This document shows positions 1 through 64,000 of a stretch of 64,000 bases of DNA, one piece after another. The number at the start of each line of letters is the position of its first letter. Positions within the stretch are counted from its first letter, which is position 1. The notes beneath the pieces are model-generated. The model was given only the letters and a program-made list of their open reading frames with translations, was not told the origin of the DNA and did no database searches. This DNA is from Pacificoceanicola onchidii (GTDB taxonomy: Bacteria; Pseudomonadota; Alphaproteobacteria; Rhodobacterales; Rhodobacteraceae). A program made the translations under genes and the position numbers. Location: positions 248,001 through 312,000 of the forward strand of contig NZ_SRXY01000001.1 of NCBI RefSeq assembly GCF_004804335.1. The letters are read 5' to 3'.

Positions 1-485
1 ACGTGGTGGATGGCGACCGGATGACCTGCGGCGGGGCGATGACCGCCTTTGACTTTGCGCTGGAGCTGATCCGGCGCGCGCATGGCACGGCGCTGCGGCT
101 GGAGGTTTCGGCCTTCTTCTTGCACCAGAGCACGGAGGCACCGCAGGGCCGCCTTTTCCCGCGCGCCGCCTCGCCGCTTGTCGAACGCGCGCTGGCGCTC
201 ATGTCCGGGGCCTTGGAAGACCCTTTGCCAATCGACGGGATCGCCGCGCGCGCTGGGACCACGCAGCGGACTCTCGCGCGGGCGTTTCAGGCCGAACTTG
301 GCGCCGCGCCGCGCGTCGTCTACAAGCGCCTGCGGCTTGCGGCGGCGCGGCGTTATGCGCAGCAATCTTCCTACTCGATTGCCGAGATCGCCCTGCGCTG
401 CGGCTATGGCAATGCGGCGGCGATGACGCGGGCCTTCGTGGCCGAATACGGCGCACCGCCCAGCGCCTTTCGCGGGGAGGGCTGA
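1..485 (+). CDS. GlxA-family AraC-type transcriptional regulator, C-terminal part (cut by window start)
   Basis: Only the C-terminal half is in the window; the reading frame is open to base 1, so the true start lies upstream. About the last 100 residues form an AraC-type DNA-binding region with two helix-turn-helix units: one around the segment IAARAGTTQRTLARAF, and a second around SIAEIALRCGYGNAAAMTRA. The residues before it resemble the end of the DJ-1/PfpI-like domain found in GlxA-type regulators (inference from layout). Family members are cytoplasmic activators whose ligands are mostly unknown. The target cannot be told from this fragment, since the adjacent genes downstream lie on the other strand. 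Confidence 0.8.
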   Translation, partial: VVDGDRMTCGGAMTAFDFALELIRRAHGTALRLEVSAFFLHQSTEAPQGRLFPRAASPLVERALALMSGALEDPLPIDGIAARAGTTQRTLARAFQAELGAAPRVVYKRLRLAAARRYAQQSSYSIAEIALRCGYGNAAAMTRAFVAEYGAPPSAFRGEG

Positions 486-882
486 CCGCTCAGAGCACCG
501 CGCGCTGCGTCAAGGTTTGCTTAACCCTGCCCGCCGATCCTTGACATCGGTTAACCATGAAAAGACAGGATCACCCTCCCGAAGCCTTCGGGATCGCGAT
601 TCCATCGGCGCGCGGGCCATCCCCCGCACACGGAGGCAGGGTCTGGCACCCCTGTTCCTGATCCGCACCTGGCGGCCGCCATCTTTCAAAAAAGCCTACA
701 ACAAGAAGAGCAGCGCTCCCCGCCCGGCCACCTCAGGCCGACGGCGGGCAGCACCGGTTGCGCGTGGCTTTCGTTTTGTCGCGCAAATTCATCCGAAAAC
801 CGGTGCCCACTTTTCGGATAGCGCTTTGGTTTCGTCGCGCAATTTGACCCGAAAACCGGTTCCCACTTTTCGGATTGCGGTC
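486..882. other. Intergenic stretch with a tandem hairpin repeat
   Basis: This stretch lies between the end of the AraC-type gene and the end of ybaB, which converge on it. I find no convincing gene. It holds a perfect 12-bp palindrome near 670 (tggcggccgcca) and two tandem copies of a small hairpin repeat near its right end (listed separately). A minus-strand segment near 600-680 loosely resembles the tip of a signal recognition particle RNA, but the full rod-like fold cannot be drawn. Confidence 0.5.
772..875. repeat. Tandem intergenic hairpin repeat, two copies
   Basis: Two copies of a unit lie 56 bp apart. Each begins with a gtcgcgcaa-like block followed by an imperfect palindrome: CCGAAAA at 793-799 pairs with TTTTCGG at 811-817, and CCGAAAA at 849-855 pairs with TTTTCGG at 867-873. 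The loops are CCGGTGCCCAC and CCGGTTCCCAC. Similar short palindromes are widespread between genes in alphaproteobacteria (established in general terms). The second copy ends about 8 bp from the ybaB stop codon, so it may act as that transcript's 3' structure. Confidence 0.75.
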
Positions 883-1227
883 TTAGAACGGCAGTTTCAT
901 ATCCGCCGGCAGACCCAGCTCTTCGGTGATCTTGCCCATCTCGCGCTGTGCGCGCTCGCTCGCCTTGGCCTGCGCATCCTTGATCGCGGCGAGGATCAGG
1001 TCTTCGACGACCTCTTTCTCATTGGGATCAAAAATCGTCGGATCAATGTCCAGCGCTTTCAGCTCGCCCTTGGCGGTGGCCGTGGCCTTGACCAGACCCG
1101 CGCCGCTCTCGCCGATCACGGTCATGGTGTTCAGGTCGTCCTGAAGCTGCTGAACCTTCGCCTGCATCTCCTGTGCCTGCTTCATCATCTTGGCCATATC
1201 GCCAAGCTGTCCCAGTCCCTTGAGCAT
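883..1227 (-). CDS. ybaB: YbaB/EbfC family nucleoid-associated protein
   Basis: A 114-residue cytoplasmic protein that fits YbaB/EbfC in length and pattern: a Met/Lys/Gln-rich N-terminal helix (MAKMMKQAQEMQAKVQQLQ), a central strand region containing GLVKATATAKGELK, and a C-terminal helix ending in GLPADMKLPF. Family members are small dimers that bind DNA with little sequence preference and are usually encoded beside dnaX and recR. Here it is the last gene of the minus-strand run recR, dnaX, ybaB, with 148 bp separating it from dnaX. That gap holds two perfect palindromes, so co-transcription with dnaX is likely but may be attenuated. Confidence 0.95.
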   Translation of the reverse strand: MLKGLGQLGDMAKMMKQAQEMQAKVQQLQDDLNTMTVIGESGAGLVKATATAKGELKALDIDPTIFDPNEKEVVEDLILAAIKDAQAKASERAQREMGKITEELGLPADMKLPF

Positions 1228-1320
1228 ACCGCTGTCCTTCCAATGTCAGATCCGTTGCGCCCCAGATAGGCTGCGCGCGCCCCGCCCGCAAGTCTTGCCC
1301 TGCCCTCAGCCCCCCGCGCC

Positions 1321-1363
1321 AAATCTCTTGCAAGAGATTTGCAAGATCCATCGATGGATCTTG
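1321..1363. repeat. Double perfect palindrome between dnaX and ybaB
   Basis: Two perfect palindromes lie almost back to back: 20 bp at 1321-1340 (aaatctcttgcaagagattt) and 22 bp at 1342-1363, centred on tccatcgatgga. One base separates them. There is no long T-run on either side. A similarly built pair, with different sequence, occurs at 31495-31537 after maeB, so this is a recurring architecture. It could be an RNA processing or attenuation structure between dnaX and ybaB, or a repeat element. Confidence 0.8.
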
Positions 1364-1375
1364 CCGCGCCCGGCC

Positions 1376-3130
1376 TCAGTCTTCTTCAAACGGATCCCAT
1401 TCATCCTCAACCTCGGGCAGCGCGTCTTCCAGCGCCTGACTGGCCACCTCCTGCGCGCTTTTGACGGCGGTGATCTCCGCCTTCGGGAAAGCCGCCAGCG
1501 CCGCTTGCACCAACGGATGCTCCGCCGCCTCCGCATGCAAAGCCCGCTTCGCCGCATCGCGCTTTTCCTGAATCGTCTCCGCCTCGCAGCCATTCACCAA
1601 GGTCACCGCCCAGCGGTTGCCGGTAAAGCGCTGCAAAGCCGTGCCGAGTGATTGGGCGAGGTTGGCGGACGCGTTCTCTGCCGGGGTAAACTCGATCCGG
1701 CCCGGCTGATAGGCCGCCAGTCGCACGCCGCTTTCCACGTCGACCAGCAGCTTCACATCGCGGTTGGAGCGGATCAGTTCGATCACGTGCTCCCACGTCG
1801 GATAATGCGCCAGCGCGTTCTGCGGCGCGACCGCAGGGGCCAAAGAGGCCGACGGCCCCGATGGCCCGCGATGGGTCGGCGCGGGCAGGCCCTGCGCCTC
1901 TGTCACGCTGCCACCCTGATGCGACAGCCCGCCCCCGGACGGCCCCGGCCCCGGCGGGGGCGGCGTGTCCTGCAGTTTGCGGATCAGCTCTTCGGGCGAG
2001 GGCAGCTCGGCCACATGGGTCAGCCGGATCAGAGCCATTTCGGCGGCCATCATGGCGTTGGGCGCGTTCGAGACCTCCTCGATCGCCTTCAAAAGCATCT
2101 GCCAGGCGCGGCTCAGGGGCCGCATCCCCAGACCATCGGCAAAAGCCAGCCCGCGCGCGCGCTCATCGGGGGAGATCGTCGGGTCTTCGGCCGCATCCGG
2201 GGTGATCTTCACCACGCTCACCCAATGGGTCAGCTCCGCCAGATCGCGCAGAACCGCAAGCGGATCCGCCCCGTCCGAATACTGCGCCGACAGCTCCGTC
2301 AAAGCCCCCGCCGCATCGCCGCGCATGATGCGTTCAAAGAGGTCCATCGTCCGGCCCCGGTCCGCAAGGCCCAGCATCGCCCGCACCTGATCGGCGGTCG
2401 TCTCGCCCGCGCCGTGGGAAATCGCCTGATCCAGAAGCGAGGTTGCATCCCGCGCCGAGCCTTCCGCCGCGCGGGTGATCAGCGCCAGCGCATCATCGGT
2501 GATTTCCGCGCTCTCGCTTCCCGCAATCTTGCGCAAAAGACCAATCATGTCCTCGGGCTCGATCCGGCGCAGGTCAAACCGCTGACAGCGCGACAGAACC
2601 GTCACCGGCACTTTGCGAATCTCGGTTGTGGCAAAGATGAATTTCACATGCGCGGGCGGTTCTTCCAGCGTTTTCAACAGCGCGTTGAAGGCGGAGGTGC
2701 TGAGCATGTGCACCTCGTCGATGATGTAGATCTTGTAGCGCGCCGAGGCCGCCCGGTAATGCACGCTGTCGATAATCTCACGGATGTCGTTCACGCCGGT
2801 GCGGGATGCGGCGTCCATTTCCATGACATCCACATGCCGCCCTTCCATGATGGCGGTGCAATGCTCGCATTTGCCGCATGGATCGGTGGTCGGCCCGCCC
2901 TGCCCGTCTTCACCAATGCAGTTCATGCCTTTGGCGATGATCCGCGCTGTGGTGGTTTTACCCGTGCCCCGAATACCGGTCATGACAAAGGCTTGCGCGA
3001 TGCGGTCGGCCTTGAAGGCGTTGCGCAGGGTGCGGACCATGGCGTCCTGCCCGACGAGATCGGCAAAGGTCTCGGGGCGGTACTTGCGGGCAAGCACCTG
3101 GTATTCGGCGGGGGCGTCGGTCTCGGTCAT
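1376..3130 (-). CDS. dnaX: DNA polymerase III subunit gamma/tau
   Basis: Clamp-loader ATPase of the replicative polymerase, 584 residues, a usual length for alphaproteobacterial DnaX. Visible in order: N-terminal AAA+ domain with Walker A GIRGTGKTT at about 52-60, a zinc-binding set of cysteines at about 71, 85, 88 and 91, Walker B DEVH at 138-141, and the SRC arginine-finger motif at 180-182. A helical domain follows, then a Pro/Gly-rich linker near 390-430, then a tau-like C-terminal region ending in a very acidic tail (EVEDEWDPFEED). It lies downstream of recR on the same strand. A hairpin repeat element sits in the 255-bp gap, which is unusual because dnaX normally precedes ybaB and recR directly. 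Confidence 0.98.
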   Translation of the reverse strand: MTETDAPAEYQVLARKYRPETFADLVGQDAMVRTLRNAFKADRIAQAFVMTGIRGTGKTTTARIIAKGMNCIGEDGQGGPTTDPCGKCEHCTAIMEGRHVDVMEMDAASRTGVNDIREIIDSVHYRAASARYKIYIIDEVHMLSTSAFNALLKTLEEPPAHVKFIFATTEIRKVPVTVLSRCQRFDLRRIEPEDMIGLLRKIAGSESAEITDDALALITRAAEGSARDATSLLDQAISHGAGETTADQVRAMLGLADRGRTMDLFERIMRGDAAGALTELSAQYSDGADPLAVLRDLAELTHWVSVVKITPDAAEDPTISPDERARGLAFADGLGMRPLSRAWQMLLKAIEEVSNAPNAMMAAEMALIRLTHVAELPSPEELIRKLQDTPPPPGPGPSGGGLSHQGGSVTEAQGLPAPTHRGPSGPSASLAPAVAPQNALAHYPTWEHVIELIRSNRDVKLLVDVESGVRLAAYQPGRIEFTPAENASANLAQSLGTALQRFTGNRWAVTLVNGCEAETIQEKRDAAKRALHAEAAEHPLVQAALAAFPKAEITAVKSAQEVASQALEDALPEVEDEWDPFEED

Positions 3131-3253
3131 GGGCGTCCTGTCTCGGGAGTCAGGCCTAAGGTATGCTCAGAGCGCGGCGGCGTCCATGGGGGAGTGACGG
3201 CGAGGCGGCGTTGACCTGGCGGGGCGGTTTGCCCCCCTCAGGCGCGGAACAAA

Positions 3254-3351
3254 GGCCGCAGGCCGCCGCTCCTATCGACGGGCCGTCCGCACGGCACGTC
3301 GATAGGAGCGGCTTGTGCTCTAACCCTGAGGTCCCGGATCAAGTCCGGGAC
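3254..3351 (-). repeat. Dispersed stem-loop element, copy A (short, loop deleted)
   Basis: The shortest of five related elements in this window, in reverse orientation to the others. GCCGCTCCTATCGACGGGCC at 3264-3283 pairs with its near-exact complement ending at 3312, leaving only a few bases of loop; the roughly 70-bp loop of the longer copies is missing. It is flanked by the small hairpin ggccgcaggcc (3254-3264) on one side and by the block ctaaccctgag plus the palindrome at 3331-3351 on the other, as in copies B and D. The sixth base of the arm is T here where copy B has G, and the opposite arm carries the matching change. Confidence 0.85.
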
Positions 3352-3385
3352 GGGCGCGCGCTCCATGCCCCCGAAAAACAACCGC

Positions 3386-3982
3386 TCAAAACGTCTTCCG
3401 CGCGTTCAGTGCCGCCGAGATTGTCCCGTCGTCGAGATAATCCAGTTCCCCGCCAATAGGCACGCCCTGCGCCAATGTCGTGACGGTGACCTGCCCGGGC
3501 AATTGATCGGCGATGTAATGGGCGGTGGTCTGGCCGTCGATGGTGGCGTTCAGGGCGAGGATCACCTCGGTGATCTCTTCGGTTTCCAGCCGGTTGATCA
3601 GCCCAGGAATGCGCAGGTCCTCCGGCCCGACCCCTTCAAGCGCAGACAACGTCCCGCCCAGCACGTGATACCGCCCTTTGAACACGCCCGCGCGTTCCAT
3701 GGCCCAAAGGTCCGAGACCTCCTCGACCACGCACAAGATACCGTTGGCGCGGCGCGTGTCCTCGCAGATCTCGCAGATGTCGGAGGTGCCGACGTTGCCG
3801 CAGTTCAGGCACTCGCGGGCGCTTTCGGAGACGGCCATCATCGCCTCGGCCAGAGGGCGGAGCACCTGCGCGCGCTTGCGGATCAGGTAGAGCACCACCC
3901 GCCGCGCCGAGCGCGGGCCAAGGCCCGGCAGGCGGGCCATAAGCGCGATCAGGGCCTCGATGGGATCGTTGCGACGGGTCAT
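3386..3982 (-). CDS. recR: Recombination protein RecR
   Basis: A 198-residue recombination mediator that acts with RecF and RecO to load RecA at gaps. Seen in order: an N-terminal helix-hairpin-helix ([20 protein letters not shown]), a four-cysteine zinc finger with C58, C61, C70 and C73, then a Toprim domain containing [18 protein letters not shown] and ending in [18 protein letters not shown]. Length matches the family. It begins the minus-strand run recR, dnaX, ybaB. The usual order in many bacteria is dnaX, ybaB, recR, so this is a local rearrangement. The start ATG is clear and lies 73 bp downstream of the phosphatase gene on the same strand. Confidence 0.98.
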
Positions 3983-4055
3983 GCGGGACTGCCGGATGTT
4001 TGCGAAATGTTCGCGTCAGAATAGGCGGTCGCGCGGGGAAGGCAAGGTCCGGCGC

Positions 4056-4589
4056 TTACTCGTTGTGGCGCACGAATACCGCCGGTTGCCGCTGTGCTTT
4101 CAAAGCCCAGGACATCTGTTCGTCGGTCTCGATGGCGCAGGGGCGGACATTGCGCAGACGCTCCAGCGCCTCGTCCGGGGCTTCGCCGGCTTCGATCATC
4201 AGCCGCAGCGCCACCATGCCGGATCGCCCGCACCCGCCCCGGCAATGCACCAGCACCCGCCCGCCGCCCATCAGCGCGCGCCGCGCGCGTTCGGACACCT
4301 CGGGCCAGTCGTTGTCGAAGTTGCTGTTGGGCACGTCAAAATCGCGCACCGGCAGATGCACCCACCGTGTGCCGTGATCAACAATATCCGGCCCGAGCTT
4401 CTGCGCGCCCGCCTCGAACAGCTCGACATTGGTCACAAGCGTGATGACAAAGGCCGGGGTCCAGCTGGCGATATGCGCCAGATCCCCTTCGTAGTCGCCC
4501 CCGGCCCCGGGCAGAGGCGAGAGCGCAAGGATGCCTCCACCAACCGGCAGGGCGTGGATCACGATGGTCTCAGAGATGGCGCGCTCCAA
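4056..4589 (-). CDS. Cys-based protein phosphatase (dual-specificity/tyrosine type)
   Basis: A 177-residue cytoplasmic protein with the signature HCRGGCGRSG at about residues 115-124. This is the HCX5RS phosphatase loop: Cys116 would be the nucleophile and Arg122 would hold the phosphate. An upstream VRDFDVPN segment near 81-88 offers the general-acid aspartate. The fold and length fit small dual-specificity or cyclin-dependent kinase inhibitor 3-like phosphatases seen in proteobacteria. It lies on the same strand as, and 73 bp before, recR; there is no obvious kinase nearby. The substrate cannot be inferred: a phosphoprotein, a phosphoinositide-like molecule or another phosphate ester is possible. 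Confidence 0.85.
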   Translation of the reverse strand: MERAISETIVIHALPVGGGILALSPLPGAGGDYEGDLAHIASWTPAFVITLVTNVELFEAGAQKLGPDIVDHGTRWVHLPVRDFDVPNSNFDNDWPEVSERARRALMGGGRVLVHCRGGCGRSGMVALRLMIEAGEAPDEALERLRNVRPCAIETDEQMSWALKAQRQPAVFVRHNE

Positions 4590-4744
4590 GGCCGGAGGCG
4601 CGCGTTGCGTCTCTTCCCAACTTCTGGATCACCGTTTCTTTCATACCGTCCTGACCTGCACTGACCCGCAGGAGATGATACACAAAGTCGCGCGCCTGCC
4701 CATAGGGGTAATGCAGCCTATACAAAAGAAAGTTCGCGCGTGCG

Positions 4745-4772
4745 AAAAGGGGGGGCAGGCCCGGCCTGCCCC
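4745..4772 (-). terminator. Rho-independent terminator after the ankyrin gene
   Basis: Read on the minus strand, a GC-rich hairpin (ggggcaggc, ccgg-type loop, gcctgcccc) is followed by CCC and TTTT. It starts about 9 bp after the ankyrin-gene stop codon, so it should separate that transcript from the phosphatase gene. Confidence 0.7.
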
Positions 4773-4780
4773 GCCCGGGG

Positions 4781-6307
4781 TCAGACAACCTGACCGGGAT
4801 GCGCCTCGGCCCAGCCCGAAAGGAACTCTGACACGTCAGAGCGCCCGGCACCCCGGATCTGCGCGCGCGGCAGGGCCACACCTTCCTCCAGCGCCAGCCT
4901 CAGGCAGGCGATGTAATCGCCGCTCTCCCGGCCCGGATTGTTCTCCGAGCCGTGCACGATGGTGCCAAGCAACGTACCGCCATAGCCGTTGACGAAAGAC
5001 ATGTCCGGCCGCAAGCCAAGCAGCCAGACCAGCGCCTCCGGATCGCCGATCCACCCGGCCACATGGGTTGGGGTGATCTGCTCATGCGCATCGGGCCGGT
5101 CATAGGGCAGCCCGCGCGCCACCAGCGCTTTCATATGTGGCAGCCGTCCGGGCAGATGCAGCATATCGTTCAGCAAATACTGGAAGGCGGCGGGCAGTCT
5201 GGCCTCATCGATGAACGGCCCGTCCCGCCCCTCTACCGCGGCAACCAAGGGCGCGGCCTCCGGGCTGACCCGCGTATCCGCACCCGCTTCGCGCAGCGCC
5301 TGCGCCACCGCCGCATTGCCCATGACCACGGCCATTTCATAGGCCGACACGCCGTTCCAGCGCGCCGATGGCTCCGCCCCGGCTTTGATCACCAGCCGCG
5401 CCATCGCCGCATCACAGCTCCGGCGCGCGACCTGGTGCATCGCGGGGATCACCGTGGGCAATTCGCCCCCGACCGGTCCGGCGTTGTAGTCATCAACCTT
5501 CGCACCATACCGTAGCAACAACTCAACCGCCGCGTGATCGTTGAAGTCCATCGCGCGAAACAGCGCATTGGTGCCCGCCGGGTCCGCCCCGGCCTCAAGC
5601 AGCAAGGTCAGCCCGTCCAGATGGCCCAGCTCCGTCGCGTGGTAGAGCGATTCGTTGTCATTGGGGTTCGCCCCATGATCGAGCAGCCAGCGCCCCAGCA
5701 CCATGTTGTTCGCATGACCAATCGCCCCGTAAAGCGCCGACAACAGATGATCGGAGCCGGGTTCAAACGGGTAGCCATCGTTCACATCAGCCCCATGATC
5801 GACAAGCATCCGGGCGATGGCGAGCATGTCTGCCTCCAGCTCCGGGCGGGCGTGGATCCATTTGGAAAATGCCAGGTGCAGGATCGGGCGGCGCGGGCCG
5901 ATCTGCGTGGTGGCCAGCGCAGGGTCTTTGGCCAGCGCGGCCTCAACGGCCTCGCGTCGGTAGAGCGCGCATTCAAGGCCAAACAGCCCGTCGGCAAGAT
6001 CGGGGAAGCGGTCCAGCAACGCGTCAACCTGTGGCGTCTGGCCGTGGTAGAGCGCGATCTTGAGCCGCTGCTGCGCAGTGGCGCGGTCAAGGCCGAGCGT
6101 TTCAGCCGCGCTCTTCAGCCTTGGCCAGCTGGCAAAGCCCTGCTCGCGGGCGATGATATGCAAAAAGTCGGCGCGCGTGAGCGCCTCGGCGGGTTTGCCG
6201 GGCGGGTATTGCTTGAGTTGTTCCACGGCCCATGTGTCACGGGCGATAAAGGCGCGATGCAAACGTTTGGCCGCAAAACGCAGGTCATCAAGGGAGAGAT
6301 CAGACAT
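4781..6307 (-). CDS. Ankyrin-repeat protein
   Basis: A 508-residue protein with no signal peptide. The N-terminal ~75 residues form a helical segment (ending REQGFASWPRLKSAAE) often found before bacterial ankyrin arrays. It is followed by many ankyrin repeats, recognisable by phrases such as MLVDHGADVNDGYP, WLLDHGANPNDNESLYHATELG, LLEAGADPAGTNALF, LLLRYGAKVDDYN and VIKAGAEPSARWNGVSAYEMA. Ankyrin repeats are protein-binding modules, so a scaffold, inhibitor or sensor role is likely, but the partner is unknown. No enzymatic domain is seen. The gene stands alone, bounded upstream by a repeat element and downstream by a terminator. Confidence 0.9.
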   Translation of the reverse strand: MSDLSLDDLRFAAKRLHRAFIARDTWAVEQLKQYPPGKPAEALTRADFLHIIAREQGFASWPRLKSAAETLGLDRATAQQRLKIALYHGQTPQVDALLDRFPDLADGLFGLECALYRREAVEAALAKDPALATTQIGPRRPILHLAFSKWIHARPELEADMLAIARMLVDHGADVNDGYPFEPGSDHLLSALYGAIGHANNMVLGRWLLDHGANPNDNESLYHATELGHLDGLTLLLEAGADPAGTNALFRAMDFNDHAAVELLLRYGAKVDDYNAGPVGGELPTVIPAMHQVARRSCDAAMARLVIKAGAEPSARWNGVSAYEMAVVMGNAAVAQALREAGADTRVSPEAAPLVAAVEGRDGPFIDEARLPAAFQYLLNDMLHLPGRLPHMKALVARGLPYDRPDAHEQITPTHVAGWIGDPEALVWLLGLRPDMSFVNGYGGTLLGTIVHGSENNPGRESGDYIACLRLALEEGVALPRAQIRGAGRSDVSEFLSGWAEAHPGQVV

Positions 6308-6766
6308 GATCCGGGTTCCTCTGTCTCAGTGGCCCGCGATCCGCCGGTTCGGGCAAGAGAAAACCGAATATGGTCGGTCGTCAGTCTGAGGCAGGTGCGC
6401 GCGCTTTCCGCGGATCAGGTGGCCCCCTGCGAGCGGGCCTTGGGGCAAGCGTAGCGGATTGGGCAGCGCGTGGCTAGGGGGCGGTTTCTGGGCTGAAGGG
6501 GACGTTGAGCCGACCTCGTCCCGGACTTGATCCGGGACCTCAGGGTTAGAGCTCATGCCGCGCCTATCGACGGGCCGTGGCATGGCGATGTAACCGTTGA
6601 TCCCCTCGATTTATCCCGGCCACTGGTGCGCTAGGCCGGTGTAGGTCGATACGACAACCCAATCGCCGTGCCGTGCGGACGGCCCGTCGATAGGCGCGGC
6701 GGCCTGCGGCCTTGATTCCGAGCCTGTGGTGAGATGAACGGCCGTTTCAAGCCAGAAATCCGCGCC
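6308..6766. other. Intergenic stretch holding repeat copy B
   Basis: This 459-bp gap separates the start of the ankyrin gene from the end of the next minus-strand gene. Apart from stem-loop element copy B I see no gene. The ankyrin gene promoter should lie in the first ~200 bp (6308-6517); the remainder after 6723 is a short AT-poor tail. Confidence 0.6.
6518..6723 (+). repeat. Dispersed stem-loop element, copy B
   Basis: Full-length copy. Left part: the palindrome gtcccggacttgatccggga at 6518-6538 (its last base follows at 6538) and the block ctcagggttagagc. Left arm 6558-6589, right arm 6662-6702. The arms are complementary over 22 bp without mismatch (through GCCTATCGACGGGCCGT), followed by a 6-base insertion in the right arm and another 11 pairs with one mismatch. 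The loop of about 72 bases holds tgatcccctcgatttatc (6598-6615) and gcgctaggccggtgt, both conserved in the other long copies. A short hairpin ggcc-tgc-ggcc and the block ttgattccg close the element at the right. Confidence 0.9.
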
Positions 6767-7792
6767 TCAGGCCCCGCAGACCCCTTGCAGCCGCACCCAG
6801 TCGGAATCGCTGAGAACCGCGCGGCTGGCCTGGCCTGCGCGCGGGTCGGCTTCGATCAGGGGCAAGGTGCTCTCGCCGGTGATGTCGCGGGCGTAGGCAT
6901 AAGGCGTGCTGCGCACCTCGGCGCGGGTAAAGGCCACCAGCAGCGCCTCAAGGGCAGGCTCGCTCTGCGCCCGTGTCAGCAGCACTTCGGCGTAGCTGGA
7001 CAGCACTTCGTCCGGCAGGGCCCCGGTGGTGATCAACCGCAGGCTCGCCATCAGCCCGGCATGGTCGAGCAGATCCGCCAGAGGATCGCTCGCCGCACCG
7101 CGCACGGTTTCCGCGAGGATATAGCCCGCCGCCACATCCGGGTCCTCGTGGTCTTCGATCACCGCGCGCCCCAGCAGGATCAACCCGCCCGGCAGATGCG
7201 CGCTTTCAGCGACGCCCTGCGGCACCACCACCACCGCCCCTTCGCGGCCCGGCCCAAGAAGGCGCACCGCCAACCGGTCCAGCGGACGCAGCGCATCGGA
7301 CGCCCGGCACGGCGCGCCGGTGACGCGGGTCATATGGGTCAAGAGCGTGTTGCCGATTTCCGCCCGTTTCACCGGGGGCACCACCGTGACCGCGTAGCGC
7401 TCCAAGGCGTCGGGCAGCCAGAACACCGCCCCCGCCGCCAGTGCGGCGGCAAAGCCGAGCCCCAGCACAAGCCGCAGCTTGCCCGGGCGGGGCCTGCGTT
7501 TCTCGATGGCCTTCAGCAGACGGTCAACGCCGGTGATCATTTCCGTCTCGGAGGCCGGCAGCTCCAGCGTCTCGCCCGGATCCCCATCGGGATGGTAGAT
7601 GGCCGGGACCGCCGTGCCATTGGACCGGTTCACCGCCGCCAGCGACCAATGATCGAGGATCTCGCCGGAGATGGTCGAAATCGTCAGCGTGGCATCGCCC
7701 AAAGAGACAATCACCTCGCGCCGCTGATCCTCCGGCGTGGCGCGCCAGAGGCCGGTGGCTTCAAGCCGGTCAAATTCCTTCAGTGCGGTCAT
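6767..7792 (-). CDS. Membrane protein with a degenerate M48-like peptidase domain
   Basis: A 341-residue protein read from the ATG at 7792; longer readings run into the divergent promoter region of dld and are unlikely. The first ~100 residues are a soluble domain, then one membrane segment at about 106-127 (LVLGLGFAAALAAGAVFWL), then a C-terminal domain. In that domain LPGGLILLGRAVIEDHEDPDV (residues 200-220, first 20 being the match) recalls the strand-and-helix lead-in of M48 zinc peptidases, but the following helix reads AGYILAETVRG where active enzymes have HEXXH. So it looks like a catalytically dead relative (inference). No function can be assigned. It is divergent to dld. Confidence 0.65.
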   Translation of the reverse strand: MTALKEFDRLEATGLWRATPEDQRREVIVSLGDATLTISTISGEILDHWSLAAVNRSNGTAVPAIYHPDGDPGETLELPASETEMITGVDRLLKAIEKRRPRPGKLRLVLGLGFAAALAAGAVFWLPDALERYAVTVVPPVKRAEIGNTLLTHMTRVTGAPCRASDALRPLDRLAVRLLGPGREGAVVVVPQGVAESAHLPGGLILLGRAVIEDHEDPDVAAGYILAETVRGAASDPLADLLDHAGLMASLRLITTGALPDEVLSSYAEVLLTRAQSEPALEALLVAFTRAEVRSTPYAYARDITGESTLPLIEADPRAGQASRAVLSDSDWVRLQGVCGA

Positions 7793-7925
7793 GGGTGGGC
7801 TGCTCTGCCTCTCAATTGCGCTGATCCTACGGGTTTTGCCCCAAGCGGGAAACCAAAAAGCGCATTTGCCGCAGGCTGAACGCAGAGGTTCCCTCCACAT
7901 CGGGTTGAACCCAGATGCGGGGATG

Positions 7926-7944
7926 TGGTAAACAATTCTTACCA
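7926..7944. promoter_or_regulatory. Possible GntR-type operator upstream of dld
   Basis: An inverted repeat TGGTAA (7926-7931) and TTACCA (7939-7944), separated by 7 bases, lies 70 bp before the dld start in the divergent region. TGGT...ACCA half-sites are typical of FadR-subfamily GntR regulators such as those controlling lactate, glycolate and pyruvate genes. No GntR gene is present in this window, so the regulator would act from elsewhere (inference). Confidence 0.45.
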
Positions 7945-8013
7945 AAACATCCATTTTGCGTCGCAGCCCCCTACCCGCCGCGGCTCAGCCATGCCTCCAG
8001 ACCGGGGACTCTT

Positions 8014-9693
8014 ATGACCAACCAAGACCTGATCGCCCGCTTCACCGACATCTGTGGCAGCAAACATGTGCTGACCAATCCCAAGGCCATGGAGCGCTAT
8101 TGCAAGGGCTTTCGCTCCGGCCAGGGCGCGGCCATCGCTGTGGTGCGGCCCGGCACGCTGCTGGAGCAATGGCAGGTGCTTCAGGCCTGCGTCGCGGCGG
8201 ACAAGATCGTGATCATGCAGGCCGCCAACACCGGGCTGACCGAAGGCTCGACGCCAAAGGGCAGCTATGACCGGGACGTGGTGGTGATGTCGACCAAACG
8301 CATGGACGAGATCAAGCTGCTGGACGGTGGCAAGCAGGTGCTGAGCTTCCCCGGCGCCACCCTGTTCCGGCTCGAACAGATGCTCGATCCGCTGGGCCGC
8401 CAGCCGCATTCGGTGATCGGGTCAAGCTGCATCGGCGCATCCATCGTCGGCGGGGTCTGCAACAACTCCGGCGGCGCGCTGATCGAACGCGGACCGAGCT
8501 ATACGGAGCTGTCGCTCTTTGCGCAGGTCACGGATCAGGGGCTGGAGCTGGTCAACCACCTCGGGATCGACCTCGGGGATACGCCCGAAGAGATCCTGAT
8601 GCGGCTTGAGAAAGGCGATTTCGACACCACCGGGCAAACCACCAACCTCAAGGCCTCCGACACCGGATATGTGGAGCGCGTGCGCGACGTGGACGCCGCC
8701 AGCCCGGCCCGCTTCAACGCTGACAAGCGGCGGCTCTACGAGGCGGCGGGCTGCGCGGGCAAGCTGGCGGTCTTTGCGGTGCGGCTCGACACCTACCCGA
8801 AAAACGACCGCGAACAGGTGTTTTATATCGGCACCAATGACACGAAGGTTCTGGGCAAACTGCGGCGCGACGTCCTCTCGGGGTTCGAAAACCTGCCGGT
8901 GAGCGGCGAGTATATGCACGCGGATTGCTTTGATATTTCAGAGCGGTACGGCAAGGACACGTTGGTGATGATCGACAAGCTCGGCACCGACCGCCTGCCG
9001 CTGTTCTTCGCGATCAAGGGCGCGGTGGATGCGCGGCTGAACAAACTGCCGCTGCTGCCGAAAAACCTGACCGATCACGTCATGCAAACCCTGTCGCGCG
9101 TCTGGCCCAAGGTGCTGCCGGATCGTGTCATGGCGTTCCGGCAACGCTATGAACACCACCTGATCCTGAAGATGAAAGACGGCGGCATCGAAGAGGCGGA
9201 GCGCTATCTCAAGGCGCATTTCGCGGAGCACGAAGGGGATTTCTTTGCCTGCACCCCGCGCGAGGGCAAGCTGGCCGGGCTGCACCGTTTCGCGGCGGCA
9301 GGCGCGGCGATCCGCTTTCACAACACGCATCTTGGCCAGTCCGAAGATGTGCTGGCGCTCGACATCGCCTTGCGGCGCAATGACGAAGACTGGTTCGAAG
9401 TGCTGCCCGAGGAGATCGACGCACAGATCACCCACAAGCTCTACTACGGGCATTTCTTCTGCCACGTGCTGCATCAGGATTACATCGTGAAGAAGGGCGT
9501 GGACGCGAAGGCGTTGAAGGCGCAAATGCTGGAAATCCTCGACCAGCGCGGCGCGGAATACCCGGCGGAGCACAACGTCGGGCACCTGTACAAAGCCAAA
9601 CCGGATCTCGCCGCCTTCTACCAGAGCATCGACCCGACGAACTCGCTCAACCCCGGCCTTGGCAAGATGAGCCGCAACAAGCATTATCAGTGA
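8014..9693 (+). CDS. dld: Quinone-dependent D-lactate dehydrogenase
   Basis: A 559-residue FAD enzyme that oxidises D-lactate to pyruvate and passes electrons to the quinone pool at the inner membrane face. It matches the E. coli-type Dld in length and organisation: an N-terminal FAD-binding domain with NTGLTEGSTPKG at about 72-83 and IGSSCIGASIVGGVCNNSGG near 140, a membrane-binding middle domain, and the characteristic C-terminus NSLNPGLGKMSRNKHY. The ATG at 8014 is chosen because upstream in-frame sequence is promoter-like and lacks similarity to the family. It lies divergent to the M48-like gene with a GntR-type inverted repeat between. A different, GlcD/DLD-type enzyme is encoded at 59559-60932. 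Confidence 0.95.
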   Translation: MTNQDLIARFTDICGSKHVLTNPKAMERYCKGFRSGQGAAIAVVRPGTLLEQWQVLQACVAADKIVIMQAANTGLTEGSTPKGSYDRDVVVMSTKRMDEIKLLDGGKQVLSFPGATLFRLEQMLDPLGRQPHSVIGSSCIGASIVGGVCNNSGGALIERGPSYTELSLFAQVTDQGLELVNHLGIDLGDTPEEILMRLEKGDFDTTGQTTNLKASDTGYVERVRDVDAASPARFNADKRRLYEAAGCAGKLAVFAVRLDTYPKNDREQVFYIGTNDTKVLGKLRRDVLSGFENLPVSGEYMHADCFDISERYGKDTLVMIDKLGTDRLPLFFAIKGAVDARLNKLPLLPKNLTDHVMQTLSRVWPKVLPDRVMAFRQRYEHHLILKMKDGGIEEAERYLKAHFAEHEGDFFACTPREGKLAGLHRFAAAGAAIRFHNTHLGQSEDVLALDIALRRNDEDWFEVLPEEIDAQITHKLYYGHFFCHVLHQDYIVKKGVDAKALKAQMLEILDQRGAEYPAEHNVGHLYKAKPDLAAFYQSIDPTNSLNPGLGKMSRNKHYQ

Positions 9694-9748
9694 GGGGGGC
9701 AAGAAATCGCCAGCCCCTCGGCGCGCAGTTGTAGGGTGAAGTCGTTGA

Positions 9749-10165
9749 ATGGCTACAGTTGATGGCAGCACGTTTCGCGCCCTGCCCGGCGCAAGATCGG
9801 TTATTCAATGGTTTGGCCGCGTCCCAAGGTTTCACGATGCCGAACTCTTCGCACATGATGTGTCACCGGATGCTCCGGGGTTTCTGAAGCTTCACAGCTG
9901 GACAATGACAGACCGTGTGGACACAAGCGGGGTCTTTGTCTGCGAAAACCACGCGGTGGTTACCTTCACGTTTGACCGCATCACTGCCCTGTCGCTCGAA
10001 GACACGGACACGGATGGCATTGTCGGCTCATTGCAGGTCATCGCCTTGCCCGGCGGCTCCGGCCGCCGCGTTGTCTGGGACAACAGCTGGGGCGTGTGGG
10101 GATGGGTGGAAGGGCGGGGCCTTTCGCTGGAGCTGACGCCGGGAGAGCCGTCGATCAATGCGTGA
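9749..10165 (+). CDS. Small protein resembling immunity protein 50 family
   Basis: A 138-residue cytoplasmic protein. The pattern SVIQWFGRVPRFHDAEL near residues 17-33, a TFTFDRITALSLED strand pair in the middle, and IVGSLQVIAL afterwards recall the Imm50 family of toxin-neutralising proteins (resemblance by eye only). The C-terminal WDNSWGVWGWVEGRGLSLEL also suits that beta-rich fold. An AGGGTGAAG ribosome-binding site precedes the ATG by about 7 bases. No polymorphic toxin is visible nearby, so it would be an orphan immunity gene or a housekeeping relative. The gene converges with the next one, with a 1-bp gap between stop codons. Confidence 0.5.
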   Translation: MATVDGSTFRALPGARSVIQWFGRVPRFHDAELFAHDVSPDAPGFLKLHSWTMTDRVDTSGVFVCENHAVVTFTFDRITALSLEDTDTDGIVGSLQVIALPGGSGRRVVWDNSWGVWGWVEGRGLSLELTPGEPSINA

Positions 10166-10166
10166 C

Positions 10167-10649
10167 TTAATACCCGCCCGTCCAAACAACCTGCCTTCCA
10201 TCCAAACCGTACGTCATCAACGCCCGCACTGGATCGTAACGGAACCAGACATGGTGGCGGCCATTCTCTTCCGTAAGAACGACCGGTTTGCCAAGCGCTT
10301 CCCCAATGTCTGCCATAAAGGCCAAAACCTGTGACGCCTGGGCCGGGGTTGAGACGTCATCCGGCGCAACATCCAGCTCGATTTCCCCGACCGTGAAGGC
10401 ATGGCAGTTCACAGCAATGCCGTTCAGGTCAATCCGGAACAGATGCTGCGCATCTCCTCGAAACAGATCGGTGCAGTCTTTCGGGAACGGCCTCTTCTCA
10501 CCTTTCCGAAAATACCCCGCACCCTGCGCCCGCAAGGCCTCGACCAACCGTGCCCAGTCCGCCTCTGTCGCCTCAAAGACATAGTTGTCACGAAGACTCC
10601 CGTCGATGTGAAAGGCCTGCATCATGTCCGGCTCGACGCCCCACGCCAT
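10167..10649 (-). CDS. Conserved protein of unknown function
   Basis: A 160-residue soluble protein read from the ATG at 10649, which has a good AAGGAG ribosome-binding site 7 bases upstream. A longer reading would overlap the upstream gene's terminator and end, so it is rejected. Recognisable phrases are DLFRGDAQHLFRIDLNGIAVNCHAFTV (its core RIDLNGIAVNCHAF) and ENGRHHVWFRYDP. It looks like an alpha/beta protein with no signal peptide or membrane segment. I do not recognise the family. It sits between a terminator and the convergent immunity-like gene; because small two-gene toxin/immunity arrangements often look like this, a link between the two is possible but not supported by sequence. Confidence 0.7.
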   Translation of the reverse strand: MAWGVEPDMMQAFHIDGSLRDNYVFEATEADWARLVEALRAQGAGYFRKGEKRPFPKDCTDLFRGDAQHLFRIDLNGIAVNCHAFTVGEIELDVAPDDVSTPAQASQVLAFMADIGEALGKPVVLTEENGRHHVWFRYDPVRALMTYGLDGRQVVWTGGY

Positions 10650-10690
10650 TCCATGTCTCCTTTTGCCCGGACCCTCATCCCCGCCCCACG

Positions 10691-10719
10691 AAAAAGCCCC
10701 GGCCAATGCGACCGGGGCT
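10691..10719 (-). terminator. Rho-independent terminator after the DUF1013 gene
   Basis: On the minus strand, AGCCCCGG and CCGGGGCT form an 8-bp stem around a 9-base loop, followed by a T-run (aaaaa at 10691-10695 on the plus strand). It lies 25 bp after the DUF1013 stop codon. Confidence 0.8.
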
Positions 10720-10743
10720 TCTGTTTGTCGCGAAGGACGCGGC

Positions 10744-11505
10744 TTACTTGTCGTCTTCGTCGTCCTCTTCATCCCCACCCGAGGGCAAGTTGAAGAAGCT
10801 GTCGGCGTCTGCAAAATCGCTGTCGCTGCGGGTGTCTTCGTCGTCGTCCTCGCCGCGCGGATCGGAGAGGCTGAAGCTTTCCAGACCTTCGATGGCGGAC
10901 GGCAGGCGCGGCTCGGCGTCCATCTCGAGGCTTTGCTCGGTGGAGACCAGCTTGCGGCGCTCGTCATCGGTCATGACCGCATCCTTGTTCTTCGCTGCCT
11001 TGGCCACGGCGGCATCCAGCTCGGACTGCTTGCACAGGCCAAGCGCAACCGGGTCAATCGGCTGCATGTTCTGGATGTTCCAGTGGGTGCGCTCGCGGAT
11101 CGACTGGATCGTCGGCTTGGTGGTGCCGACCAGCTTGGCAATCTGGCTGTCGGCCAGCTCCGGGTGGAACTTGACCAGCCAGAGGATCGCGTTCGGGCGG
11201 TCCTGACGCTTGGAGAGCGGCGTGTAACGCGGACCGCGGCGCTTCTCTTCGTCTTGCGCGGCGGCGTTGTACTTGAGCTTCATCTTGTAGAGCGGGTTCT
11301 TCTCGGCCTGGTCGATCTCGTCCTGAACCAGCTGGTTGTTGGCGATGGGGTCAAAGCCCTTGACGCCCGCCGCAACGTCGCCATCGGCGATGCCCTGAAT
11401 TTCCAGCTCGTGGAACCCGGTGAAGTCCGCGATCTGCTTGAAGCTGAGCGTGGTGTTGTCGACCAGCCAGACGGCGGTCGCCTTGGGGTGCAGAAGTTTG
11501 GCCAT
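10744..11505 (-). CDS. DUF1013 family protein (TrcR-type cell-cycle regulator)
   Basis: A 253-residue protein starting MAKLLHPKATAVWLVDNTTL, typical of DUF1013, an alphaproteobacterial family that databases name cell-cycle transcriptional regulator TrcR (established name; function not shown here). A helix-turn-helix-like segment SDSQIAKLVGTTKPTIQSIRE, here reading LADSQIAKLVGTTKPTIQSI, lies in the middle (about 125-145). The C-terminal ~60 residues are strongly acidic, ending GGDEEDDEDDK, a likely disordered tail. The ATG at 11505 has a GGAGG ribosome-binding site 5 bases upstream. The gene is transcribed alone, bounded downstream by a terminator and divergent to the RNase T2 gene. Confidence 0.9.
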   Translation of the reverse strand: MAKLLHPKATAVWLVDNTTLSFKQIADFTGFHELEIQGIADGDVAAGVKGFDPIANNQLVQDEIDQAEKNPLYKMKLKYNAAAQDEEKRRGPRYTPLSKRQDRPNAILWLVKFHPELADSQIAKLVGTTKPTIQSIRERTHWNIQNMQPIDPVALGLCKQSELDAAVAKAAKNKDAVMTDDERRKLVSTEQSLEMDAEPRLPSAIEGLESFSLSDPRGEDDDEDTRSDSDFADADSFFNLPSGGDEEDDEDDK

Positions 11506-11663
11506 GCGTGCCTCCGTGCAAACGCTTGTGAAACGGCAATATTTCGCTCCTCGCCTCAATCCGGTGTGCCGGATCAGGGCGGCCCCGCTTTTCCGGGACG
11601 AGTTGCCGTTGTAGGGAAACCTGAAGGCTCTATAGTCCCATTGAGCCAAAGAAGGAAGAGAAA

Positions 11664-12299
11664 ATGCGTGTGGTTCTGGTTTGGGCGTTGGCGCTCTGGG
11701 CGGGGATGGTTTCGGCCGAGGGCGAAAAGGCCGGGGAGTTTGATTATTACGTGCTGTCGCTGTCGTGGTCGCCCACATGGTGCGCTCTGGAAGGCGACGG
11801 GCGGGGTTCACCGCAATGCGACGCGGAGGCGGATTTCGGCTGGGTCATGCATGGGCTCTGGCCGCAGTACCACCGCGGCTGGCCGTCCTACTGCCGCACC
11901 GACGCGCGCCAGCCCTCGCGGGCCATGACAGCAGAGATGGCGGATATCATGGGCACGTCGGGGCTGGCTTGGTACCAGTGGAAGAAACACGGGGTGTGCT
12001 CGGGGCTCTCAGCGCCGGACTACTTCGCCCTTGCACGGCAGGCGTATGAGAGCATCACGCGGCCAGCGGTGTTCCGCAAACTCGACAAGGCGGTGACCCT
12101 GCCCGCGTCGCTGGTGGAGGAAGCCTTCCTGAAGGACAACCCCGGGCTGGAGCCGGACATGCTGACAATCACCTGCAAGGCAGGCCGCATCCAGGAGGCG
12201 CGCGTGTGTTTGTCCAAAGAGCTCGACCCCGTGCCTTGCGGGCGCGACGTGGTGAAAGACTGCTCCATGAAAGACGCCCTCTTCGCCCCAATTCCCTGA
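11664..12299 (+). CDS. Secreted ribonuclease T2 family protein
   Basis: A 211-residue endoribonuclease with an N-terminal signal peptide (cleavage likely after about residue 18, VSA). Both catalytic segments are intact: CAS1 HGLWPQ at 63-68 and CAS2 YQWKKHGVC at 104-112, giving the two histidines, the Lys and the acidic or Trp partners expected. Several cysteines suit periplasmic disulfides. The enzyme should cut single-stranded RNA in the periplasm or outside the cell, probably to scavenge nucleotides or phosphate; a cyclic-nucleotide phosphodiesterase for the next step is encoded at 44291. GGAAGAG provides a ribosome-binding site. It appears to be a single-gene unit. Confidence 0.93.
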   Translation: MRVVLVWALALWAGMVSAEGEKAGEFDYYVLSLSWSPTWCALEGDGRGSPQCDAEADFGWVMHGLWPQYHRGWPSYCRTDARQPSRAMTAEMADIMGTSGLAWYQWKKHGVCSGLSAPDYFALARQAYESITRPAVFRKLDKAVTLPASLVEEAFLKDNPGLEPDMLTITCKAGRIQEARVCLSKELDPVPCGRDVVKDCSMKDALFAPIP

Positions 12300-12391
12300 C
12301 CGTTCTCAAAAGGAGCGCCTTTCAGCGCACATTGATCACTGGGGGCGTGGCCCCCAGACCCCACTTGGGGCTTCGCCCCGCCCTGCGGGCT

Positions 12392-12419
12392 CCCCAGGAT
12401 ATTTTTGGCACAAAGAAAC
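12392..12419 (+). repeat. 28-bp intergenic repeat (GGTATTTTTGGCCCAAAGAA family), copy 1
   Basis: The core ggatatttttggcacaaaga, extended left by cccca, follows a GC-rich hairpin block (ggggcttcgcccc). The same core recurs at 12548-12572 (reverse), 20321, 44130 and 57611 (reverse). It forms an inverted pair with the 12548 copy about 130 bp away. Confidence 0.8.
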
Positions 12420-12438
12420 ACGGTGTTAACCTTAATCG

Positions 12439-12538
12439 GCCACCCTGCGGGCACGGTACAGGCGGGGACGCCGATGACCGTGCACGAAGAAGCCTTGGCT
12501 TCCGACCCGCCACCGAGCAATCGGGGCGGGTCTTTTTG
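12439..12538 (+). ncRNA. Possible small RNA or short leader transcript with strong terminator
   Basis: A promoter-like TTGGCA (12405-12410), 16-base spacer and TAACCT (12427-12432) precede about 100 bases that end in a strong intrinsic terminator: GACCCGCC (12504-12511) pairs with GGCGGGTC (12525-12532), followed by five Ts. Inside lies a 21-codon frame, ATG at 12474 to TGA at 12539, whose last codons are the terminator itself (peptide ending PPPSNRGGSF). Such overlap is typical of leader peptides, but the next gene lies on the opposite strand, so nothing downstream would be attenuated. It may be a free small RNA, or a displaced leader, or just a terminator for RNase T2. Confidence 0.4.
12504..12537 (+). 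terminator. Rho-independent terminator
   Basis: Eight-base-pair perfect GC-rich stem with a 13-base loop and a TTTTT tail at 12533-12537. It works only in the plus direction. It could end either the possible small RNA or read-through from RNase T2, about 200 bp upstream. Confidence 0.85.
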
Positions 12539-12547
12539 ATCGCCCTT

Positions 12548-12572
12548 GTTTCTTTGTGCCAGAAATATCCCC
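12548..12572 (-). repeat. 28-bp intergenic repeat, copy 2 (reverse)
   Basis: The reverse complement reads ggatatttctggcacaaaga followed by aac, one mismatch from copy 1. Together copies 1 and 2 bracket the possible small RNA as inverted repeats. Confidence 0.8.
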
Positions 12573-12621
12573 GCCGGAGGCATACCCGGCCACCCTCCGC
12601 AACAACGATAAAGAGCCGGGC

Positions 12622-13269
12622 TCATGTTTCGAAACTGTACCCGAAGCGTGTGATATCCTCGGCGCAGATATCCGCCACGTGATCCGCGAGCCCCTCATCA
12701 TAGTAGTCCTGATACCTGCGGCGGTGCGAGCGGTTTTCGTGGGGAATATCAAGACGGAAGCCAAGGAGCGCCCAAAGTCTCTCTGCGTCCTCGGCAAGAT
12801 GTTCGAGCCGCAGGCAGTAGGCCGGGTGCTCTGCCCCGGCCGCGTCGGTGAGGTAGCGGCGCACGGGCCAGCCGCGGATCGTCTGGACCGTGTGATCGTG
12901 GTGAAGGAAGTCTGCGAAGCCGAGCGTTTTGGCAAGCGTGACGGCCGCGTGGTCAAAGCCTTGCTGGCCGAGCCAGTGGTAGTAGCTCACCATCCGGTCC
13001 CAGGGATTGCGCACAAGGGTGACAATCTGCAGCCCGGCAATCTCTTGAGGGCTCAGGATCCCGTCGATATCTGCCAAACTCGCGTGTTTCCAGAGCCGTC
13101 CCGCCGGTGTCAGCCCTTTCAGCCGCCCACGGCGTTTCAAGGCTTTTGGCGTGTCGCCAATCAGGATGTCATCCTTGTGCGCGCGGCTCTCAAGGGCCAG
13201 CGCCAGCGAGGTGCCGCCGGTTTTGGGGATGTGCACGAAGATATAGCCGCGGCCGGGAGAAATGATCAT
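12622..13269 (-). CDS. Sulfotransferase family protein
   Basis: A 215-residue protein with the two cofactor signatures of PAPS-dependent sulfotransferases: the 5'-phosphosulfate loop IFVHIPKTGGTSL at about 10-22, and the 3'-phosphate segment VRNPWDRMVSYY at about 86-97. These place it in the sulfotransferase family 2 group that, in bacteria, modifies carbohydrates, lipids or proteins. No signal peptide is present, so it acts in the cytoplasm. The acceptor is unknown; no sulfate activation or polysaccharide genes lie nearby. It is divergent to the acyl-CoA ligase. Membership is secure, specificity is not. Confidence 0.85.
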   Translation of the reverse strand: MIISPGRGYIFVHIPKTGGTSLALALESRAHKDDILIGDTPKALKRRGRLKGLTPAGRLWKHASLADIDGILSPQEIAGLQIVTLVRNPWDRMVSYYHWLGQQGFDHAAVTLAKTLGFADFLHHDHTVQTIRGWPVRRYLTDAAGAEHPAYCLRLEHLAEDAERLWALLGFRLDIPHENRSHRRRYQDYYDEGLADHVADICAEDITRFGYSFET

Positions 13270-13350
13270 GTTGTCTGTCTACCGCAAATCGGACTTTTCA
13301 CCAGTTGAAACCCTCGTCATTATCCCCCGAAATCTGACGGGAGGGACGAT

Positions 13351-14976
13351 ATGGGTTGGATGCGCGATGAGACCGGTCTTGGCAAGCGGGCAGCGAATTA
13401 TGTGCCGCTGACGCCGCTGTCCTTTCTGAAGCGTGCGGTTGGCATCTGGCCGGATCATCCGGCGGTGGTCTATGGCGCGCATCGCAAGAGTTATGCCGAG
13501 TATGCGGAGCGGGTGAGCCGTCTGGCTTCGGCTCTGTCCAAGCTCGGGGTGGCTTCGGGAGATGTGGTGGCAACGATCCTGCCGAACATCCCGGCGCAGG
13601 CCGAAGCGCATTTCGGAGTGCCCGCCTGCGGGGCAGTCCTGAACGCCATCAACACGCGGCTTGATCCCGATACGGTCGCCTACATTCTAGACCACGGCGA
13701 GGCCAAGGTTGTCCTGTGCGATCCGCAGTTCCTGCCCATGCTGGCCGAGGCGGTCGAGCGCATGGACGGCCCCGCCCCGCAGATCATCGAAGTGGCGGAT
13801 GATCAGGCCGGGGTGCACGGGCATGGCCATTACACAGAGTACGAGGCGCTGCTGGCCTCAGGTGATCCGGATTTCGACTGGGTCATGCCGGAGGACGAGT
13901 GGGAAAGCATTGCGCTCAACTATACCTCCGGCACCACCGGGCGGCCCAAGGGTGTCGTCTACCATCACCGGGGGGCTTATCTGAACGCCATGGGGCAGGT
14001 GCTCAGCTGGCGCATGACGCTGCATCCGAAGTACCTGACCATCGTGCCGCTGTTCCATTGCAACGGCTGGTGCCACACTTGGATGATGCCCGCGCTTGGC
14101 GGCACGGTCATCTGCTGCCGAGACATCACCGCGCCTGCGATTTTTGACGCGATTGCCGATGAGGGCGTCACCCATTTTGGCGGTGCGCCAATTGTGCTGA
14201 ATACGCTTGTGAATGCGCCGGAGGAGCAAAAGCGCGATTTCGATCACGTCGTAGAGGTCTTTACCGCGGGCGCGCCCCCGGCCCCGGCGACGCTGGCCAA
14301 GATCGAGCCGATGGGCTTCAACGTCACGCAGGTCTACGGGCTGACCGAGGTCTATGGCCCGGCGACGGAATGCACCTGGAAAGACGAGTGGGAGCCGCTG
14401 GAAGGCGCAGACCGCGCGGCGATCAAGGCACGGCAGGGCGTGGCGATGCCCTTCATGGAGGAGGTGGTTGTCACCAACGAGGCTTTGGCCCCGGTCACCC
14501 GCGACAGCGAAACCAAGGGTGAGATCATGTTCCGGGGCAACGGCGTGATGAAAGGCTACCTGAAGAATGAGGCCGCGACGGAAGAGGCCTTTGCGGGCGG
14601 CTATTTCCACTCCGGCGACATCGCCATCCAGCACCCGGACAGCTACGTGCAGATCGCGGATCGGGCCAAGGACATCATCATCTCGGGTGGCGAGAATATC
14701 TCATCAGTCGAGGTTGAAGGTTGCCTGATGAACCATGACGCGGTGCTGCTCTGCGCCGTGGTGGCCAAGCCCGATGAGAAATGGGGCGAGGTGCCCTGCG
14801 CTTTTGTCGAGCTGAAAGACGGGCATGAGGTGTCCGAGTCGGACCTGATCGCCTTTGCCCGCGAGAGGCTGGCCGGGTTCAAGACGCCCAAACAGGTGGT
14901 GTTTATGGAACTTCCCAAAACTTCGACAGGCAAAATTCAGAAGTTCGAACTAAGGAGCGTGGCCAAGGGGCTCTGA
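13351..14976 (+). CDS. AMP-forming acyl-CoA ligase, DmdB-like
   Basis: A 541-residue ANL-superfamily enzyme that activates a carboxylic acid with ATP and CoA. The P-loop YTSGTTGRPKG sits at about 191-201, the adenine region YGLTEVYGP near 330, and the catalytic lysine in PKTSTGKIQKF near 527. Length and the phrase LFHCNGWCHTWMMP fit medium-chain and methylmercaptopropionate-CoA ligases (DmdB), which are common in roseobacters for breakdown of DMSP. DmdC or DmdD genes are not adjacent, so the substrate could equally be another short or branched acid. GGGAGGG precedes the ATG. Transcribed alone and followed by an inverted-repeat element. Confidence 0.88.
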   Translation: MGWMRDETGLGKRAANYVPLTPLSFLKRAVGIWPDHPAVVYGAHRKSYAEYAERVSRLASALSKLGVASGDVVATILPNIPAQAEAHFGVPACGAVLNAINTRLDPDTVAYILDHGEAKVVLCDPQFLPMLAEAVERMDGPAPQIIEVADDQAGVHGHGHYTEYEALLASGDPDFDWVMPEDEWESIALNYTSGTTGRPKGVVYHHRGAYLNAMGQVLSWRMTLHPKYLTIVPLFHCNGWCHTWMMPALGGTVICCRDITAPAIFDAIADEGVTHFGGAPIVLNTLVNAPEEQKRDFDHVVEVFTAGAPPAPATLAKIEPMGFNVTQVYGLTEVYGPATECTWKDEWEPLEGADRAAIKARQGVAMPFMEEVVVTNEALAPVTRDSETKGEIMFRGNGVMKGYLKNEAATEEAFAGGYFHSGDIAIQHPDSYVQIADRAKDIIISGGENISSVEVEGCLMNHDAVLLCAVVAKPDEKWGEVPCAFVELKDGHEVSESDLIAFARERLAGFKTPKQVVFMELPKTSTGKIQKFELRSVAKGL

Positions 14977-14978
14977 CA

Positions 14979-15100
14979 AATTCTTTTTAGAGCGTTTCCA
15001 GTTATGATTGGATCACCAATGCTCTGTCACGCTTCGCATTCTCAAGCCATTGGTGATGCTTGTTGATTCTATGTAAACTGGAAACGCTGTAAAGAATTTG
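14979..15100. repeat. MITE-like inverted-repeat element
   Basis: Terminal inverted repeats of about 25 bp: left caaattctttttag (14979-) continuing agcgtttccagtt at 14991-15003; right aactggaaacgct at 15076-15088 then aaagaatttg. They differ by a 2-base gap. A nested inverted pair, atcaccaatg and cattggtgat, lies inside. No coding capacity in 122 bp. It sits between two convergent genes and could fold as a long hairpin that also ends transcription from either side. Confidence 0.75.
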
Positions 15101-15133
15101 ACCCGGAATTTTCTTAAATTCCGGCGCCCGGCC

Positions 15134-15814
15134 TCAAGGGCACGGCACAATTGGCGCAGTCCAGCTTTCGGTGACAAAGGCGAGGCTGGCCTCTCCGGCC
15201 ATGTCCGTCTGTTTGAGCACCATGACCCGGTCAGAGGTCAGCGCCACCGGCACGCTTTCCGGCACGGCGCAGGCCAGATCGTAGAGCGTGGCATCCATGT
15301 TGCGCACGTTGACCGGGTTGCTCAGCCGACAAGTCGAGCCGCAGATCGCCAGCCGCCCACCCTTGAATGGGGAAAGCGCCCCGTCACAGCCTTCGATGGC
15401 GCGCTCGACGCAAAGACCATCGAGCGGCGAGGAACTCGTCAGCCAGTTCAGGCTGACCGCATTCATGTTGGAGGTCGGGAAGAAATCGCAGGGCAGCCCG
15501 TCCGGCAAGGTGTTGCAGGTGATGTTTTCGTGCTGCTCTTTCGGCAGGACCACGTCATTGACCAGAATGGAAATGGTGCTCGTGCCGCCCGAGACGTCCT
15601 CCTGCACGTGCATGCCGTTGGCATAGCCCGCCGAAGCCTGGTTCGCAGTGGAACACAGGTAGGTCTGGGTGGTCTCGGCGCAGGCGCTGTCGATGCAGAT
15701 GCGCGCGCGCGGCGGCGTTGTGCTTTCGGTGAAATCGACACAGCCCGCAACGGCGGGGCTTGCGCCCGTGAGGGCGAGAGCGGCGAAGGCAATCCATGGG
15801 GTGTGCAAGGGCAT
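15134..15814 (-). CDS. Secreted cysteine-rich protein of unknown function
   Basis: A 226-residue protein with a clear signal peptide (PWIAFAALALTGASPAVAG, cleavage about residue 23). The mature part holds about a dozen cysteines spread along the chain (for example CIDSACAETTQTYLC and CGSTC), so it is probably a disulfide-stabilised periplasmic or extracellular beta-rich protein. I recognise no domain or catalytic motif. It converges with the acyl-CoA ligase and lies 87 bp downstream of the LacI-type regulator on the same strand, which may mean shared transcription, though the two need not be related in function. Confidence 0.75.
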   Translation of the reverse strand: MPLHTPWIAFAALALTGASPAVAGCVDFTESTTPPRARICIDSACAETTQTYLCSTANQASAGYANGMHVQEDVSGGTSTISILVNDVVLPKEQHENITCNTLPDGLPCDFFPTSNMNAVSLNWLTSSSPLDGLCVERAIEGCDGALSPFKGGRLAICGSTCRLSNPVNVRNMDATLYDLACAVPESVPVALTSDRVMVLKQTDMAGEASLAFVTESWTAPIVPCP

Positions 15815-15900
15815 GTCCTGACAGTCTTATTGCGCGCGGGCCTATGGGACCCGAATTTGACGCCAGAACGCCGGGAAGGTCAATTGCGGGTTGGTTAGGG

Positions 15901-16935
15901 TCATCCGGCGGGCGGGGCGGTGCTGGCGCGCGCGATCAACTCCACGCCGACCAGATCCACTGCGCCTGCCTCTCCGGGCTCGGCTTCCGGGGTTTGCAGG
16001 CGGCTCAGAAGCAGCTCCGCCGCACGCACGCCCAAAGTGCGCCGATCCTGCCGGATGGTGGTCAGCGCCGGGATGAAAAACTGCGACATTTCGATATCGT
16101 CAAACCCGATCACCGAGATGTCCTGCGGCACGCGGATGCCTGCCTCGGTCAGCGTGGCGATCAGGCCGAAGGCAACCATGTCGGAGGCGCAGAACACCGC
16201 CGAGGGGCGGTCCTGCATTGCGATGATCCGGCGCGCGGCGGCCTGCCCCGACTCCATCGAAAAATTGCCCCGCATGATCCAGTCGCTGCGTCCCGGCAGG
16301 CCGAGGCGGTCGCGTTCTTCCAGCATTCCGGTGCGCCGCGCGGCGGTGAGCACGTTGCCCTCCGGCCCGGTCACATGGGCGATGCGGCTATGGCCCAGCC
16401 CGTGCAGATGCCGCACCGCAAGCCGCGCGCCTTCGGCGTTGTCACTGCGCACGGACGGCAGCGGGCTATCCGCGACCCATTCACAGGCAAAGACCAGCCG
16501 CCCATCCGCGCCGCCCGCCGCAAAGGCAGACAGCTCTGCCGCGCTCAGGCTCCCATCGAGCGAAATGATCCCGTCGACGCGCGAATCGAGCACGTAATCG
16601 ACCAAAGCCCCCTGCCCGTCCGACAGCCCTTCGGTGTCCTTGATCAGCACCGCGTAATCCGTGCCTTCGACGCGCGCGCTGATGCCCGCGAGGATCTGCG
16701 AAAAGAACGGGTTGCCAAGGTTTGGCACCAGAACCAGAAGCGCCCCGGCACGCTGTTTGCGCAGATTGCGCGCCGCCTGATTCACCCGGTATCCGGTCTC
16801 CCGAATCGCGTCCTGAACCGCCTTGCGAGCGCGTTCCGAGAGGATGTCAGGATTGGACAAAGCCCGGCTGACCGTCGCCGTGGAAACCCCGGCGGCGCGG
16901 GCAACATCCTGAATTCGGACCGTTTTCTGAGCCAT
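15901..16935 (-). CDS. LacI-family transcriptional repressor of the glycoside locus
   Basis: A 344-residue repressor with an N-terminal LacI helix-turn-helix (VRIQDVARAAGVSTATVSRA, then LSNP), the hinge-helix region NQAARNLRKQRAG, and a periplasmic-binding-like effector domain. Of the neighbouring starts, ATG at 16935 lies 5 bases after AGGGGG and is preferred over ATG at 16938. It is divergent to the ABC importer operon, and two operator-like palindromes lie between them, so it most likely represses the importer and the catabolic genes and is released by the imported sugar or a derivative. It probably also controls its own expression. Confidence 0.93.
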   Translation of the reverse strand: MAQKTVRIQDVARAAGVSTATVSRALSNPDILSERARKAVQDAIRETGYRVNQAARNLRKQRAGALLVLVPNLGNPFFSQILAGISARVEGTDYAVLIKDTEGLSDGQGALVDYVLDSRVDGIISLDGSLSAAELSAFAAGGADGRLVFACEWVADSPLPSVRSDNAEGARLAVRHLHGLGHSRIAHVTGPEGNVLTAARRTGMLEERDRLGLPGRSDWIMRGNFSMESGQAAARRIIAMQDRPSAVFCASDMVAFGLIATLTEAGIRVPQDISVIGFDDIEMSQFFIPALTTIRQDRRTLGVRAAELLLSRLQTPEAEPGEAGAVDLVGVELIARASTAPPAG

Positions 16936-17002
16936 CATTTCCCCCTGTTGGCGCCGCAGAATCACACTCTTGACAAGTGGGGCCCTGACGGATGATGATC
17001 AT

Positions 17003-17052
17003 TGTAATCGTTTTCATTCGCCACAGTCCAGCGGTAAATGTAAACGATTACA
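17003..17052. promoter_or_regulatory. Two LacI-type operator sites in the divergent promoter region
   Basis: TGTAATCGTTTTCA at 17003-17016 and TGTAAACGATTACA at 17039-17052 share the LacI-family pattern with a central CG; the second has arms TGTAA and TTACA. Their centres are 36 bp apart. They lie 68-116 bp upstream of the LacI gene and 100-150 bp upstream of the binding-protein gene, as expected for a repressor acting on both directions. Confidence 0.7.
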
Positions 17053-17152
17053 AAGCCGCTTCAAGGGAAACGAGGAGCGGTTGCACAGGTGGCCTCACGG
17101 GTCATCACGCAACAAAAACGGCCGCAGGGAGGCGGCCATGGGAGGACGAACA

Positions 17153-18388
17153 ATGAACATCCTGCGCACTGTTTTTGCAGGCACCACAGCGCTTTGCGCC
17201 GCCGGTGCCGTCTCTGCCGCCGATCTGGAGGTCACCCACTGGTGGACGTCCGGTGGCGAAGCCGCCGCCGTGGGCGAGCTGGCCAAGGCATTCAATGAAA
17301 AAACCGAACACAACTGGGTGGACGGCGCGATTGCGGGCTCCGGCAGCACCGCGCGCCCGATCATGATCAGCCGCATCACCGGCGGCGATCCGATGGCGGC
17401 CACGCAGTTCAACCATGGCCGTCAGGCCGAGGAGCTGGTCGAAGCGGGCCTGATGCGCGATCTGACCGAGATTGCCGAGGCGGGCAACTGGCGTGAGGTG
17501 ATCAACCCGCCGTCGCTGCTTGATGCCTGCACCGTTGATGGCAAGGTCTATTGCGCGCCGCTCAACATCCATTCGTGGCAGTGGCTCTGGCTCAGCCACA
17601 AGGCCTATGAAGACGCAGGCGTGGCCGTGCCGACCAACTGGGACGAGTTTGCCGCCGCCGCACCGAAACTGCAGGCCGCGGGCATCGTGCCGCTGGCCAT
17701 GGGTCAGCAGGGCTGGCAGCAGAGCGGCGCGTTCAACGTCATGATGATCTCGCTCCTGCCCAAGGACGTTTACCTGAGCGTTTACGGTGACAAGGACGCG
17801 GACAAGGCCGCCGGGCCCGAGGTCGCGCGCATCTTTGCCGCCGCCGCAGACGCGCGCGCCATGAGTGCCGATTCCAACGTGCAGGACTGGAACCAGGCTA
17901 CCAACATGGTGATCACCGGCAAGGCGGGCGGTCAGATCATGGGGGACTGGGCGCAGGGCGAGTTCCAGGTCGCAAACATGACCGCGGGCGAGGACTACAC
18001 CTGCCTGCCGGGCCTCGGCGTGAACAAGACGCTGCAGGCGGGCGGCGATGCCTTCTATTTCCCGGTGCTGAGCGATGGCGATCTGAACGCCGCGCAGGGC
18101 GAACTGGCGGCGCTGCTGCTGGAGCCGGAAACACAGGTGGCCTTCAACCTCAAGAAAGGCTCTCTGCCGGTGCGCGGCGACGTGGACCTCTCCACCGCCA
18201 ATGACTGCATGCAAAAGGGTCTCGACATTCTGGCCACGGGCGATGCGATCCCGGATGTGAACCAGCTGGTTTCCTCCGACACGCGCACGCAGATCGAAGA
18301 ACTGTTCACCGAGTTCTTTGCTGACGCCAGCATGACCCCGGAAGCCGCGCAGGCGCGGTTCGCCGATATTATCGCCGACGCTGACTGA
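17153..18388 (+). CDS. Sugar ABC transporter, periplasmic binding protein (CUT1 type)
   Basis: A 411-residue solute-binding protein with signal peptide ending GAVSAADLEV. ATG at 17153 has GGAGG 7-8 bases upstream; longer readings run into the operator region. The mature start EVTHWWTSGGEAAAVGELAK is typical of family 1 binding proteins for glucose, mannose and related glycosides (GtsA-like). It is the first gene of a long operon. A hairpin lies between it and the first permease gene, a usual arrangement that yields more binding protein than membrane parts. The ligand is not certain; the GH43 and oxidoreductase genes downstream suggest a plant or algal glycoside. Confidence 0.9.
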   Translation: MNILRTVFAGTTALCAAGAVSAADLEVTHWWTSGGEAAAVGELAKAFNEKTEHNWVDGAIAGSGSTARPIMISRITGGDPMAATQFNHGRQAEELVEAGLMRDLTEIAEAGNWREVINPPSLLDACTVDGKVYCAPLNIHSWQWLWLSHKAYEDAGVAVPTNWDEFAAAAPKLQAAGIVPLAMGQQGWQQSGAFNVMMISLLPKDVYLSVYGDKDADKAAGPEVARIFAAAADARAMSADSNVQDWNQATNMVITGKAGGQIMGDWAQGEFQVANMTAGEDYTCLPGLGVNKTLQAGGDAFYFPVLSDGDLNAAQGELAALLLEPETQVAFNLKKGSLPVRGDVDLSTANDCMQKGLDILATGDAIPDVNQLVSSDTRTQIEELFTEFFADASMTPEAAQARFADIIADAD

Positions 18389-18406
18389 TCGATCCGGCGA
18401 TATCAA

Positions 18407-18437
18407 GACCCGCTGCGCTCCTCCTGCGCGGCGGGTC
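18407..18437 (+). promoter_or_regulatory. Intercistronic hairpin after the binding-protein gene
   Basis: GACCCGC and GCGGGTC form a 7-bp stem, with TGCGC/GCGCG pairing further inside and a TCCTCCT loop. There is no T-run, so it more likely stabilises the upstream mRNA or lowers read-through than ends transcription. Confidence 0.6.
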
Positions 18438-18483
18438 CCTGCCCTGCTCTGCCTGACAAATAGACGAACCCTGGGAGGCGCCC

Positions 18484-19374
18484 ATGGCCGCTTCACGCCC
18501 AAAGTCCCTCTTCCGCAACCTGAATGCCAAGATCGCGGCGATCCCGATGATCCTGACCGCCCTTGTGGTGTTCACCGGCGGAACGATCTGGACCGTGGCC
18601 TACAGTTTCACCAAGTCCGGTCTTCTGCCGAAGTGGAAGTTCATCGGGCTTGACCAGTACGAGCGCCTCTGGGGCAGCCGCCGCTGGATGATCTCGATCG
18701 AGAACCTGTTTATCTACGGCGCCTGCATGCTGGTTCTGAGCTTTGTGATCGGTTTCATCCTCGCGGCACTGATGGATCAGAAAATCCGCTTCGAGAACAC
18801 CTTCAGAACCATCATCCTCTACCCCTTTGCCCTGTCGTTCATCGTGACCGGCCTTGTCTGGCAATGGCTGCTCAACCCCGATCTGGGGGTACAGAGCGTC
18901 ATTCGTGCGCTTGGCTGGGAAAGCTTCGACTTTGACCCGCTCTACACCGCCGAGATTGCCATCTACGGCGTGCTGATTGCCGGGCTGTGGCAGGGCACCG
19001 GGCTGATCATGGTGCTGATGCTGGCCGGGCTGCGCGGTATTGATCAGGACATCTGGAAAGCCGCAAAAGTGGACGGCATCCCGGCCTGGAAGACCTACAT
19101 TTTCATCATCATCCCGATGATGCGCCCGGTGTTCATCACCACGCTGGTGATCGTCGCCTCGGGCATCGTCAAGGTCTATGACCTGATCGTTGCCCAGACC
19201 GGCGGCGGCCCGGGCATCGCAACGGAAATGCCCGCAAAATACGTCTACGACTACATGTTCGGCGGCCAGAACCTCGGACAGGGCTTTGCGGCCTCAACCA
19301 TGATGCTTCTGGCGGTGCTGATCGTGGTGATCCCCTGGGCGATGCTGGAATTCGGAGGCAAGAAACGTGGCTGA
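18484..19374 (+). CDS. Sugar ABC transporter permease (MalF-like)
   Basis: A 296-residue inner-membrane protein with about six hydrophobic segments and the EAA loop near DQDIWKAAKVDGIPAWKTYIF (core WKAAKVDGIPAWKTYIF), which contacts the ATPase. It fits the first permease of CUT1 importers and pairs with the next gene to form the channel. GGGAGG precedes the ATG by about 6 bases. Its end overlaps the second permease by 8 bp, indicating translational coupling. Confidence 0.93.
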   Translation: MAASRPKSLFRNLNAKIAAIPMILTALVVFTGGTIWTVAYSFTKSGLLPKWKFIGLDQYERLWGSRRWMISIENLFIYGACMLVLSFVIGFILAALMDQKIRFENTFRTIILYPFALSFIVTGLVWQWLLNPDLGVQSVIRALGWESFDFDPLYTAEIAIYGVLIAGLWQGTGLIMVLMLAGLRGIDQDIWKAAKVDGIPAWKTYIFIIIPMMRPVFITTLVIVASGIVKVYDLIVAQTGGGPGIATEMPAKYVYDYMFGGQNLGQGFAASTMMLLAVLIVVIPWAMLEFGGKKRG

Positions 19375-20272
19375 CACTGCACAGAACGCGCTGAGCGGCC
19401 CGCAAGGCCCGAAACCCCGCAAGCGCCTGTCGCGCAACAATATCCTGATCTACGGCACGCTGATCGTGGTGGCGCTCTACTACCTGCTGCCGCTCTATGT
19501 GATGGTCGTGACCTCGCTCAAGGGGATGCCGGAAATCCGGCTCGGCAACATCTTTGCGCCGCCCGTGGAGATCACTTTCGAGCCATGGGTCAAAGCCTGG
19601 TCGCAGGCCTGCACGGGGCTCAACTGTGACGGGCTGTCGCGCGGCTTCTGGAACTCTGTCCAGATCACCGTGCCGTCGGTTCTGGTCTCGATCCTGATCG
19701 CCTCTGTGAATGGCTATGCGCTGGCCAACTGGCGGTTCAAAGGCGCGGACATGTTCTTTACCATCCTGATTTTCGGGGCCTTCATCCCTTACCAGGTGAT
19801 GCTCTACCCGCTGGTGATCATCCTGCGCGAGATTGGTCTTTATGGCTCGCTCTGGGGGCTGGTGATCGTGCATTCGATCTTCGGCATGCCGATCCTGACG
19901 CTGCTGTTCCGCAACTACTTCACCGCCCTGCCTGAAGAGCTGTTCAAGGCGGCGCGGGTCGATGGCGCGGGGTTCTGGCAGATCTACTGGCAGATCATGG
20001 TGCCCATGAGCCTGCCGATCTTCGTGGTGGCGATGATCCTGCAAGTCACGGGGATCTGGAACGATTTCCTGTTCGGCGTGATCTACACCAAGCCGGATCT
20101 CTACCCAATGACCGTGCAGCTCAACAACATCGTCAACTCCGTGCAGGGCGTGAAGGAATACAACGTCAACATGGCGGCGACCCTGCTGACCGGGCTGGTG
20201 CCGCTGGTGATCTACTTCGTCTCCGGCAAGCTGTTTGTCCGCGGGATCGCGGCGGGAGCTGTCAAAGGGTGA
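19367..20272 (+). CDS. Sugar ABC transporter permease (MalG-like)
   Basis: A 301-residue inner-membrane protein, second permease of the importer. It has a long cytoplasmic N-terminus, then about six membrane segments; the EAA loop is at EELFKAARVDGAGFWQIYW. A periplasmic loop carries CTGLNC, a possible disulfide. It starts inside the end of the MalF-like gene (8-bp overlap) and is followed, 135 bp on, by the ATPase gene. Confidence 0.93.
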   Translation: MADTAQNALSGPQGPKPRKRLSRNNILIYGTLIVVALYYLLPLYVMVVTSLKGMPEIRLGNIFAPPVEITFEPWVKAWSQACTGLNCDGLSRGFWNSVQITVPSVLVSILIASVNGYALANWRFKGADMFFTILIFGAFIPYQVMLYPLVIILREIGLYGSLWGLVIVHSIFGMPILTLLFRNYFTALPEELFKAARVDGAGFWQIYWQIMVPMSLPIFVVAMILQVTGIWNDFLFGVIYTKPDLYPMTVQLNNIVNSVQGVKEYNVNMAATLLTGLVPLVIYFVSGKLFVRGIAAGAVKG

Positions 20273-20320
20273 CATTTGTTGCGCGTACCATCTCCTGTAG
20301 GCCGGGGCTCTGCCCCGGAA

Positions 20321-20348
20321 CCCCGAGGTATTTTTGGCCCAAAGAAGC
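20321..20348 (+). repeat. 28-bp intergenic repeat, copy 3
   Basis: Core ggtatttttggcccaaagaa preceded by ccccga and by a GC hairpin (ccggggctctgccccgg). It sits between the MalG-like gene and the ATPase gene, inside the operon, so it is transcribed and could affect mRNA stability or polarity. Confidence 0.85.
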
Positions 20349-20407
20349 GCAAGCCGCAGCTTTGCCAGTCAGACCTCTCAATTCGACACACACATGGGGC
20401 CGATGAC

Positions 20408-21493
20408 ATGACCGCCAGTGATCCAAGTATCTCTATCAAGAACCTCGACCTGAGCTTTGGCGCAGTGCGGGTTCTCAAGGACCTCAACCTCGACGTGGCG
20501 CAGGGTGAGTTCGTCGTTCTGCTCGGCAGCTCGGGCTGTGGCAAGTCCACCCTGCTCAACTGCATTGCCGGGCTGCTCGATGTGACCGCCGGGCAGATTT
20601 TTATCGGAGGGCAGAACGTCACCTGGGAAGAGCCGAGCAAGCGCGGGATCGGGATGGTGTTCCAGTCCTACGCGCTCTACCCCCAGATGACCGTGGAGGG
20701 GAACCTTGCCTTTGGTCTGAAGAATGCGGGTGTGCCGAAGGATGAGATCCGGGCCAAGATCGCGCGGGCGGCGGAGGTTTTGCAGATCGAGCCGTTGCTC
20801 AAGCGCAAGCCTGCCGCGCTCTCGGGTGGTCAGCGGCAGCGCGTGGCCATCGGGCGCGCCTTGGTGCGGGACGTGGATGTGTTCCTGTTTGATGAGCCTT
20901 TGTCCAACCTCGACGCCAAGCTGCGCGCCGATCTGCGGGTGGAGATCAAGCAGCTGCACGCCACGCTCGGCAACACGATGATCTACGTGACCCATGATCA
21001 GATCGAAGCCATGACGCTTGCGGACCGGATTGCGATCATGAAAGGCGGGCATGTGCTGCAATTCGCGGCGCCCCATGAAATCTACAACCGCCCCAATTGC
21101 CTCTATGTTGCGGAGTTCATCGGCTCGCCGTCGATGAATTTCCTTGATGGCGTGGTGAGCGGCGGAAGCTTTGCCAGCGACGTGGGCAGCTTTGCGCTGG
21201 AAGGCTACGGTTTTGCCGCAGAGCCCGGCACGGCCCCGGCGGTCTTTGGCATTCGGCCCGAGCATATCGCCTCTGGCGCGGCGGCGGCAGAGATGCCGAT
21301 CCGTCTCGACAGCACCATCGAGCTGGTGGAGCCGCTCGGTTCGGACACGCTCGCGCGGGTGCGGGTGGGTGAGCAGAAGCTCTGGGTGCGCATGGACGGT
21401 CAGGCCAGCGTCACACCGGGCAGCGCCCTGCCCATCGGGTTCAGCGCCGAGCGCGCACATCTTTTCGACAAATCAAGCGAGGCGCGCCTGTAA
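20408..21493 (+). CDS. Sugar ABC transporter ATPase (UgpC/MalK-like)
   Basis: A 361-residue cytoplasmic ATPase that powers the importer. Walker A GSSGCGKST, the Q-loop in VFQSYALYP, signature LSGGQRQR, Walker B VFLFDEP and the H-loop THDQ are all present in the N-terminal ~240 residues; a C-terminal TOBE-like regulatory region follows. ATG at 20408 is chosen because the upstream in-frame stretch is an intergenic repeat. Followed 23 bp later by the isomerase gene. Confidence 0.95.
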   Translation: MTASDPSISIKNLDLSFGAVRVLKDLNLDVAQGEFVVLLGSSGCGKSTLLNCIAGLLDVTAGQIFIGGQNVTWEEPSKRGIGMVFQSYALYPQMTVEGNLAFGLKNAGVPKDEIRAKIARAAEVLQIEPLLKRKPAALSGGQRQRVAIGRALVRDVDVFLFDEPLSNLDAKLRADLRVEIKQLHATLGNTMIYVTHDQIEAMTLADRIAIMKGGHVLQFAAPHEIYNRPNCLYVAEFIGSPSMNFLDGVVSGGSFASDVGSFALEGYGFAAEPGTAPAVFGIRPEHIASGAAAAEMPIRLDSTIELVEPLGSDTLARVRVGEQKLWVRMDGQASVTPGSALPIGFSAERAHLFDKSSEARL

Positions 21494-21516
21494 GAGGCGC
21501 AAAGAGGACAAGACAG

Positions 21517-22260
21517 ATGGACGTATCGTTTCAACTCTATTCGGCGCGCGATGCCGGGCCGTGGGACAGGACCCTGAAAACGCTGGCCGATCTGGGCTAT
21601 ACGCAGGTGGAGGGCTTTGGTGGGGTCTATGCGGATCCGGCCGCCTTCAAGGCGCTGCTGGACGAGAATGGCCTGAGCATGCCGTCCGGGCATTTCTTCC
21701 CCATCACCTCTTTTGAAGAAGGGCTGGACCAGACTCTGGCGGCGGCGAAAACACTGGGGATGGAGCGGCTCTATTGCCCGGCCCCGGAGGATGACCTGCG
21801 CAAGGACGCTGCTGATCCGGCGGCGTGGAAGGCGCTGGCGGCGCGGATCCAGACGGCCTCGGCCAAGGTGCGCGATGCGGGGTTTGCCTTTGGCTGGCAC
21901 AATCACCACTGGGAGTTTTTCAACGAGGCTGAGGGCATGAAGATCCTGCTCGAAGAGGCCCCGGACATGGAATGGGAAATGGACGTGGCCTGGGTGGTGC
22001 GCGGCGGCGGCGATCCCATGGCGTGGATCGAGGCCTACAAGGGCCGCATCACCGCCGCCCACGTCAAGGACATCGCGCCCGAAGGGCAGTGCGAAGACGA
22101 GGACGGCTGGGCCGATGTGGGGCTGGGCACCATGGATTGGGCCGGGCTTATGACGGCCCTGCGCGGGGCCGGGGTCGAGCTGTTTGTCATGGAGCATGAC
22201 AAACCTTCGGACGCCGCCCGTTTCGCCACCCGGTCCATCAACAATTTCAAAGGGTTCTGA
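21517..22260 (+). CDS. Sugar phosphate isomerase/epimerase-like TIM barrel
   Basis: A 247-residue xylose-isomerase-like (AP endonuclease 2 family) barrel. Likely metal ligands appear in FGWHNHHWEF, EMDVAWV, HVKD and MEHDKP. Related proteins act as sugar epimerases, and some cleave 3-keto-glycosides. It lies between the importer ATPase and a Gfo/Idh/MocA oxidoreductase, 3 bp from the latter. That pairing suggests the two work in sequence: oxidation of a glycoside hydroxyl, then epimerisation or elimination (inference). No signal peptide, so cytoplasmic. Confidence 0.85.
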   Translation: MDVSFQLYSARDAGPWDRTLKTLADLGYTQVEGFGGVYADPAAFKALLDENGLSMPSGHFFPITSFEEGLDQTLAAAKTLGMERLYCPAPEDDLRKDAADPAAWKALAARIQTASAKVRDAGFAFGWHNHHWEFFNEAEGMKILLEEAPDMEWEMDVAWVVRGGGDPMAWIEAYKGRITAAHVKDIAPEGQCEDEDGWADVGLGTMDWAGLMTALRGAGVELFVMEHDKPSDAARFATRSINNFKGF

Positions 22261-22263
22261 GGC

Positions 22264-23394
22264 ATGAGCACTTTAGGTATCGGCGTGATTGGCTGCGGCA
22301 ACATCTCTGCCTCTTACATGACACTTGCGCCGCTGTTCAAAGGCATCGAGATGCGCGCCTGCGCCGATCTCAACGCGGACGCGGCAAAAGCACGGGCCGA
22401 GGAGTTTGGTCTGCGGGCCGAGACGGTGGAGGGGCTTCTGGCCGCCGATGACATTGATATCATTGTCAATCTCACCGTCCCGGCGGCGCATTACGAGGTC
22501 TCAAGGCGCATTCTGGAAGCGGGCAAACATTCCTATTCGGAAAAGCCCTTTGTGCTCACGCTCGAAGAGGGCGAGAACCTGCGCAAACTGGCCGAGGAAA
22601 AAGGCCTGCGGGTCGGCTCTGCGCCGGACACCTTCATGGGCGGCGCGCATCAGCTGGCACGCGCCGTGCTTGACGAAGGCAGCACCGGGGCGATCCGGGG
22701 CGGCACCTGCCATGTGCTGTCCTTCGGCATGGAGCATTGGCATCCGAACCCGGATTTCTTCTTCCAGCCGGGGGGCGGGCCGATCCTTGATCTCGGCCCC
22801 TATTACATCACCAATCTGGTGCAACTCATTGGCCCGGTGAAAGCCGTGGCTGCGATGACCGGCAAAGGGCGCGAGACGCGGACCATCGGCAACGGGCCGC
22901 GGGATGGTGAGCAGATTCCGGTGGATACGCCAACAACCATTCAGGCGCTTCTGGAGTTCGAGAACGGCGCGATCATCAATTTCGGCGCAAGCTGGGATGT
23001 GAAGGCGCATCGGCACCCGAACATGGAGCTTTATGGCCTTGATGCCTCGCTCTACGTGCCTGATCCGAACTTCTTTGGCGGTGATGTGGTGCTAGCCAAG
23101 CCAGAGGGCGAAGAGGTTGTGGCGGAGCGCGGCCATCCGTTCAGTGTCAGCAACACAAACGACGGGCGCGACATTCCACGGGCGAATTACCGCTGTGCCG
23201 GGCTGGCGGATATGGCGCAGGCGATCCTCGCGGGCCGCCCGCATCGCTGCAGCCAGGAGCTGGCCACTCATGTGGTCGAGGTCATGACGGCGATCCTGCA
23301 GGCCGGGGAAGACCGGGCGTGGATGACCATGCAGACCCGCTGCGAGCGCCCGGCCGCGCTTTCTCCGGACGACGCGCAGGCCTTGCTGGTCTGA
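22264..23394 (+). CDS. Gfo/Idh/MocA family oxidoreductase (first)
   Basis: A 376-residue NAD(P)-dependent sugar dehydrogenase. The N-terminal Rossmann fold begins GIGVIGCGNIS, with the catalytic EKP motif in SEKPF near 95-99, and the C-terminal domain carries GGGPILDLGPYYITN, where a tyrosine stands in the place often held by histidine. Substrates in the family are sugars, inositols and glycosides oxidised at a ring hydroxyl. Gene order places it with the TIM barrel just upstream and GH43 just downstream. Confidence 0.9.
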   Translation: MSTLGIGVIGCGNISASYMTLAPLFKGIEMRACADLNADAAKARAEEFGLRAETVEGLLAADDIDIIVNLTVPAAHYEVSRRILEAGKHSYSEKPFVLTLEEGENLRKLAEEKGLRVGSAPDTFMGGAHQLARAVLDEGSTGAIRGGTCHVLSFGMEHWHPNPDFFFQPGGGPILDLGPYYITNLVQLIGPVKAVAAMTGKGRETRTIGNGPRDGEQIPVDTPTTIQALLEFENGAIINFGASWDVKAHRHPNMELYGLDASLYVPDPNFFGGDVVLAKPEGEEVVAERGHPFSVSNTNDGRDIPRANYRCAGLADMAQAILAGRPHRCSQELATHVVEVMTAILQAGEDRAWMTMQTRCERPAALSPDDAQALLV

Positions 23395-23451
23395 CCCAAG
23401 CCATCGCGCCCCGGCCTTGCGCCGGGGCCTCACGGGTACGCTTTCCACGAG

Positions 23452-23472
23452 GTCCCGGGCCAAGCCCGGGAC
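23452..23472. repeat. Palindrome of the GTCCCGG...CCGGGAC type
   Basis: A near-perfect 21-bp palindrome (gtcccgggc-ca-agcccgggac, first half gtcccgggcc) lies in the 109-bp gap before the GH43 gene, after another GC hairpin (gccccggccttgcgccgggg). Members of this palindrome family also occur at 3331, 6518, 46266, 50681 and 62972. Confidence 0.7.
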
Positions 23473-23503
23473 GCGGCCCAGACAAGACACAGGACGACAA
23501 GAG

Positions 23504-25111
23504 ATGATCCGCAACCCGATCCTGCCCGGTTTCAACCCTGATCCGTCGGTCTGTCGGCGGGGGTCGGAGTATTTCATCGCCACGTCCACCTTCGAATGGT
23601 TCCCGGGCGTGCAGATCCACCGCTCGACGGACATGGCGAACTGGAGCCTCGCCGCACGCCCGTTGAACCGCGCCAGCCAGCTGGATATGCGCGGCAATCC
23701 CGACAGCTGCGGTGTCTGGGCGCCGTGCCTGAGCTATGCGGATGGGCGGTTCTGGCTGGTCTATACGGACGTGAAGCGTTTTGACGGCAACTTCAAGGAT
23801 GCGCACAATTACATCGTCTGGGCCGAGGAGATCGAAGGGCCGTGGAGCGATCCGGTCTATGTCAACTCCAGCGGCTTTGACCCTTCGCTGTTTCATGACG
23901 ACGACGGGCGCAAGTATTTCATCAACATGCAGTGGAACCACCGCACGGACAGCATCGGCGGCCACCCGAAAAGCCCGGCGTTTGATGGCATTCTCTGTCA
24001 GGAATGGTCGCCTGAGGGCGGTTTGACCGGGCCGGTACGAAATATCTTCCCCGGCACCGCACACGGGCTGGTCGAAGCGCCGCATCTCTCCAAGCGGAAC
24101 GGCTGGTATTATCTGACCACCGCCGAGGGCGGCACCGGCTATGAGCACGCGGTCACCATGGCGCGGGCGCGGGATCTGTGGGGGCCGTATGAGCTGCACC
24201 CGGACCTGCATCCGATCACAACCAAAGACGCGCCGGACAATGCGCTGCAACGGGCCGGGCATGGGCAACTGGTGGAAACACCGGACGGCGAGACATGGCA
24301 CACGTTCCTGTGCTCGCGGCCGATTGATGCGGCAGGCAAGCGCGCGGGCAGCGGCTTTTCCCCCATGGGGCGCGAAACCGGGATCGAGCGCTGTGTCTGG
24401 CGTGATGACTGGCTGTACCTTGAAACAGACGATCAGGCCCCGCGCGAGATTGTGCCGGGGCCAGAGACACGCCCCTCCGCGCCCTTCATCACCCGCGTTT
24501 TCAGCAAACCCACGCTGCCGCCGGAGTTCCAATGGCTGCGCACCCCTCACCCGGAACGGATTTTCGAGCTGACCGGCTCGGCGCTGCGGCTGATCGGGCG
24601 GGAAAGCATCGGAAGCTGGTTCGAACAGGCTTTGGTGGCGCGGCGGCAGACCTACTTCCGCTACCGCGCCGAGACCACGCTCTCGGCCTTTGACCCAACC
24701 GGCTATCAACAGGCGGCGGGCTTGGTCACCTATTACAACCGCTTCAAGTTCCACTTCCTTGCCGTAACGCACGAGCCGCAGATCGGGCGGGCGGTGACGA
24801 TCCTGTCCTGTGAGGGCGATCATCCCGAGGGCCGCCTGACCTTCCCGGTCACGCCAACCCCCGTCGGCCCCGGCCCGGTCGATCTTGCGGTGCAGGTGGA
24901 TCACGCCCGCCAGCAGTTTTTTGTGCGGCAAGGCGACGACTGGACCCCGGTCGGCTCTGCGCTTGACGCAAGCGTTCTGTCTGATGAAGGCGGGCGCGGA
25001 GAACACGGCAGCTTTACCGGCAACTTTGTCGGCATGGCGGGTTTCGACATCACCGGGCAAGGCACGCCCGCAGAGTTTACACGGTTTGATTATGGTGAGG
25101 TGTGGGAATGA
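23504..25111 (+). CDS. Glycoside hydrolase family 43 (beta-xylosidase-like)
   Basis: A 535-residue enzyme with the five-bladed propeller of GH43 and a C-terminal beta-sandwich. The three catalytic acids are in place: Asp13 in NPDPS (base), Asp in SSGFDPSLFHDD (modulator) and Glu in HGLVEAPHL (acid). Size fits the GH43 beta-xylosidase/arabinofuranosidase group. There is no signal peptide, so it cleaves imported oligosaccharides in the cytoplasm. ATG at 23504 follows a weak GACAAGAG site; the earlier in-frame stretch is hairpin repeat. Its last codon overlaps the start of the next gene (ATGA). Confidence 0.93.
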   Translation: MIRNPILPGFNPDPSVCRRGSEYFIATSTFEWFPGVQIHRSTDMANWSLAARPLNRASQLDMRGNPDSCGVWAPCLSYADGRFWLVYTDVKRFDGNFKDAHNYIVWAEEIEGPWSDPVYVNSSGFDPSLFHDDDGRKYFINMQWNHRTDSIGGHPKSPAFDGILCQEWSPEGGLTGPVRNIFPGTAHGLVEAPHLSKRNGWYYLTTAEGGTGYEHAVTMARARDLWGPYELHPDLHPITTKDAPDNALQRAGHGQLVETPDGETWHTFLCSRPIDAAGKRAGSGFSPMGRETGIERCVWRDDWLYLETDDQAPREIVPGPETRPSAPFITRVFSKPTLPPEFQWLRTPHPERIFELTGSALRLIGRESIGSWFEQALVARRQTYFRYRAETTLSAFDPTGYQQAAGLVTYYNRFKFHFLAVTHEPQIGRAVTILSCEGDHPEGRLTFPVTPTPVGPGPVDLAVQVDHARQQFFVRQGDDWTPVGSALDASVLSDEGGRGEHGSFTGNFVGMAGFDITGQGTPAEFTRFDYGEVWE

Positions 25112-25980
25112 CGCATTCGGTGGTCGAAGCATACAACGTGAACAGCGGCAGGACCGAGATCCTGCTGGAGGCGAACTTCCGGGTCGAGTCCCCGAACTGG
25201 AGCCCGGACGGACGGCGGCTTTATGTCAATGGTGGCGGACGGCTCTATTGCCTGACGCTTGGGGAGGCCAGCCTGCAACTTGTCTCCGGCGACGCAACGG
25301 TACGGGTGTCCAATGATCACGGCCTGTCGCGTGACGGATCCATGGTGGCGATGACCGCCTTTGTGCGCGACGACGAAGCGGGCCGCGACCGCACCGGCAT
25401 TTTCCTCATTCGTAAGGCGTGGCAGACGCCTGCCCTTGTCACAAGTGCCGAGCCTTCGTGGTTTCACGGTTTCTCCCCGGATGGGTCAGACATCATCTAC
25501 TCATGCATTCGGGACGACGTGTTCGCCATCGGTGTCAGCCCGGTGAACGGCGGGACGGAGACACTTGTGCTGGGCGGACCCGAGGGGGACGGCCACCACT
25601 ACGACTGCCCGGAGTTCACCCCCGATGGCGCGGCGATCTGGTTCAACTCGGATCGGGCCGGCACCATGGACCTGTGGCGCGCGGATCCGCAGGGCGGCGC
25701 GCTGCACCGTATGACCCAAGGCCCACGCGCCGATTGGTTCCCACACCCCTCCCCCGATGGGCGGCATGTCTGTTTTCTCAGTTTTGCGCCCGGCACCCGT
25801 GGCCATCTGCATGACGCTCCGGTGACGCTGCACCTGATGCCGCAACAGGGAGGCGAAGTGCGGACGCTCGGATCGTTTCAGGGCGGCAATGGCAGCATGA
25901 ATTCGCCCTGCTGGTCCCCGGATGGCGCGCGCTTTGCCTATGTGCGTCACGACCCTTGCAGCACAGGGGCCAACGCATGA
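25108..25980 (+). CDS. Cytoplasmic TolB-like beta-propeller protein (first of tandem pair)
   Basis: A 290-residue protein built of PD40/TolB-type repeats: PNWSPDGRRLYV, HGFSPDGSDIIY, PEFTPDGAAIWF, PHPSPDGRHVCF and PCWSPDGARFAY mark five blades. There is no signal peptide, unlike true TolB, so it is cytoplasmic. It starts by ATGA overlap with GH43 and ends by ATGA overlap with its paralogue, so all three are translated together. Family relatives include oligogalacturonate lyase-like and carbohydrate-associated propellers; an enzymatic role on a glycoside is possible, but no catalytic residues can be named. Confidence 0.85.
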   Translation: MTHSVVEAYNVNSGRTEILLEANFRVESPNWSPDGRRLYVNGGGRLYCLTLGEASLQLVSGDATVRVSNDHGLSRDGSMVAMTAFVRDDEAGRDRTGIFLIRKAWQTPALVTSAEPSWFHGFSPDGSDIIYSCIRDDVFAIGVSPVNGGTETLVLGGPEGDGHHYDCPEFTPDGAAIWFNSDRAGTMDLWRADPQGGALHRMTQGPRADWFPHPSPDGRHVCFLSFAPGTRGHLHDAPVTLHLMPQQGGEVRTLGSFQGGNGSMNSPCWSPDGARFAYVRHDPCSTGANA

Positions 25981-26813
25981 CCGCGTTTCTCGAAATCATG
26001 GACAGCGAGACGGGCCGCGTACACTGCCTGCTCGAAACCGAGCGGCATATCGAAGCGCCGAACTGGGCGCCGTCGGGCGACGCGCTGATCGTCAATGCGG
26101 CGGGCCGGGCGTATCATGTGGTCATCGGGGCACCGAGCCTGCAGGAGATCGACACCGGCTTTGCGCAGCTGAACAATGACAAGGGGCTGTCGCCGGATGG
26201 CACCCTGCTCGCCTTCAGCGACAAGACGGAAACCGGCAAGTCCTGCATCTACACCGTGCCAGCGGGCGGCGGCACGCCGCGCCGGATCACGCAGGAGGTG
26301 CCAAGCTGGTGGCACGGGTTTTCCCCGGACGGCGCGCGTCACACCTATGCCTGCGTGCGCGACGATCAGTTCGGCATCGCGACCTGCGCGCGCGATGGCG
26401 GCGACGAACAACTGCTGATCACCAGCCGCCACCATTACGACGGGCCGGATTATACGCCGGACGGGGCCTTTATCTGGTTCAACTCCGACCTGAGCGGAAC
26501 CATGGACCTGTGGCGCATGGCCGCTGACGGCTCCAACCCCGAACGCATGACTCATGGCCCGGAGGTGGACTGGTTCCCGCATCCCTCCCCGAACGGGCGG
26601 CATGTGCTCTACATCGCCTATCCTGCGGGCACCGAAGGTCATCCCTTCGGCGTGTCCGTGACCCTCAAACTCATGCCAAGCGGCGGCGGCGCGCCGCGCG
26701 TGCTTGGCGCAATCTTTGGCGGACAAGGTGCGCTGAACGTGCCCCCCTGGGCCCCGGACGGCCGCCATTTTGCCTATGTCCGTTATTCTGAAGACCACAA
26801 ACCGGAGACCTGA
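25977..26813 (+). CDS. Cytoplasmic TolB-like beta-propeller protein (second of tandem pair)
   Basis: A 278-residue paralogue of the preceding protein; blades are marked by PNWAPSGDALIV, HGFSPDGARHTY, PDYTPDGAFIWF, PHPSPNGRHVLY and PPWAPDGRHFAY. The segment around FNSDLSGTMDLWRM is nearly identical in both copies, as is DWFPHPSP, so these are probably functional positions shared after duplication. No signal peptide. ATGA overlap with the first copy and a 3-bp gap to the next gene. The pair may form a heterodimer or act on two related substrates (inference). Confidence 0.85.
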   Translation: MTAFLEIMDSETGRVHCLLETERHIEAPNWAPSGDALIVNAAGRAYHVVIGAPSLQEIDTGFAQLNNDKGLSPDGTLLAFSDKTETGKSCIYTVPAGGGTPRRITQEVPSWWHGFSPDGARHTYACVRDDQFGIATCARDGGDEQLLITSRHHYDGPDYTPDGAFIWFNSDLSGTMDLWRMAADGSNPERMTHGPEVDWFPHPSPNGRHVLYIAYPAGTEGHPFGVSVTLKLMPSGGGAPRVLGAIFGGQGALNVPPWAPDGRHFAYVRYSEDHKPET

Positions 26814-26816
26814 GCC

Positions 26817-27875
26817 ATGGCTGGATCAATCAAGGGACCGGCGCTTTTCCTCGCGCAGTTTGCAGGTGATGAAGCGCCTTTCAACACGTTGGAAAACATC
26901 ACGAAATGGGCCGCCGGGTTGGGCTACAAAGGCGTGCAGATCCCGACATTCGACAGCCGCCTGTTTGATCTGGACAAGGCGGCGGAGAGCGCGGCCTATT
27001 GCGATGAGGTCAAGGGCATCTGTGCCGATGCCGGGGTCGAGATCACCGAACTGTCGACCCACCTGCAAGGCCAGCTTGTGGCGGTGAACCCGGCTTATGA
27101 CCATGCCTTTGACGCCTTTGCCCCGGCCTCTGTGCACGGCAATCCCGCCGCGCGTCAGGCCTGGGCCGTGGACCAGATGAAGAAAGCCGCCGTGGCCGCG
27201 CGGCGGCTGGGTCTGGATACCACCGTGAGCTTCACCGGCTCGCTCGCCTTCCCCTATCTCTACCCCTGGCCGCAGCGCCCCGAAGGGCTGATCGAGGAAG
27301 CGTTTGCCGAACTGTCCCGCCGCTGGCTGCCGATCTTTGACGCCTACGAAGAACAGGGTGTGGACATCGGGTTCGAAATCCACCCCGGCGAGGACGTCTT
27401 TGACGGCGCCACATGGGAGATGTTCCTCTCCGCCTGCAACGAGCACACGCGCTGCCGGATCAACTACGACCCTTCGCACTTCCTGCTTCAGGCCATGGAC
27501 TACCTCGCCTTCATTGATCTCTACCACGACCGCATCTGCGCCTTTCACGTCAAGGACGCAGAGTTCAATCCCGATGGCCGACAAGGCGTCTACTCGGGCT
27601 ATCAGTCTTGGGTCAACCGCGCCGGGCGCTTCCGGTCCCTAGGCGACGGACAGGTGGATTTCTCGGGCATCTTCTCGAAGCTGGCGCAATACGGCTATGA
27701 CAGCTGGGCGGTGCTGGAATGGGAATGCTGCCTGAAATCGCCGGAACAGGGCGCGGCGGAGAGCGCGCCCTTCATTGCCAATCACATCATCGAAGTGACG
27801 GACAAGGCCTTTGACGATTTCGCCGGAGGCGAGACCGACATGGGCGCGATCCGCGCCATGCTGGGGACCGCATGA
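26817..27875 (+). CDS. Sugar phosphate isomerase/epimerase-like TIM barrel (larger, second)
   Basis: A 352-residue AP endonuclease 2-family barrel with likely metal ligands in GFEIHPGEDVFDG, INYDPSHF, AFHVKDAEF and VLEWEC. It is longer than the barrel at 21517 and not closely similar to it. Its stop codon overlaps the start of the second Gfo/Idh/MocA gene, again pairing a barrel with an oxidoreductase. Cytoplasmic. Role probably in isomerising or cleaving an oxidised glycoside (inference). Confidence 0.85.
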   Translation: MAGSIKGPALFLAQFAGDEAPFNTLENITKWAAGLGYKGVQIPTFDSRLFDLDKAAESAAYCDEVKGICADAGVEITELSTHLQGQLVAVNPAYDHAFDAFAPASVHGNPAARQAWAVDQMKKAAVAARRLGLDTTVSFTGSLAFPYLYPWPQRPEGLIEEAFAELSRRWLPIFDAYEEQGVDIGFEIHPGEDVFDGATWEMFLSACNEHTRCRINYDPSHFLLQAMDYLAFIDLYHDRICAFHVKDAEFNPDGRQGVYSGYQSWVNRAGRFRSLGDGQVDFSGIFSKLAQYGYDSWAVLEWECCLKSPEQGAAESAPFIANHIIEVTDKAFDDFAGGETDMGAIRAMLGTA

Positions 27876-29014
27876 TGAAACCGTTGAAACTGGGCATGGT
27901 GGGCGGCGGTCAGGGCGCCTTTATCGGCGGCGTGCACCGCATTGCGGCGCGGCTGGACGGCGAATGGGAGCTGGTCGCCGGGGCGCTGTCCTCCGATCCG
28001 GCGCGCGCCAAGGCCTCGGCGGCAGAACTGGGGATCGCGGACGCGCGCGCCTACACTTCCTTTGAGGACATGGCACAGGCCGAGGCCGCCCGCGCCGATG
28101 GCATCGACGCGGCGGCGATTGTCACCCCCAACCACATGCACGCCGCCCCCGCCGTGGCTTTCCTGCGCGCAGGCATCCACGTGATCTGCGACAAACCTTT
28201 GGCCGCGACGCGCGAACAGGCGGACGCCATCGCCAAGGCGCAGCGCGAGACCGGCAAGCTCTTTATCCTGACGCATAACTACACCGGCTACCCGCTGATC
28301 CGGCAGGCGCGGGAGATGGTCCAGCGCGGCGATCTCGGCGACATTCGCGTGGTGCATGTGGAATACGTGCAGGATTGGCTGACCGAAGCGCCGGACCCGG
28401 ACAACAAACAGGCCGACTGGCGCACCGATCCGGCGCGTTCCGGCGCGGGCGGCTGCATTGGCGACATTGGCACCCATGCCTTCAATCTGGCGTCCTTTGT
28501 CACGGGCCTGAAAACCGAAAGCGTCGCCGCCGATCTTGATGCCTTTGTGCCGGGGCGGCGGGTGGACGACAACGTGCACGTCATGCTGCGCTTTGCAGGC
28601 GGGGCAAAGGGCATGCTCTGGGCTTCGCAGGTGGCCGTGGGAAATGAGAACGCCCTGAGCCTGCGCGTGCACGGGACCAAAGGCGGCATCGCATGGGCGC
28701 AGGAAAACCCGAACGTGATGACCTTCACCCCGCTGGGCGAGCCCAAGCAAATTCTGACACGCGGTGGTGCGGGCGCGACGGACGCCGGATTGCGGGTGAC
28801 GCGCACGCCGGGGGGCCATCCCGAGGGGTATCTGGAAGGTTTTGCCACGCTCTACTCCGAAGCGGCGGCGCTGGTGCGCCACGTCCGGGACGGCACCGCC
28901 CTGCCCGTGGGGCATCATGTGCCGGGGATCGACGACGGGCTCGACGGTATGCGCTTCATCTCGGCCAGCATCGCCTCGTCGGCGGCCAACGGGGTCTGGA
29001 CGCCTCTGGTCTGA
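27872..29014 (+). CDS. Gfo/Idh/MocA family oxidoreductase (second)
   Basis: A 380-residue dehydrogenase with a Rossmann start GMVGGGQGAFIGGVH, the catalytic DKP motif in VICDKPLAA, and GGCIGDIGTHAFNL in the C-terminal domain with the usual Asp and His. It differs from the first copy in size and active-site details, so the two probably act on different substrates or positions. Last gene of the operon; the ATG at 27872 overlaps the preceding stop. No obvious strong terminator follows before maeB. Confidence 0.9.
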   Translation: MMKPLKLGMVGGGQGAFIGGVHRIAARLDGEWELVAGALSSDPARAKASAAELGIADARAYTSFEDMAQAEAARADGIDAAAIVTPNHMHAAPAVAFLRAGIHVICDKPLAATREQADAIAKAQRETGKLFILTHNYTGYPLIRQAREMVQRGDLGDIRVVHVEYVQDWLTEAPDPDNKQADWRTDPARSGAGGCIGDIGTHAFNLASFVTGLKTESVAADLDAFVPGRRVDDNVHVMLRFAGGAKGMLWASQVAVGNENALSLRVHGTKGGIAWAQENPNVMTFTPLGEPKQILTRGGAGATDAGLRVTRTPGGHPEGYLEGFATLYSEAAALVRHVRDGTALPVGHHVPGIDDGLDGMRFISASIASSAANGVWTPLV

Positions 29015-29156
29015 ACGAAGCCGGTTTCTTTTAGAAAAACCCGAGCAGGGTCAGGCGCGTTTTCTTCCAACGCGGATGTTTCGTGTTACACCATGGTGGA
29101 CGCAGGCGGGATGCTGCTATGCGCCAGACGCAGCTAGTCAAAGCGGCCAAAAAATG

Positions 29157-29170
29157 GTTTAGCACTAAAC
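29157..29170. promoter_or_regulatory. Operator-like palindrome upstream of maeB
   Basis: GTTTAG and CTAAAC flank a CA dinucleotide 26 bp before the maeB start. The position between a likely promoter and the ribosome-binding site suits a repressor site; the regulator is unknown. Confidence 0.35.
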
Positions 29171-29195
29171 AAAGTGCATTTCGGGAGGACACAGC

Positions 29196-31475
29196 ATGGA
29201 CGAGACGGCCAAGGAAACCCTGCGGCAAGCAGCCCTTTTCTACCACGAGCACCCCAAGCCGGGGAAGCTTGAGATCCGCGCCACCAAGCCGCTCGCCAAT
29301 GGTCGTGACCTCTCCCGCGCCTACTCTCCCGGCGTCGCCGAAGCCTGCCTTGAAATCAAGGAAAACGACGAGAATGCAGCACGTTACACCGCCAAGGGCA
29401 ACCTTGTGGCGGTGGTCTCCAACGGCTCTGCGGTGCTGGGGCTTGGCAACATCGGGGCGCTGGCTTCGAAGCCGGTGATGGAAGGCAAGGCGGTCCTGTT
29501 CAAGAAGTTCGCCAACATCGATTGCTTTGACATCGAGGTGAACGAATCTGATCCCGAAAAGCTGGCAGACATTGTCTGCGCGCTTGAACCGACCTTCGGT
29601 GCGATCAACCTTGAAGACATCAAGGCACCAGATTGCTTTATCGTTGAACAATTGTGCCGCGAGCGCATGAACATCCCCGTCTTCCACGACGATCAGCACG
29701 GAACGGCCATCGTTGTCGGCGCGGCGGCGACCAACGCGCTGCACGTGGCGGGCAAGGATTGGGGCGACATCAAGGTTGTCTCGACGGGCGGCGGCGCGGC
29801 GGGGATTGCCTGCCTCAACATGCTGCTGAAACTCGGCGTGAAGCGCGAAAACGTCTGGCTGTGCGACATTCACGGGCTGGTCTATGAAGGCCGGACCGAG
29901 GACATGAACCCTCAGAAAGCCGCCTTTGCCCAGGCCTCGGACAAGCGCACGCTCGATGACGTGATCGAAGGCGCGGACCTCTTCCTCGGCCTCTCCGGCC
30001 CCGGTGTCCTGAAGCCGGAAAACGTGGCGAAGATGGCCAAGCGACCCATCGTTTTTGCCCTTGCCAACCCGACGCCGGAAATCATGCCGGACCTCGCCCG
30101 CGAGGTTGCACCCGATGCGATCATCGCCACAGGCCGCAGCGATTTTCCCAATCAGGTCAACAACGTCCTGTGCTTCCCCTTCATCTTCCGCGGCGCTCTG
30201 GACGTGGGCGCGACCGAGATCAACGACGCCATGCAGGTGGCCTGTGTCGAAGGCATCGCCGCCCTCGCACGCGCCACCACCAGCGCCGAAGCCGCCGCCG
30301 CCTACAGCGGCGAGCAGCTGACCTTCGGTGCGGAGTACCTGATCCCCAAACCGTTTGATCCGCGCCTCTCCGGCGTTGTCTCGACCGCCGTGGCGCAGGC
30401 CGCGATGAAGACCGGCGTGGCCAAGCGCCCGCTCGCGGATCTCAACGCCTACAAACAGAAACTCGACGCCAGCGTCTACAAATCCGCCCTGCTCATGCGC
30501 CCGGTCTTTCAGGCCGCGCAGACCGCCAGCCGCAAGATCGTCTTTGCCGAGGGTGAGGACGAACGGGTGCTGCGTGCCGCGCAGGCGATCCTCGAAGAGA
30601 CCACCGAACAGCCGATCCTCATTGGCCGCCCGGACGTGATTGGCCGCCGTTGCGAGCGTATGGGGCTGAACATCTCGCCCGAGAAAGGCCTGCAGATCGT
30701 CAACCCGGAGAATGACCCGCGGTACCGCGATTACTGGGGCAGCTATCACGAACTGATGGCGCGGCGCGGCGTGACGCCGGATCTGGCCCGCGCGATCATG
30801 CGCACCAACACCACCGCGATTGGCGCGGTCATGGTGCACCGCGGCGAGGCCGACAGCCTGATCTGCGGCACCTTCGGCGAGTTCCGTTGGCACTTGAACT
30901 ACATCACGCAGATGCTCGGCTCCGAGCGGCACCGCCCGAACGGCGCGCTGTCGATGATGATCCTCGAAGACGGGCCGCTGTTCATCGCCGACACCCATGT
31001 CTGGTCGCTGCCGACGCCGGAACAACTGGCCGAGACGGCGATTGGCGCGGCGCGCCACGCCCGCCGGTTCGGGGTGGAGCCGCGCATCGCCTTCTGCTCG
31101 CAATCGCAGTTCGGCAACCAGACCGAAGGCTCCGGCAAACGCATTCGCGAGGCCATGGCCCTGCTGGACGAAATGCGCACGGACTTCCAGTACGAAGGCG
31201 AGATGAACGTCGACGCCGCCCTGGACCCGGAACTGCGCGACCGCCTGTTGCCCGGCGGCCGCCTGGAAGGGCCTGCCAACGTGCTGATCTTCGGCCACGC
31301 GGACGCGGCTTCGGCCACGCGCAACATCCTCAAGATGAAAGCGGGCGGGCTGGAGGTTGGGCCGATCCTGATGGGCATGGGTAACCGCGCCCACGTGGTC
31401 ACGCCGGGCATCACCGCACGCGGCCTGCTGAACATGGCGGCCATCGCAGGCACGCCGGTGGACCACTACGGCTAA
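29196..31475 (+). CDS. maeB: NADP-dependent malic enzyme (malate to pyruvate)
   Basis: A 759-residue two-domain enzyme. Residues 1 to about 430 are the malic-enzyme part, with [15 protein letters not shown] and the NAD(P)-binding [16 protein letters not shown]; residues from about 440 form a phosphotransacetylase-like domain, which in this family regulates rather than catalyses. It oxidatively decarboxylates malate, supplying pyruvate and NADPH, needed when cells grow on C4 acids or on compounds entering through acetyl- or propionyl-CoA. GGGAGG precedes the ATG. The neighbour prpE feeds propionyl-CoA into the same central pathways. Confidence 0.95.
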
Positions 31476-31494
31476 CCCCCGGTCCGGGGCGGGC

Positions 31495-31537
31495 CAAAAG
31501 CCTTCCAAGGCTTTTGCAAATGCCTTGCAAGGCATTT
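31495..31537. repeat. Double palindrome after maeB
   Basis: A stem of 10 bp with a 2-base loop (caaaagcctt-cc-aaggcttttg, 31495-31516) is followed after one base by a perfect 20-bp palindrome (aaatgccttgcaaggcattt, 31518-31537). The design matches the pair at 1321-1363 but the arm sequences differ. It begins about 20 bp after the maeB stop and may form the 3' end of its mRNA. Confidence 0.8.
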
Positions 31538-31916
31538 CGTCCCGGCTCCAACGGATTGTCCCCTTATTGGGATCAAACTGCTTGATCCCGGGTGCCGCTG
31601 GCCTCCGGGGTTTTTCTTGCGGGGTATGAGCGCAAGCAGGCCCTGCCCCGCCGCAACGCCTCAGTCCGATTCCCTGCAAAGGCGGGGCAGATGAATCACA
31701 GGTGATTTGCAGCCGCAAACTTTGCAACTTTGCAAAGACGTTTTCTTACCCTGTATTCACAGCAAATTTCAAAGGACTTTGCAAAATTTCGCAACCCTAT
31801 TTGGCGAAAATTCGCAAACTTCCTGCGGTAATCTGTCCTGTTATGCGCCAACAGGCTTGCCCGAACCGCATAGCGCACCCTAAGCCTGTGCCCAACCGAT
31901 TTAGAGGAGGACGACC
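31538..31916. other. Intergenic region upstream of prpE
   Basis: No gene seen. The first ~170 bp are GC-rich; from about 31700 the base composition shifts to AT-rich promoter-like DNA carrying regulator-type TTTGCAA repeats (listed separately), ending in GAGGAGG, the prpE ribosome-binding site. Confidence 0.6.
31719..31820 (+). promoter_or_regulatory. ScfR-type (PccR/RamB-like) operator cluster upstream of prpE
   Basis: TTTGCAAC at 31721-31728 abuts TTTGCAAA at 31729-31736; a second pair, TTTGCAAA at 31778-31785 and TTTCGCAA at 31787-31794, and a palindrome GCGAAAATTCGC at 31804-31815 follow. Short-chain fatty acyl-CoA regulators such as PccR of Rhodobacter use paired TTTGCAAA motifs (spaced by 4 bases in the known case), and RamB uses closely related sites. 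Here the pairs are tighter. Placement before a propionyl-CoA synthetase fits induction by propionate. Confidence 0.65.
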
Positions 31917-33809
31917 ATGGGGTATCAAGAGGTCTATGAAGGCTGGAAAGCCGATCCAGAAGGGTTCTGGATGGAGGCCGCCAAGGCCATCGATTGGGAC
32001 GAGGCTCCGCAAAAGGCGCTCTTTGATCGCGGCGACAACATGTACGAATGGTTCGCCGACGCAAAGGTGAACACCTGCTGGAACGCCGTTGACCGCCATG
32101 TCGAGAACGGCCGGGGCGAGCAGACCGCGATCATCTATGACAGCCCCATCACCCACACCAAGCGCGAGATTTCCTATGTGGAGCTGCGCAACCGCGTGGC
32201 CAATCTCGCCGGTGCGCTGCGCGCCAAGGGCGTGGAGAAAGGCGACCGTGTCATCATCTACATGCCGATGATCCCCGAAGCGCTGGAGGCCATGCTGGCC
32301 TGTGCCCGCCTTGGCGCGGTGCACTCCGTGGTGTTCGGCGGCTTTGCGGCGAACGAGCTGGCGGTGCGCATTGACGACGCCAAGCCCAAGGCGATCATCG
32401 CCGCGTCCTGCGGGTTAGAGCCGGGCCGCGTGGTGCACTACAAGCCGCTGCTGGACGGCGCGATTGAGCTTTCCGAGCACAAGCCCGACTTCTGCGTGAT
32501 CTTCCAGCGCGAGCAGGAAGTGGCTGAACTCATCGAAGGCCGCGATTTCAACTGGCACGGCTTCCAGTACGGCGTTGAGCCGGCGGATTGTGTGCCGGTC
32601 GAGGGCAACCACCCGGCCTATATCCTCTACACCTCCGGCACCACCGGCCAGCCCAAAGGCGTGATCCGCCACACGGCAGGCCAGCTTGTGGCGCTGAACT
32701 GGACCATGAAGAACCTCTACAACGTGGAGCCGGGCGACGTGTTCTGGGCGGCCTCGGACGTGGGCTGGGTCGTGGGCCACTCCTACATCTGCTACGGCCC
32801 GCTGATTGGCGGCAACACCACGATTGTCTTCGAGGGCAAGCCCGTGGGCACGCCGGATGCGGGCACCTTCTGGCGGGTGATTTCGGAGCATAAGGTCAAG
32901 AGCTTCTTCACCGCCCCCACCGCCTTCCGCGCCGTGAAACGCGAAGACCCCAAGGGCGAGTTCGTCAAGAAATACGATCTGTCGTGCCTGGGGCAAGTCT
33001 ACCTGGCCGGTGAGCGCGCCGACCCCGACACCATCGTCTGGGCGCAGGATCAACTGAAAGTGCCAGTGGTGGACCACTGGTGGCAGACCGAAACCGGCTG
33101 GGCCATCGCCGCGAACCCGATCGGGATCGAGGAACTGCCGACGAAACTGGGCTCGCCCACCGTGCCCATGCCGGGCTACGAGGTGACCATCCTCGATGAC
33201 GAAGGTCACCCTGTTCCGGCGAATACACTTGGCGCCATCGCCATCAAGCTGCCGCTGCCCCCGGGCACGCTGCCGACGCTGTGGAATGCCGAGGAGCGCT
33301 TCAAGAAGAGCTACCTCAACACCTTCCCCGGCTACTACGAGACCGGCGATGCGGGCATCATGGACGAGGACGGCTATGTCTCGATCATGGCGCGCACCGA
33401 TGACGTGATCAACGTCGCGGGCCACCGCCTGTCGACCGGCGCCATGGAAGAGGTTCTGGCCAGCCACCCGGACGTGGCCGAATGTGCCGTGATCGGCGTG
33501 ACCGACAGCCTCAAGGGCCAGATGCCGATGGGCTTCCTCTGCCTGAACGCCGGGACAAACCGCCCGCATGAGGACATCGTCAAGGAAAGCGTCAAGCTGA
33601 TCCGTGAGAAGATCGGCCCGGTTGCCGCCTTCAAGCTGGCCTGCGTTGTGGATCGCCTGCCCAAGACCCGCTCGGGCAAGATCCTGCGCGCCACCATGGT
33701 CAAGATCGCGGACAGCGAAGAGTTCAAGATGCCTGCGACCATCGACGATCCGGCCATCCTCGACGAGATCAAGGTTGCGCTGCAGGGCCTCGGCTACGCC
33801 AAGGGCTGA
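31917..33809 (+). CDS. prpE: Propionyl-CoA synthetase
   Basis: A 630-residue AMP-forming ligase. The start MGYQEVYEGWKADPEGFWME and total length distinguish PrpE from acetyl-CoA synthetase, which is about 20 residues longer with a different N-terminus. Motifs: YTSGTTGQPKG at about 237-247, the acyl/CoA region WWQTETGWAI, and the catalytic lysine in KTRSGKILRA near 588. It converts propionate, ATP and CoA to propionyl-CoA in the cytoplasm for the methylmalonyl-CoA route. A cluster of TTTGCAA sites upstream suggests control by an acyl-CoA-sensing regulator. GGAGG precedes the ATG; an intrinsic terminator follows. Confidence 0.93.
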   Translation: MGYQEVYEGWKADPEGFWMEAAKAIDWDEAPQKALFDRGDNMYEWFADAKVNTCWNAVDRHVENGRGEQTAIIYDSPITHTKREISYVELRNRVANLAGALRAKGVEKGDRVIIYMPMIPEALEAMLACARLGAVHSVVFGGFAANELAVRIDDAKPKAIIAASCGLEPGRVVHYKPLLDGAIELSEHKPDFCVIFQREQEVAELIEGRDFNWHGFQYGVEPADCVPVEGNHPAYILYTSGTTGQPKGVIRHTAGQLVALNWTMKNLYNVEPGDVFWAASDVGWVVGHSYICYGPLIGGNTTIVFEGKPVGTPDAGTFWRVISEHKVKSFFTAPTAFRAVKREDPKGEFVKKYDLSCLGQVYLAGERADPDTIVWAQDQLKVPVVDHWWQTETGWAIAANPIGIEELPTKLGSPTVPMPGYEVTILDDEGHPVPANTLGAIAIKLPLPPGTLPTLWNAEERFKKSYLNTFPGYYETGDAGIMDEDGYVSIMARTDDVINVAGHRLSTGAMEEVLASHPDVAECAVIGVTDSLKGQMPMGFLCLNAGTNRPHEDIVKESVKLIREKIGPVAAFKLACVVDRLPKTRSGKILRATMVKIADSEEFKMPATIDDPAILDEIKVALQGLGYAKG

Positions 33810-33829
33810 TCCCGCAGTCACACGAATTG

Positions 33830-33858
33830 AAAGGCCCGGCCCCTGCGCCGGGCCTTTT
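33830..33858 (+). terminator. Rho-independent terminator after prpE
   Basis: AAAGGCCCGGC and GCCGGGCCTTT form an 11-bp stem with a CCCTGC loop, ending in TTTT. It lies 20 bp after the prpE stop. Confidence 0.88.
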
Positions 33859-34283
33859 GCTTTGAGCCTTGGGGGCAGGACCCGAAAGAGAAGAACGGCG
33901 CACCCGGTAAAGGATGCGCCGTTCCCGTCCCCAAATCCAATTGGGAGCCGTGTCAGGCGGGGCCACCAGAGACATGGGGACGGTGATCCCGCCGGACGAG
34001 GCCGGAGTGTGTGACCTGGTACCCAATCCAGAAAACCAATTACGGACCTGCGCGCCACTCTACGCACAAATCGACAGGTCAACTTTCGCAACACGTCAAA
34101 AAAACGCGCCGCGCTGCATACCACTCCGCCACCGGTTGAAATGGCGCAAAGGGCACAGCGAAAATTCCCATGCCAGCCCGACAACCGGTAACCCCCTTAC
34201 TAAGCTGGAAAATCCGGTGTATGTATGTGACGTGCATCACAGAGTACGCTGTTTAATGACAGGCATTTTAGGCATCGGATTCC
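33859..34283. other. Intergenic region between prpE and the Crp/Fnr gene
   Basis: No gene I would call. A hairpin at 33894-33923 (aacggcgca/tgcgccgtt) would end in CTTCTCTTT when read on the minus strand and might end a small minus-strand transcript, but no convincing promoter or frame goes with it. A CRP-type box lies near the right end. Confidence 0.5.
34226..34241. promoter_or_regulatory. CRP-type binding site upstream of the Crp/Fnr gene
   Basis: TGTGA-CGTGCA-TCACA is a perfect match to the classical CRP consensus (TGTGA-N6-TCACA). It lies 43 bp before the ATG, near the promoter, which suits repression or self-regulation by the product. Confidence 0.6.
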
Positions 34284-34979
34284 ATGACCCCACCCTTCGG
34301 CCATCACGAACAGGCACAGGCGAGCATCCTGTTCGAAGCCCTGCAATCACAGGACGCAGCAGCACTCCGCGGCATCGCGCGCCCGGTGCATTACCCGGCC
34401 CATGCGCAGATCTGCGCAGAGGGCGGCGACGATGATTCTATGCTGCTGATTGAAACCGGCCGGGTGGAGATCAGCCTGACTTCGGTGGATGGCCGCCGGT
34501 CCATTCTGGCCCAGCTTGGCCCCGGCGATGTGGTGGGTGAAATGGCGGCACTGGATGGCCGCCCGCGCAGCGCCGATGCCGAAGCGGCGGGCCATGTCAC
34601 CGGCCTTTTGCTGACCCGCGTGCAGGTGCAGACCTTTTTGCAGATGCGCCCCGAAGCGGCGCTTCTGGTGATCCAGACGCTGTGTGAGCGGCTGCGCAAG
34701 ACCAACGCGCGGCTGGCCTCGCAGGCGCAGACGGACGGGCCGACCCGGCTGGCGCGGCTTCTGTGTCAGCTGTTCCGCGATTGGGGTCGCGAGGAGACGG
34801 ATGGCAGCATCCGCATGACCGAGAGTTTCTCGCAATCGGACCTCGGCGACATGACCGGGCTGACCCGCGAGACCGTCAACCGCAATATCCGCGCCTGGGA
34901 GACCAAGGGCATCCTGCGCCGGGTGGATGCGACGCTGATCCTGACCGATGTAGAGGCGCTGGAAGGGTTGGCGCAATAG
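34284..34979 (+). CDS. Crp/Fnr family transcriptional regulator
   Basis: A 231-residue regulator: an N-terminal cyclic-nucleotide-binding-like beta-roll (with LGPGDVVGEMAALDGRPRSA at about 88-107), a dimerisation helix, and a C-terminal winged helix whose recognition part is FSQSDLGDMTGLTRETVNRN. The GEMAALDGRPRSADA stretch resembles the cAMP-binding phosphate cassette, so it may bind cAMP rather than an iron-sulfur cluster; no N-terminal cysteine cluster of FNR type is present. A CRP-type palindrome upstream suggests autoregulation. Targets elsewhere unknown. Confidence 0.9.
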   Translation: MTPPFGHHEQAQASILFEALQSQDAAALRGIARPVHYPAHAQICAEGGDDDSMLLIETGRVEISLTSVDGRRSILAQLGPGDVVGEMAALDGRPRSADAEAAGHVTGLLLTRVQVQTFLQMRPEAALLVIQTLCERLRKTNARLASQAQTDGPTRLARLLCQLFRDWGREETDGSIRMTESFSQSDLGDMTGLTRETVNRNIRAWETKGILRRVDATLILTDVEALEGLAQ

Positions 34980-35043
34980 CGCGGCCTTCTACGCTCTGGA
35001 GCCTCGCCCATTCAGGGGATCGCCTCGCCCAGCGGGGATGATC

Positions 35044-35484
35044 TCACCCCAGTCCCGCCGCTTTTTGCAAAAGATGCATCACCTGCGTGCGCTCGTCTGC
35101 ACTCAGACCGGCCAGCGACTTCTCGTTTGACGCCCGGATGGCCTGCGGGAGTTCGGCGGCTTTCTTGCGCCCCTTGTCTGTCAGAAAGATCAGCGTGGTG
35201 CGGCGACTGTTCGGGTCAGGCCGCCGTTCCGCAAAGCCTGCCTTGATGAGCGCATCCACGTTTCTGCTGGTGTAGTAGTCCGGAAAGTTGAGGCTGTTCC
35301 CGATCTCCCGCTGCGTCACGCCATCCTTGCCGGACAGGAACATCAGGTTGGAAAAGATCTTCAAATCGACGCCATGGGCCTTCAGGCGTTCCTTCATGTC
35401 AGCATCGATACGCCGCGCCAGCGTCTGAATCAGAAATCCGAAACTGTTTTCTCGGATCCCATCTGATTCAGGGACTTGGGTCAT
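35044..35484 (-). CDS. MarR-family regulator, divergent to the EF-hand/NOX-like operon
   Basis: A 146-residue winged-helix protein with typical MarR segments VTQREIGNSLNFPDYYTSRN, LIKAGFAERRPDPNSRRTTL (the wing) and a C-terminal dimerisation helix. ATG at 35484 has AGGAGG 9 bases upstream. It is divergent from the operon at 35651-39012, with inverted TTGCAA-type repeats between, so it most likely represses both itself and that operon until a ligand, often a small aromatic or an oxidant in this family, is present. The ligand is unknown. Confidence 0.88.
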   Translation of the reverse strand: MTQVPESDGIRENSFGFLIQTLARRIDADMKERLKAHGVDLKIFSNLMFLSGKDGVTQREIGNSLNFPDYYTSRNVDALIKAGFAERRPDPNSRRTTLIFLTDKGRKKAAELPQAIRASNEKSLAGLSADERTQVMHLLQKAAGLG

Positions 35485-35537
35485 GACGTAGTGCCTCCTG
35501 CTCAATGCCATAACTCCGTGACTTGTTCGTTGCAAGT

Positions 35538-35580
35538 GTTGCAATTGCATATTTGTGTTTACAATAGTTGCAATTACAAG
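35538..35580. promoter_or_regulatory. MarR-type operator and promoter region
   Basis: A perfect TGCAATTGCA palindrome at 35540-35549 and a TTGCAATTACAA inverted repeat at 35568-35579 flank a TACAAT -10-like box at 35560-35565. The repeats share TTGCAATT and are 28 bp apart, as expected for a MarR dimer binding twice across the promoter of the plus-strand operon. Confidence 0.55.
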
Positions 35581-35650
35581 TTATGCGTATGCAAGTCAAG
35601 CCGGGCGAGTCGCGCCTGGCGGCACTCAAACTCCAAGGGAGGACATACTC

Positions 35651-36142
35651 ATGCGGACATCATTCATCCCGGCTCTACTGATCGCCGCGCTGGCGGCCCC
35701 GGTTGGCGCTTTGGCGCAATCCAGCGAAGGGCGCGACCTTGCCAAACTGGCTTTCCGGTCGGTGGACAACGCGGAGCGCGGCTACATCGACCAGGGCGAG
35801 TTCACGAACTTCGGCAGCGACGTCTTTGTCTCGATGGACTTCGACGAAAACGACAAACTGTCCCTGGACGAGTTCCTGTCCTGGGACTTTGGCCTGGATC
35901 AGGTGGCCGAAAAGGCAGGCCGGGCCGAGGCATATGAGACCGCGTTGCGCGTGGTTTTCGCCTTTTGGGATCGTGACGGTGACAATCAGATCACCCGCAC
36001 GGAACACCGCCGGTCCCTTCTGGCAGATTTTGCCCGCGCCGACGCGAACGACGACGCCGTGTTGACCGAAAAAGAGTTCCTGCTCGGCTTCTCCGTCAAT
36101 GTCGCGGCGCGCGCCGCCATCAACCCACCCCCCGCAGAGTAA
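35651..36142 (+). CDS. Periplasmic EF-hand protein with four calcium-loop-like segments
   Basis: A 163-residue protein with signal peptide (SFIPALLIAALAAPVGALAQ, cleavage about 23). Twelve-residue EF loops are seen at 63-74 (DFDENDKLSLDE), 107-118 (DRDGDNQITRTE) and 131-142 (DANDDAVLTEKE), and a weaker one at 39-50 (DNAERGYIDQGE). Their spacing (24, 44, 24) gives two pairs, like a calmodulin-type arrangement. All have acidic first and twelfth residues, so calcium binding is plausible. It is the first gene of the operon and lies 25 bp before the flavocytochrome gene. A calcium sensor or stabiliser acting on the outer face of that membrane enzyme is the natural guess (inference). Confidence 0.85.
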   Translation: MRTSFIPALLIAALAAPVGALAQSSEGRDLAKLAFRSVDNAERGYIDQGEFTNFGSDVFVSMDFDENDKLSLDEFLSWDFGLDQVAEKAGRAEAYETALRVVFAFWDRDGDNQITRTEHRRSLLADFARADANDDAVLTEKEFLLGFSVNVAARAAINPPPAE

Positions 36143-36167
36143 CCGTAGCCAAAGGAGGGCCTGCCCC

Positions 36168-37430
36168 ATGCTTCGCCAACAGGGACTTCTCGCCATTGCC
36201 GCAGTGCTGGCGCTTTTCATAATCCTGCATCTGGGTTTTCCGCCGGACGCGCATGGGCCGCGTACGACGGGGACCACGATGCTGGGCGGCATTGCATTTC
36301 TGCTGATGACGGCCTCTGTCGTCCTGTCCACGCGGCTGGACCTGTTCGAAGAGCTCTTCGGCGGGCTGGATCGCATGTATCAGGTGCACCGCGTGGCAGG
36401 CACCTTCGCGGCCGTCTTCGCGCTGGTTCATTTCTTTGGCGTGCCGAAGGACTTGCCCGAGGGCATGGATCCGGTTGCAAACGCGCTGGTGCCGTCGGCG
36501 CCTTTGGGAATGCTGGGGCTGATCTTTCTGGTCATCGGGCTCTTCGTCGCGCTGAACCGGAAAATCCGCTACTCGCGCTGGCGCCCCACTCATAAGGTCA
36601 TGGCCCTTGTCTATGTTCTGGTCATCGGCCATTTCATGACCGCCCCCGCCATTTTCTTTGAACGGTTCAGCGCCTCCGGTGTTCTGCTGATCATCGCGGC
36701 GGCGATCGGCATGGTCGCGCTGGTCTACTCGCTGTTCGGGATGAACCGGCGCACCGCGGTGCCGTTCACCATCGAAGCCGTAAACGCGCTGGAGCGGGCC
36801 ACGGAAGTCGTTCTGAAGCCCGTGGGCGACATGATCGACTTCAAGCCCGGCCAGTTCGCCTTTGTCGAGGTGCAGGGCAAGGGCTGGTCAGAACCCCATC
36901 CGTTCACGATCTCAAGCGCGCCGGGTGAGGATCGCTTGCGCTTCACCATGAAAGTCCTTGGGGATTGGACCCGCAAGGTGCGTGAAGAGCTGCAGCCGGG
37001 CGGGGAAGTCATGGTGCGCGGCCCCTATGGGCGTTTCGATGCGGCACGGGCGGCGGGCCGCAAACAGATCTGGCTGGCCGGCGGCATCGGTCTGACACCT
37101 TTCCTGTCGAAGCTGCGCGCAATGCAGCCCGGCGACGACCGGCACATCCACCTCGTCTATGCCGCGCGCGAGGAACAGGATGCGATTTTCCTCGACGAGC
37201 TGAAGGCCCGCGCGGCGGAGCTGGGCAATGTCACACTCATCCCGCTCTTCTCCGAAGAAGGCAACTTCGCGCGCGTCGACAAGATGAAGGAAAACCTGCC
37301 CGATCCCCTTGGCACCTACGAGTACTTCATGTGCGGGCCCAAGCCGATGATCGACGGCCTGATGAAGGACCTCAAAAAAGAAGGCGTCAGCCGCAAGAGC
37401 ATCCACACCGAAGCCTTCGAATTCCGGTGA
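36168..37430 (+). CDS. NOX/ferric-reductase-like membrane flavocytochrome
   Basis: A 420-residue protein with a six-segment ferric reductase-like membrane domain and a cytoplasmic FAD/NAD(P)H reductase domain. Two histidine pairs suited to two b hemes are present: H74/H88 (HRVAGTFAAVFALVH) and H142/H155 (HKVMALVYVLVIGH). FAD motif HPFTISSAP at 244-252, nucleotide motifs GGIGLTPFLS at 305-314 and YFMCGPKPM near the end. This layout is shared by bacterial NOX-like enzymes and ferric reductases, which carry electrons from NAD(P)H across the membrane to oxygen, metal or another acceptor. AAAGGAGGG precedes the ATG. Which acceptor is used cannot be told. Confidence 0.85.
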   Translation: MLRQQGLLAIAAVLALFIILHLGFPPDAHGPRTTGTTMLGGIAFLLMTASVVLSTRLDLFEELFGGLDRMYQVHRVAGTFAAVFALVHFFGVPKDLPEGMDPVANALVPSAPLGMLGLIFLVIGLFVALNRKIRYSRWRPTHKVMALVYVLVIGHFMTAPAIFFERFSASGVLLIIAAAIGMVALVYSLFGMNRRTAVPFTIEAVNALERATEVVLKPVGDMIDFKPGQFAFVEVQGKGWSEPHPFTISSAPGEDRLRFTMKVLGDWTRKVREELQPGGEVMVRGPYGRFDAARAAGRKQIWLAGGIGLTPFLSKLRAMQPGDDRHIHLVYAAREEQDAIFLDELKARAAELGNVTLIPLFSEEGNFARVDKMKENLPDPLGTYEYFMCGPKPMIDGLMKDLKKEGVSRKSIHTEAFEFR

Positions 37431-37436
37431 CATGTC

Positions 37437-37898
37437 ATGAAACGGTTCGAACCTGTCCTGCAACTGATCGCCCTGCTTGGTGGGGCGGTCACCTTTGGAA
37501 CCGCCTACTACCTTCTGTTCCTCGCGCATCCGGCTTGGTCCGCGGCCCCTTTCGAAGCCTTCTTGCCGATGTTTCAAGGCCTTATCCTGAAGATTGGCAT
37601 GAGCCAGATCATCGTGTCCAACATCGCGCTGGTGGCCTGCGCTATCCTGTTCTTTCTCTCGAAAGACCGGTTCTGGCTGATCGCCATCGCCCTGCTGCTC
37701 GTGAGCTTGCCGGTCACGATGTTTCTGCTGATGCCCATCAACCTCGCCTTCATCGAGGCCACGGATCCAAACCTCGCAAGCCAGGCCCCGGACCTGCTTC
37801 ACCGCTGGGGCCTTTATCAAATCATTCGCACAATCGCTGACGGGCTCGCCTTCGCCGCGATGTGCAAGCCGGTCATCTGGCCAGCAAAAGCGGCCTGA
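37437..37898 (+). CDS. Four-segment membrane protein, DUF1772-like
   Basis: A 153-residue protein with about four hydrophobic segments. The ending LLHRWGLYQIIRTIADGLAFAAM recalls the DUF1772/anthrone-oxygenase-like family (short core HRWGLYQIIRTIADGLAF; resemblance only). It starts 6 bp after the flavocytochrome stop and is clearly in the same operon. Function unknown; it could be a partner that organises or receives electrons from the flavocytochrome. Confidence 0.7.
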   Translation: MKRFEPVLQLIALLGGAVTFGTAYYLLFLAHPAWSAAPFEAFLPMFQGLILKIGMSQIIVSNIALVACAILFFLSKDRFWLIAIALLLVSLPVTMFLLMPINLAFIEATDPNLASQAPDLLHRWGLYQIIRTIADGLAFAAMCKPVIWPAKAA

Positions 37899-37919
37899 TC
37901 GGCCCATAGGGAGAACACC

Positions 37920-38321
37920 ATGAAAGACGCACCATTCAACATCACAACTGTCCTGCTGGCCGTCCTCGGGGTCGGTCTTGTCGCGGGCGGCCTCTGGGGT
38001 GCCATCCTCAGTGCCATGGGTCTCACCGACTTCTGGGGCATCTTCCTGGCCGGGTGGCTGCCCGTCCCACTGGCCTCGCTGATCCGCCAGGGCGTGGCTG
38101 GCAGCGCCGCCAGCTTTGAAGGGGCGGACGGCAAATCGCCCATGGCCTTCTCCTTGCCGGTGCGCCTTGCCATCGCCGCCGTGATCGCAGCCGGCATCGC
38201 CTATGCCTTCAGCCTGAGTGAGTTCTACAGCCTTGGCTTTCTGATGGGCGCCGTCGCGAGCCTGATCGTGCAGACCTGCCTGATCGTCATTTTCTATGTC
38301 GCTGTCTCCAGCCGCAGCTAA
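37920..38321 (+). CDS. Small membrane protein of unknown function
   Basis: A 133-residue protein with about four hydrophobic stretches (for example TTVLLAVLGVGLVAGGLWGA and LGFLMGAVASLIVQTCLIVI). No family recognised. It follows the DUF1772-like gene by 21 bp with a GGGAG site, and belongs to the same operon. Hydrophobic glycine-rich segments suggest a channel-like or assembly role, but this is guesswork. Confidence 0.7.
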   Translation: MKDAPFNITTVLLAVLGVGLVAGGLWGAILSAMGLTDFWGIFLAGWLPVPLASLIRQGVAGSAASFEGADGKSPMAFSLPVRLAIAAVIAAGIAYAFSLSEFYSLGFLMGAVASLIVQTCLIVIFYVAVSSRS

Positions 38322-38333
38322 GGGGAAAAACCC

Positions 38334-38522
38334 ATGAACATCTGGATATTCGTCATCATTCAGGCGGTCATTTCGGTGATGATCACCTTCGCCCTGTTCG
38401 TGGTCATCCTGACGCAGGACATGGCGACCGGAATGAACTTTCTCTACGCGTTTTTGATCGGCCAAGTGCTTTCGATCCCGGCGGCCTTCCTCGTCTACAA
38501 ACGCATGAACATCAGAAAGTAG
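38334..38522 (+). CDS. Very small two-segment membrane protein
   Basis: A 62-residue protein, two hydrophobic helices (IWIFVIIQAVISVMITFALF and FLYAFLIGQVLSIPAAFLVY), lysine/arginine-rich C-terminus facing the cytoplasm. AGGGG lies upstream. The 12-bp gap to the preceding gene and 10 bp to the next fix it in the operon. Proteins like this are often subunits of larger membrane complexes. Not recognised. Confidence 0.75.
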   Translation: MNIWIFVIIQAVISVMITFALFVVILTQDMATGMNFLYAFLIGQVLSIPAAFLVYKRMNIRK

Positions 38523-38532
38523 GACGGTTGGC

Positions 38533-39012
38533 ATGAAACGGACAATCGGATTCATCCATGAACTCGCGACAATTATGTACGTGGGCGGTATCCTGTCCCA
38601 TATCGTGATCGGCGCGCTCTTTGCGCACAGCAGTCCCGAGACGACGATCACGGTTTACATCTACAAACTGCAAAGCGCCTATATCCTCATTCTGCCCGGA
38701 CTTGGCCTGAAGATCGTAACGGATCTGATCCTCTGGTCCGCTTATGGCGAGCGTGCGTGGTGGATGCGGATCAAGCTGGCCTGCACGGCGTTCCTGACGG
38801 TCAATGCCTTTGTGTTTCTCGTCCCGATGATGCCGGAGCTTCTGGATCTGGCCGAGGCTTCGGTTCCGGCAGGCGCGTTGAGCGAAGCGTTCCTGTCTTT
38901 GGAAGGGCGGGAGCAGTTGGTGGGCATGTCCAACGTCCTTCCCCTGATCATCGAAATGCTGATGGGGGCGTATAAGCCTCGGATCACGCGCAAGGAACGT
39001 GCGATGGCCTGA
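38533..39012 (+). CDS. Four-segment membrane protein, DUF2269/CopD-like
   Basis: A 159-residue protein. The opening FIHELATIMYVGGILSHIVI resembles the heme-linked or metal-linked first helix of CopD/DUF2269-type proteins (His, then WxGG-like motif YVGG). About four hydrophobic segments, last gene of the operon. A second conserved His or Glu appears in later helices (SHIVIGALF). It could bind a heme or a metal and take electrons (inference). Confidence 0.65.
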   Translation: MKRTIGFIHELATIMYVGGILSHIVIGALFAHSSPETTITVYIYKLQSAYILILPGLGLKIVTDLILWSAYGERAWWMRIKLACTAFLTVNAFVFLVPMMPELLDLAEASVPAGALSEAFLSLEGREQLVGMSNVLPLIIEMLMGAYKPRITRKERAMA

Positions 39013-39117
39013 GGTCAGCTGCGGGCAGACCGCCTGCGAGGCGGGCCAAACGCAGGGGCCGCCTCGTCGGTCTGCCCCATCAGAAATCCCTGTTGACCGG
39101 TTCAGAAGATCGCTCTA

Positions 39118-39150
39118 TGCAAGTTCTTGCAGCTTTTTGCAGGAATTTGC
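39118..39150 (+). promoter_or_regulatory. Repeated TTGCA motifs before the DeoR gene
   Basis: TGCAAGTTCTTGCA (39118-39131) is an inverted repeat; further TTTGCAGG and TTTGCATG follow directly, reaching the start codon. Likely operator for the regulator itself; the TTTGCA units also recall those upstream of prpE. Confidence 0.4.
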
Positions 39151-39909
39151 ATGCCCCTCAACATTCCAGACACAAGACAAGCGGAGCTTGCCGCACGTTT
39201 GCGCAACGGCCATCAGATCGTGGCGGTGGATGTGGCCAATGAATACGGCGTTTCGATTGACACGGTGCGCCGCGACATCCTAGCGCTTGAGGCAGAGGGC
39301 AAGGCGCAGCGTGTGCGCGGCGGGGCGGTGCCCATTGCCACGCCTGCGGCTCCTCTTCCTGCGCGCCTCGCGGCGGAAACCCCGATCTGTCCAAGCCTGA
39401 TCACAGCGGCGCTCGCAGAAATCGGCGATGCGCAGACCCTGATCGTGGACGGAGGGCGCACCGTGCTGGCCGTTGTCGAAAACCTGCCCGCTCAGGACGG
39501 ACGGCTGGTGATCACGCCCTCGCCCTGGGTCGCCGTTGCCTGTCAGAACGCCGGGATCGATGTCTTCCTGCTCGGTGGATCGCTGCGCGCCCAAGGCGGG
39601 ATCGCAACCGGAGAGCTGGCATTGGATCGCACCGCCGGGGTCTCGGCGGATGTAGCTGTTCTGGGCGCTTGTGGACTCGATCGGGATTTCGGCCTGAGCA
39701 CCGACGACCCTGACGAAGCCCAGATGAAACGCGCCATGCACAAGGCCGCCGGGCGCACGATCATCGTCACGCAAAGCGCCAAGATCGGACGGCGCGCCCG
39801 CCATCGCACGCTGCCCCTGTCCGAGATCGACGCAATCGTGTCCGACGCAAGCCCGGACACCGCCCGCGCTTTGCGCCCTTGCTCTACAAGACTGGTCCTG
39901 AACCCATGA
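39151..39909 (+). CDS. DeoR-family transcriptional regulator
   Basis: A 252-residue regulator: N-terminal winged helix (VDVANEYGVSIDTVRRDILA), followed by the family's sugar-phosphate isomerase-like effector domain (IVDGGRTVLAVVENL and ADVAVLGACGLD). Family members respond to phosphorylated sugars or nucleosides. ATG at 39151 has AGGA 7 bases upstream. It overlaps the MFS gene by ATGA and so is co-translated with it, suggesting that it controls that transporter's expression. Confidence 0.9.
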   Translation: MPLNIPDTRQAELAARLRNGHQIVAVDVANEYGVSIDTVRRDILALEAEGKAQRVRGGAVPIATPAAPLPARLAAETPICPSLITAALAEIGDAQTLIVDGGRTVLAVVENLPAQDGRLVITPSPWVAVACQNAGIDVFLLGGSLRAQGGIATGELALDRTAGVSADVAVLGACGLDRDFGLSTDDPDEAQMKRAMHKAAGRTIIVTQSAKIGRRARHRTLPLSEIDAIVSDASPDTARALRPCSTRLVLNP

Positions 39910-41087
39910 CATCAACAACAGATCGCGGACCCTCCGCAGCCGCCCTGCGCGCACAGGACCACGCAGCCACGGCAAAAGCGCGCCTCGCGACGCGGCTGGC
40001 CTTCTTTGCTGCCGGGTTTGCAATGGCCTGTTGCGCGCCCTTGTTCCCTTTCTTCAAATCGAATGTCGCGGCGGACAAGGCAGAGTTTGGCATCTTGCTG
40101 CTCTGCCTCGGGCTGGGGTCGATCCTCGCAATGCCCCTGACCGGCGTGATGGCCGCGCGGCGCGGCGCGCGCCCGTTGATCCTCTTGGGCGGGTACGGGC
40201 TGATTGTCATGCTGCCGCTTCTGGCGCTGGCCGGATCGCCCTGGGCCCTCGGCGCCGGGCTCTTTGTCTTTGGGGCGGCGCTTGGGACAATTGATGTGGC
40301 CATGAACGTCCATGGGGCCGAGGTCGAAGGCATCGAAAAGCGGCCCCTGATGTCGAACTTCCACGCCCATTGGAGCATCGGAGGCTTCTTTGGAGCCGGG
40401 TTGATCACCGTGCTTTTGTCCTTTGCCGTGCCCGTGGCGGTCTGCGCAGCCCTTGGCGCTGCCACGGCGCTGGTCGCCATGCTGGCGGCGCGGTCAGGGT
40501 TTCTGAGCGTTTCCGGCAAAGAGCCTGAACCCTTCGCAATTCCACGCGGCATCGTTCTGCTGCTGGCGGTGCTTGCCGGGATCACCTTTCTGGTCGAAGG
40601 GGCCGTGCTGGACTGGGGCGCCCTGCTGATCATCGACAGGGACCTTGCCACCGCCGAAAACGCGGGTGTCGGCTACATCCTGTTCTCTGTTGCGATGCTC
40701 ATCGCCCGTCTCACCGGAGACCGCCTTGTTGCAAGGATCGGCGGGTTCGCCACGCTGGTCTTCGGCGGATTGGCCACGATGGCGGGGATACTGACCGTGC
40801 TGCTGGCCTCCTTTGTCCCGATCGCCCTGTTCGGATTTGTGCTGATCGGGCTCGGCGCGGCAAACCTTGTGCCTGTCCTGTTCAGCGCCGCAGGCCGGCA
40901 ATCGATCATGCCACCGGGCATCGCCATTGCCGCAGTCACCACCACCGGCTACGCGGGCATCCTGCTTGGACCGGCGATGATCGGGTTCGTCTCGGACATC
41001 TCTTCGCTGGTGACGGCGTTTGTCCTGCTGGCCCTGCTCATACTGGCCGTGCCCTTGTCGGCCTACTGGGTCGCCCGTGTGCCCTGA
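39906..41087 (+). CDS. MFS transporter (YbjJ-like)
   Basis: A 393-residue twelve-segment MFS protein. The MAARRGARPLILLGGYGL loop after segment 2 and the GTIDVAMNVHGAEVE motif in segment 4 fit the YbjJ/FucP-like group of sugar or unknown-substrate transporters. ATGA overlap with the DeoR gene. Converges with nadK across a 54-bp gap. Substrate unknown; the DeoR partner suggests a sugar or sugar derivative. Confidence 0.88.
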   Translation: MTSTTDRGPSAAALRAQDHAATAKARLATRLAFFAAGFAMACCAPLFPFFKSNVAADKAEFGILLLCLGLGSILAMPLTGVMAARRGARPLILLGGYGLIVMLPLLALAGSPWALGAGLFVFGAALGTIDVAMNVHGAEVEGIEKRPLMSNFHAHWSIGGFFGAGLITVLLSFAVPVAVCAALGAATALVAMLAARSGFLSVSGKEPEPFAIPRGIVLLLAVLAGITFLVEGAVLDWGALLIIDRDLATAENAGVGYILFSVAMLIARLTGDRLVARIGGFATLVFGGLATMAGILTVLLASFVPIALFGFVLIGLGAANLVPVLFSAAGRQSIMPPGIAIAAVTTTGYAGILLGPAMIGFVSDISSLVTAFVLLALLILAVPLSAYWVARVP

Positions 41088-41141
41088 TCCCGGCGTCTTG
41101 GGAGTGCCCGCTTGCCGCGCAGCACGCGGGCGCTTCATCCG

Positions 41142-41903
41142 TTAGACAAACTGCTCGCGAATGAGCCGTTCTTCCAGCCCGTGACCGGGGTCAAACAGCA
41201 CCCTGTGCGCGATGCTCGGCTCGGAGCGGATGTGCACCTGCGCCACGTCGCGCACCGCGTTGCTGTCCGCCTCGGCCATGACCGGGCGCTTGTCCGCCTC
41301 CAGCACCTCGAAACTCACCTCTGCCCCCTTGGGCAGCAGCGCGCCGCGCCAGCGGCGCGGGCGGAACGGGGCCACCGCCGTCAGGGCCAGCACATCCGCG
41401 CCAATCGGCAGGATCGGCCCGTGGGCGCTGTAATTGTACGCGGTCGAACCGGCAGGTGTGGCGACCAGCGCGCCGTCGCAGACCAGCTCGGCCAGACGCA
41501 CCTTGCCATCGACGGAAATCCGCAGCTTGGCCGCCTGCGGGCCCGCACGCAGCAGCGAAACCTCGTTGATCGCAAGCCCCCGGCGTTCCTTGCCGGAGGT
41601 GCAGATCACCCGCATGGTCAGCGGGTTCAGAACCGCCTCTTCCGCCGCCTCCAGCCGCTCGACCAGACCGTGCTCGGAATACTCGTTCATCAAAAAGCCG
41701 ACCGTGCCGCGGTTCATGCCATAAACCGGCGCGGGGTTCTCTTCGGTGCGGTGCAGGGTCTGCAACATGAAGCCGTCGCCGCCCAGCGCCACGATCACAT
41801 CCGCGCCCTCCTCGGCATGATCGCCATAGCGCCGGGTCAGCCCGGCCAGCGCCGATTGCGCGATATCCGCCCGCGAGGCGCAAAAGGCGATCCTGAGTGA
41901 CAT
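41142..41903 (-). CDS. nadK: NAD kinase
   Basis: A 253-residue enzyme that phosphorylates NAD to NADP, the only route to NADP in bacteria. It carries [10 protein letters not shown] (GGDG motif) near 38, [19 protein letters not shown], and the glycine-rich [16 protein letters not shown]. Length is short, as usual for alphaproteobacteria. ATG at 41903 is at the family's usual distance from GGDG. It is transcribed alone and divergent to glyA. Confidence 0.96.
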
Positions 41904-42069
41904 GAGGTTTCCTGTGTGCTCCGATTGAAGCCAAAACAACCACAAAGCCCCGTCCAGCGCCAGTGATGGCGTAAGATAAATCTGCTGCGTCGGTTTAGAG
42001 CCTTTGCGCCCATTCTTGTTTCCGTTACATGAGCGTCAAATTCCCGGATTCTCCAAAGGAGCAAGGACG

Positions 42070-43365
42070 ATGAACGCATCCATCCGCGACAACGGTTTCT
42101 TTACCGAAAGTCTGTCTTCCCGTGACCCCGAGCTGTTCGGTTCGATCACCGGCGAGCTTGGCCGCCAGCGCGACGAGATCGAACTGATCGCCTCCGAAAA
42201 CATCGTCAGCCGTGCGGTCATGGAAGCCCAGGGCTCCGTGATGACCAACAAATACGCCGAAGGCTATCCGGGGCGTCGCTACTACGGTGGCTGTGATTAT
42301 GTCGACGTGGCCGAGAACCTCGCCATCGAGCGCGCCAAGGAGCTCTTTGACTGCGGTTTTGCCAACGTGCAGCCGAACTCCGGCTCCCAGGCCAACCAGG
42401 GTGTCTTTACCGCGCTGATCCAGCCCGGCGACACCATCCTCGGCATGAGCCTTGATGCGGGTGGCCACCTGACCCACGGTGCCCGCCCGAACCAGTCCGG
42501 CAAGTGGTTCAACGCGGTGCAATACGGCGTGCGCCAGCAGGACAACATGCTCGACTATGACCAGGTCGAAGCGCTCGCCAAGGAACACCAGCCGAAGCTG
42601 ATCATCGCTGGCGGTTCCGCCATCCCGCGCCAGATCGACTTTGCCCGCATGCGCGAGATCGCCGATATGGTCGGCGCATACCTGCACGTGGACATGGCGC
42701 ATTTTGCCGGTCTTGTGGCCGCCGGTGAGCACCCCTCCCCCTTCCCGCACGCGCATGTGGCCACCACCACCACGCACAAGACCCTGCGCGGCCCGCGCGG
42801 CGGCATGATCCTCACCAACGACGAGGCCATCGCCAAGAAGATCAACTCCGCGATCTTCCCCGGCATCCAGGGCGGCCCGCTGATGCACGTGATCGCGGCC
42901 AAGGCCGTGGCCTTTGGCGAAGCGCTGCGCCCGGAGTTCAAAACCTACCAGCAACAGGTGATCAAGAACGCCCAGGCGCTCTCGGATCAGCTGATCAAGG
43001 GCGGTCTGGACACCGTGACCCACGGCACCGACACCCATGTGGTGCTGGTTGACCTGCGCCCCAAGGGCGTGAAGGGCAACGCCACCGAAAAGGCCCTCGG
43101 GCGCGCCCATATCACCTGCAACAAGAACGGCGTGCCGTTTGACCCCGAAAAGCCGACGATCACCTCCGGCATCCGCCTTGGATCGCCCGCAGGCACCACC
43201 CGCGGCTTTGGCGAGGAAGAGTTCCGCCAGATCGCGGACTGGATCATCGAAGTGGTCGACGGGCTCGCGGCAAACGGCGAAGAAGGCAATGCCGAGGTCG
43301 AAGCCAAGGTGAAAGCCGAGGTTGCAGCGCTCTGCGCCCGCTTCCCGATCTACCCCGAGCTCTGA
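42070..43365 (+). CDS. glyA: Serine hydroxymethyltransferase
   Basis: A 431-residue PLP enzyme converting serine and tetrahydrofolate to glycine and methylene-THF. Motifs: [23 protein letters not shown], and the PLP lysine in [13 protein letters not shown] near 236. Full length. ATG at 42070 after AGGAG; an earlier in-frame ATG lacks such a site and family similarity. A strong terminator follows. Confidence 0.98.
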
Positions 43366-43388
43366 TCCTCTGAGGGATCTGAACAGGG

Positions 43389-43426
43389 AGCGGCCCATGC
43401 AGCGATGCATGGGCCGCTTGCGTTTT
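43389..43426 (+). terminator. Rho-independent terminator after glyA
   Basis: A perfect 13-bp stem (AGCGGCCCATGCA with TGCATGGGCCGCT) with a GCGA loop, followed by TGCGTTTTT. It lies 24 bp after the glyA stop. Confidence 0.92.
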
Positions 43427-43486
43427 TCGGCAGTGTTGATCCCCGGGCCGCTGGGATAGACTGCGCCGAGCACATGGGAGACACGC

Positions 43487-44092
43487 ATGGCACAGGCGGA
43501 TTTTTGGGATGGCATCGCGGAGCGCTACGCCGCGCGCCCGTTGAGCAAACCGGAATTCTGGGAAGCGACGCTGGAGCGCTGCCGCCACTGGCTGGAGCCG
43601 CAAATGCGGGCGGTGGAACTGGGCTGCGGCACCGGCTCCACGGCGCTGCGGTTGGCGGACTGCGTGGCCAGCTACACCGGCACGGATGTCTCCGGCGAGA
43701 TGATCCGCATCGCTGCCGCCAAACAGGCGCCGGAGGGGCTGAGCTTCCTTCAGGCCGATGCGTCCGCAGCGCTGGACGGCGGCGCGGATGTGGTTCTGGC
43801 CTTCAACCTTCTGCACCTGATCCCGGACCTGCCGGGGCTTTTGCGCGCGGTGTTTGCGGCGCTGCCCGAGGGTGGGCTTTTGATCTCCAAAACGCCGTGT
43901 CTTGGGCACAAACGCTGGCTGCGCCCGCTGATCGCCGGACTGCGCTGGATCGGCAAAGCCCCGCCGGATATCGGTTTTTTCCGAACCGACGCGCTGGAAG
44001 CGCTGATCCGGGACGCGGGTTTCGAGATCCTTGAGACCGGCGACTACCCCGCCAGCCTGCCCAGCCATTTTGTGGTGGCGCGCAAAGGCTGA
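43487..44092 (+). CDS. SAM-dependent methyltransferase (class I)
   Basis: A 201-residue cytoplasmic methyltransferase. SAM-binding motif I VELGCGTGSTAL at about 41-52, acidic motif II in YTGTDVSGEMI, and motif post III ADVVLAFNLLHLIPDL. The fold fits small-molecule class I enzymes (type 11 group). The substrate is not predictable; neighbours glyA and cpdB are separated by a terminator and a repeat. Confidence 0.85.
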   Translation: MAQADFWDGIAERYAARPLSKPEFWEATLERCRHWLEPQMRAVELGCGTGSTALRLADCVASYTGTDVSGEMIRIAAAKQAPEGLSFLQADASAALDGGADVVLAFNLLHLIPDLPGLLRAVFAALPEGGLLISKTPCLGHKRWLRPLIAGLRWIGKAPPDIGFFRTDALEALIRDAGFEILETGDYPASLPSHFVVARKG

Positions 44093-44102
44093 GGTTTTTC
44101 GG

Positions 44103-44157
44103 GGCGCTGCCCCGCCGCCTTCGGCGACTCCCCGAGGTATTTTGGGCCCAAAGAAAC
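44103..44157 (+). repeat. 28-bp intergenic repeat with GC hairpin, copy 4
   Basis: Core ccccgaggtattttgggccc followed by aaagaaac (44130-44157), after the hairpins ggggcgctgcccc and gccgccttcggcg. Essentially the same 55-bp block is found in reverse at 57611-57675. Confidence 0.85.
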
Positions 44158-44290
44158 CGGGGGCGTGCCTCTGCGCGGCGCGCTTCACAAAGCCGTGTGG
44201 TCGGTGCCCGCGGGATTTTATTGCATCCGTGTTACACTGGTGCCTTACTGCTCGTTCAGGGACTCACACTTCGCTTGAAAGGATTTCTCC

Positions 44291-46249
44291 ATGACCCTCT
44301 TCAGACCCAGCCGCCGCGCTTTCATCGCGGGTTCTGCCAGCCTCGTGGCGCTGCATCCTTTCTCGGCCCAGGCCCAGGGCGCGCAGGCGCATTTGCGCAT
44401 CATGGAGACCACGGACCTGCATGTGCATGTTTTTCCGTATGATTATTATGGCGACCGCCCGGTGGACACGGTTGGCCTTGCGCGGACGGCGGCGCATATC
44501 AACGAGATCCGGGCCGAGGCGACCAACACGCTTTTGGTGGACAATGGCGACTTCCTTCAAGGCAACCCGATGGGCGATTACATCGCCTATGAGCGCGGCA
44601 TGAAAGAGGGGGACATGCACCCGGTGATTGCGGCGATGAACGCGGTTGGTTTTGATGCGGCGACCGTCGGCAACCATGAGTTCAACTATGGCATCGAGTT
44701 CCTGATGAAATCCGCCGCCGGGGCAGAGTTCCCGATTGTTCTGGCCAACGTTGCCAAGACCAAGGGCGCGAACCCGCGCGAAGATGAGACGCTGTTCAAG
44801 CCGTATGTGATTTTGGAGCGCGAACTGACCACCGGCTCCGGCGAGACGCATCCGATCAAGGTCGGCATCATCGGCTTTACCCCGCCGCAGGTGATGAACT
44901 GGGATCGCAAGCATCTGGAGGGCAATGTCGAGGCGCGTGACATCGTCGAGACCGCAAAGGCCTATGTGCCGGAGATGCGCGAAGCCGGGGCGGATATCAT
45001 CCTGGCCCTGTCGCACTCCGGGATTGGCTCGGCGGATCATGCGGATGGCATGGAAAACGCCTCGGTGCCGTTGGCGGCGGTTGACGGGATTGACGCGCTG
45101 GTCACCGGTCACAGCCACCTTGTCTTCCCCTCGGCAACCTATGCGGAGTACGCCGGTGTTGACGCAGACAAAGGCCTGATCCACGGCAAACCGGCGGTGA
45201 TGGGCGGTTTCTGGGGCTCGCACCTTGGCGTGATTGACCTGATGCTGGAGCGCGATGGCGGCGGCTGGCGTGTGGTGACAACAGAAAGCGCGACACGCCC
45301 GATCTCCAAGCGCAACGAGGACCGGTCGGTTACGGCGCTGGTCGAGAGTGACGAGGCGGTGTTGGCCTCGGTGCAACAGGAGCATGACGAGACGCTGGCC
45401 TATGTGCGCCGGGCCGTGGGCAAGACGGCCGCGCCGCTGCACAGCTATTTCGCGCTGGTGGCGGATGATCCGTCGGTGCAGATCGTCTCGATTGCGCAGA
45501 AATGGTATATCGAACAGATGCTTGCAGGCTCCGAATACGCCGGGCTGCCGGTGCTCTCTGCGGCTGCGCCGTTCAAGGCCGGGGGCCGGGGCGGACCGGA
45601 GTATTACACCGATGTGCCGGTGGGCGACGTGGCGATCAAGAACGTGGCGGACCTCTATTTGTACCCCAACACCGCCCGCGCGGTGAAGGTGACGGGCGCG
45701 CAGGTGAAGGACTGGCTCGAACGCTCTGCGGGCATGTTCAACCAGATCACCCCTGGTGAGACTGATCAGGTTCTGCTCAACCCCTCCTTCCCGTCCTACA
45801 ACTTTGACGTGATCGACGGGGTGTCTTACGAGATCGACCTGTCGCAGCCGTCGAAGTTCGGCCCGAAGGGGGAACTGGAGAACCCGGATGCGAGCCGCAT
45901 TTTGAACCTGACCTTCAACGGCGCGCCGCTGGATATGGATGCCGAGTTTGTCATTGCCACGAACAACTATCGCGCTTCGGGCGGCGGCAATTTCCCCGGC
46001 ACGGGCGATACGATCATCTTCGAAGCGCCCGACACCAACCGGGACGTGATCGTGCGCTATATCGTCGAGCAAGGCACGATTGATCCCAAGGCCGACGCCA
46101 ACTGGGGGTTTGCGCCGATGGATGGCACCTCCGTGCTGTTTGACACCGGACCGAAGGCGAAGGATTTCGCATCGGATGTCAAAGGCGTGAAGATCCAGGA
46201 AGCCGGGGATGGCGCGGACGGGTTTGCGCGGTTCCGGATTGATCTGTGA
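44291..46249 (+). CDS. cpdB: 2',3'-cyclic-nucleotide 2'-phosphodiesterase/3'-nucleotidase, Tat-exported
   Basis: A 652-residue periplasmic enzyme that opens 2',3'-cyclic nucleotides and removes 3'-phosphate. Twin-arginine signal [15 protein letters not shown]; metallophosphatase metal motifs [37 protein letters not shown] and [10 protein letters not shown] in order; C-terminal nucleotidase domain with [14 protein letters not shown]. Full length. RNase T2 (11664) makes 2',3'-cyclic products that could be its substrates, though the two genes are far apart. Confidence 0.94.
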
Positions 46250-46265
46250 CCCAGAACTGACCCCG

Positions 46266-46284
46266 CCCCGGACCTGATCCGGGG
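46266..46284. repeat. CCCCGGACCTGATCCGGGG palindrome
   Basis: A 19-bp near-perfect palindrome just after cpdB; member of the palindrome family also found at 3331, 6518, 23452, 50681 and 62972. Confidence 0.7.
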
Positions 46285-46330
46285 CCTGTTGACCTGAGGT
46301 TTTGCGCCGCGCTGACGCGCGTCGCCACGC

Positions 46331-46360
46331 GGGGCCGCTCTTCGTACGAAGAGCGGCCCC
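46331..46360. terminator. Perfect 30-bp palindrome between convergent cpdB and imuB
   Basis: ggggccgctcttcgt and its exact complement form a 15-bp perfect inverted repeat, ending 3 bp before the imuB stop codon. There is no long T-run, but the location between two convergent genes fits a shared two-way terminator. Confidence 0.65.
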
Positions 46361-46363
46361 GTT

Positions 46364-48031
46364 TCACGCAAACTCCCCCTGACAGAACCAGCCAGACGAC
46401 AGCGCGCCGCCGTGGGCGTAGAACAGCCAGAGCCGCGCGCCGTCTTCGGTGTCCACCGCCCAGTAATCGCGGGGGCCCGAGCGCCATTCGGGGTCTTCGA
46501 GCCACCATTCGGGCAGGATGCGCTCCGGCCCGCGCGTGCCCGCAACCCGGTACACCCGCCCGCGCCAACGGAAATCCGCCCCCAGACGGGGCTTGTCCGG
46601 CGCGTGCACAGGTTCGGGCCGCCAGAGCATCAGTGGGCGCGGCACACCCACATCCGGCCAATCCTCGGCGGGCTCGGTCCAGGCCGCCATGACCACCTGC
46701 GCACCCTTTTCCGGGATGTGGCTGTCGCCGGGATGGCGGCGGGTGATGGCTTCCATGCCGATGCGTGCGGACAGCCGGTTGAGCAGATCCTCCCGCGCCG
46801 GGCCGATCCCCCCTGCCTGCCGTGCCGCGCCCCGCGCGGCGGCCTCGGCGTGGCCCGCGATGGTGCGGGCGTGGATGACCTCATGCACCACCGCCTCCAT
46901 GCGCAGCATGTCGATGCCGGGACCGGCGTCGATCTCTTCGACCTTCAACTTCAGAAGCGGCAGGATGCGGGCCGGATCGTGCCCGGCGACGGCGAGTTTC
47001 AGCGTCAGCCACTGCATGGTGTGATCGGCCCGGTGCGCCTCCAGCCGCAGGACGCGCACGCCGCGGCTCTTGTCCTTGAGCCGCGTACAAAGCGCCTCTG
47101 CCATGCGGGTCAGCGCCTCCTCCACGTCCTCGGCCAGACCAATCGGATCCGGCAGGGAGAGCCGGACGGAAAACCGCTCGGGGGGCACCGCCGGGCTGAC
47201 CGGTTCGGGCGCGCTGCCGGTGGCTTTATCAAGCTGATCCACGAGGCCCCGCCCAAAGCGCCGCGCCAGCCCGGCGCGCGGCTGACCAATCAGATCTCCC
47301 ACGGTGCGCAGGCCAAGGCGGTGCAGCTGGTTCTGCGTGTAACTGTCGATCCTGAGCGCCGCGACGGGCAGCGGCGAGATCGCGGACCAGCTTTTGCCAA
47401 TGTCCGCGATGCGCCCCTCCGGCAGTTCCCGCGCGGGCGCGCCGGGGGGGGTGCCGCCGCGCTCCCAATGCCGCCGCTTGCCTTTGCTGGCGCGGGCGCG
47501 GGTGGCGCGGGCCTCCTGATCAATGGCATCGCCGGAACGGTGGTTGCCCACGTCCTGCTGGGTATAACGCGCCAGCGCCCAAGCCGCGCCGAGCGTGTCC
47601 GCGATGCCAAGCCGGACGGTGAGGCCAAGATCGGCGCAATCGAGCGCGACCTGCGCCGCCAGCGCCTCCTCTCCGCCAAAGAGATGCGCGCAGCCGGTCA
47701 GATCAATGACCAGCGCATCCGGCGGCTCCGCCCGGACCCAGGGGGAATAGCGTCCGGCCCAGCGGTGCAGCACGTCAAGAAACAGCGCCTCGCGGTGCGG
47801 GATGGCGGCGCGGGTGAGCAGATCGGCGCACATGGCATGGGCGTCGCGCAGCGGCTGGCCCTGATACAGCCCTGCGGCGCTGGCCTTTTTATTGAGCGCG
47901 GCGACAAGCTGCGCCTGCCCTTCCTCGGCCACGGTGACAAAAGGCGCATCCGCAAGCCAGGGCTCCGCCCGGATCAGGCGTTCAGCGCCAAGGCGCGGGA
48001 ACCAGAGCGAAAGGACACGGCGGTGAGGCAT
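46364..48031 (-). CDS. imuB: ImuB-like Y-family polymerase homologue (orphan)
   Basis: A 555-residue protein of the Y-family polymerase superfamily: start MPHRRVLSLWFPRLGAERLI, palm region PDALVIDLTGCAHLFGGEEAL, helix-hairpin-helix part QNQLHRLGLRTVGDLIGQPRAGLARRF (core LGLRTVGDLIGQPRAGLARR). ImuB is normally a bridging, non-catalytic subunit of the ImuA-ImuB-DnaE2 mutasome for damage tolerance. Here neither imuA upstream nor dnaE2 downstream is present: the upstream gap holds repeat copy C and the downstream neighbour is cpdB. It may work with partners encoded elsewhere, or be a relic. Confidence 0.85.
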   Translation of the reverse strand: MPHRRVLSLWFPRLGAERLIRAEPWLADAPFVTVAEEGQAQLVAALNKKASAAGLYQGQPLRDAHAMCADLLTRAAIPHREALFLDVLHRWAGRYSPWVRAEPPDALVIDLTGCAHLFGGEEALAAQVALDCADLGLTVRLGIADTLGAAWALARYTQQDVGNHRSGDAIDQEARATRARASKGKRRHWERGGTPPGAPARELPEGRIADIGKSWSAISPLPVAALRIDSYTQNQLHRLGLRTVGDLIGQPRAGLARRFGRGLVDQLDKATGSAPEPVSPAVPPERFSVRLSLPDPIGLAEDVEEALTRMAEALCTRLKDKSRGVRVLRLEAHRADHTMQWLTLKLAVAGHDPARILPLLKLKVEEIDAGPGIDMLRMEAVVHEVIHARTIAGHAEAAARGAARQAGGIGPAREDLLNRLSARIGMEAITRRHPGDSHIPEKGAQVVMAAWTEPAEDWPDVGVPRPLMLWRPEPVHAPDKPRLGADFRWRGRVYRVAGTRGPERILPEWWLEDPEWRSGPRDYWAVDTEDGARLWLFYAHGGALSSGWFCQGEFA

Positions 48032-48130
48032 AAGGGAACCGGCAGAATGTTCTTCTTATGTTCTAGTGCGGTTGGGCGGGGGAGTCGAGTCCGGGCGGGG
48101 TGACGGGGGTCGTTGCGCGCACCCGGGCGC

Positions 48131-48399
48131 GGACCTGATCCGGGACCTCCTGGAAGAGTACAAGTCGCGCCATTGACGGGCCCTGGCATGGCGATCCGAT
48201 CTCTGTTCCCCTCGATTTATCCCTGTCACTGGCGCGCTAGGCTGGTGTGGTGCCCAGCGCCAAACCAATCGCCGTGCCGTCACGCCAAAGGCGTGCCGAG
48301 AGCATGTCGGCGCACCTTTGGTGCGACGGGACGGCCCGTCATGTCCGAGACATGCTTCCAGCATGATGGCGCGGCGGCCTGCGGCCTTGATTCCGCGCA
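48131..48399 (+). repeat. Dispersed stem-loop element, copy C (long form)
   Basis: Left arm about 48166-48195 (cgcgccattgacgggccc, then ggcatggcgat); right arm 48268-48377 interrupted by extra hairpins, cacgcc-aaa-ggcgtg, cgcacc-ttt-ggtgcg and catgtc-cga-gacatg. Loop keeps ttcccctcgatttatcc and gcgctaggctggtgt. Ends with ggcctgcggccttgattccg and cgc like copy B. Confidence 0.88.
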
Positions 48400-48422
48400 G
48401 GGGTGCAAAGAACAAACGCCCC

Positions 48423-48797
48423 CTAAGTCGTCTCCAGGCAATGCCGCCGGAAGGCGCGTTTGAGCATGTCAAGCTCAGCCCGCAGAAGCTCCACCTCCGC
48501 GCGGATGTCATCGCCCATGACCTCCCCCGCAATCAGGGTGAAACTGTCCAGCAGAACCTCCGTATTGGCGTCGGTGATCAGGAAAGTCTGCACCCCGTCA
48601 CCCAAAGCCTCCAGAGGCACCGGGATTTCCACCACCCAGGAGGTCTCCCCCGCTTCGGTCACCGTCACCCCGTGCAAAGACTGATCGCGCAGGGTCACCG
48701 AAATATCCGGCGCGCCCGCGTCCTTGACCTGCGTGGTCAGCAGCCCTTCCCAGATGCCCTCGCGGAACCGGGTCTTGGTCAGTTCGAAATTGCTCAT
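48423..48797 (-). CDS. Conserved protein of unknown function
   Basis: A 124-residue cytoplasmic protein. Middle strands (ISVTLRDQSLHGVTVTEAG, WVVEIPVPLEALGDGVQTFL) suggest a beta-sandwich, followed by a helical end (AEVELLRAELDMLKRAFRRH) that could form a coiled coil. No family name known to me. It lies 16 bp after the next gene on the same strand, so they form a two-gene unit. Confidence 0.75.
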   Translation of the reverse strand: MSNFELTKTRFREGIWEGLLTTQVKDAGAPDISVTLRDQSLHGVTVTEAGETSWVVEIPVPLEALGDGVQTFLITDANTEVLLDSFTLIAGEVMGDDIRAEVELLRAELDMLKRAFRRHCLETT

Positions 48798-48813
48798 CGG
48801 CCCCTATCCCCGG

Positions 48814-49599
48814 TCACAGTTCCGCCCGTTTGCGGCGGCTGAAGGTCAGATCGCGCAGCACCACCTGGTTCATCTGCGGCCCTTCAAAGATCAGGTCGAG
48901 CCACATGCGCTCGATCCGCTTTTCGTTCAGTTTCGTGTAGGCCAGATCAAACTCCACCCGGATCTCATCCTGATGCAGCGGCAGTTCGCGCACGATCTGT
49001 TCCGTGTTCGGCCCGTGTTTGATGTTGAGACGGGCGAAAATCTCCAGCCGCTTTTCCATCTCCACAATCGTATCGACGCGGATCAGATGTTGGCGCGAGA
49101 GACCGATATGCGCCGATTCCGGCAGATCCACCGCGAGGCTGAGATACGATCCGTCAAAGCGAAAGACGTCCATGCGCAGCCCGTAGGCCGCCAGATCCGC
49201 CGCGCGCATGTTGCGCAGCTGGCGCAGGGTCAGTTCGGAGGCGGCGCAGTCGTGAAAGAGCGTGACCTGATCGCCCAGCATGCTTTTCGATTTCACAGAA
49301 GACAGACCCGGACGCGGCAGCGGGCCGCACCACAGCTCAGGCCGCCACGCCCAATCCGCATCCGGCGGGCGCGGGAAAGCCTGATTGCCGATCACCGGCA
49401 GCGCCAGCCGGGCGTCCGCCACATGGATCAGCTCGTCCAGCTGCGCCTTGACCTTGCGGGCCATGCCGCGCTGGCGGCGCAGTTCCGGCAGCTCCGTCTC
49501 GCGCGCGGATTTGGCCATCTGGGTCCAGCGCCGCAGCGCCCCCAAATGCAGCGCGCGGGTCAGGAAGTTGCGCTTTTCGCCGGTCATTGGCTGTCCCAT
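48814..49599 (-). CDS. Conserved Rhodobacterales protein, probably DUF6478
   Basis: A 261-residue protein with no signal peptide. Opening KRNFLTRALHLGALRRWTQM and the later phrases WAWRPELWCGPLPRPG and VTLFHDCAASELTLRQLRN recall proteins annotated DUF6478 in this family (from memory, not verified). It looks like a beta-rich core of about 180 residues. Located upstream of the 124-residue gene with 16-bp spacing, and 50 bp after the lipoprotein gene. No function known. Confidence 0.65.
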   Translation of the reverse strand: MGQPMTGEKRNFLTRALHLGALRRWTQMAKSARETELPELRRQRGMARKVKAQLDELIHVADARLALPVIGNQAFPRPPDADWAWRPELWCGPLPRPGLSSVKSKSMLGDQVTLFHDCAASELTLRQLRNMRAADLAAYGLRMDVFRFDGSYLSLAVDLPESAHIGLSRQHLIRVDTIVEMEKRLEIFARLNIKHGPNTEQIVRELPLHQDEIRVEFDLAYTKLNEKRIERMWLDLIFEGPQMNQVVLRDLTFSRRKRAEL

Positions 49600-49649
49600 G
49601 CTCTGCCTCGTTCCGGGGTCACATCACCGCTTGAATTGCGGCAGTATTA

Positions 49650-50339
49650 TCACAAATCCTTCGGATTGAATAAACGTCCGAACAATCCGCCCGGTTTTTT
49701 CTCAGCTGTGGCGGGGCTGGCTTCCGGCGCCGGAGCGCTATCGCCCCGCGCGCTGCTCAGGACCACGATCTGGTCGCGCACCCGGCCCAGCATCCGCCCG
49801 CCGCGCGCGCCGACATAATCGCTGCCTTCGGGCGCATAAAGAGCAAGCAGAACAAGGCGGTTCTTGAGCAGGAACGCCCCGCGCCAATGCCGCGCGGCCA
49901 CGCCTTCCGGCCCATCGCCGCCGCTGCTCAGGTTGGCAAGGATCAGCCCGCGCTCGTCGCCTTCGTCCAGAAGCTCCGCCCCGGCGGCGGCGGCAAATCC
50001 CTGCGCCGAGGGCAGCGCCGCGTCAGGACCGGCAGGGCCAACGGTGACCGTGATCAGGACAGGCTCGACAAAGTAGCCAACCTCGCCGTCCGAAAGGCTC
50101 ATGCAGGAAGCGATCAGCGCAAAATCCCGGCTGCCGCCGGTGTCGAGCGTCTTTGGGTCAATGCAGTAGCCTTCCGGCCCGGACACGGTGATGGCACCGC
50201 TGGCCAGCTTGGCCTCTGCTATCGGCGCAGCATCGCTTTTCGCACCGCTCTGCGCGCCCGGAAGCGGCAGACAGCCCGCAAGCCCCAGCGCCAGAACAGC
50301 CGCCACGCCCGCCTTTGTTAACCCGTTTCTCACCCGCAT
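49650..50339 (-). CDS. Outer membrane lipoprotein of unknown function
   Basis: A 229-residue lipoprotein: signal VAAVLALGLAGC with the lipobox LAGC, cysteine at about 23. Start at 50339 is chosen to give a short positively charged n-region (MRVRNGLTK). The mature part has a long beta-rich domain (VLITVTVGPAG, HWRGAFLLKNRLVLLALYAPE) and a Pro/Ala-rich tail (APAPEASPATAEKKPGG) ahead of GLFGRLFNPKDL. No recognised domain. First of the minus-strand trio ending at 48423. Confidence 0.8.
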   Translation of the reverse strand: MRVRNGLTKAGVAAVLALGLAGCLPLPGAQSGAKSDAAPIAEAKLASGAITVSGPEGYCIDPKTLDTGGSRDFALIASCMSLSDGEVGYFVEPVLITVTVGPAGPDAALPSAQGFAAAAGAELLDEGDERGLILANLSSGGDGPEGVAARHWRGAFLLKNRLVLLALYAPEGSDYVGARGGRMLGRVRDQIVVLSSARGDSAPAPEASPATAEKKPGGLFGRLFNPKDL

Positions 50340-51189
50340 CGCGCCGCGATGACCTCCCACAAATCGTCAGTTCCAAAGCAATAGCGAAGCCAGCTTTGGG
50401 GGGCAAGTGTTTGCGAGCGTTGAAGAAACGCTTGACCGCCGGGCTTATCTCGCAAAGGGATTAGGCTGTGGAACATCGTTCATCGTTGGCTCGATGTTCA
50501 AAATTCCTGAACCAGACCAAAGGGCCACGTCGCGCAATTCTGCCCCGAATGCCAAGCATCTCTGACCCAGACCGGCTATTCCGCGGGCTAGCTGGCGTGG
50601 TTTGCATGCCGGACGAAGCGGGCGTTGGCAGTGAGCGATCCCGATGTGGAATGGCCTTAAGCAGTCATTGAGTTCACCCCGTCCCGGACTTGATCCGGGG
50701 CCTCATGGCTAGAGCACAAGCCGCGTCTATTGACGGGCCGTGGCATGGCGATCCCACCACTGATCCCCTTGATTTATATCAGAAACTGGTGCGCTAGCTA
50801 GACATTGCGCCCAGCACCAACCCAATCGCCGTGCCGCGGGGACGGCCCGTCGATGGCGCGGCGCCCTTCGGGCTTGATTCCGCGCTTATGGTGAGGGGAA
50901 TGACTACTCAAGGCTCTTTGAGCCGGATCCTCCCGAACCCAAACTCGGCACTCTGGGCTCTTCCCCCTTTAGCCGCGTTCTGCGTCAAGTTCTGGATGCG
51001 CTATTTCTCAGATTTTGAACCCGTTTTGACGCAATAGTCGAATTCGCCAGACGTTCCACAGCCCCCTCTGCCTCCCCCCATCCGTAAGCCCACGCCGCCT
51101 AGGGTCCGGTTTTCCCGCGTTGACAGACGCGGGGGTGCGCCGTGATCATGTATGACATTACGTCAACCGATCTGCCCGGGGGGGACACC
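50340..51189. other. Long intergenic region with repeat copy D
   Basis: An 850-bp gap between two divergent genes. No gene seen. It contains a small hairpin at 50471-50499 (gaacatcg/cgatgttc), stem-loop copy D, and probably the promoters of the lipoprotein and protease genes. The 300 bp after copy D are AT-richer than average and may hold the latter promoter. Confidence 0.6.
50681..50885 (+). repeat. Dispersed stem-loop element, copy D
   Basis: Same layout as copy B: palindrome gtcccggacttgatccgggg (50681-50700), block ctcatggctagagc, left arm 50720-50752, loop with tgatccccttgatttat and gcgctagct, right arm 50825-50862, then a hairpin gccc-ttc-gggc and ttgattccgcgc. The end hairpin differs from copies B and C by a changed base pair in which both sides changed. 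Confidence 0.88.
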
Positions 51190-53385
51190 GTGCGCCATTT
51201 GATTGCCCTGACCGCCGCCTTTGCGGCCACAAGCCTGCCCGAACCTGCCAGCGCGCAGGAGATCATCGGCTTTGACCGTGACAGCTATGGCAGCGTCGTG
51301 CTCAAGCGCACGCAAAGCGCCGGGGCGGGCGGGATGCAGTTTGAACTCTCCGTCGGCCAGTACAACAACGAAAGCATTCAGAACTATTCGCCGCAGAGCG
51401 TCTTTGCGACCATGGGCCATTCGGTGGGCCGGCTCGATATTCTGACCGATGCGGGCATCTTCCCCTGCACCGCCTTTATCGTCTCCAAGAAACATATCCT
51501 GACAAACTATCACTGCGTGCCGGGTATCCTCGACAACACGCAGACCGGCGCGACCCGCATCGACGCGGTGCAGTTTGTCGCCGGGTACGTTCAGCAGGGT
51601 GTGGAGGAAGGCACGCGCACCTACACGGTCTCACCCGCCCCGGTGGAGGCGCATGAAGATCTCGATTACGCGGTGCTCGAAGTGCTCGGCAACCCTTCGG
51701 CGGAATACGGAATGCTGGAGCTGTCAGGCGGCGTGCCGCAGGACGGCGATCCCTATTGGGTCATTGGCCACCCCATGGGCGAGGCCCAGCGCATCAGCCG
51801 CGAGAAGTGCCGCGCCAACCGCCCTGCCCTGTCCGGTCATCAGCTTTTGCACACCTGTGATACGCTGCCGGGCAACTCCGGCTCGCCGGTGATCGACACC
51901 TCGCTGCGGCAGGTGATTGGTCTGCACCACGCGGGCTCAAAGCGCGATGCGGTCAATTTTGCCATTCCGATGAAGGATATTCTCAAGCGCTCGCAAGTGC
52001 TTGTGGCCGGGCTTGGCTCCGGGGTGGTGAGTGACGCCAGCGGTGGCGGCGAGACGCCCCCGCCCACCGAAGACACCGCCGGGGCAGACAAGACCGCCAT
52101 GTGCGACGGGCTTTACGCCGAGGCCAAGGATCTGAACCAGTGCTTTGCCTATGACGCCTACCTGAGCCTCTGCGAAGGCCACCCCTACGCGGTCTTTGCC
52201 CAAGGCTATGTGGCCAGCCAGTGCGGCGATACCGGCGGTGAGAACGTTGTGACCCACGATCCCACGCCCCCGGCCCCGCCCGCCCCGCCGCAAACGCCGA
52301 CCTACCTGCGCCCGTGGTGCAGCAGTGCGAACCTGAACAACACCGAGTGGGCGATCTGCAACGATGCTTATCTTGCCGGTCTCGATGAGCAGATGTCGCG
52401 CGCCTATTCCAGCCAGAGCCACACCTCCGCGAGCCAGCAGGGGTCGTGGCGCACCGGTACGCGGGACGCCTGCGGCAGCAACACCTCCTGTATCAGCCGG
52501 GTTGTGCTCGACCGGATCACCTATCTCAACAACCCGCCCGCCCCGCCGCCGCCGACCAATACCGGCAGCTATCGCTCCGTGCGTGGCAACTACACGCTTG
52601 GCTCGAACCAATGTTACATCGTGACCGCCTCGCGTACCTCCGTCTCCGAGGCCCAGCGTTTCATCGCGCAATGGTTCCCCCGGCACACGGGCACGCGGAT
52701 CTTCCATGCGTCCAACGGCTATTACGGCGTTGTTTATGAGACCACCTCGAAGTCCCGCGCCGACGCGCGGCTGGCGCAGCTGAAGTCCCAAGGCACGATC
52801 CCCAGCGACAGCTATTGCTCTGTCGGCAGCCGCTATGTGGCGGAGATCGTCTATGGCAGTGGTGGCGGTGGTGGTGGCGGTGCGCCCGCGCCGTCGGGCT
52901 ACACCATGTATGTGGACAACAACTCCGACATGTCGCTCAACGTGCGAAGCGGGCCGAGCACCTCGAACCGGATCGTGACGGAAATCCCTTCGGGCCAGAC
53001 CGTCACCGTGGTCGGCTCTTCGGGAAAATGGTCGAACATCATCACCAAGGGCGGCACGCGCGGCTGGGTCTACTCGCCGCTTTTGACCTCGAACCGCCCT
53101 TCGGCCACGCGCACCTGCACCGGCTGGGTCACCGGGCTGCGCCCGATCTCGCAGTATAACACCAGCACCGGCGCAGGCTTCCTGTCGGTGCGCAGCGAGC
53201 CAAACACCAGAACCGGTCGCCGCCTGACCGAGCTGTACCTCGGCGACCGCGTGACCGTGCTGCGGCAGAGCGGCAACTGGGCCATGGTCCGCTGCGCCTC
53301 CGGCCAGTGCAAAAGCCCGTATCGGGGCATCGCCGGAGCCACCGGCTGGGCCTCCAAGAAATATCTGAGAATTCAGTGCAACTGA
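51190..53385 (+). CDS. Secreted trypsin-like protease with LprI-like, SPOR-like and two SH3b domains
   Basis: A 731-residue protein, GTG start at 51190 after a G-rich site; signal RHLIALTAAFAATSLPEPASA. Catalytic triad: His108 in TNYHCV, Asp157 or 159 in EDLDYAV, and Ser230 in GNSGSPV, giving a V8/trypsin-like protease of ~250 residues. Then a LprI-like Cys-rich domain (CSSANLNNTEWAICNDAYLA) at about 380-450, a SPOR-like segment (CYIVTASRTSVSEAQRFI) at about 460-550, and two SH3b domains (LNVRSGPSTSNRIV; LSVRSEPNTRTGRR). Periplasmic, probably bound to peptidoglycan. First gene of a cassette with the di-CXXCH protein and OmpA. Confidence 0.88.
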   Translation: MRHLIALTAAFAATSLPEPASAQEIIGFDRDSYGSVVLKRTQSAGAGGMQFELSVGQYNNESIQNYSPQSVFATMGHSVGRLDILTDAGIFPCTAFIVSKKHILTNYHCVPGILDNTQTGATRIDAVQFVAGYVQQGVEEGTRTYTVSPAPVEAHEDLDYAVLEVLGNPSAEYGMLELSGGVPQDGDPYWVIGHPMGEAQRISREKCRANRPALSGHQLLHTCDTLPGNSGSPVIDTSLRQVIGLHHAGSKRDAVNFAIPMKDILKRSQVLVAGLGSGVVSDASGGGETPPPTEDTAGADKTAMCDGLYAEAKDLNQCFAYDAYLSLCEGHPYAVFAQGYVASQCGDTGGENVVTHDPTPPAPPAPPQTPTYLRPWCSSANLNNTEWAICNDAYLAGLDEQMSRAYSSQSHTSASQQGSWRTGTRDACGSNTSCISRVVLDRITYLNNPPAPPPPTNTGSYRSVRGNYTLGSNQCYIVTASRTSVSEAQRFIAQWFPRHTGTRIFHASNGYYGVVYETTSKSRADARLAQLKSQGTIPSDSYCSVGSRYVAEIVYGSGGGGGGGAPAPSGYTMYVDNNSDMSLNVRSGPSTSNRIVTEIPSGQTVTVVGSSGKWSNIITKGGTRGWVYSPLLTSNRPSATRTCTGWVTGLRPISQYNTSTGAGFLSVRSEPNTRTGRRLTELYLGDRVTVLRQSGNWAMVRCASGQCKSPYRGIAGATGWASKKYLRIQCN

Positions 53386-53420
53386 CATTTCCCGGCTGAG
53401 TAGCCAACAGGAGAGACTTC

Positions 53421-55790
53421 ATGAAAACCCCATTGTACGCCTCCGTTTTCGCCCTGCTGAGCGCCCCGGCTTTTGCCAATGACGCCATGCCGCTGCCCGA
53501 GATGGCCAGCGATCTGGACAAGGCCGCCTACGCGGTGCTCGACAAGCATTGCGCGCGCTGCCACCAGGATGGCGCGCTGAAGGAAGGCATGGACAAGGCC
53601 AAGTCCGGCTTTGGCCATGTGCTTGATCTCAAACGCCTCGCGCAGGACACGAAATACGTGATCCAGGGCCAGCCCATCGGCTCCAAGCTTTATGATGTGA
53701 TTGGCGAATACAGCTTCCCGGCCATGCCGGACGATTGCACCATGTCCGAATGCTTCCCGACCGATGCGGAGATGAAGCTGGTCTCTGACTGGATCACCGA
53801 ACTGGCCAACGCCGCGCCGCCCGCGCGGGAGTTTGTGCCCATGGAAGAGATGTTCGCGCTGGCCCAGGCGGACCTTGCCGCACAGCCCACCAACCGCCGC
53901 GACCAGATCCGCTACCTCAGCTTGCGCACGCTGCACAATGACACGGACGTCACGGCCGAGAACCTCGAAGGCTACACCGCCGCCACGGTCAAGCTGGTCA
54001 ACGCCCTGTCGTGGAACCCCACGCCCTACCGCTTTGAACCGGTGGACCCGCATGGCGTGTTGATGCGCATCTACCTGCCGGAAATCGACTGGACCGCAGA
54101 GACGTGGGAGCATCTCGCCGCGCAATATCCCTATGCCATGAACAGCGGCACGGACCCGAACCTGAGCCAGCTTCAGCACATGGCCGGATCCCATGTGCCG
54201 ATCATCCGCGCCGACTGGTTCGCCGCGACGGCCTCTGTCTCGCCGCTCTATTATGACCTGCTCGGTCTGCCCGACACGGTGCAGGGGCTGGAGGCCAAGC
54301 TGGGCCTGAGCATGGTGGCCAATATCAAGAGCGGCCAGGTGATCCGCGCCGGGTTCCAGAACTCGGGTGTGTCCACCAACAACCGCCTGATCGAGCGCCA
54401 CGCGCTCAGCACCGGGTTCTTCTGGACGTCTTATGATTTCGCCGGCTCGAAGGAACGGCAGAGCTTCTTCGAGTATCCGCTTGGCCCGAAGGAAGCCTTT
54501 GGCGAAGAGCTGGCCTTCCAGCATGACGGCGGGGAGTCGATCTTTACCCTGCCGAACGGCTTTCACGCCTATTACCTGAACACCGAAACCGGCGCGCGTC
54601 TTGATGTTGGCCCGACCTCGATCGTGCGCGACGACGATTACAGCGACGGCACCGGTGAGGTGGTCAACGGCATTTCCTGCATTTCCTGTCACTCCAAGGG
54701 CATCCGCCTGAACGAGGACAAGGTGCGTGACGTGGCCATGGCCGACTTCTCGCTCTCCCCGGAATCGCGCCAGATCGTCGATCAGATCTACCCCGGTCAG
54801 GATGAGGTGGCCAAATACCTCGCCGCCGACACCGAGCAGTTCTTTGGCGCCATGCGCAGCGCCGGGCTGGACCCGGAGATCACCGCAGGCGGGCTTGAGC
54901 CGGTGCGGGGCCTTTTTGTCTATCACGTCGACCGTTTCATCAACTTCGCCCAGGCCGCCAATGAGCTCGGTATGAGCGAAGACATGCTGCGCCAGCGCGC
55001 CGGGTTTGTCGGCCATGACATGGCGAGCCTGATCCTGCGGCTTGACCAGTCGCCCATTGCCCGCGACGAATGGACAGCGGCCTATCCGGTGCTGCTGGAG
55101 AAGGTGACAGAGTACCGCCCGATCCCGCTGTCCAAGCCGAAGCCCGCGCATCTGACCGCTTCGGTCTCCAAGGTCATCACCGGTGCGGGCCACACCCCGC
55201 CGCCGCCCCCGCCCCCGGCACACAAACCGGCCCATGTGCCCACGTCTTATGATGATGCCGCCAAGGCGCCGCCGTTTGATCCCGGCCAGCACAGCGCGCC
55301 GCAGCAGAGCCATCTGACAGTCTACACCGACAAGCCGTCTTACAAGGTGGGCGAAGGTCTCAAGATCATCGTCGAGCCCAAGCATGATTGTCGCCTGACC
55401 CTGATCAACATCGACGATCACAAACGGTCCTGCGTGCTCTACCCGCATCCGGCTCTGCCAGACGATGTCATCCCCGGCGGCAGCCAGTATGTCTTCCCGC
55501 CGCGCGGCTCGCTGAAGACGCAATATGTCGGGGTCGAAACCATTCTGGCGATCTGCAACGGCGACAGCCACGCGATCCACGCCGAAACGCGCGACACCTC
55601 GCAGGTTTCCTGCGACGTCTCGCAGAACGCCAAGGGTGTCGGTGCCTACGAGACCATCGTGAACGAAGTGCTGGCGCTGGATCTGGGTGATGAGCACCAG
55701 ACCCTGAGCGGCGCAAGCTTCAAGGCGGTCTCCTCGCACAATCCCCATGTGGCCAAAGCGCAAATTTCCGCGCCCGTCACGGCGCATTGA
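53421..55790 (+). CDS. Periplasmic two-CXXCH protein with C-terminal DUF4384
   Basis: A 789-residue exported protein (signal to about residue 19). CARCH at 44-48 and CISCH at about 420-424 are typical covalent heme sites, so it is probably a di-heme c-type cytochrome. The central part (about 200-580) has no family I recognise. A Pro-rich linker (HTPPPPPPPAHKPAH) leads to a DUF4384-like beta domain at about 630-720 (YKVGEGLKIIVEPKHDCRLT, LYPHP). DUF4384 often occurs with peptidase or caspase-like domains in bacteria. Lies 35 bp after the protease and overlaps or abuts the OmpA gene. Confidence 0.78.
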   Translation: MKTPLYASVFALLSAPAFANDAMPLPEMASDLDKAAYAVLDKHCARCHQDGALKEGMDKAKSGFGHVLDLKRLAQDTKYVIQGQPIGSKLYDVIGEYSFPAMPDDCTMSECFPTDAEMKLVSDWITELANAAPPAREFVPMEEMFALAQADLAAQPTNRRDQIRYLSLRTLHNDTDVTAENLEGYTAATVKLVNALSWNPTPYRFEPVDPHGVLMRIYLPEIDWTAETWEHLAAQYPYAMNSGTDPNLSQLQHMAGSHVPIIRADWFAATASVSPLYYDLLGLPDTVQGLEAKLGLSMVANIKSGQVIRAGFQNSGVSTNNRLIERHALSTGFFWTSYDFAGSKERQSFFEYPLGPKEAFGEELAFQHDGGESIFTLPNGFHAYYLNTETGARLDVGPTSIVRDDDYSDGTGEVVNGISCISCHSKGIRLNEDKVRDVAMADFSLSPESRQIVDQIYPGQDEVAKYLAADTEQFFGAMRSAGLDPEITAGGLEPVRGLFVYHVDRFINFAQAANELGMSEDMLRQRAGFVGHDMASLILRLDQSPIARDEWTAAYPVLLEKVTEYRPIPLSKPKPAHLTASVSKVITGAGHTPPPPPPPAHKPAHVPTSYDDAAKAPPFDPGQHSAPQQSHLTVYTDKPSYKVGEGLKIIVEPKHDCRLTLINIDDHKRSCVLYPHPALPDDVIPGGSQYVFPPRGSLKTQYVGVETILAICNGDSHAIHAETRDTSQVSCDVSQNAKGVGAYETIVNEVLALDLGDEHQTLSGASFKAVSSHNPHVAKAQISAPVTAH

Positions 55791-55801
55791 GGGAGGGTGG
55801 C

Positions 55802-56722
55802 ATGATAGTTTTCTCTGAGCACAAAACAGGTTCGCACCCGACCTCGAGGGCGGGTCAGGAACTCGGCACAGACATCGCTCAAATGCACCCACGTTGCGGC
55901 TATTCAGGGGTTGCGCCACTTCGCACCCGCCCTGAGGGGCGAGGTCGGGTGCGAACCGGATCGACAAGCGATCCGGAGACAAGAGACCCAAGAAACGTCT
56001 TCACCTCTGCATTTGGCGCACTCATCCTGTCGCTGCTGCCCTTCATGGCTCAGGCCCAAACCGGGGAAATCTTCATCCCCGGCCAAAGCGAGGTGATGCA
56101 GCCTCCCGCCGCCCCGCAATCGGCCCTCGCCGCCTGCCTGTCCGAACCAACAGCGGCCAACTGCGCCGCCGTCTCGGACAGCGCCGAAGGGTTGGCCTTT
56201 GAAAGCGCCACAGGCTCCGCCATCCAGTTCGAAACGCTCGTGCTCGATCTTAACGACGGCCATGTGACCGCCCAGCCCGAGCCCCCCCAGCACGCGCCCG
56301 ACTACACGGCACCTCCGCCGGACCACGGCAAAATCGCCCTGCCCGCCGTCGCCGTCACCATCGAGTTCGACTACAACAGCGCCCATGTCCGCGCTGACCA
56401 GATCGGCAAACTGGCTGGCCTGATCACCGCCTTTCAGGACCCGGCCCTGAGCGGCGCATCCTACGCCATTATCGGCCATACGGACGCCGTCGGCTCGCAC
56501 GCCTACAATTGTGATCTGTCACACCGGCGCGCGACCTCTGTCACCGCCGCGCTGACCGGCGGTTACGTGACCCTGCCGCTCTATCCGGTGGGGTTTGGCG
56601 AACATGTGCTGAAAAACACCTATGATCCGCGCGCGCCGGAAAACCGCCGCGTGACCTTCATGCGCCTGCCCGCCTACCCTGAACAGGTTTTGGCCACGGC
56701 GGGCTCCGTCTGCGGCTATTGA
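55802..56722 (+). CDS. OmpA-family outer membrane/peptidoglycan-binding protein with repeat-encoded N-terminus
   Basis: A 306-residue protein from ATG 55802, which has an excellent GGGAGGG site 6-8 bases upstream. The first ~50 codons are encoded by an inverted-repeat element that stays in frame. After it a hydrophobic segment (FGALILSLLPFMAQAQ) looks like the true signal peptide. The end is an OmpA-like peptidoglycan-binding domain: IEFDYNSAHVRADQ, IIGHTDAVGSHAYNCDLSHR, and PENRRVTFMRLP. A GTG at 55949 would give a shorter protein with a better signal n-region. The mature protein is likely periplasmic or attached to the outer membrane, and belongs with the preceding two envelope genes. Confidence 0.8.
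   Translation: MIVFSEHKTGSHPTSRAGQELGTDIAQMHPRCGYSGVAPLRTRPEGRGRVRTGSTSDPETRDPRNVFTSAFGALILSLLPFMAQAQTGEIFIPGQSEVMQPPAAPQSALAACLSEPTAANCAAVSDSAEGLAFESATGSAIQFETLVLDLNDGHVTAQPEPPQHAPDYTAPPPDHGKIALPAVAVTIEFDYNSAHVRADQIGKLAGLITAFQDPALSGASYAIIGHTDAVGSHAYNCDLSHRRATSVTAALTGGYVTLPLYPVGFGEHVLKNTYDPRAPENRRVTFMRLPAYPEQVLATAGSVCGY
55829..55957. repeat. Inverted-repeat element inside the start of the ompA-like gene
   Basis: GGTTCGCACCCGACCTCG plus AGGGCGGGT at 55829-55856 is inverted at 55925-55957, where CCCTC is inserted within the arm. Total length is 129 bp, a multiple of three, with no stop in the OmpA frame. No coding content of its own. A short hairpin (ccggatcg/cgatccgg) follows. MITE-like. Confidence 0.78.
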
Positions 56723-56789
56723 GGCGAATCCACTGGACAAGACAGGCGGGCGGCGCAACTCTGGGGCAAAAGCCAACGGGAGCTGCCTC

Positions 56790-57605
56790 ATGAAACTCTG
56801 GATCACCACCGCCGCCGCGCTTGTCCTTGCCACCGCCGCCACGGCACAAAACGACTGTGCCGCAGGCAAAACCCTGTCGGACGGCACGCTGACAATCGCC
56901 ACCGGCAACCCGGCCTACTACCCTTGGGTGATGAACGATGCCCCGGAAAGCGGCGAAGGCTATGAAGCCGCCGTCGCTTATGCGCTGGCCGCCGAGATGG
57001 GCTTCTCCGCCGATCAGGTCACATGGACCCGTACCTCCTTCGATCAGGCGATCCAGCCCGGCGCAAAGGACTTCGACCTCAACCTCCAGCAGTTCTCCAT
57101 CACCGAAGACCGCGAGAAAATGGTCGACTTCTCCGAACCTTACTACGCCTCCGCCATGGCCGTCCTGACAACGAAGAAAGTCGTCGAGGCAGGCGCCACC
57201 GCAACCCCGGACAGCCTGAAATCACTGATCTGGGGCGCAGACGCCAACACCACCGCCGTGCCCATGCTGGGCGAGTTGATCCAGCCGGAGAAAGACCCGC
57301 TGCTCTACGGTGACAACGCTGATGTCACCGCCGCCCTGCAGGCAGGCCAGATCGACGCCGCCCTCTTCGATCTGCCCACCGCGCTCTACCTCTCGGCGGT
57401 TGTCGTCGACGGCGGCACGTTGCTCGGTCAGTTCCCGGCGGCGCGCACAGAAAACCCCGATGAGTTCGGCATTCTGATGGAAGAAGGCAGCGCCCTGAAA
57501 CCTTGCGTCGACGCCGCGCTCACAGCGCTCAAGGACAGCGGTAAACTGGCGGAAATCGAAGCCACATGGCTCGAAGAGGCCACCGCCGTGCCGGTGATCA
57601 AGTAA
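56790..57605 (+). CDS. Amino-acid ABC transporter substrate-binding protein
   Basis: A 271-residue periplasmic protein (signal MKLWITTAAALVLATAATA) of solute-binding family 3. Typical phrases: LTIATGNPAYYPWVMNDAPE at the mature start, DFDLNLQQFSITEDREKMVDF, and the C-terminal LKDSGKLAEIEATWL. It takes polar amino acids or similar compounds to the membrane parts encoded next. GGGAG lies before the ATG. A repeat sits in the 111-bp gap before the permease gene. Confidence 0.92.
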   Translation: MKLWITTAAALVLATAATAQNDCAAGKTLSDGTLTIATGNPAYYPWVMNDAPESGEGYEAAVAYALAAEMGFSADQVTWTRTSFDQAIQPGAKDFDLNLQQFSITEDREKMVDFSEPYYASAMAVLTTKKVVEAGATATPDSLKSLIWGADANTTAVPMLGELIQPEKDPLLYGDNADVTAALQAGQIDAALFDLPTALYLSAVVVDGGTLLGQFPAARTENPDEFGILMEEGSALKPCVDAALTALKDSGKLAEIEATWLEEATAVPVIK

Positions 57606-57610
57606 TCCCG

Positions 57611-57675
57611 GTTTCTTTGGGCCACTAAATACCTCGGGGAGTCGCGGCCCAACGGGCCGCGGCGGGGCAGCGCCC
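57611..57675 (-). repeat. 28-bp intergenic repeat with GC hairpin, copy 5 (reverse)
   Basis: Reverse complement of the block at 44103-44157: the core gtttctttgggccactaaat with acctcgggg (57611-57639) and then GC-rich hairpin sequence to about 57675. It lies within the amino-acid transporter operon. Confidence 0.82.
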
Positions 57676-57716
57676 CAAACAAAATTTCCCCCGAGAAATT
57701 TTCCCCTGCCGAGCAG

Positions 57717-58535
57717 ATGACCACCCCAACCCGCCGCCAGGCCTTCGAGGCCAGACAACGCCGCCGTGCCACGCGCATCGCCGCCGCCTCCACCGGCGCG
57801 GTGATCCTTGCGCTGATCACGGTCATCCCGCTCGCCCCGGGCTGGGCGGCGGTCAAACGCAGCTTTTTCAACGCCGAGGTTTTCGCCAAGACCTTTCCCG
57901 GTCTCGCGCAGGCCTTCCTCATGGATGTCGCCATCTTCTTGTGGTGCGCGCCGCTCATCGCCGCGCTTGGGCTGATCGTCGCCCTGATGCGGGACATCCG
58001 CAGCCCGGCGCTCTACCCGCTGCGCCTTGTGGCCATCCTCTATACGGACGTCTTCCGGGGCCTGCCGGTGATCCTGGTGATCTACCTCATCGGCTTCGGC
58101 ATCCCCGGTCTTGGCCTGCCGCGCCCGTGGAACTCGCCTTACCTCTGGGGCAGCCTTGCGCTGATCCTTGTCTATGCCGCTTATGTGGCCGAGGTGATCC
58201 GCTCCGGCATCGAGAGCATTCACCAAAGCCAACGGGCCGCCGCTCTCTCGCTCGGTCTCAGCCAGACCGACACGATGCGTTTCGTGATCCTGCCCCAAGC
58301 CCTGCGCCGGGTGGTGCCTGCCAATATGAACCTCTTTGTCGCGCTGCAAAAAGACGTGGCGCTGCTGAGCTTCATCGGCCCGGTCGAGATCTTCCGGCAG
58401 GCGGGCGTCTACAAGTCCCTCATGGCCAATTTCACCCCTTACGTGGGCGCCGCGATCATCTTTCTCGCCATCACCATCCCCGCCACGCGCTATGCCGATC
58501 ACCTGATGAACAAGCAGCGAAAGGCGCGCTCGTAA
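57717..58535 (+). CDS. Amino-acid ABC transporter permease
   Basis: A 272-residue permease of the His/Glu/Gln/Arg type, with about five membrane segments and the EAA motif region [20 protein letters not shown]. The typical [11 protein letters not shown] segment is present. A single permease gene suggests a homodimeric channel. The stop overlaps the ATPase start by one base (TAATG). Confidence 0.92.
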
Positions 58536-59263
58536 TGGACCGGCTGCATATGGAAAACGTGCAGAAGGCCTTTGGCGCGAACCGCGTGTTGGACGGCATT
58601 GATCTGGTGATCGAGCCGGGGCAGATGGTCTGCCTGATCGGCGCGTCGGGCTCCGGCAAGTCGACGCTCTTGCGCTGCATGAACCTGCTGGAGCCGATTG
58701 ATGACGGGCGTATCGTGCTGGGTGCGCAGGACATTTCCGAGCCGGGCCTTGACCCGCAACCAGTGCGCCAGCGCATCGGCATGGTCTTCCAGAGCTACAA
58801 TCTCTTCCCGCACATGAGCGCGATCGAAAACGTCATGCTCGCCCCGCGCCGGATCAAGAGCCTGTCCCGGGACGCCCTGCGCCCCGAGGTCACGGCGCTG
58901 TTCGAGCGCTTTGGTCTTGCCGACCGGATGGAACATTATCCGGACCAGCTGTCGGGAGGCCAGCAGCAACGCGTGGCGATCATCCGCGCCTTGGCGATGC
59001 GCCCCGAAATCATGCTCTTTGACGAGATCACCTCGGCGCTTGATCCCGAGTTGGTGGCCGAGGTTCTGGACGTGCTGCGCAGTCTCCGGGATGACGGCAT
59101 GACCATGGTGCTGGCCACCCATGAGATGGGGTTTGCGCGAGAGCTGGCGGATGTGGTCTGCTTCCTCGATCAGGGCCGCATTCTGGAGATGGGTCCCCCG
59201 GAGCAACTCTTTGGCGCACCAAAAGAAGCGCGGACAAAGGCGTTTTTGTCGCGGGTATTGTGA
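58535..59263 (+). CDS. Amino-acid ABC transporter ATPase
   Basis: A 242-residue ATPase of the GlnQ/HisP type. Walker [11 protein letters not shown]-loop [11 protein letters not shown], signature LSGGQQQR, Walker [16 protein letters not shown]-loop ATHEMGFA. Start overlaps the permease stop. Last gene of the operon; followed by repeat copy E and a convergent FAD oxidase gene. Confidence 0.94.
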
Positions 59264-59302
59264 TGCCTTCTGGCAACCCGCCTTTCAGCGCCTGACTGTA
59301 AC

Positions 59303-59519
59303 GCACAAGCCGCGCCATTGACGGGCCGTGGTGCGGCGATCTTCCCTCTGATCCCCTCGATTTATCGTAGCAACCAGCGCGCTAGGCCGGTGTAGCTCGA
59401 TACGACCACCCAATCGCCGTGCCGCCACGCCAGAGGCGTACCGAGATCATGTCGGCGCACCTTTGGTGCGACGGGACGGCCCGTCGATGGCGCGGCGCCC
59501 TTCGGGCTTGATTCCGCGC
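59303..59519 (+). repeat. Dispersed stem-loop element, copy E (long form)
   Basis: Left arm 59309-59340 (gccgcgccattgacgggccg), loop with tgatcccctcgatttatc and gcgctaggccggtgtag, right arm 59413-59496 interrupted by cacgccagaggcgt and cgcacctttggtgcg hairpins as in copy C, then gcccttcgggc and ttgattccgcgc. Lacks the left palindrome of copies A, B and D. Lies between convergent genes. Confidence 0.88.
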
Positions 59520-59558
59520 AAAGGTGCCTAGAACTCTGCTGAAAAGCTCTATCCCAAT

Positions 59559-60932
59559 TCAATTCCCGCGAACCAGTTTCCCGGGATTCATCAGCCCCTT
59601 TGGGTCAAGCGCGCGTTTGATTTCGCCCATCACGTCCCAGCCTGCGCCATGCTCGGCTTCCATCAGATCGGTCTTGCCCATGCCGATGCCATGCTCGCCG
59701 GTGCAGGTGCCGCCCAGCATCAGTGCGCGTTCCGCCATGCGGTGCGAGAGCGCCTTGGCCACGTCCAGCTGCGCTGGATCCTCCGGGTCAACGAGCAGGA
59801 TCGCATGGAAGTTCCCGTCCCCCACATGCCCGAGGATCGGCCCGTTCAGGGGCGAGGCCGCGATGTCCATCTGCGTCTCTTCCACCGCCTGCGCCAGCCG
59901 CGAAATCGGCACGCAGATGTCCGTCACCACCGCCCGCGCGCCTTTTTGCGAGGCGAGGATTGCATAGTAGCCGTTGTGCCGCATAGCCCAGAGCGCCCGG
60001 CGCTCCTCTTCGCGGGCGGACCATTCAAACCGCGAGCCGTCATGATCGGCGACGATCTCGGCAAAGCGGTTCGCGTCCTGCTGCGTGCTCTCGCGCGAGC
60101 CGTGGAATTCCACCATCAGATGCGGCGCTTCGGGCATGGAGGTGCCCGCGTAGGCGTTGAAGGCGCGGGCGGTGTCGGCGCAGGCAAATTCGATGCGGGC
60201 CATCGGAATGCCCATCTGGATGGTCTCCTGCACCGCCTCCACGGCGCTGCCCATGTCCGGGAACGCGCAGATGCCGGCGCTGGTGGCCTCGGGGATGCCG
60301 TGCAGGCGCAGGGTCAGTTCCGTCACGAGGCCGAGCGTCCCTTCGGAGCCGACAAACAGCCCGGTCAGATCATAGCCCGCCGCCGATTTGCGCGCCCGCG
60401 TGCCGGTGTGGATCACCCGCCCGTCTGCCAGAACCGCGCGCAGCCCCATGACATTGTCGCGCATGGTGCCATAGCGCACCGTGGTCGTGCCCGAAGCGCG
60501 GGTCATGGCCATGCCACCAAGAGAGGCATTAGCGCCGGGATCGACCGGAAAGAACAACCCCGTGGCGCGCAGTTCCTCGTTCAGGGCCTCGCGGGTGACA
60601 CCGGGCTGCACGGTCACATCCATGTCCGCCTGCCGGATCTCAAGAATCTTGTTCATGCGGGCAAAATCGACAACCACCCCGCCGCGCGCCGCCAAAGCAT
60701 GCCCTTCCAGAGACGTCCCCGCCCCCCAGCCCACCAGCGGCACATCATGTCGCGCACAAATCTGCACGATCCGGCGCAGCTCTGCCTCCGATTCGGGCCA
60801 AACCACCGCATCGGGCAAGGTTTCGGGAAAATAGCTCTCGGATTGGCCATGCTGTGCCAGATCGGACTTGGAACGGCTCAGGCGTTCGCCTAGGACATGG
60901 GAAAGGTCTTCCAATGCCTGCGTGATCTGCAT
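59559..60932 (-). CDS. FAD-linked D-lactate/glycolate oxidase (GlcD/DLD type)
   Basis: A 457-residue VAO-type flavoprotein. FAD-binding part has VPLVGWGAGTSLEGHALAA and ANASLGGMAMTRASGTTTVR; the C-terminal part has HVGDGNFHAILL and GTCTGEHGIGMGK, which characterise D-lactate dehydrogenase (cytochrome) and GlcD. No glcE or glcF neighbours, so D-lactate or another 2-hydroxy acid is likelier than glycolate. ATG at 60932 is chosen because GGAGAG lies 7 bases upstream; it is divergent to the channel gene. A second, unrelated-type D-lactate dehydrogenase is at 8014. Confidence 0.88.
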   Translation of the reverse strand: MQITQALEDLSHVLGERLSRSKSDLAQHGQSESYFPETLPDAVVWPESEAELRRIVQICARHDVPLVGWGAGTSLEGHALAARGGVVVDFARMNKILEIRQADMDVTVQPGVTREALNEELRATGLFFPVDPGANASLGGMAMTRASGTTTVRYGTMRDNVMGLRAVLADGRVIHTGTRARKSAAGYDLTGLFVGSEGTLGLVTELTLRLHGIPEATSAGICAFPDMGSAVEAVQETIQMGIPMARIEFACADTARAFNAYAGTSMPEAPHLMVEFHGSRESTQQDANRFAEIVADHDGSRFEWSAREEERRALWAMRHNGYYAILASQKGARAVVTDICVPISRLAQAVEETQMDIAASPLNGPILGHVGDGNFHAILLVDPEDPAQLDVAKALSHRMAERALMLGGTCTGEHGIGMGKTDLMEAEHGAGWDVMGEIKRALDPKGLMNPGKLVRGN

Positions 60933-61011
60933 GACTGTCTCTCCAAATGTGTTAACGCACTGTAGCGGTCCCACGCGGCAGGGGGAAGTCGCGGGATAAG
61001 GGGATGCCTTT

Positions 61012-62685
61012 TTGTGGGGCTTCGTCAGAAAACAGGTACACCTTGCCGCGGTAAGTTCCTCGCGCGGCTGGGATCTGCTGCGCCACAAAGGCCCGTCGCA
61101 GATCCAGTTCTGGTTCATTGCGCTTGGCCTTGGCATCGCCTCCGGTTTTGCCGCCATCCTGTTCCGCTGGTCGATTGAAACGCTGCAGGCGTGGATCTAC
61201 GGCACCGAAGACGTCAACATGCTGCACAGCTTTGCCGAAGGGCTGCCCTGGGTCTGGGTGCTTCTGATCCCGGTGGTCGGCGGGGTTGTGGTGGGCATCA
61301 TCCTGCAGACCATGACGCCGGACGGGCGGGTGCGCACCGTAGCCGACGTGATCGAAGGGGCGGCGCTTGGCGACGGGCGGGTCGAGAAGAAAGCCGGGAT
61401 CGCCTCGGCGCTTTGCGCGCTTGTGACCCTGTCGAGCGGCGGCAGTTCGGGCCGCGAAGGACCGGTGGTGCATATCGCCGCCATGCTGTCGAGCTGGGTT
61501 GCCAACACGCTGCGCGTCGATGGCATCACCGGGCGCGATCTTCTGGGCTGTGCCGTGGCCGCCGCTGTCTCAGCCAGCTTCAACGCGCCGATCGCCGGCG
61601 CGCTGTTCGCTCTGGAGGTGGTGCTACGCCATTTCGCCCTGCACGCCTTTGCCCCGATTGTGGTGGCCAGCGCGGCGGGCACGGTGATCAACCGGTTGTT
61701 CTATGGCGATGTGACGGAATTTGTGCTGCCCGGCACCACCACGGTGGAGTTCTACCTCGAACTGCCCGCCTTCTTCCTGCTGGGCCTTGTCTGCGGGCTG
61801 GTGGCGGTGATCACCATGCGCTCGGTGTTCTTTGCCGATGACTTCGAAAGCGCATTGCAGGACCGTATGGGTCTGCCGCGCTGGCTGCGCCCTGCGGTGG
61901 CCGGGCTGCTGCTCGGAGCGCTGGCGATCTGGTTTCCGCATATCATCGGGGTCGGCTACGAGACCACCTCGCGCGCACTCTCCGGCGGGCTGTTGCTGCA
62001 CGAGGCCTTTATTTTTGCGGTGATCAAGGTCGCCGCTGTCGCCATCACCCTCGCCGGGCGCATGGGCGGCGGTATCTTCTCGCCCTCGCTGATGATCGGT
62101 GCCCTGACCGGGCTGGTGTTCGGCCATATCGCAACCGGGCTGTTCCCGGAAGCCTCGTCGGCCTTTACGCTTTATGCGCTGGCCGGCATGGGCGCGGTTG
62201 CGGCGGCGGTGCTGGGCGCGCCGATCTCGACCACGCTGATTGTCTTTGAGCTGACCGGCGACTGGCAGACCGGGCTGGCGGTGATGGTCTCTGTCTCCAT
62301 GTCCACGGCGCTGGCCTCGCGTCTGGTGGATCGCAGTTTCTTCCTCAGCCAGCTTGAGCGCCGCAACGTGCATCTGGCCGCTGGACCGCAGGCCTATCTG
62401 CTCGCCATGTTCCGGGTGCAGGGGGTCATGCGCAAGCCCGATGACAAGCAGGCGGCGGACGAGCAGGCCTGTTTCGACATGATCGATCAGGGGCTCTATG
62501 TGCTGTCCTCGGCCACGCTGGAAACCGCCCTGCCGCTGTTTGACAAGAGCGGCGTGGCGTTCCTGCCGGTGGTGACATTGAACGAAGAAGGCCTGCCGAT
62601 CCTGCAAGGCGCGCTGTTCCACGTGGATGCGCTCAAGGCCTACAACCGCGCGCTGGCCGCAACGGCGGCCGAGGAGCATTCTTAA
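61012..62685 (+). CDS. ClC-type chloride channel/antiporter
   Basis: A 557-residue integral membrane protein. GSSGREGPVVHIAA carries the gating glutamate region (GREGP), and GGGIFSPSLMIGA and LGAPIST complete the ClC core. The Glu that gates is present; the serine of the first loop sits in SSGGSSGREG. About the last 110 residues, after LVDRSFFLSQLERR, are cytoplasmic and may be a degenerate CBS pair. Only start possible before the upstream stop at 60997 is TTG at 61012, with AAGGGG 8 bases away. Function: chloride movement or Cl-/H+ exchange. Confidence 0.9.
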   Translation: MWGFVRKQVHLAAVSSSRGWDLLRHKGPSQIQFWFIALGLGIASGFAAILFRWSIETLQAWIYGTEDVNMLHSFAEGLPWVWVLLIPVVGGVVVGIILQTMTPDGRVRTVADVIEGAALGDGRVEKKAGIASALCALVTLSSGGSSGREGPVVHIAAMLSSWVANTLRVDGITGRDLLGCAVAAAVSASFNAPIAGALFALEVVLRHFALHAFAPIVVASAAGTVINRLFYGDVTEFVLPGTTTVEFYLELPAFFLLGLVCGLVAVITMRSVFFADDFESALQDRMGLPRWLRPAVAGLLLGALAIWFPHIIGVGYETTSRALSGGLLLHEAFIFAVIKVAAVAITLAGRMGGGIFSPSLMIGALTGLVFGHIATGLFPEASSAFTLYALAGMGAVAAAVLGAPISTTLIVFELTGDWQTGLAVMVSVSMSTALASRLVDRSFFLSQLERRNVHLAAGPQAYLLAMFRVQGVMRKPDDKQAADEQACFDMIDQGLYVLSSATLETALPLFDKSGVAFLPVVTLNEEGLPILQGALFHVDALKAYNRALAATAAEEHS

Positions 62686-63069
62686 AGCGCTGCGCTTTGG
62701 CCCGCCACGGCGGGGTCTGCCGGACAGGGGTTTGCCTTATATGTGATGTGAGAGCCTGAAAAAGGCGGCCGCCAAGATACGGATATTCATGGCCGGGGCG
62801 TTTATCTCCCGGCGTATTCGTCTGATCAGATCGAACATCCCCCGTTGGGGCTGCCGCTTTGGCTTTGTCAGAGCCTATGCGGATCAATCCGAAGTTCAGT
62901 TGGTACCGCGGGCAAGCCTGCCTTTTGCTTGTGAACAATCGGTTAGGGCAGCGTGCGGTGGGCTGGAGCTCCCCCGGATCAGCTCCGGGGCGGGTAGGGT
63001 CAAGCCCTTGCCCAACGTCGCGACCAGCCGCTAGGCTGGGCAAGACGCTGCCAACAAAAGGACTGACCG
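62686..63069. other. Intergenic stretch before the small periplasmic gene
   Basis: A 384-bp gap. No gene seen; a short plus-strand frame at 62789 has no support. It holds the palindrome ccccggatcagctccgggg (62972-62990) and a GACGCTGCC-rich end leading to an AAAGGA ribosome-binding site. Confidence 0.55.
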
Positions 63070-63402
63070 ATGTTCCTGCGCCCTCTTGCCGCCGTGACCC
63101 TTGCCGCCCTGCCGACACTCGCCGCAGCCGATCTGACCGGTCAGTACACCGTTGCCGGGCGCAATGCGGATGGCTCGACCTACACAGGCACGCTGGCTCT
63201 GAGCCAGGACGGCATGACCGTTGCCGCCGACTGGCTGGTGGGCGGCACGGCCTACTCCGGCTACGGCCCTTTGGAGGGTCGGGTGCTGACGATCAACTGG
63301 GCGCCGGGCCAGCCGCCGGTGATCTACGTGACCATGTCAGACGGCACCCTGCACGGCACGTGGGCCGACGGGCTGGCGCTCGAAAAAGCCACGCCGAAAT
63401 AA
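63070..63402 (+). CDS. Small secreted beta-rich protein of unknown function
   Basis: A 110-residue protein with a clear signal peptide (LAAVTLAALPTLAAA). The mature 90 residues have alternating strands (LTGQYTVAGRNADGSTYTGT, LALSQDGMTVAADWLVGG, VIYVTMSDGTLHGTWADGLA), like a small lipocalin or fibronectin-binding-like barrel. No cysteines. AAAGGA precedes the ATG. Converges with der, 5 bp apart. Confidence 0.8.
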   Translation: MFLRPLAAVTLAALPTLAAADLTGQYTVAGRNADGSTYTGTLALSQDGMTVAADWLVGGTAYSGYGPLEGRVLTINWAPGQPPVIYVTMSDGTLHGTWADGLALEKATPK

Positions 63403-63406
63403 GGGA

Positions 63407-64000
63407 TTAACTCCGCTCGCCGCCCTTCTTGGACTGCAAGCCGCCAAGGTGCTTTTTCAGCGCCCCGGCGTTCTTCTTGCGGCGTCCCTTGAACGGGTTC
63501 TGATCGCTTTGACCGCGCATGCTGAGCCGGATAGGCGTGCCGGGCATGTCGAAGTCTTCGCGCAGCCCGTTGACCAGATAACGCGAGTACGACGCGGGCA
63601 GTTTGTCCGGGTGTGAGCACATGACCACAAAGCCCGGCGGACGGCTCTTGGCCTGGGTCATGTAACGCAGCTTGATGCGCTTGCCCTGCGGCGCGGGGGG
63701 CGGATGGCGCTCTGTCATGGAGGCGAGCCAGCGGTTGAGCTGCCCTGTCGGCACGCGGCGATTCCACACGGTATAGGCATCCATGACCGCCTGTTGCAGC
63801 CGGTCGAGGCCCTTGCCGGTGCGGGCCGAGACCGTCACCAGCGGCGCGCCACGCAGCTGCGGCAGAAGGCGTTCAAAGCTCTCACGCAGATCGCGCATTT
63901 TCTGCTGTTTGTTGTCCTCGATGTCCCATTTGTTCACGGCGACAACCACGGCGCGGCCTTCGCGTTCGGCAAGGTCGGCGATCTTCAGGTCCTGCACTTC
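63407..64000 (-). CDS. der: Ribosome biogenesis GTPase Der, C-terminal part (cut by window end)
   Basis: The frame is open to the window end. Visible are the end of the second GTPase domain ([13 protein letters not shown] with the NKXD motif; [13 protein letters not shown], the SAK-like motif) and the KH-like C-terminal domain ([20 protein letters not shown]). Der (EngA) has two G domains and assembles the 50S subunit. The basic tail [16 protein letters not shown] is common in alphaproteobacteria. Confidence 0.95.

Follow-up and report, generated by a model that had tools for sequence, protein, structure and literature searches.

A dispersed family of folded non-coding elements, apparently undescribed, in Rhodobacteraceae genomes, with a 5' arm and a tail matched to the same 3' arm

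Five dispersed pieces in a 64-kb stretch of the Pacificoceanicola onchidii genome (contig NZ_SRXY01000001.1, positions 248,001 to 312,000; hereafter the window, with coordinates counted from its first letter) are members of an apparently undescribed family of folded elements with a core of approximately 170 nt. The reading favoured here, at a probability of roughly one half, is that of a mobile, non-autonomous, non-coding element resembling REP and ERIC repeats, whose fold is used in spreading. The claim is kept modest because a mover is missing, an insertion signature is absent and the strand signal is weak. About one in three of the genera sampled from a major bacterial family carry the element, for which no matching Rfam family was found, and its many copies form a rich natural data set for distinguishing repair that corrects palindromes from selection acting on a folded strand.

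Copies within the window

The original prediction described five intergenic stem-loop elements, A to E, sharing long inverted arms. All five exist, as seen by sequence inspection and by automatic repeat finding, which recovers pieces of them, and their non-coding, intergenic character was borne out by a codon-usage gene call. The proposed common architecture is complete in copies B and D, with copy A internally deleted and on the minus strand and copies C and E carrying extra modules. The spans first given located the elements, with those of A, B, C and D also taking in a separate REP-like hairpin outside the core, and the tail sequence is corrected here, copy B reading TTGATTCCGAGC and copy A TTTGTTCCGCGC.

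The core of copy B (6554..6724, plus strand; 196.2 bits with model R1) comprises a 5' arm, a bulged stem, an inner domain with TTTATC, a 3' arm, a small hairpin and a tail. On the basis of the fold and column pairing, the 5' strand of its long hairpin lies at 6557..6589, the outer part of which is sequence X, and the bulged 3' strand at 6662..6700, the outer part of which, X', can pair with either the 5' arm or the tail according to fold and covariation. The small hairpin GGCC-TGC-GGCC follows at 6701..6711 (with the stem GCCC..GGGC in other copies), and then the tail TTGATTCCGAGCC at 6712..6724, recognised as a competitor of the 5' arm from covariation between 3' arm and tail in 56 sequences. 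The whole core folded with z = -7.95 on the plus strand and z = -8.36 on the minus strand. Copy D (50717..50886, plus strand; 177.3 bits with the covariance model) is also complete and, by the gene calls, lies between divergently oriented genes. Copy C (48161..48399, plus strand; 95.6 bits) aligns with two inserted hairpin modules, one in the bulge and one in the 3' arm, and copy E (59306..59520, plus strand; 113.3 bits) has one in the bulge. In copy A (3241..3315, minus strand; R1 81.5 bits, E 8e-18) the inner domain has been lost and the arms rejoined as a shorter hairpin.

The compensatory changes that drew attention to these elements are real, being visible in the window copies and tabulated for further copies: copy A has GCCGCTCC/GGAGCGGC in place of GCCGCGCC/GGCGCGGC, copies C, D and E have T-G in place of C-G, and the end hairpin of copies D and E reads GCCC-TTC-GGGC in place of GGCC-TGC-GGCC. 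Additions to that first description, set out below, are the inserted hairpin modules, subfamilies that differ in their arms and a tail that competes for pairing.

Anatomy of the core and its surroundings

Read from 5' to 3', the core begins with X (typically GCCGCGCC), a stem ATCGACGGGCCGT and a second stem GGNNCGGCGAT, which lead into an inner domain of approximately 75 nt. On the return side come the second stem's partner, a bulge of about six G-rich bases that is confined to the 3' side, and then the first stem's partner. X' (GGCGCGGC), a small hairpin that is usually GGCC-TNC-GGCC, and the tail TTGATTCCGCGCC, which repeats X, complete the core. Among 74 aligned copies, 58 had TGC, TTC, TAC or TCC as the loop of the small hairpin, the other strand reading GNA. 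Among 67 copies from other genera, the inner-domain motif TTTAT was kept in 65 and GCCA in 56.

A REP-like hairpin with the pattern CCGGACYTGATCCGG lies outside the core upstream of four window copies: A (3328..3354, minus strand, with CCGGACTTGATCCGG at 3334-3348), B (6517..6541, plus strand, CGTCCCGGACTTGATCCGGGACCTC, a separate module matching the pattern), C (48123..48149, plus strand, degenerate with one mismatch) and D (50680..50704, plus strand, a pattern match); copy E has none upstream. With up to two mismatches allowed, the pattern was matched seven times in the window where 0.48 matches were expected. A further REP-like hairpin, CCGGACCTGATCCGG at 46268-46282, is found without a core element. 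The REP-like stretch of one other locus of the genome (L022) has five matches in G001, the single other genome of the genus, in which no core match was found. The outer ends of the own-genome copies are weakly alike and weakly inverted. At one locus of another carrier (G010), 12 of 14 non-self matches touched the element and eight of these 12 spanned it entirely. None of the 12 began before position 1502 or extended past 1676, and none starts ahead of the core or continues more than 5 nt beyond it. Because similarity in G010 is confined to the core in this way, the features seen outside it in P. onchidii, namely the REP-like hairpin and the weak inversion of the outer ends, were probably added in this lineage.

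Family size and distribution

Further copies beyond the window, one of the expectations raised by the original prediction, were found in both the same genome and its relatives. Covariance-model searches of the window and fetched loci gave 62 matches at E <= 1e-8, which correspond to 61 places in the 4.98-Mb genome as copy B was counted twice; five of these places fall in the window. A covariance model built from 30 copies gave 106 own-genome matches at E <= 0.01, many of which are opposite-strand shadows of the palindrome, a blastn search with copy B, in which 40 of 118 candidates were scored, gave at least 40 places at E <= 1e-45, and a relaxed tail pattern matched 66 times with no match for the reversed control.

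Model R1 matched 13 of 61 genomes, P. onchidii included, all 13 belonging to the same family, and none of the 24 genomes from other alphaproteobacterial families. In a same-family sample of 394 genomes (393 genera), 125 contained a match, which is probably a lower bound given the limit of seven scored candidates for each genome. The broader model R2, run on 385 genomes drawn from the whole class, with at least five of the same family among those listed, yielded two matching genomes, both from the same family. A 26-base tail pattern occurred in at least 113 stretches of named genomes, including Roseovarius, Sulfitobacter, Pseudaestuariivita, Salipiger, Roseinatronobacter and Shimia; the 80 listed names all belong to Rhodobacterales, a placement that was looked up for four of them. 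No core match was found in the congener G001 among the 46 and seven candidates scored. The element has thus been found so far within the Rhodobacteraceae in the wide sense (order Rhodobacterales).

There were no Rfam matches to the element in the window at the gathering score, and at E values of up to 5 there were five weak matches across seven loci, none of which covers the element; one of them (locus L118) stops 2 nt inside the element border. No description of the family was found among the papers listed by searches of the open full-text literature, where figures are not searchable, and four element strings of 13-19 letters were absent from the full texts searched. The Rhodobacterales motifs treated in passages of PMC8632094 and PMC2864571 are linked to cco genes, cysS or metK, and the present element differs from them in this.

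Covariation and the competing tail

In a model-fitted alignment of 74 copies, the covariation score of the main fold was 0.332, compared with 0.108 after shuffling and at most 0.062 when the pairing was slid. As such an alignment leans towards its model, the measurement was repeated on a sequence-only alignment of 56 copies (67 of the 74 rows passed a length and name filter, and 11 of these were omitted to thin repeated genomes), giving 0.296, with 0.094 after shuffling and no more than 0.056 on sliding. In this second alignment 94.8% of cells were paired and 185 cells were changed on both sides against 44.8 in shuffles, which take no account of relatedness or tree. The covariation test, made with pair counts against shuffles and slides in place of R-scape with a tree, was therefore passed, and together with the further copies it supports the proposed dispersed, structured family in which pairing is retained through changes on both arms. 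The weak inner helices of the covariance models were paired in 73-74% of cells and are not claimed as part of the fold.

Covariation was also present between the 3' arm and the tail. Across the 56 copies the pairing of tail with X' scored 0.150 compared with 0.055 shuffled and at most 0.084 slid (the slide comprising four pairs), with 96.8% of cells paired and 18 double-changed cells against 2.3 in shuffles. Of 368 position-by-copy cells, counted for Watson-Crick partners of X' only, both X and the tail could pair in 329, the tail alone in 24, X alone in 14 and neither in one. The common GCGCGG/CCGCGC was present in 53 of 74 copies; in a minority, GTGCC, GGACC, GGGTG or GGGCC replaces GCGCC in both X and the tail, with the complement in X'. 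With both showing covariation with the 3' arm, the 5' arm and the tail are competitors for it: X, X' and the tail are three strands kept matched though just two can pair simultaneously. The covarying pairs would fit a structured RNA as well as single-stranded DNA or repair, and do not separate these.

Inserted modules and other repeats

Short hairpin inserts occupy fixed positions in several copies: the stem has one of approximately 24 nt, the bulge one of approximately 50 nt and the 3' arm a third. They look like nested micro-elements. Such modules were seen within 48161-48399 and 59306-59520 of the window and also at loci L028, L072-L085, L139 and L221. The ~24-nt module is found in the 3' arm of some own-genome copies and as its exact reverse complement opposite, in the 5' arm, of others. 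A module resembling it occupies the equal position in another genome (G003), and one resembling the ~50-nt module is found in Pseudosulfitobacter in the opposite orientation.

In a further carrier (G019; loci L101-L108, L132 and L133), elements are often paired on the same strand approximately 240-300 bp apart, with the 5' arm degenerate and the 3' arm and tail retained. Two other repeats were observed in the window. A tandem pair of a 56-nt repeat with a palindromic CCGAAAACCGG..CACTTTTCGGAT motif, the two units 88% alike, lies at 767-878 and presumably resembles repeats in other alphaproteobacteria, and another dispersed repeat of approximately 30-40 nt (CCCCGAGGTATTTTTGGCCCAAAGAA) occurs in both orientations at 12392-12423, 12544-12570, 20321-20346, 44124-44162 and 57607-57645.

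Strand signal and palindrome repair

Mismatches in the stems were counted in 47 intact, distinct own-genome copies, taken from the 62 aligned matches. There were 101 G.T cells against four A.C cells, with 61 of the 101 stemming from two positions of the second stem; without these two positions the count was 40 against four. In the 56 diverse copies the corresponding counts were 69 against 16, and 38 against 15 without the two commonest positions. Mismatch types common to several own copies numbered eight G.T, no A.C and seven others, and those private to one copy five G.T, four A.C and nine others; the 8:0 split among shared types has a binomial p of 0.004, and its contrast with the private 5:4 a one-sided p of 0.053. 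When decayed copies were included (61 distinct rows), private types were six G.U against 10 A.C and shared types 16 against six. Such a contrast between shared and private mismatches would be expected if the fold mattered more in the spreading lineage than at each site. These counts suggest one-sided, single-strand folding of the element. Taken as decisive evidence of one-strand folding, the G.T excess is undercut by its concentration at two positions, by the loops, where C>T and A>G exceed the reverse changes 32 to 17 (the same direction as in stems, to a lesser degree), by the lack of a difference between paired and unpaired changes (p 0.74), and by folding energy, as the plus strand as RNA was the more stable in 21 of 47 own copies and in 27 of 71 copies in a set drawn mainly from other genera. 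Private substitutions fell at 18 in 70 stem sites against 50 in 99 loop sites, and this lower stem rate could mean selection at each copy.

Lagging-strand transposition was considered from the orientation of copies relative to replication. On the 3.56-Mb contig C3 of G010, 16 of 21 copies ran against the leading strand, with in-between places given the nearer side by eye, and nine of 12 did so where skew samples on both sides agreed, tandem copies not being independent. This candidate was dropped as unproven: the replichore-linked bias was not found in P. onchidii, where local skew gives 33 of 61, and the skew sampled in a third genome (G209) was too weak to judge by.

The main rival explanation, unlikely if still credible, is that the element is a DNA-level repeat of REP, BIME or ERIC type, a duplex or cruciform that is bound by host protein or simply tolerated, with arms matched by template switching during replication, such that the covariation would record repair. 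Its long, close arms are a classic substrate for template switching, the ~24-nt module occurs as exact reverse complements in opposite arms, and neither strand folds consistently better than the other. The title of PMC8794818 holds that template switching can create and maintain RNA hairpins, and the frequent placement in convergent gene pairs, at 27 of 61 loci, agrees with what PMC3733652 describes for REPs. Arm-to-arm switching is, however, said in PMC8604942 to invert the spacer as well, and here all 47 of 47 intact own copies have the inner domain in a single orientation with respect to the tail. This constancy, the covariation of the tail with the 3' arm although the tail lies outside the long palindrome, and the near-universal retention of the unpaired TTTAT motif argue against pure template switching, and the excess of G.T over A.C in both copy sets also stands against this explanation.

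Gene context

Context was assigned at 61 own-genome loci, comprising 57 of the 61 places and four fragments (L085-L088), with window copies A, C, D and E excluded. The commonest arrangement apart from the 28 co-directional loci was between converging genes (27), with four divergent, one inside a called gene and one undecided. Within co-directional pairs the element was antisense in 16 and sense in 12, so that there was no sense preference. In the window, copies A, C and E are in co-directional and copy D in divergent surroundings, and the element is antisense in B, C and E and sense in A. No neighbour family recurs, the most frequent reaching three of 121 in the own genome and three of 50 elsewhere (nearest protein pieces of at most 150 codons), and no transposase family was present among the 25 commonest neighbour families listed (of 140 in the own genome and of 67 elsewhere). 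On the grounds of non-recurring neighbours and absent sense preference, a gene-linked regulatory RNA was rejected.

More broadly, it seems quite improbable that the element acts in cis as a structured host RNA, transcribed from the upstream gene, which protects, processes or ends transcripts and in which the 5' arm and tail form a switch. An upstream gene does read into the plus strand at 39 of 61 own loci, two mutually exclusive pairings covary, and private changes are fewer in stems than in loops. Set against these are the near-even split of antisense and sense in co-directional pairs (16 to 12), the window orientations (three copies antisense, one sense and one between divergent genes), the changing neighbours, the lack of a T run after the small hairpin in the copies inspected, and a patchy presence with no copy found in the congener. 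A multi-copy family of trans-acting small RNA genes is the least probable account, since its one attraction, a stable fold containing a conserved unpaired motif, is offset by truncated and deleted copies, by the lack of an Rfam match at the gathering score, and by the absence, by eye, of any shared promoter-like stretch in the 25 nt, and up to 90 nt, inspected immediately ahead of the core in copies of other genera.

Mobility, plasmids and the search for a mover

With regard to mobility and REARRANGEMENT, the genes flanking copy C are adjacent in the congener G001, where they are approximately 76-80% identical, and the flanking alignments are separated there by a 30-bp gap compared with 317 bp in P. 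onchidii. This is the one empty site found in a relative; none was available in the congener at A, B, D, E or L022, as the regions are not syntenic. No target duplication was recognised by eye in the flanks inspected, among which there was no clean empty/full pair from near-identical strains.

Searching plasmid records with one copy as query gave matches in 94 of 72,556, of which 91 were from Pseudosulfitobacter and three from Salipiger; many of the 94 are near-duplicate plasmids, and at least 80% of the query was covered in two. The same query found no match in 50,697 phage records. In the plasmids of Pseudosulfitobacter strains H46 and TT37, which are approximately 97% identical, five of the seven junctions between blocks longer than 300 nt fall on elements, a count that leaves out the record origin and rests on this one plasmid pair, and two of the five change direction or position. 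Elements thus mark most block junctions in the one pair examined closely. Two plasmid subtypes differ in arm sequence and share the same layout: at the collinear sites S3 and S5 one subtype is found in H46 and the other, oppositely oriented, in TT37, and at a third site, S2, the plasmids share a subtype, with a deletion as the difference between them.

Y1 transposase (PF01797) had no match in the P. onchidii genome and was present in one of ten carrier genomes searched (G016). Mobilisation by a RAYT or Y1 enzyme was rejected on the lack of a match in the own genome, where such an enzyme may have been present earlier and then lost.

A possible explanation for the distribution and fold

The preferred reading, a non-autonomous element whose fold is used in spreading, could operate as follows. 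The replicating or transposing form would be a folded single strand in which the long bulged hairpin presents the conserved inner domain with its TTTAT and GCCA motifs. The 3' module of 3' arm, small hairpin and tail would switch between two states, the 3' arm pairing with the 5' arm in one and with the tail in the other. An enzyme acting in trans, which was not found here, would move the element into sites free of genes, most commonly into intervals where two genes converge. The reading draws on the observed dispersal and within-family distribution, the covariation of both alternative pairings, the one empty site, the differing subtypes at homologous sites and the block junctions that coincide with elements in one plasmid pair. 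We infer that the fold is needed for movement and that the movement is performed by such an enzyme, with single copies presumably having no duty at each site. If the mover were found, this could be a new non-autonomous mobile system built on a fold with two competing states.

A more specific version, a bacterial SINE-like element in which a promoterless structured RNA (or single-stranded DNA) is copied in trans and the tail, competing with the 5' arm, folds back on the 3' arm as a switch for self-priming or processing, is considered very unlikely. Were it true, the replication cycle would have left its record in the way the two arms and the tail covary, and to our knowledge this would be the first widespread, fold-dependent, non-autonomous element of such a design in a bacterial order.

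Comparison with known systems

The suggestion that the elements are MITEs or REP-like repeats describes their behaviour well and their dimensions less so, as the core is approximately 170 nt compared with 20-40 bp for a REP and no matching transposase was found. Classical MITEs are short, non-coding sequences with inverted arms and no transposase of their own, and have terminal inverted repeats and a target-site duplication. The present element is likewise short and non-coding with inverted arms; however, its 5' arm and tail repeat each other in direct orientation and are not terminal inverted repeats, inspection by eye revealed no target duplication, and no parent transposon came to light among the nearest neighbours. 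The ERIC/IRU, NEMIS/Correia and RIME families are intergenic elements of approximately 100-200 bp with many copies, long inverted arms and mosaic insertions. They probably differ from the present family in sequence and host range, and are not known to have a design in which a 5' arm, a 3' arm and a tail compete.

GTAG REPs and REPINs mobilised by RAYTs are similarly folded, dispersed and non-autonomous, and differ in their link to a Y1 transposase, which is without a match in P. onchidii and was seen in one of the ten carriers searched; nor was a GTAG tag noticed in the present element. The CGTC-tagged REPs of Di Nocera et al. 2013 (PMC3733652) are described as intergenic palindromes prevalent in alphaproteobacteria, without a dedicated transposase, that form single hairpins of 20-40 bp, with an unpaired CGTC tag at one end, downstream of genes at unidirectional or convergent intergenic places. 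The present core differs from these in its length of approximately 170 nt and its inner domain and tail, with the tag confined to the separate upstream hairpin, and a CGTC-like hairpin is also present in the congener, where the core was not found. The likeness to the CGTC REPs as described there lies in the preference of the element for convergent (27 of 61) and co-directional (28 of 61) places and in the hairpin preceding the cores of B and D, which has both the CGTC start and such a palindrome.
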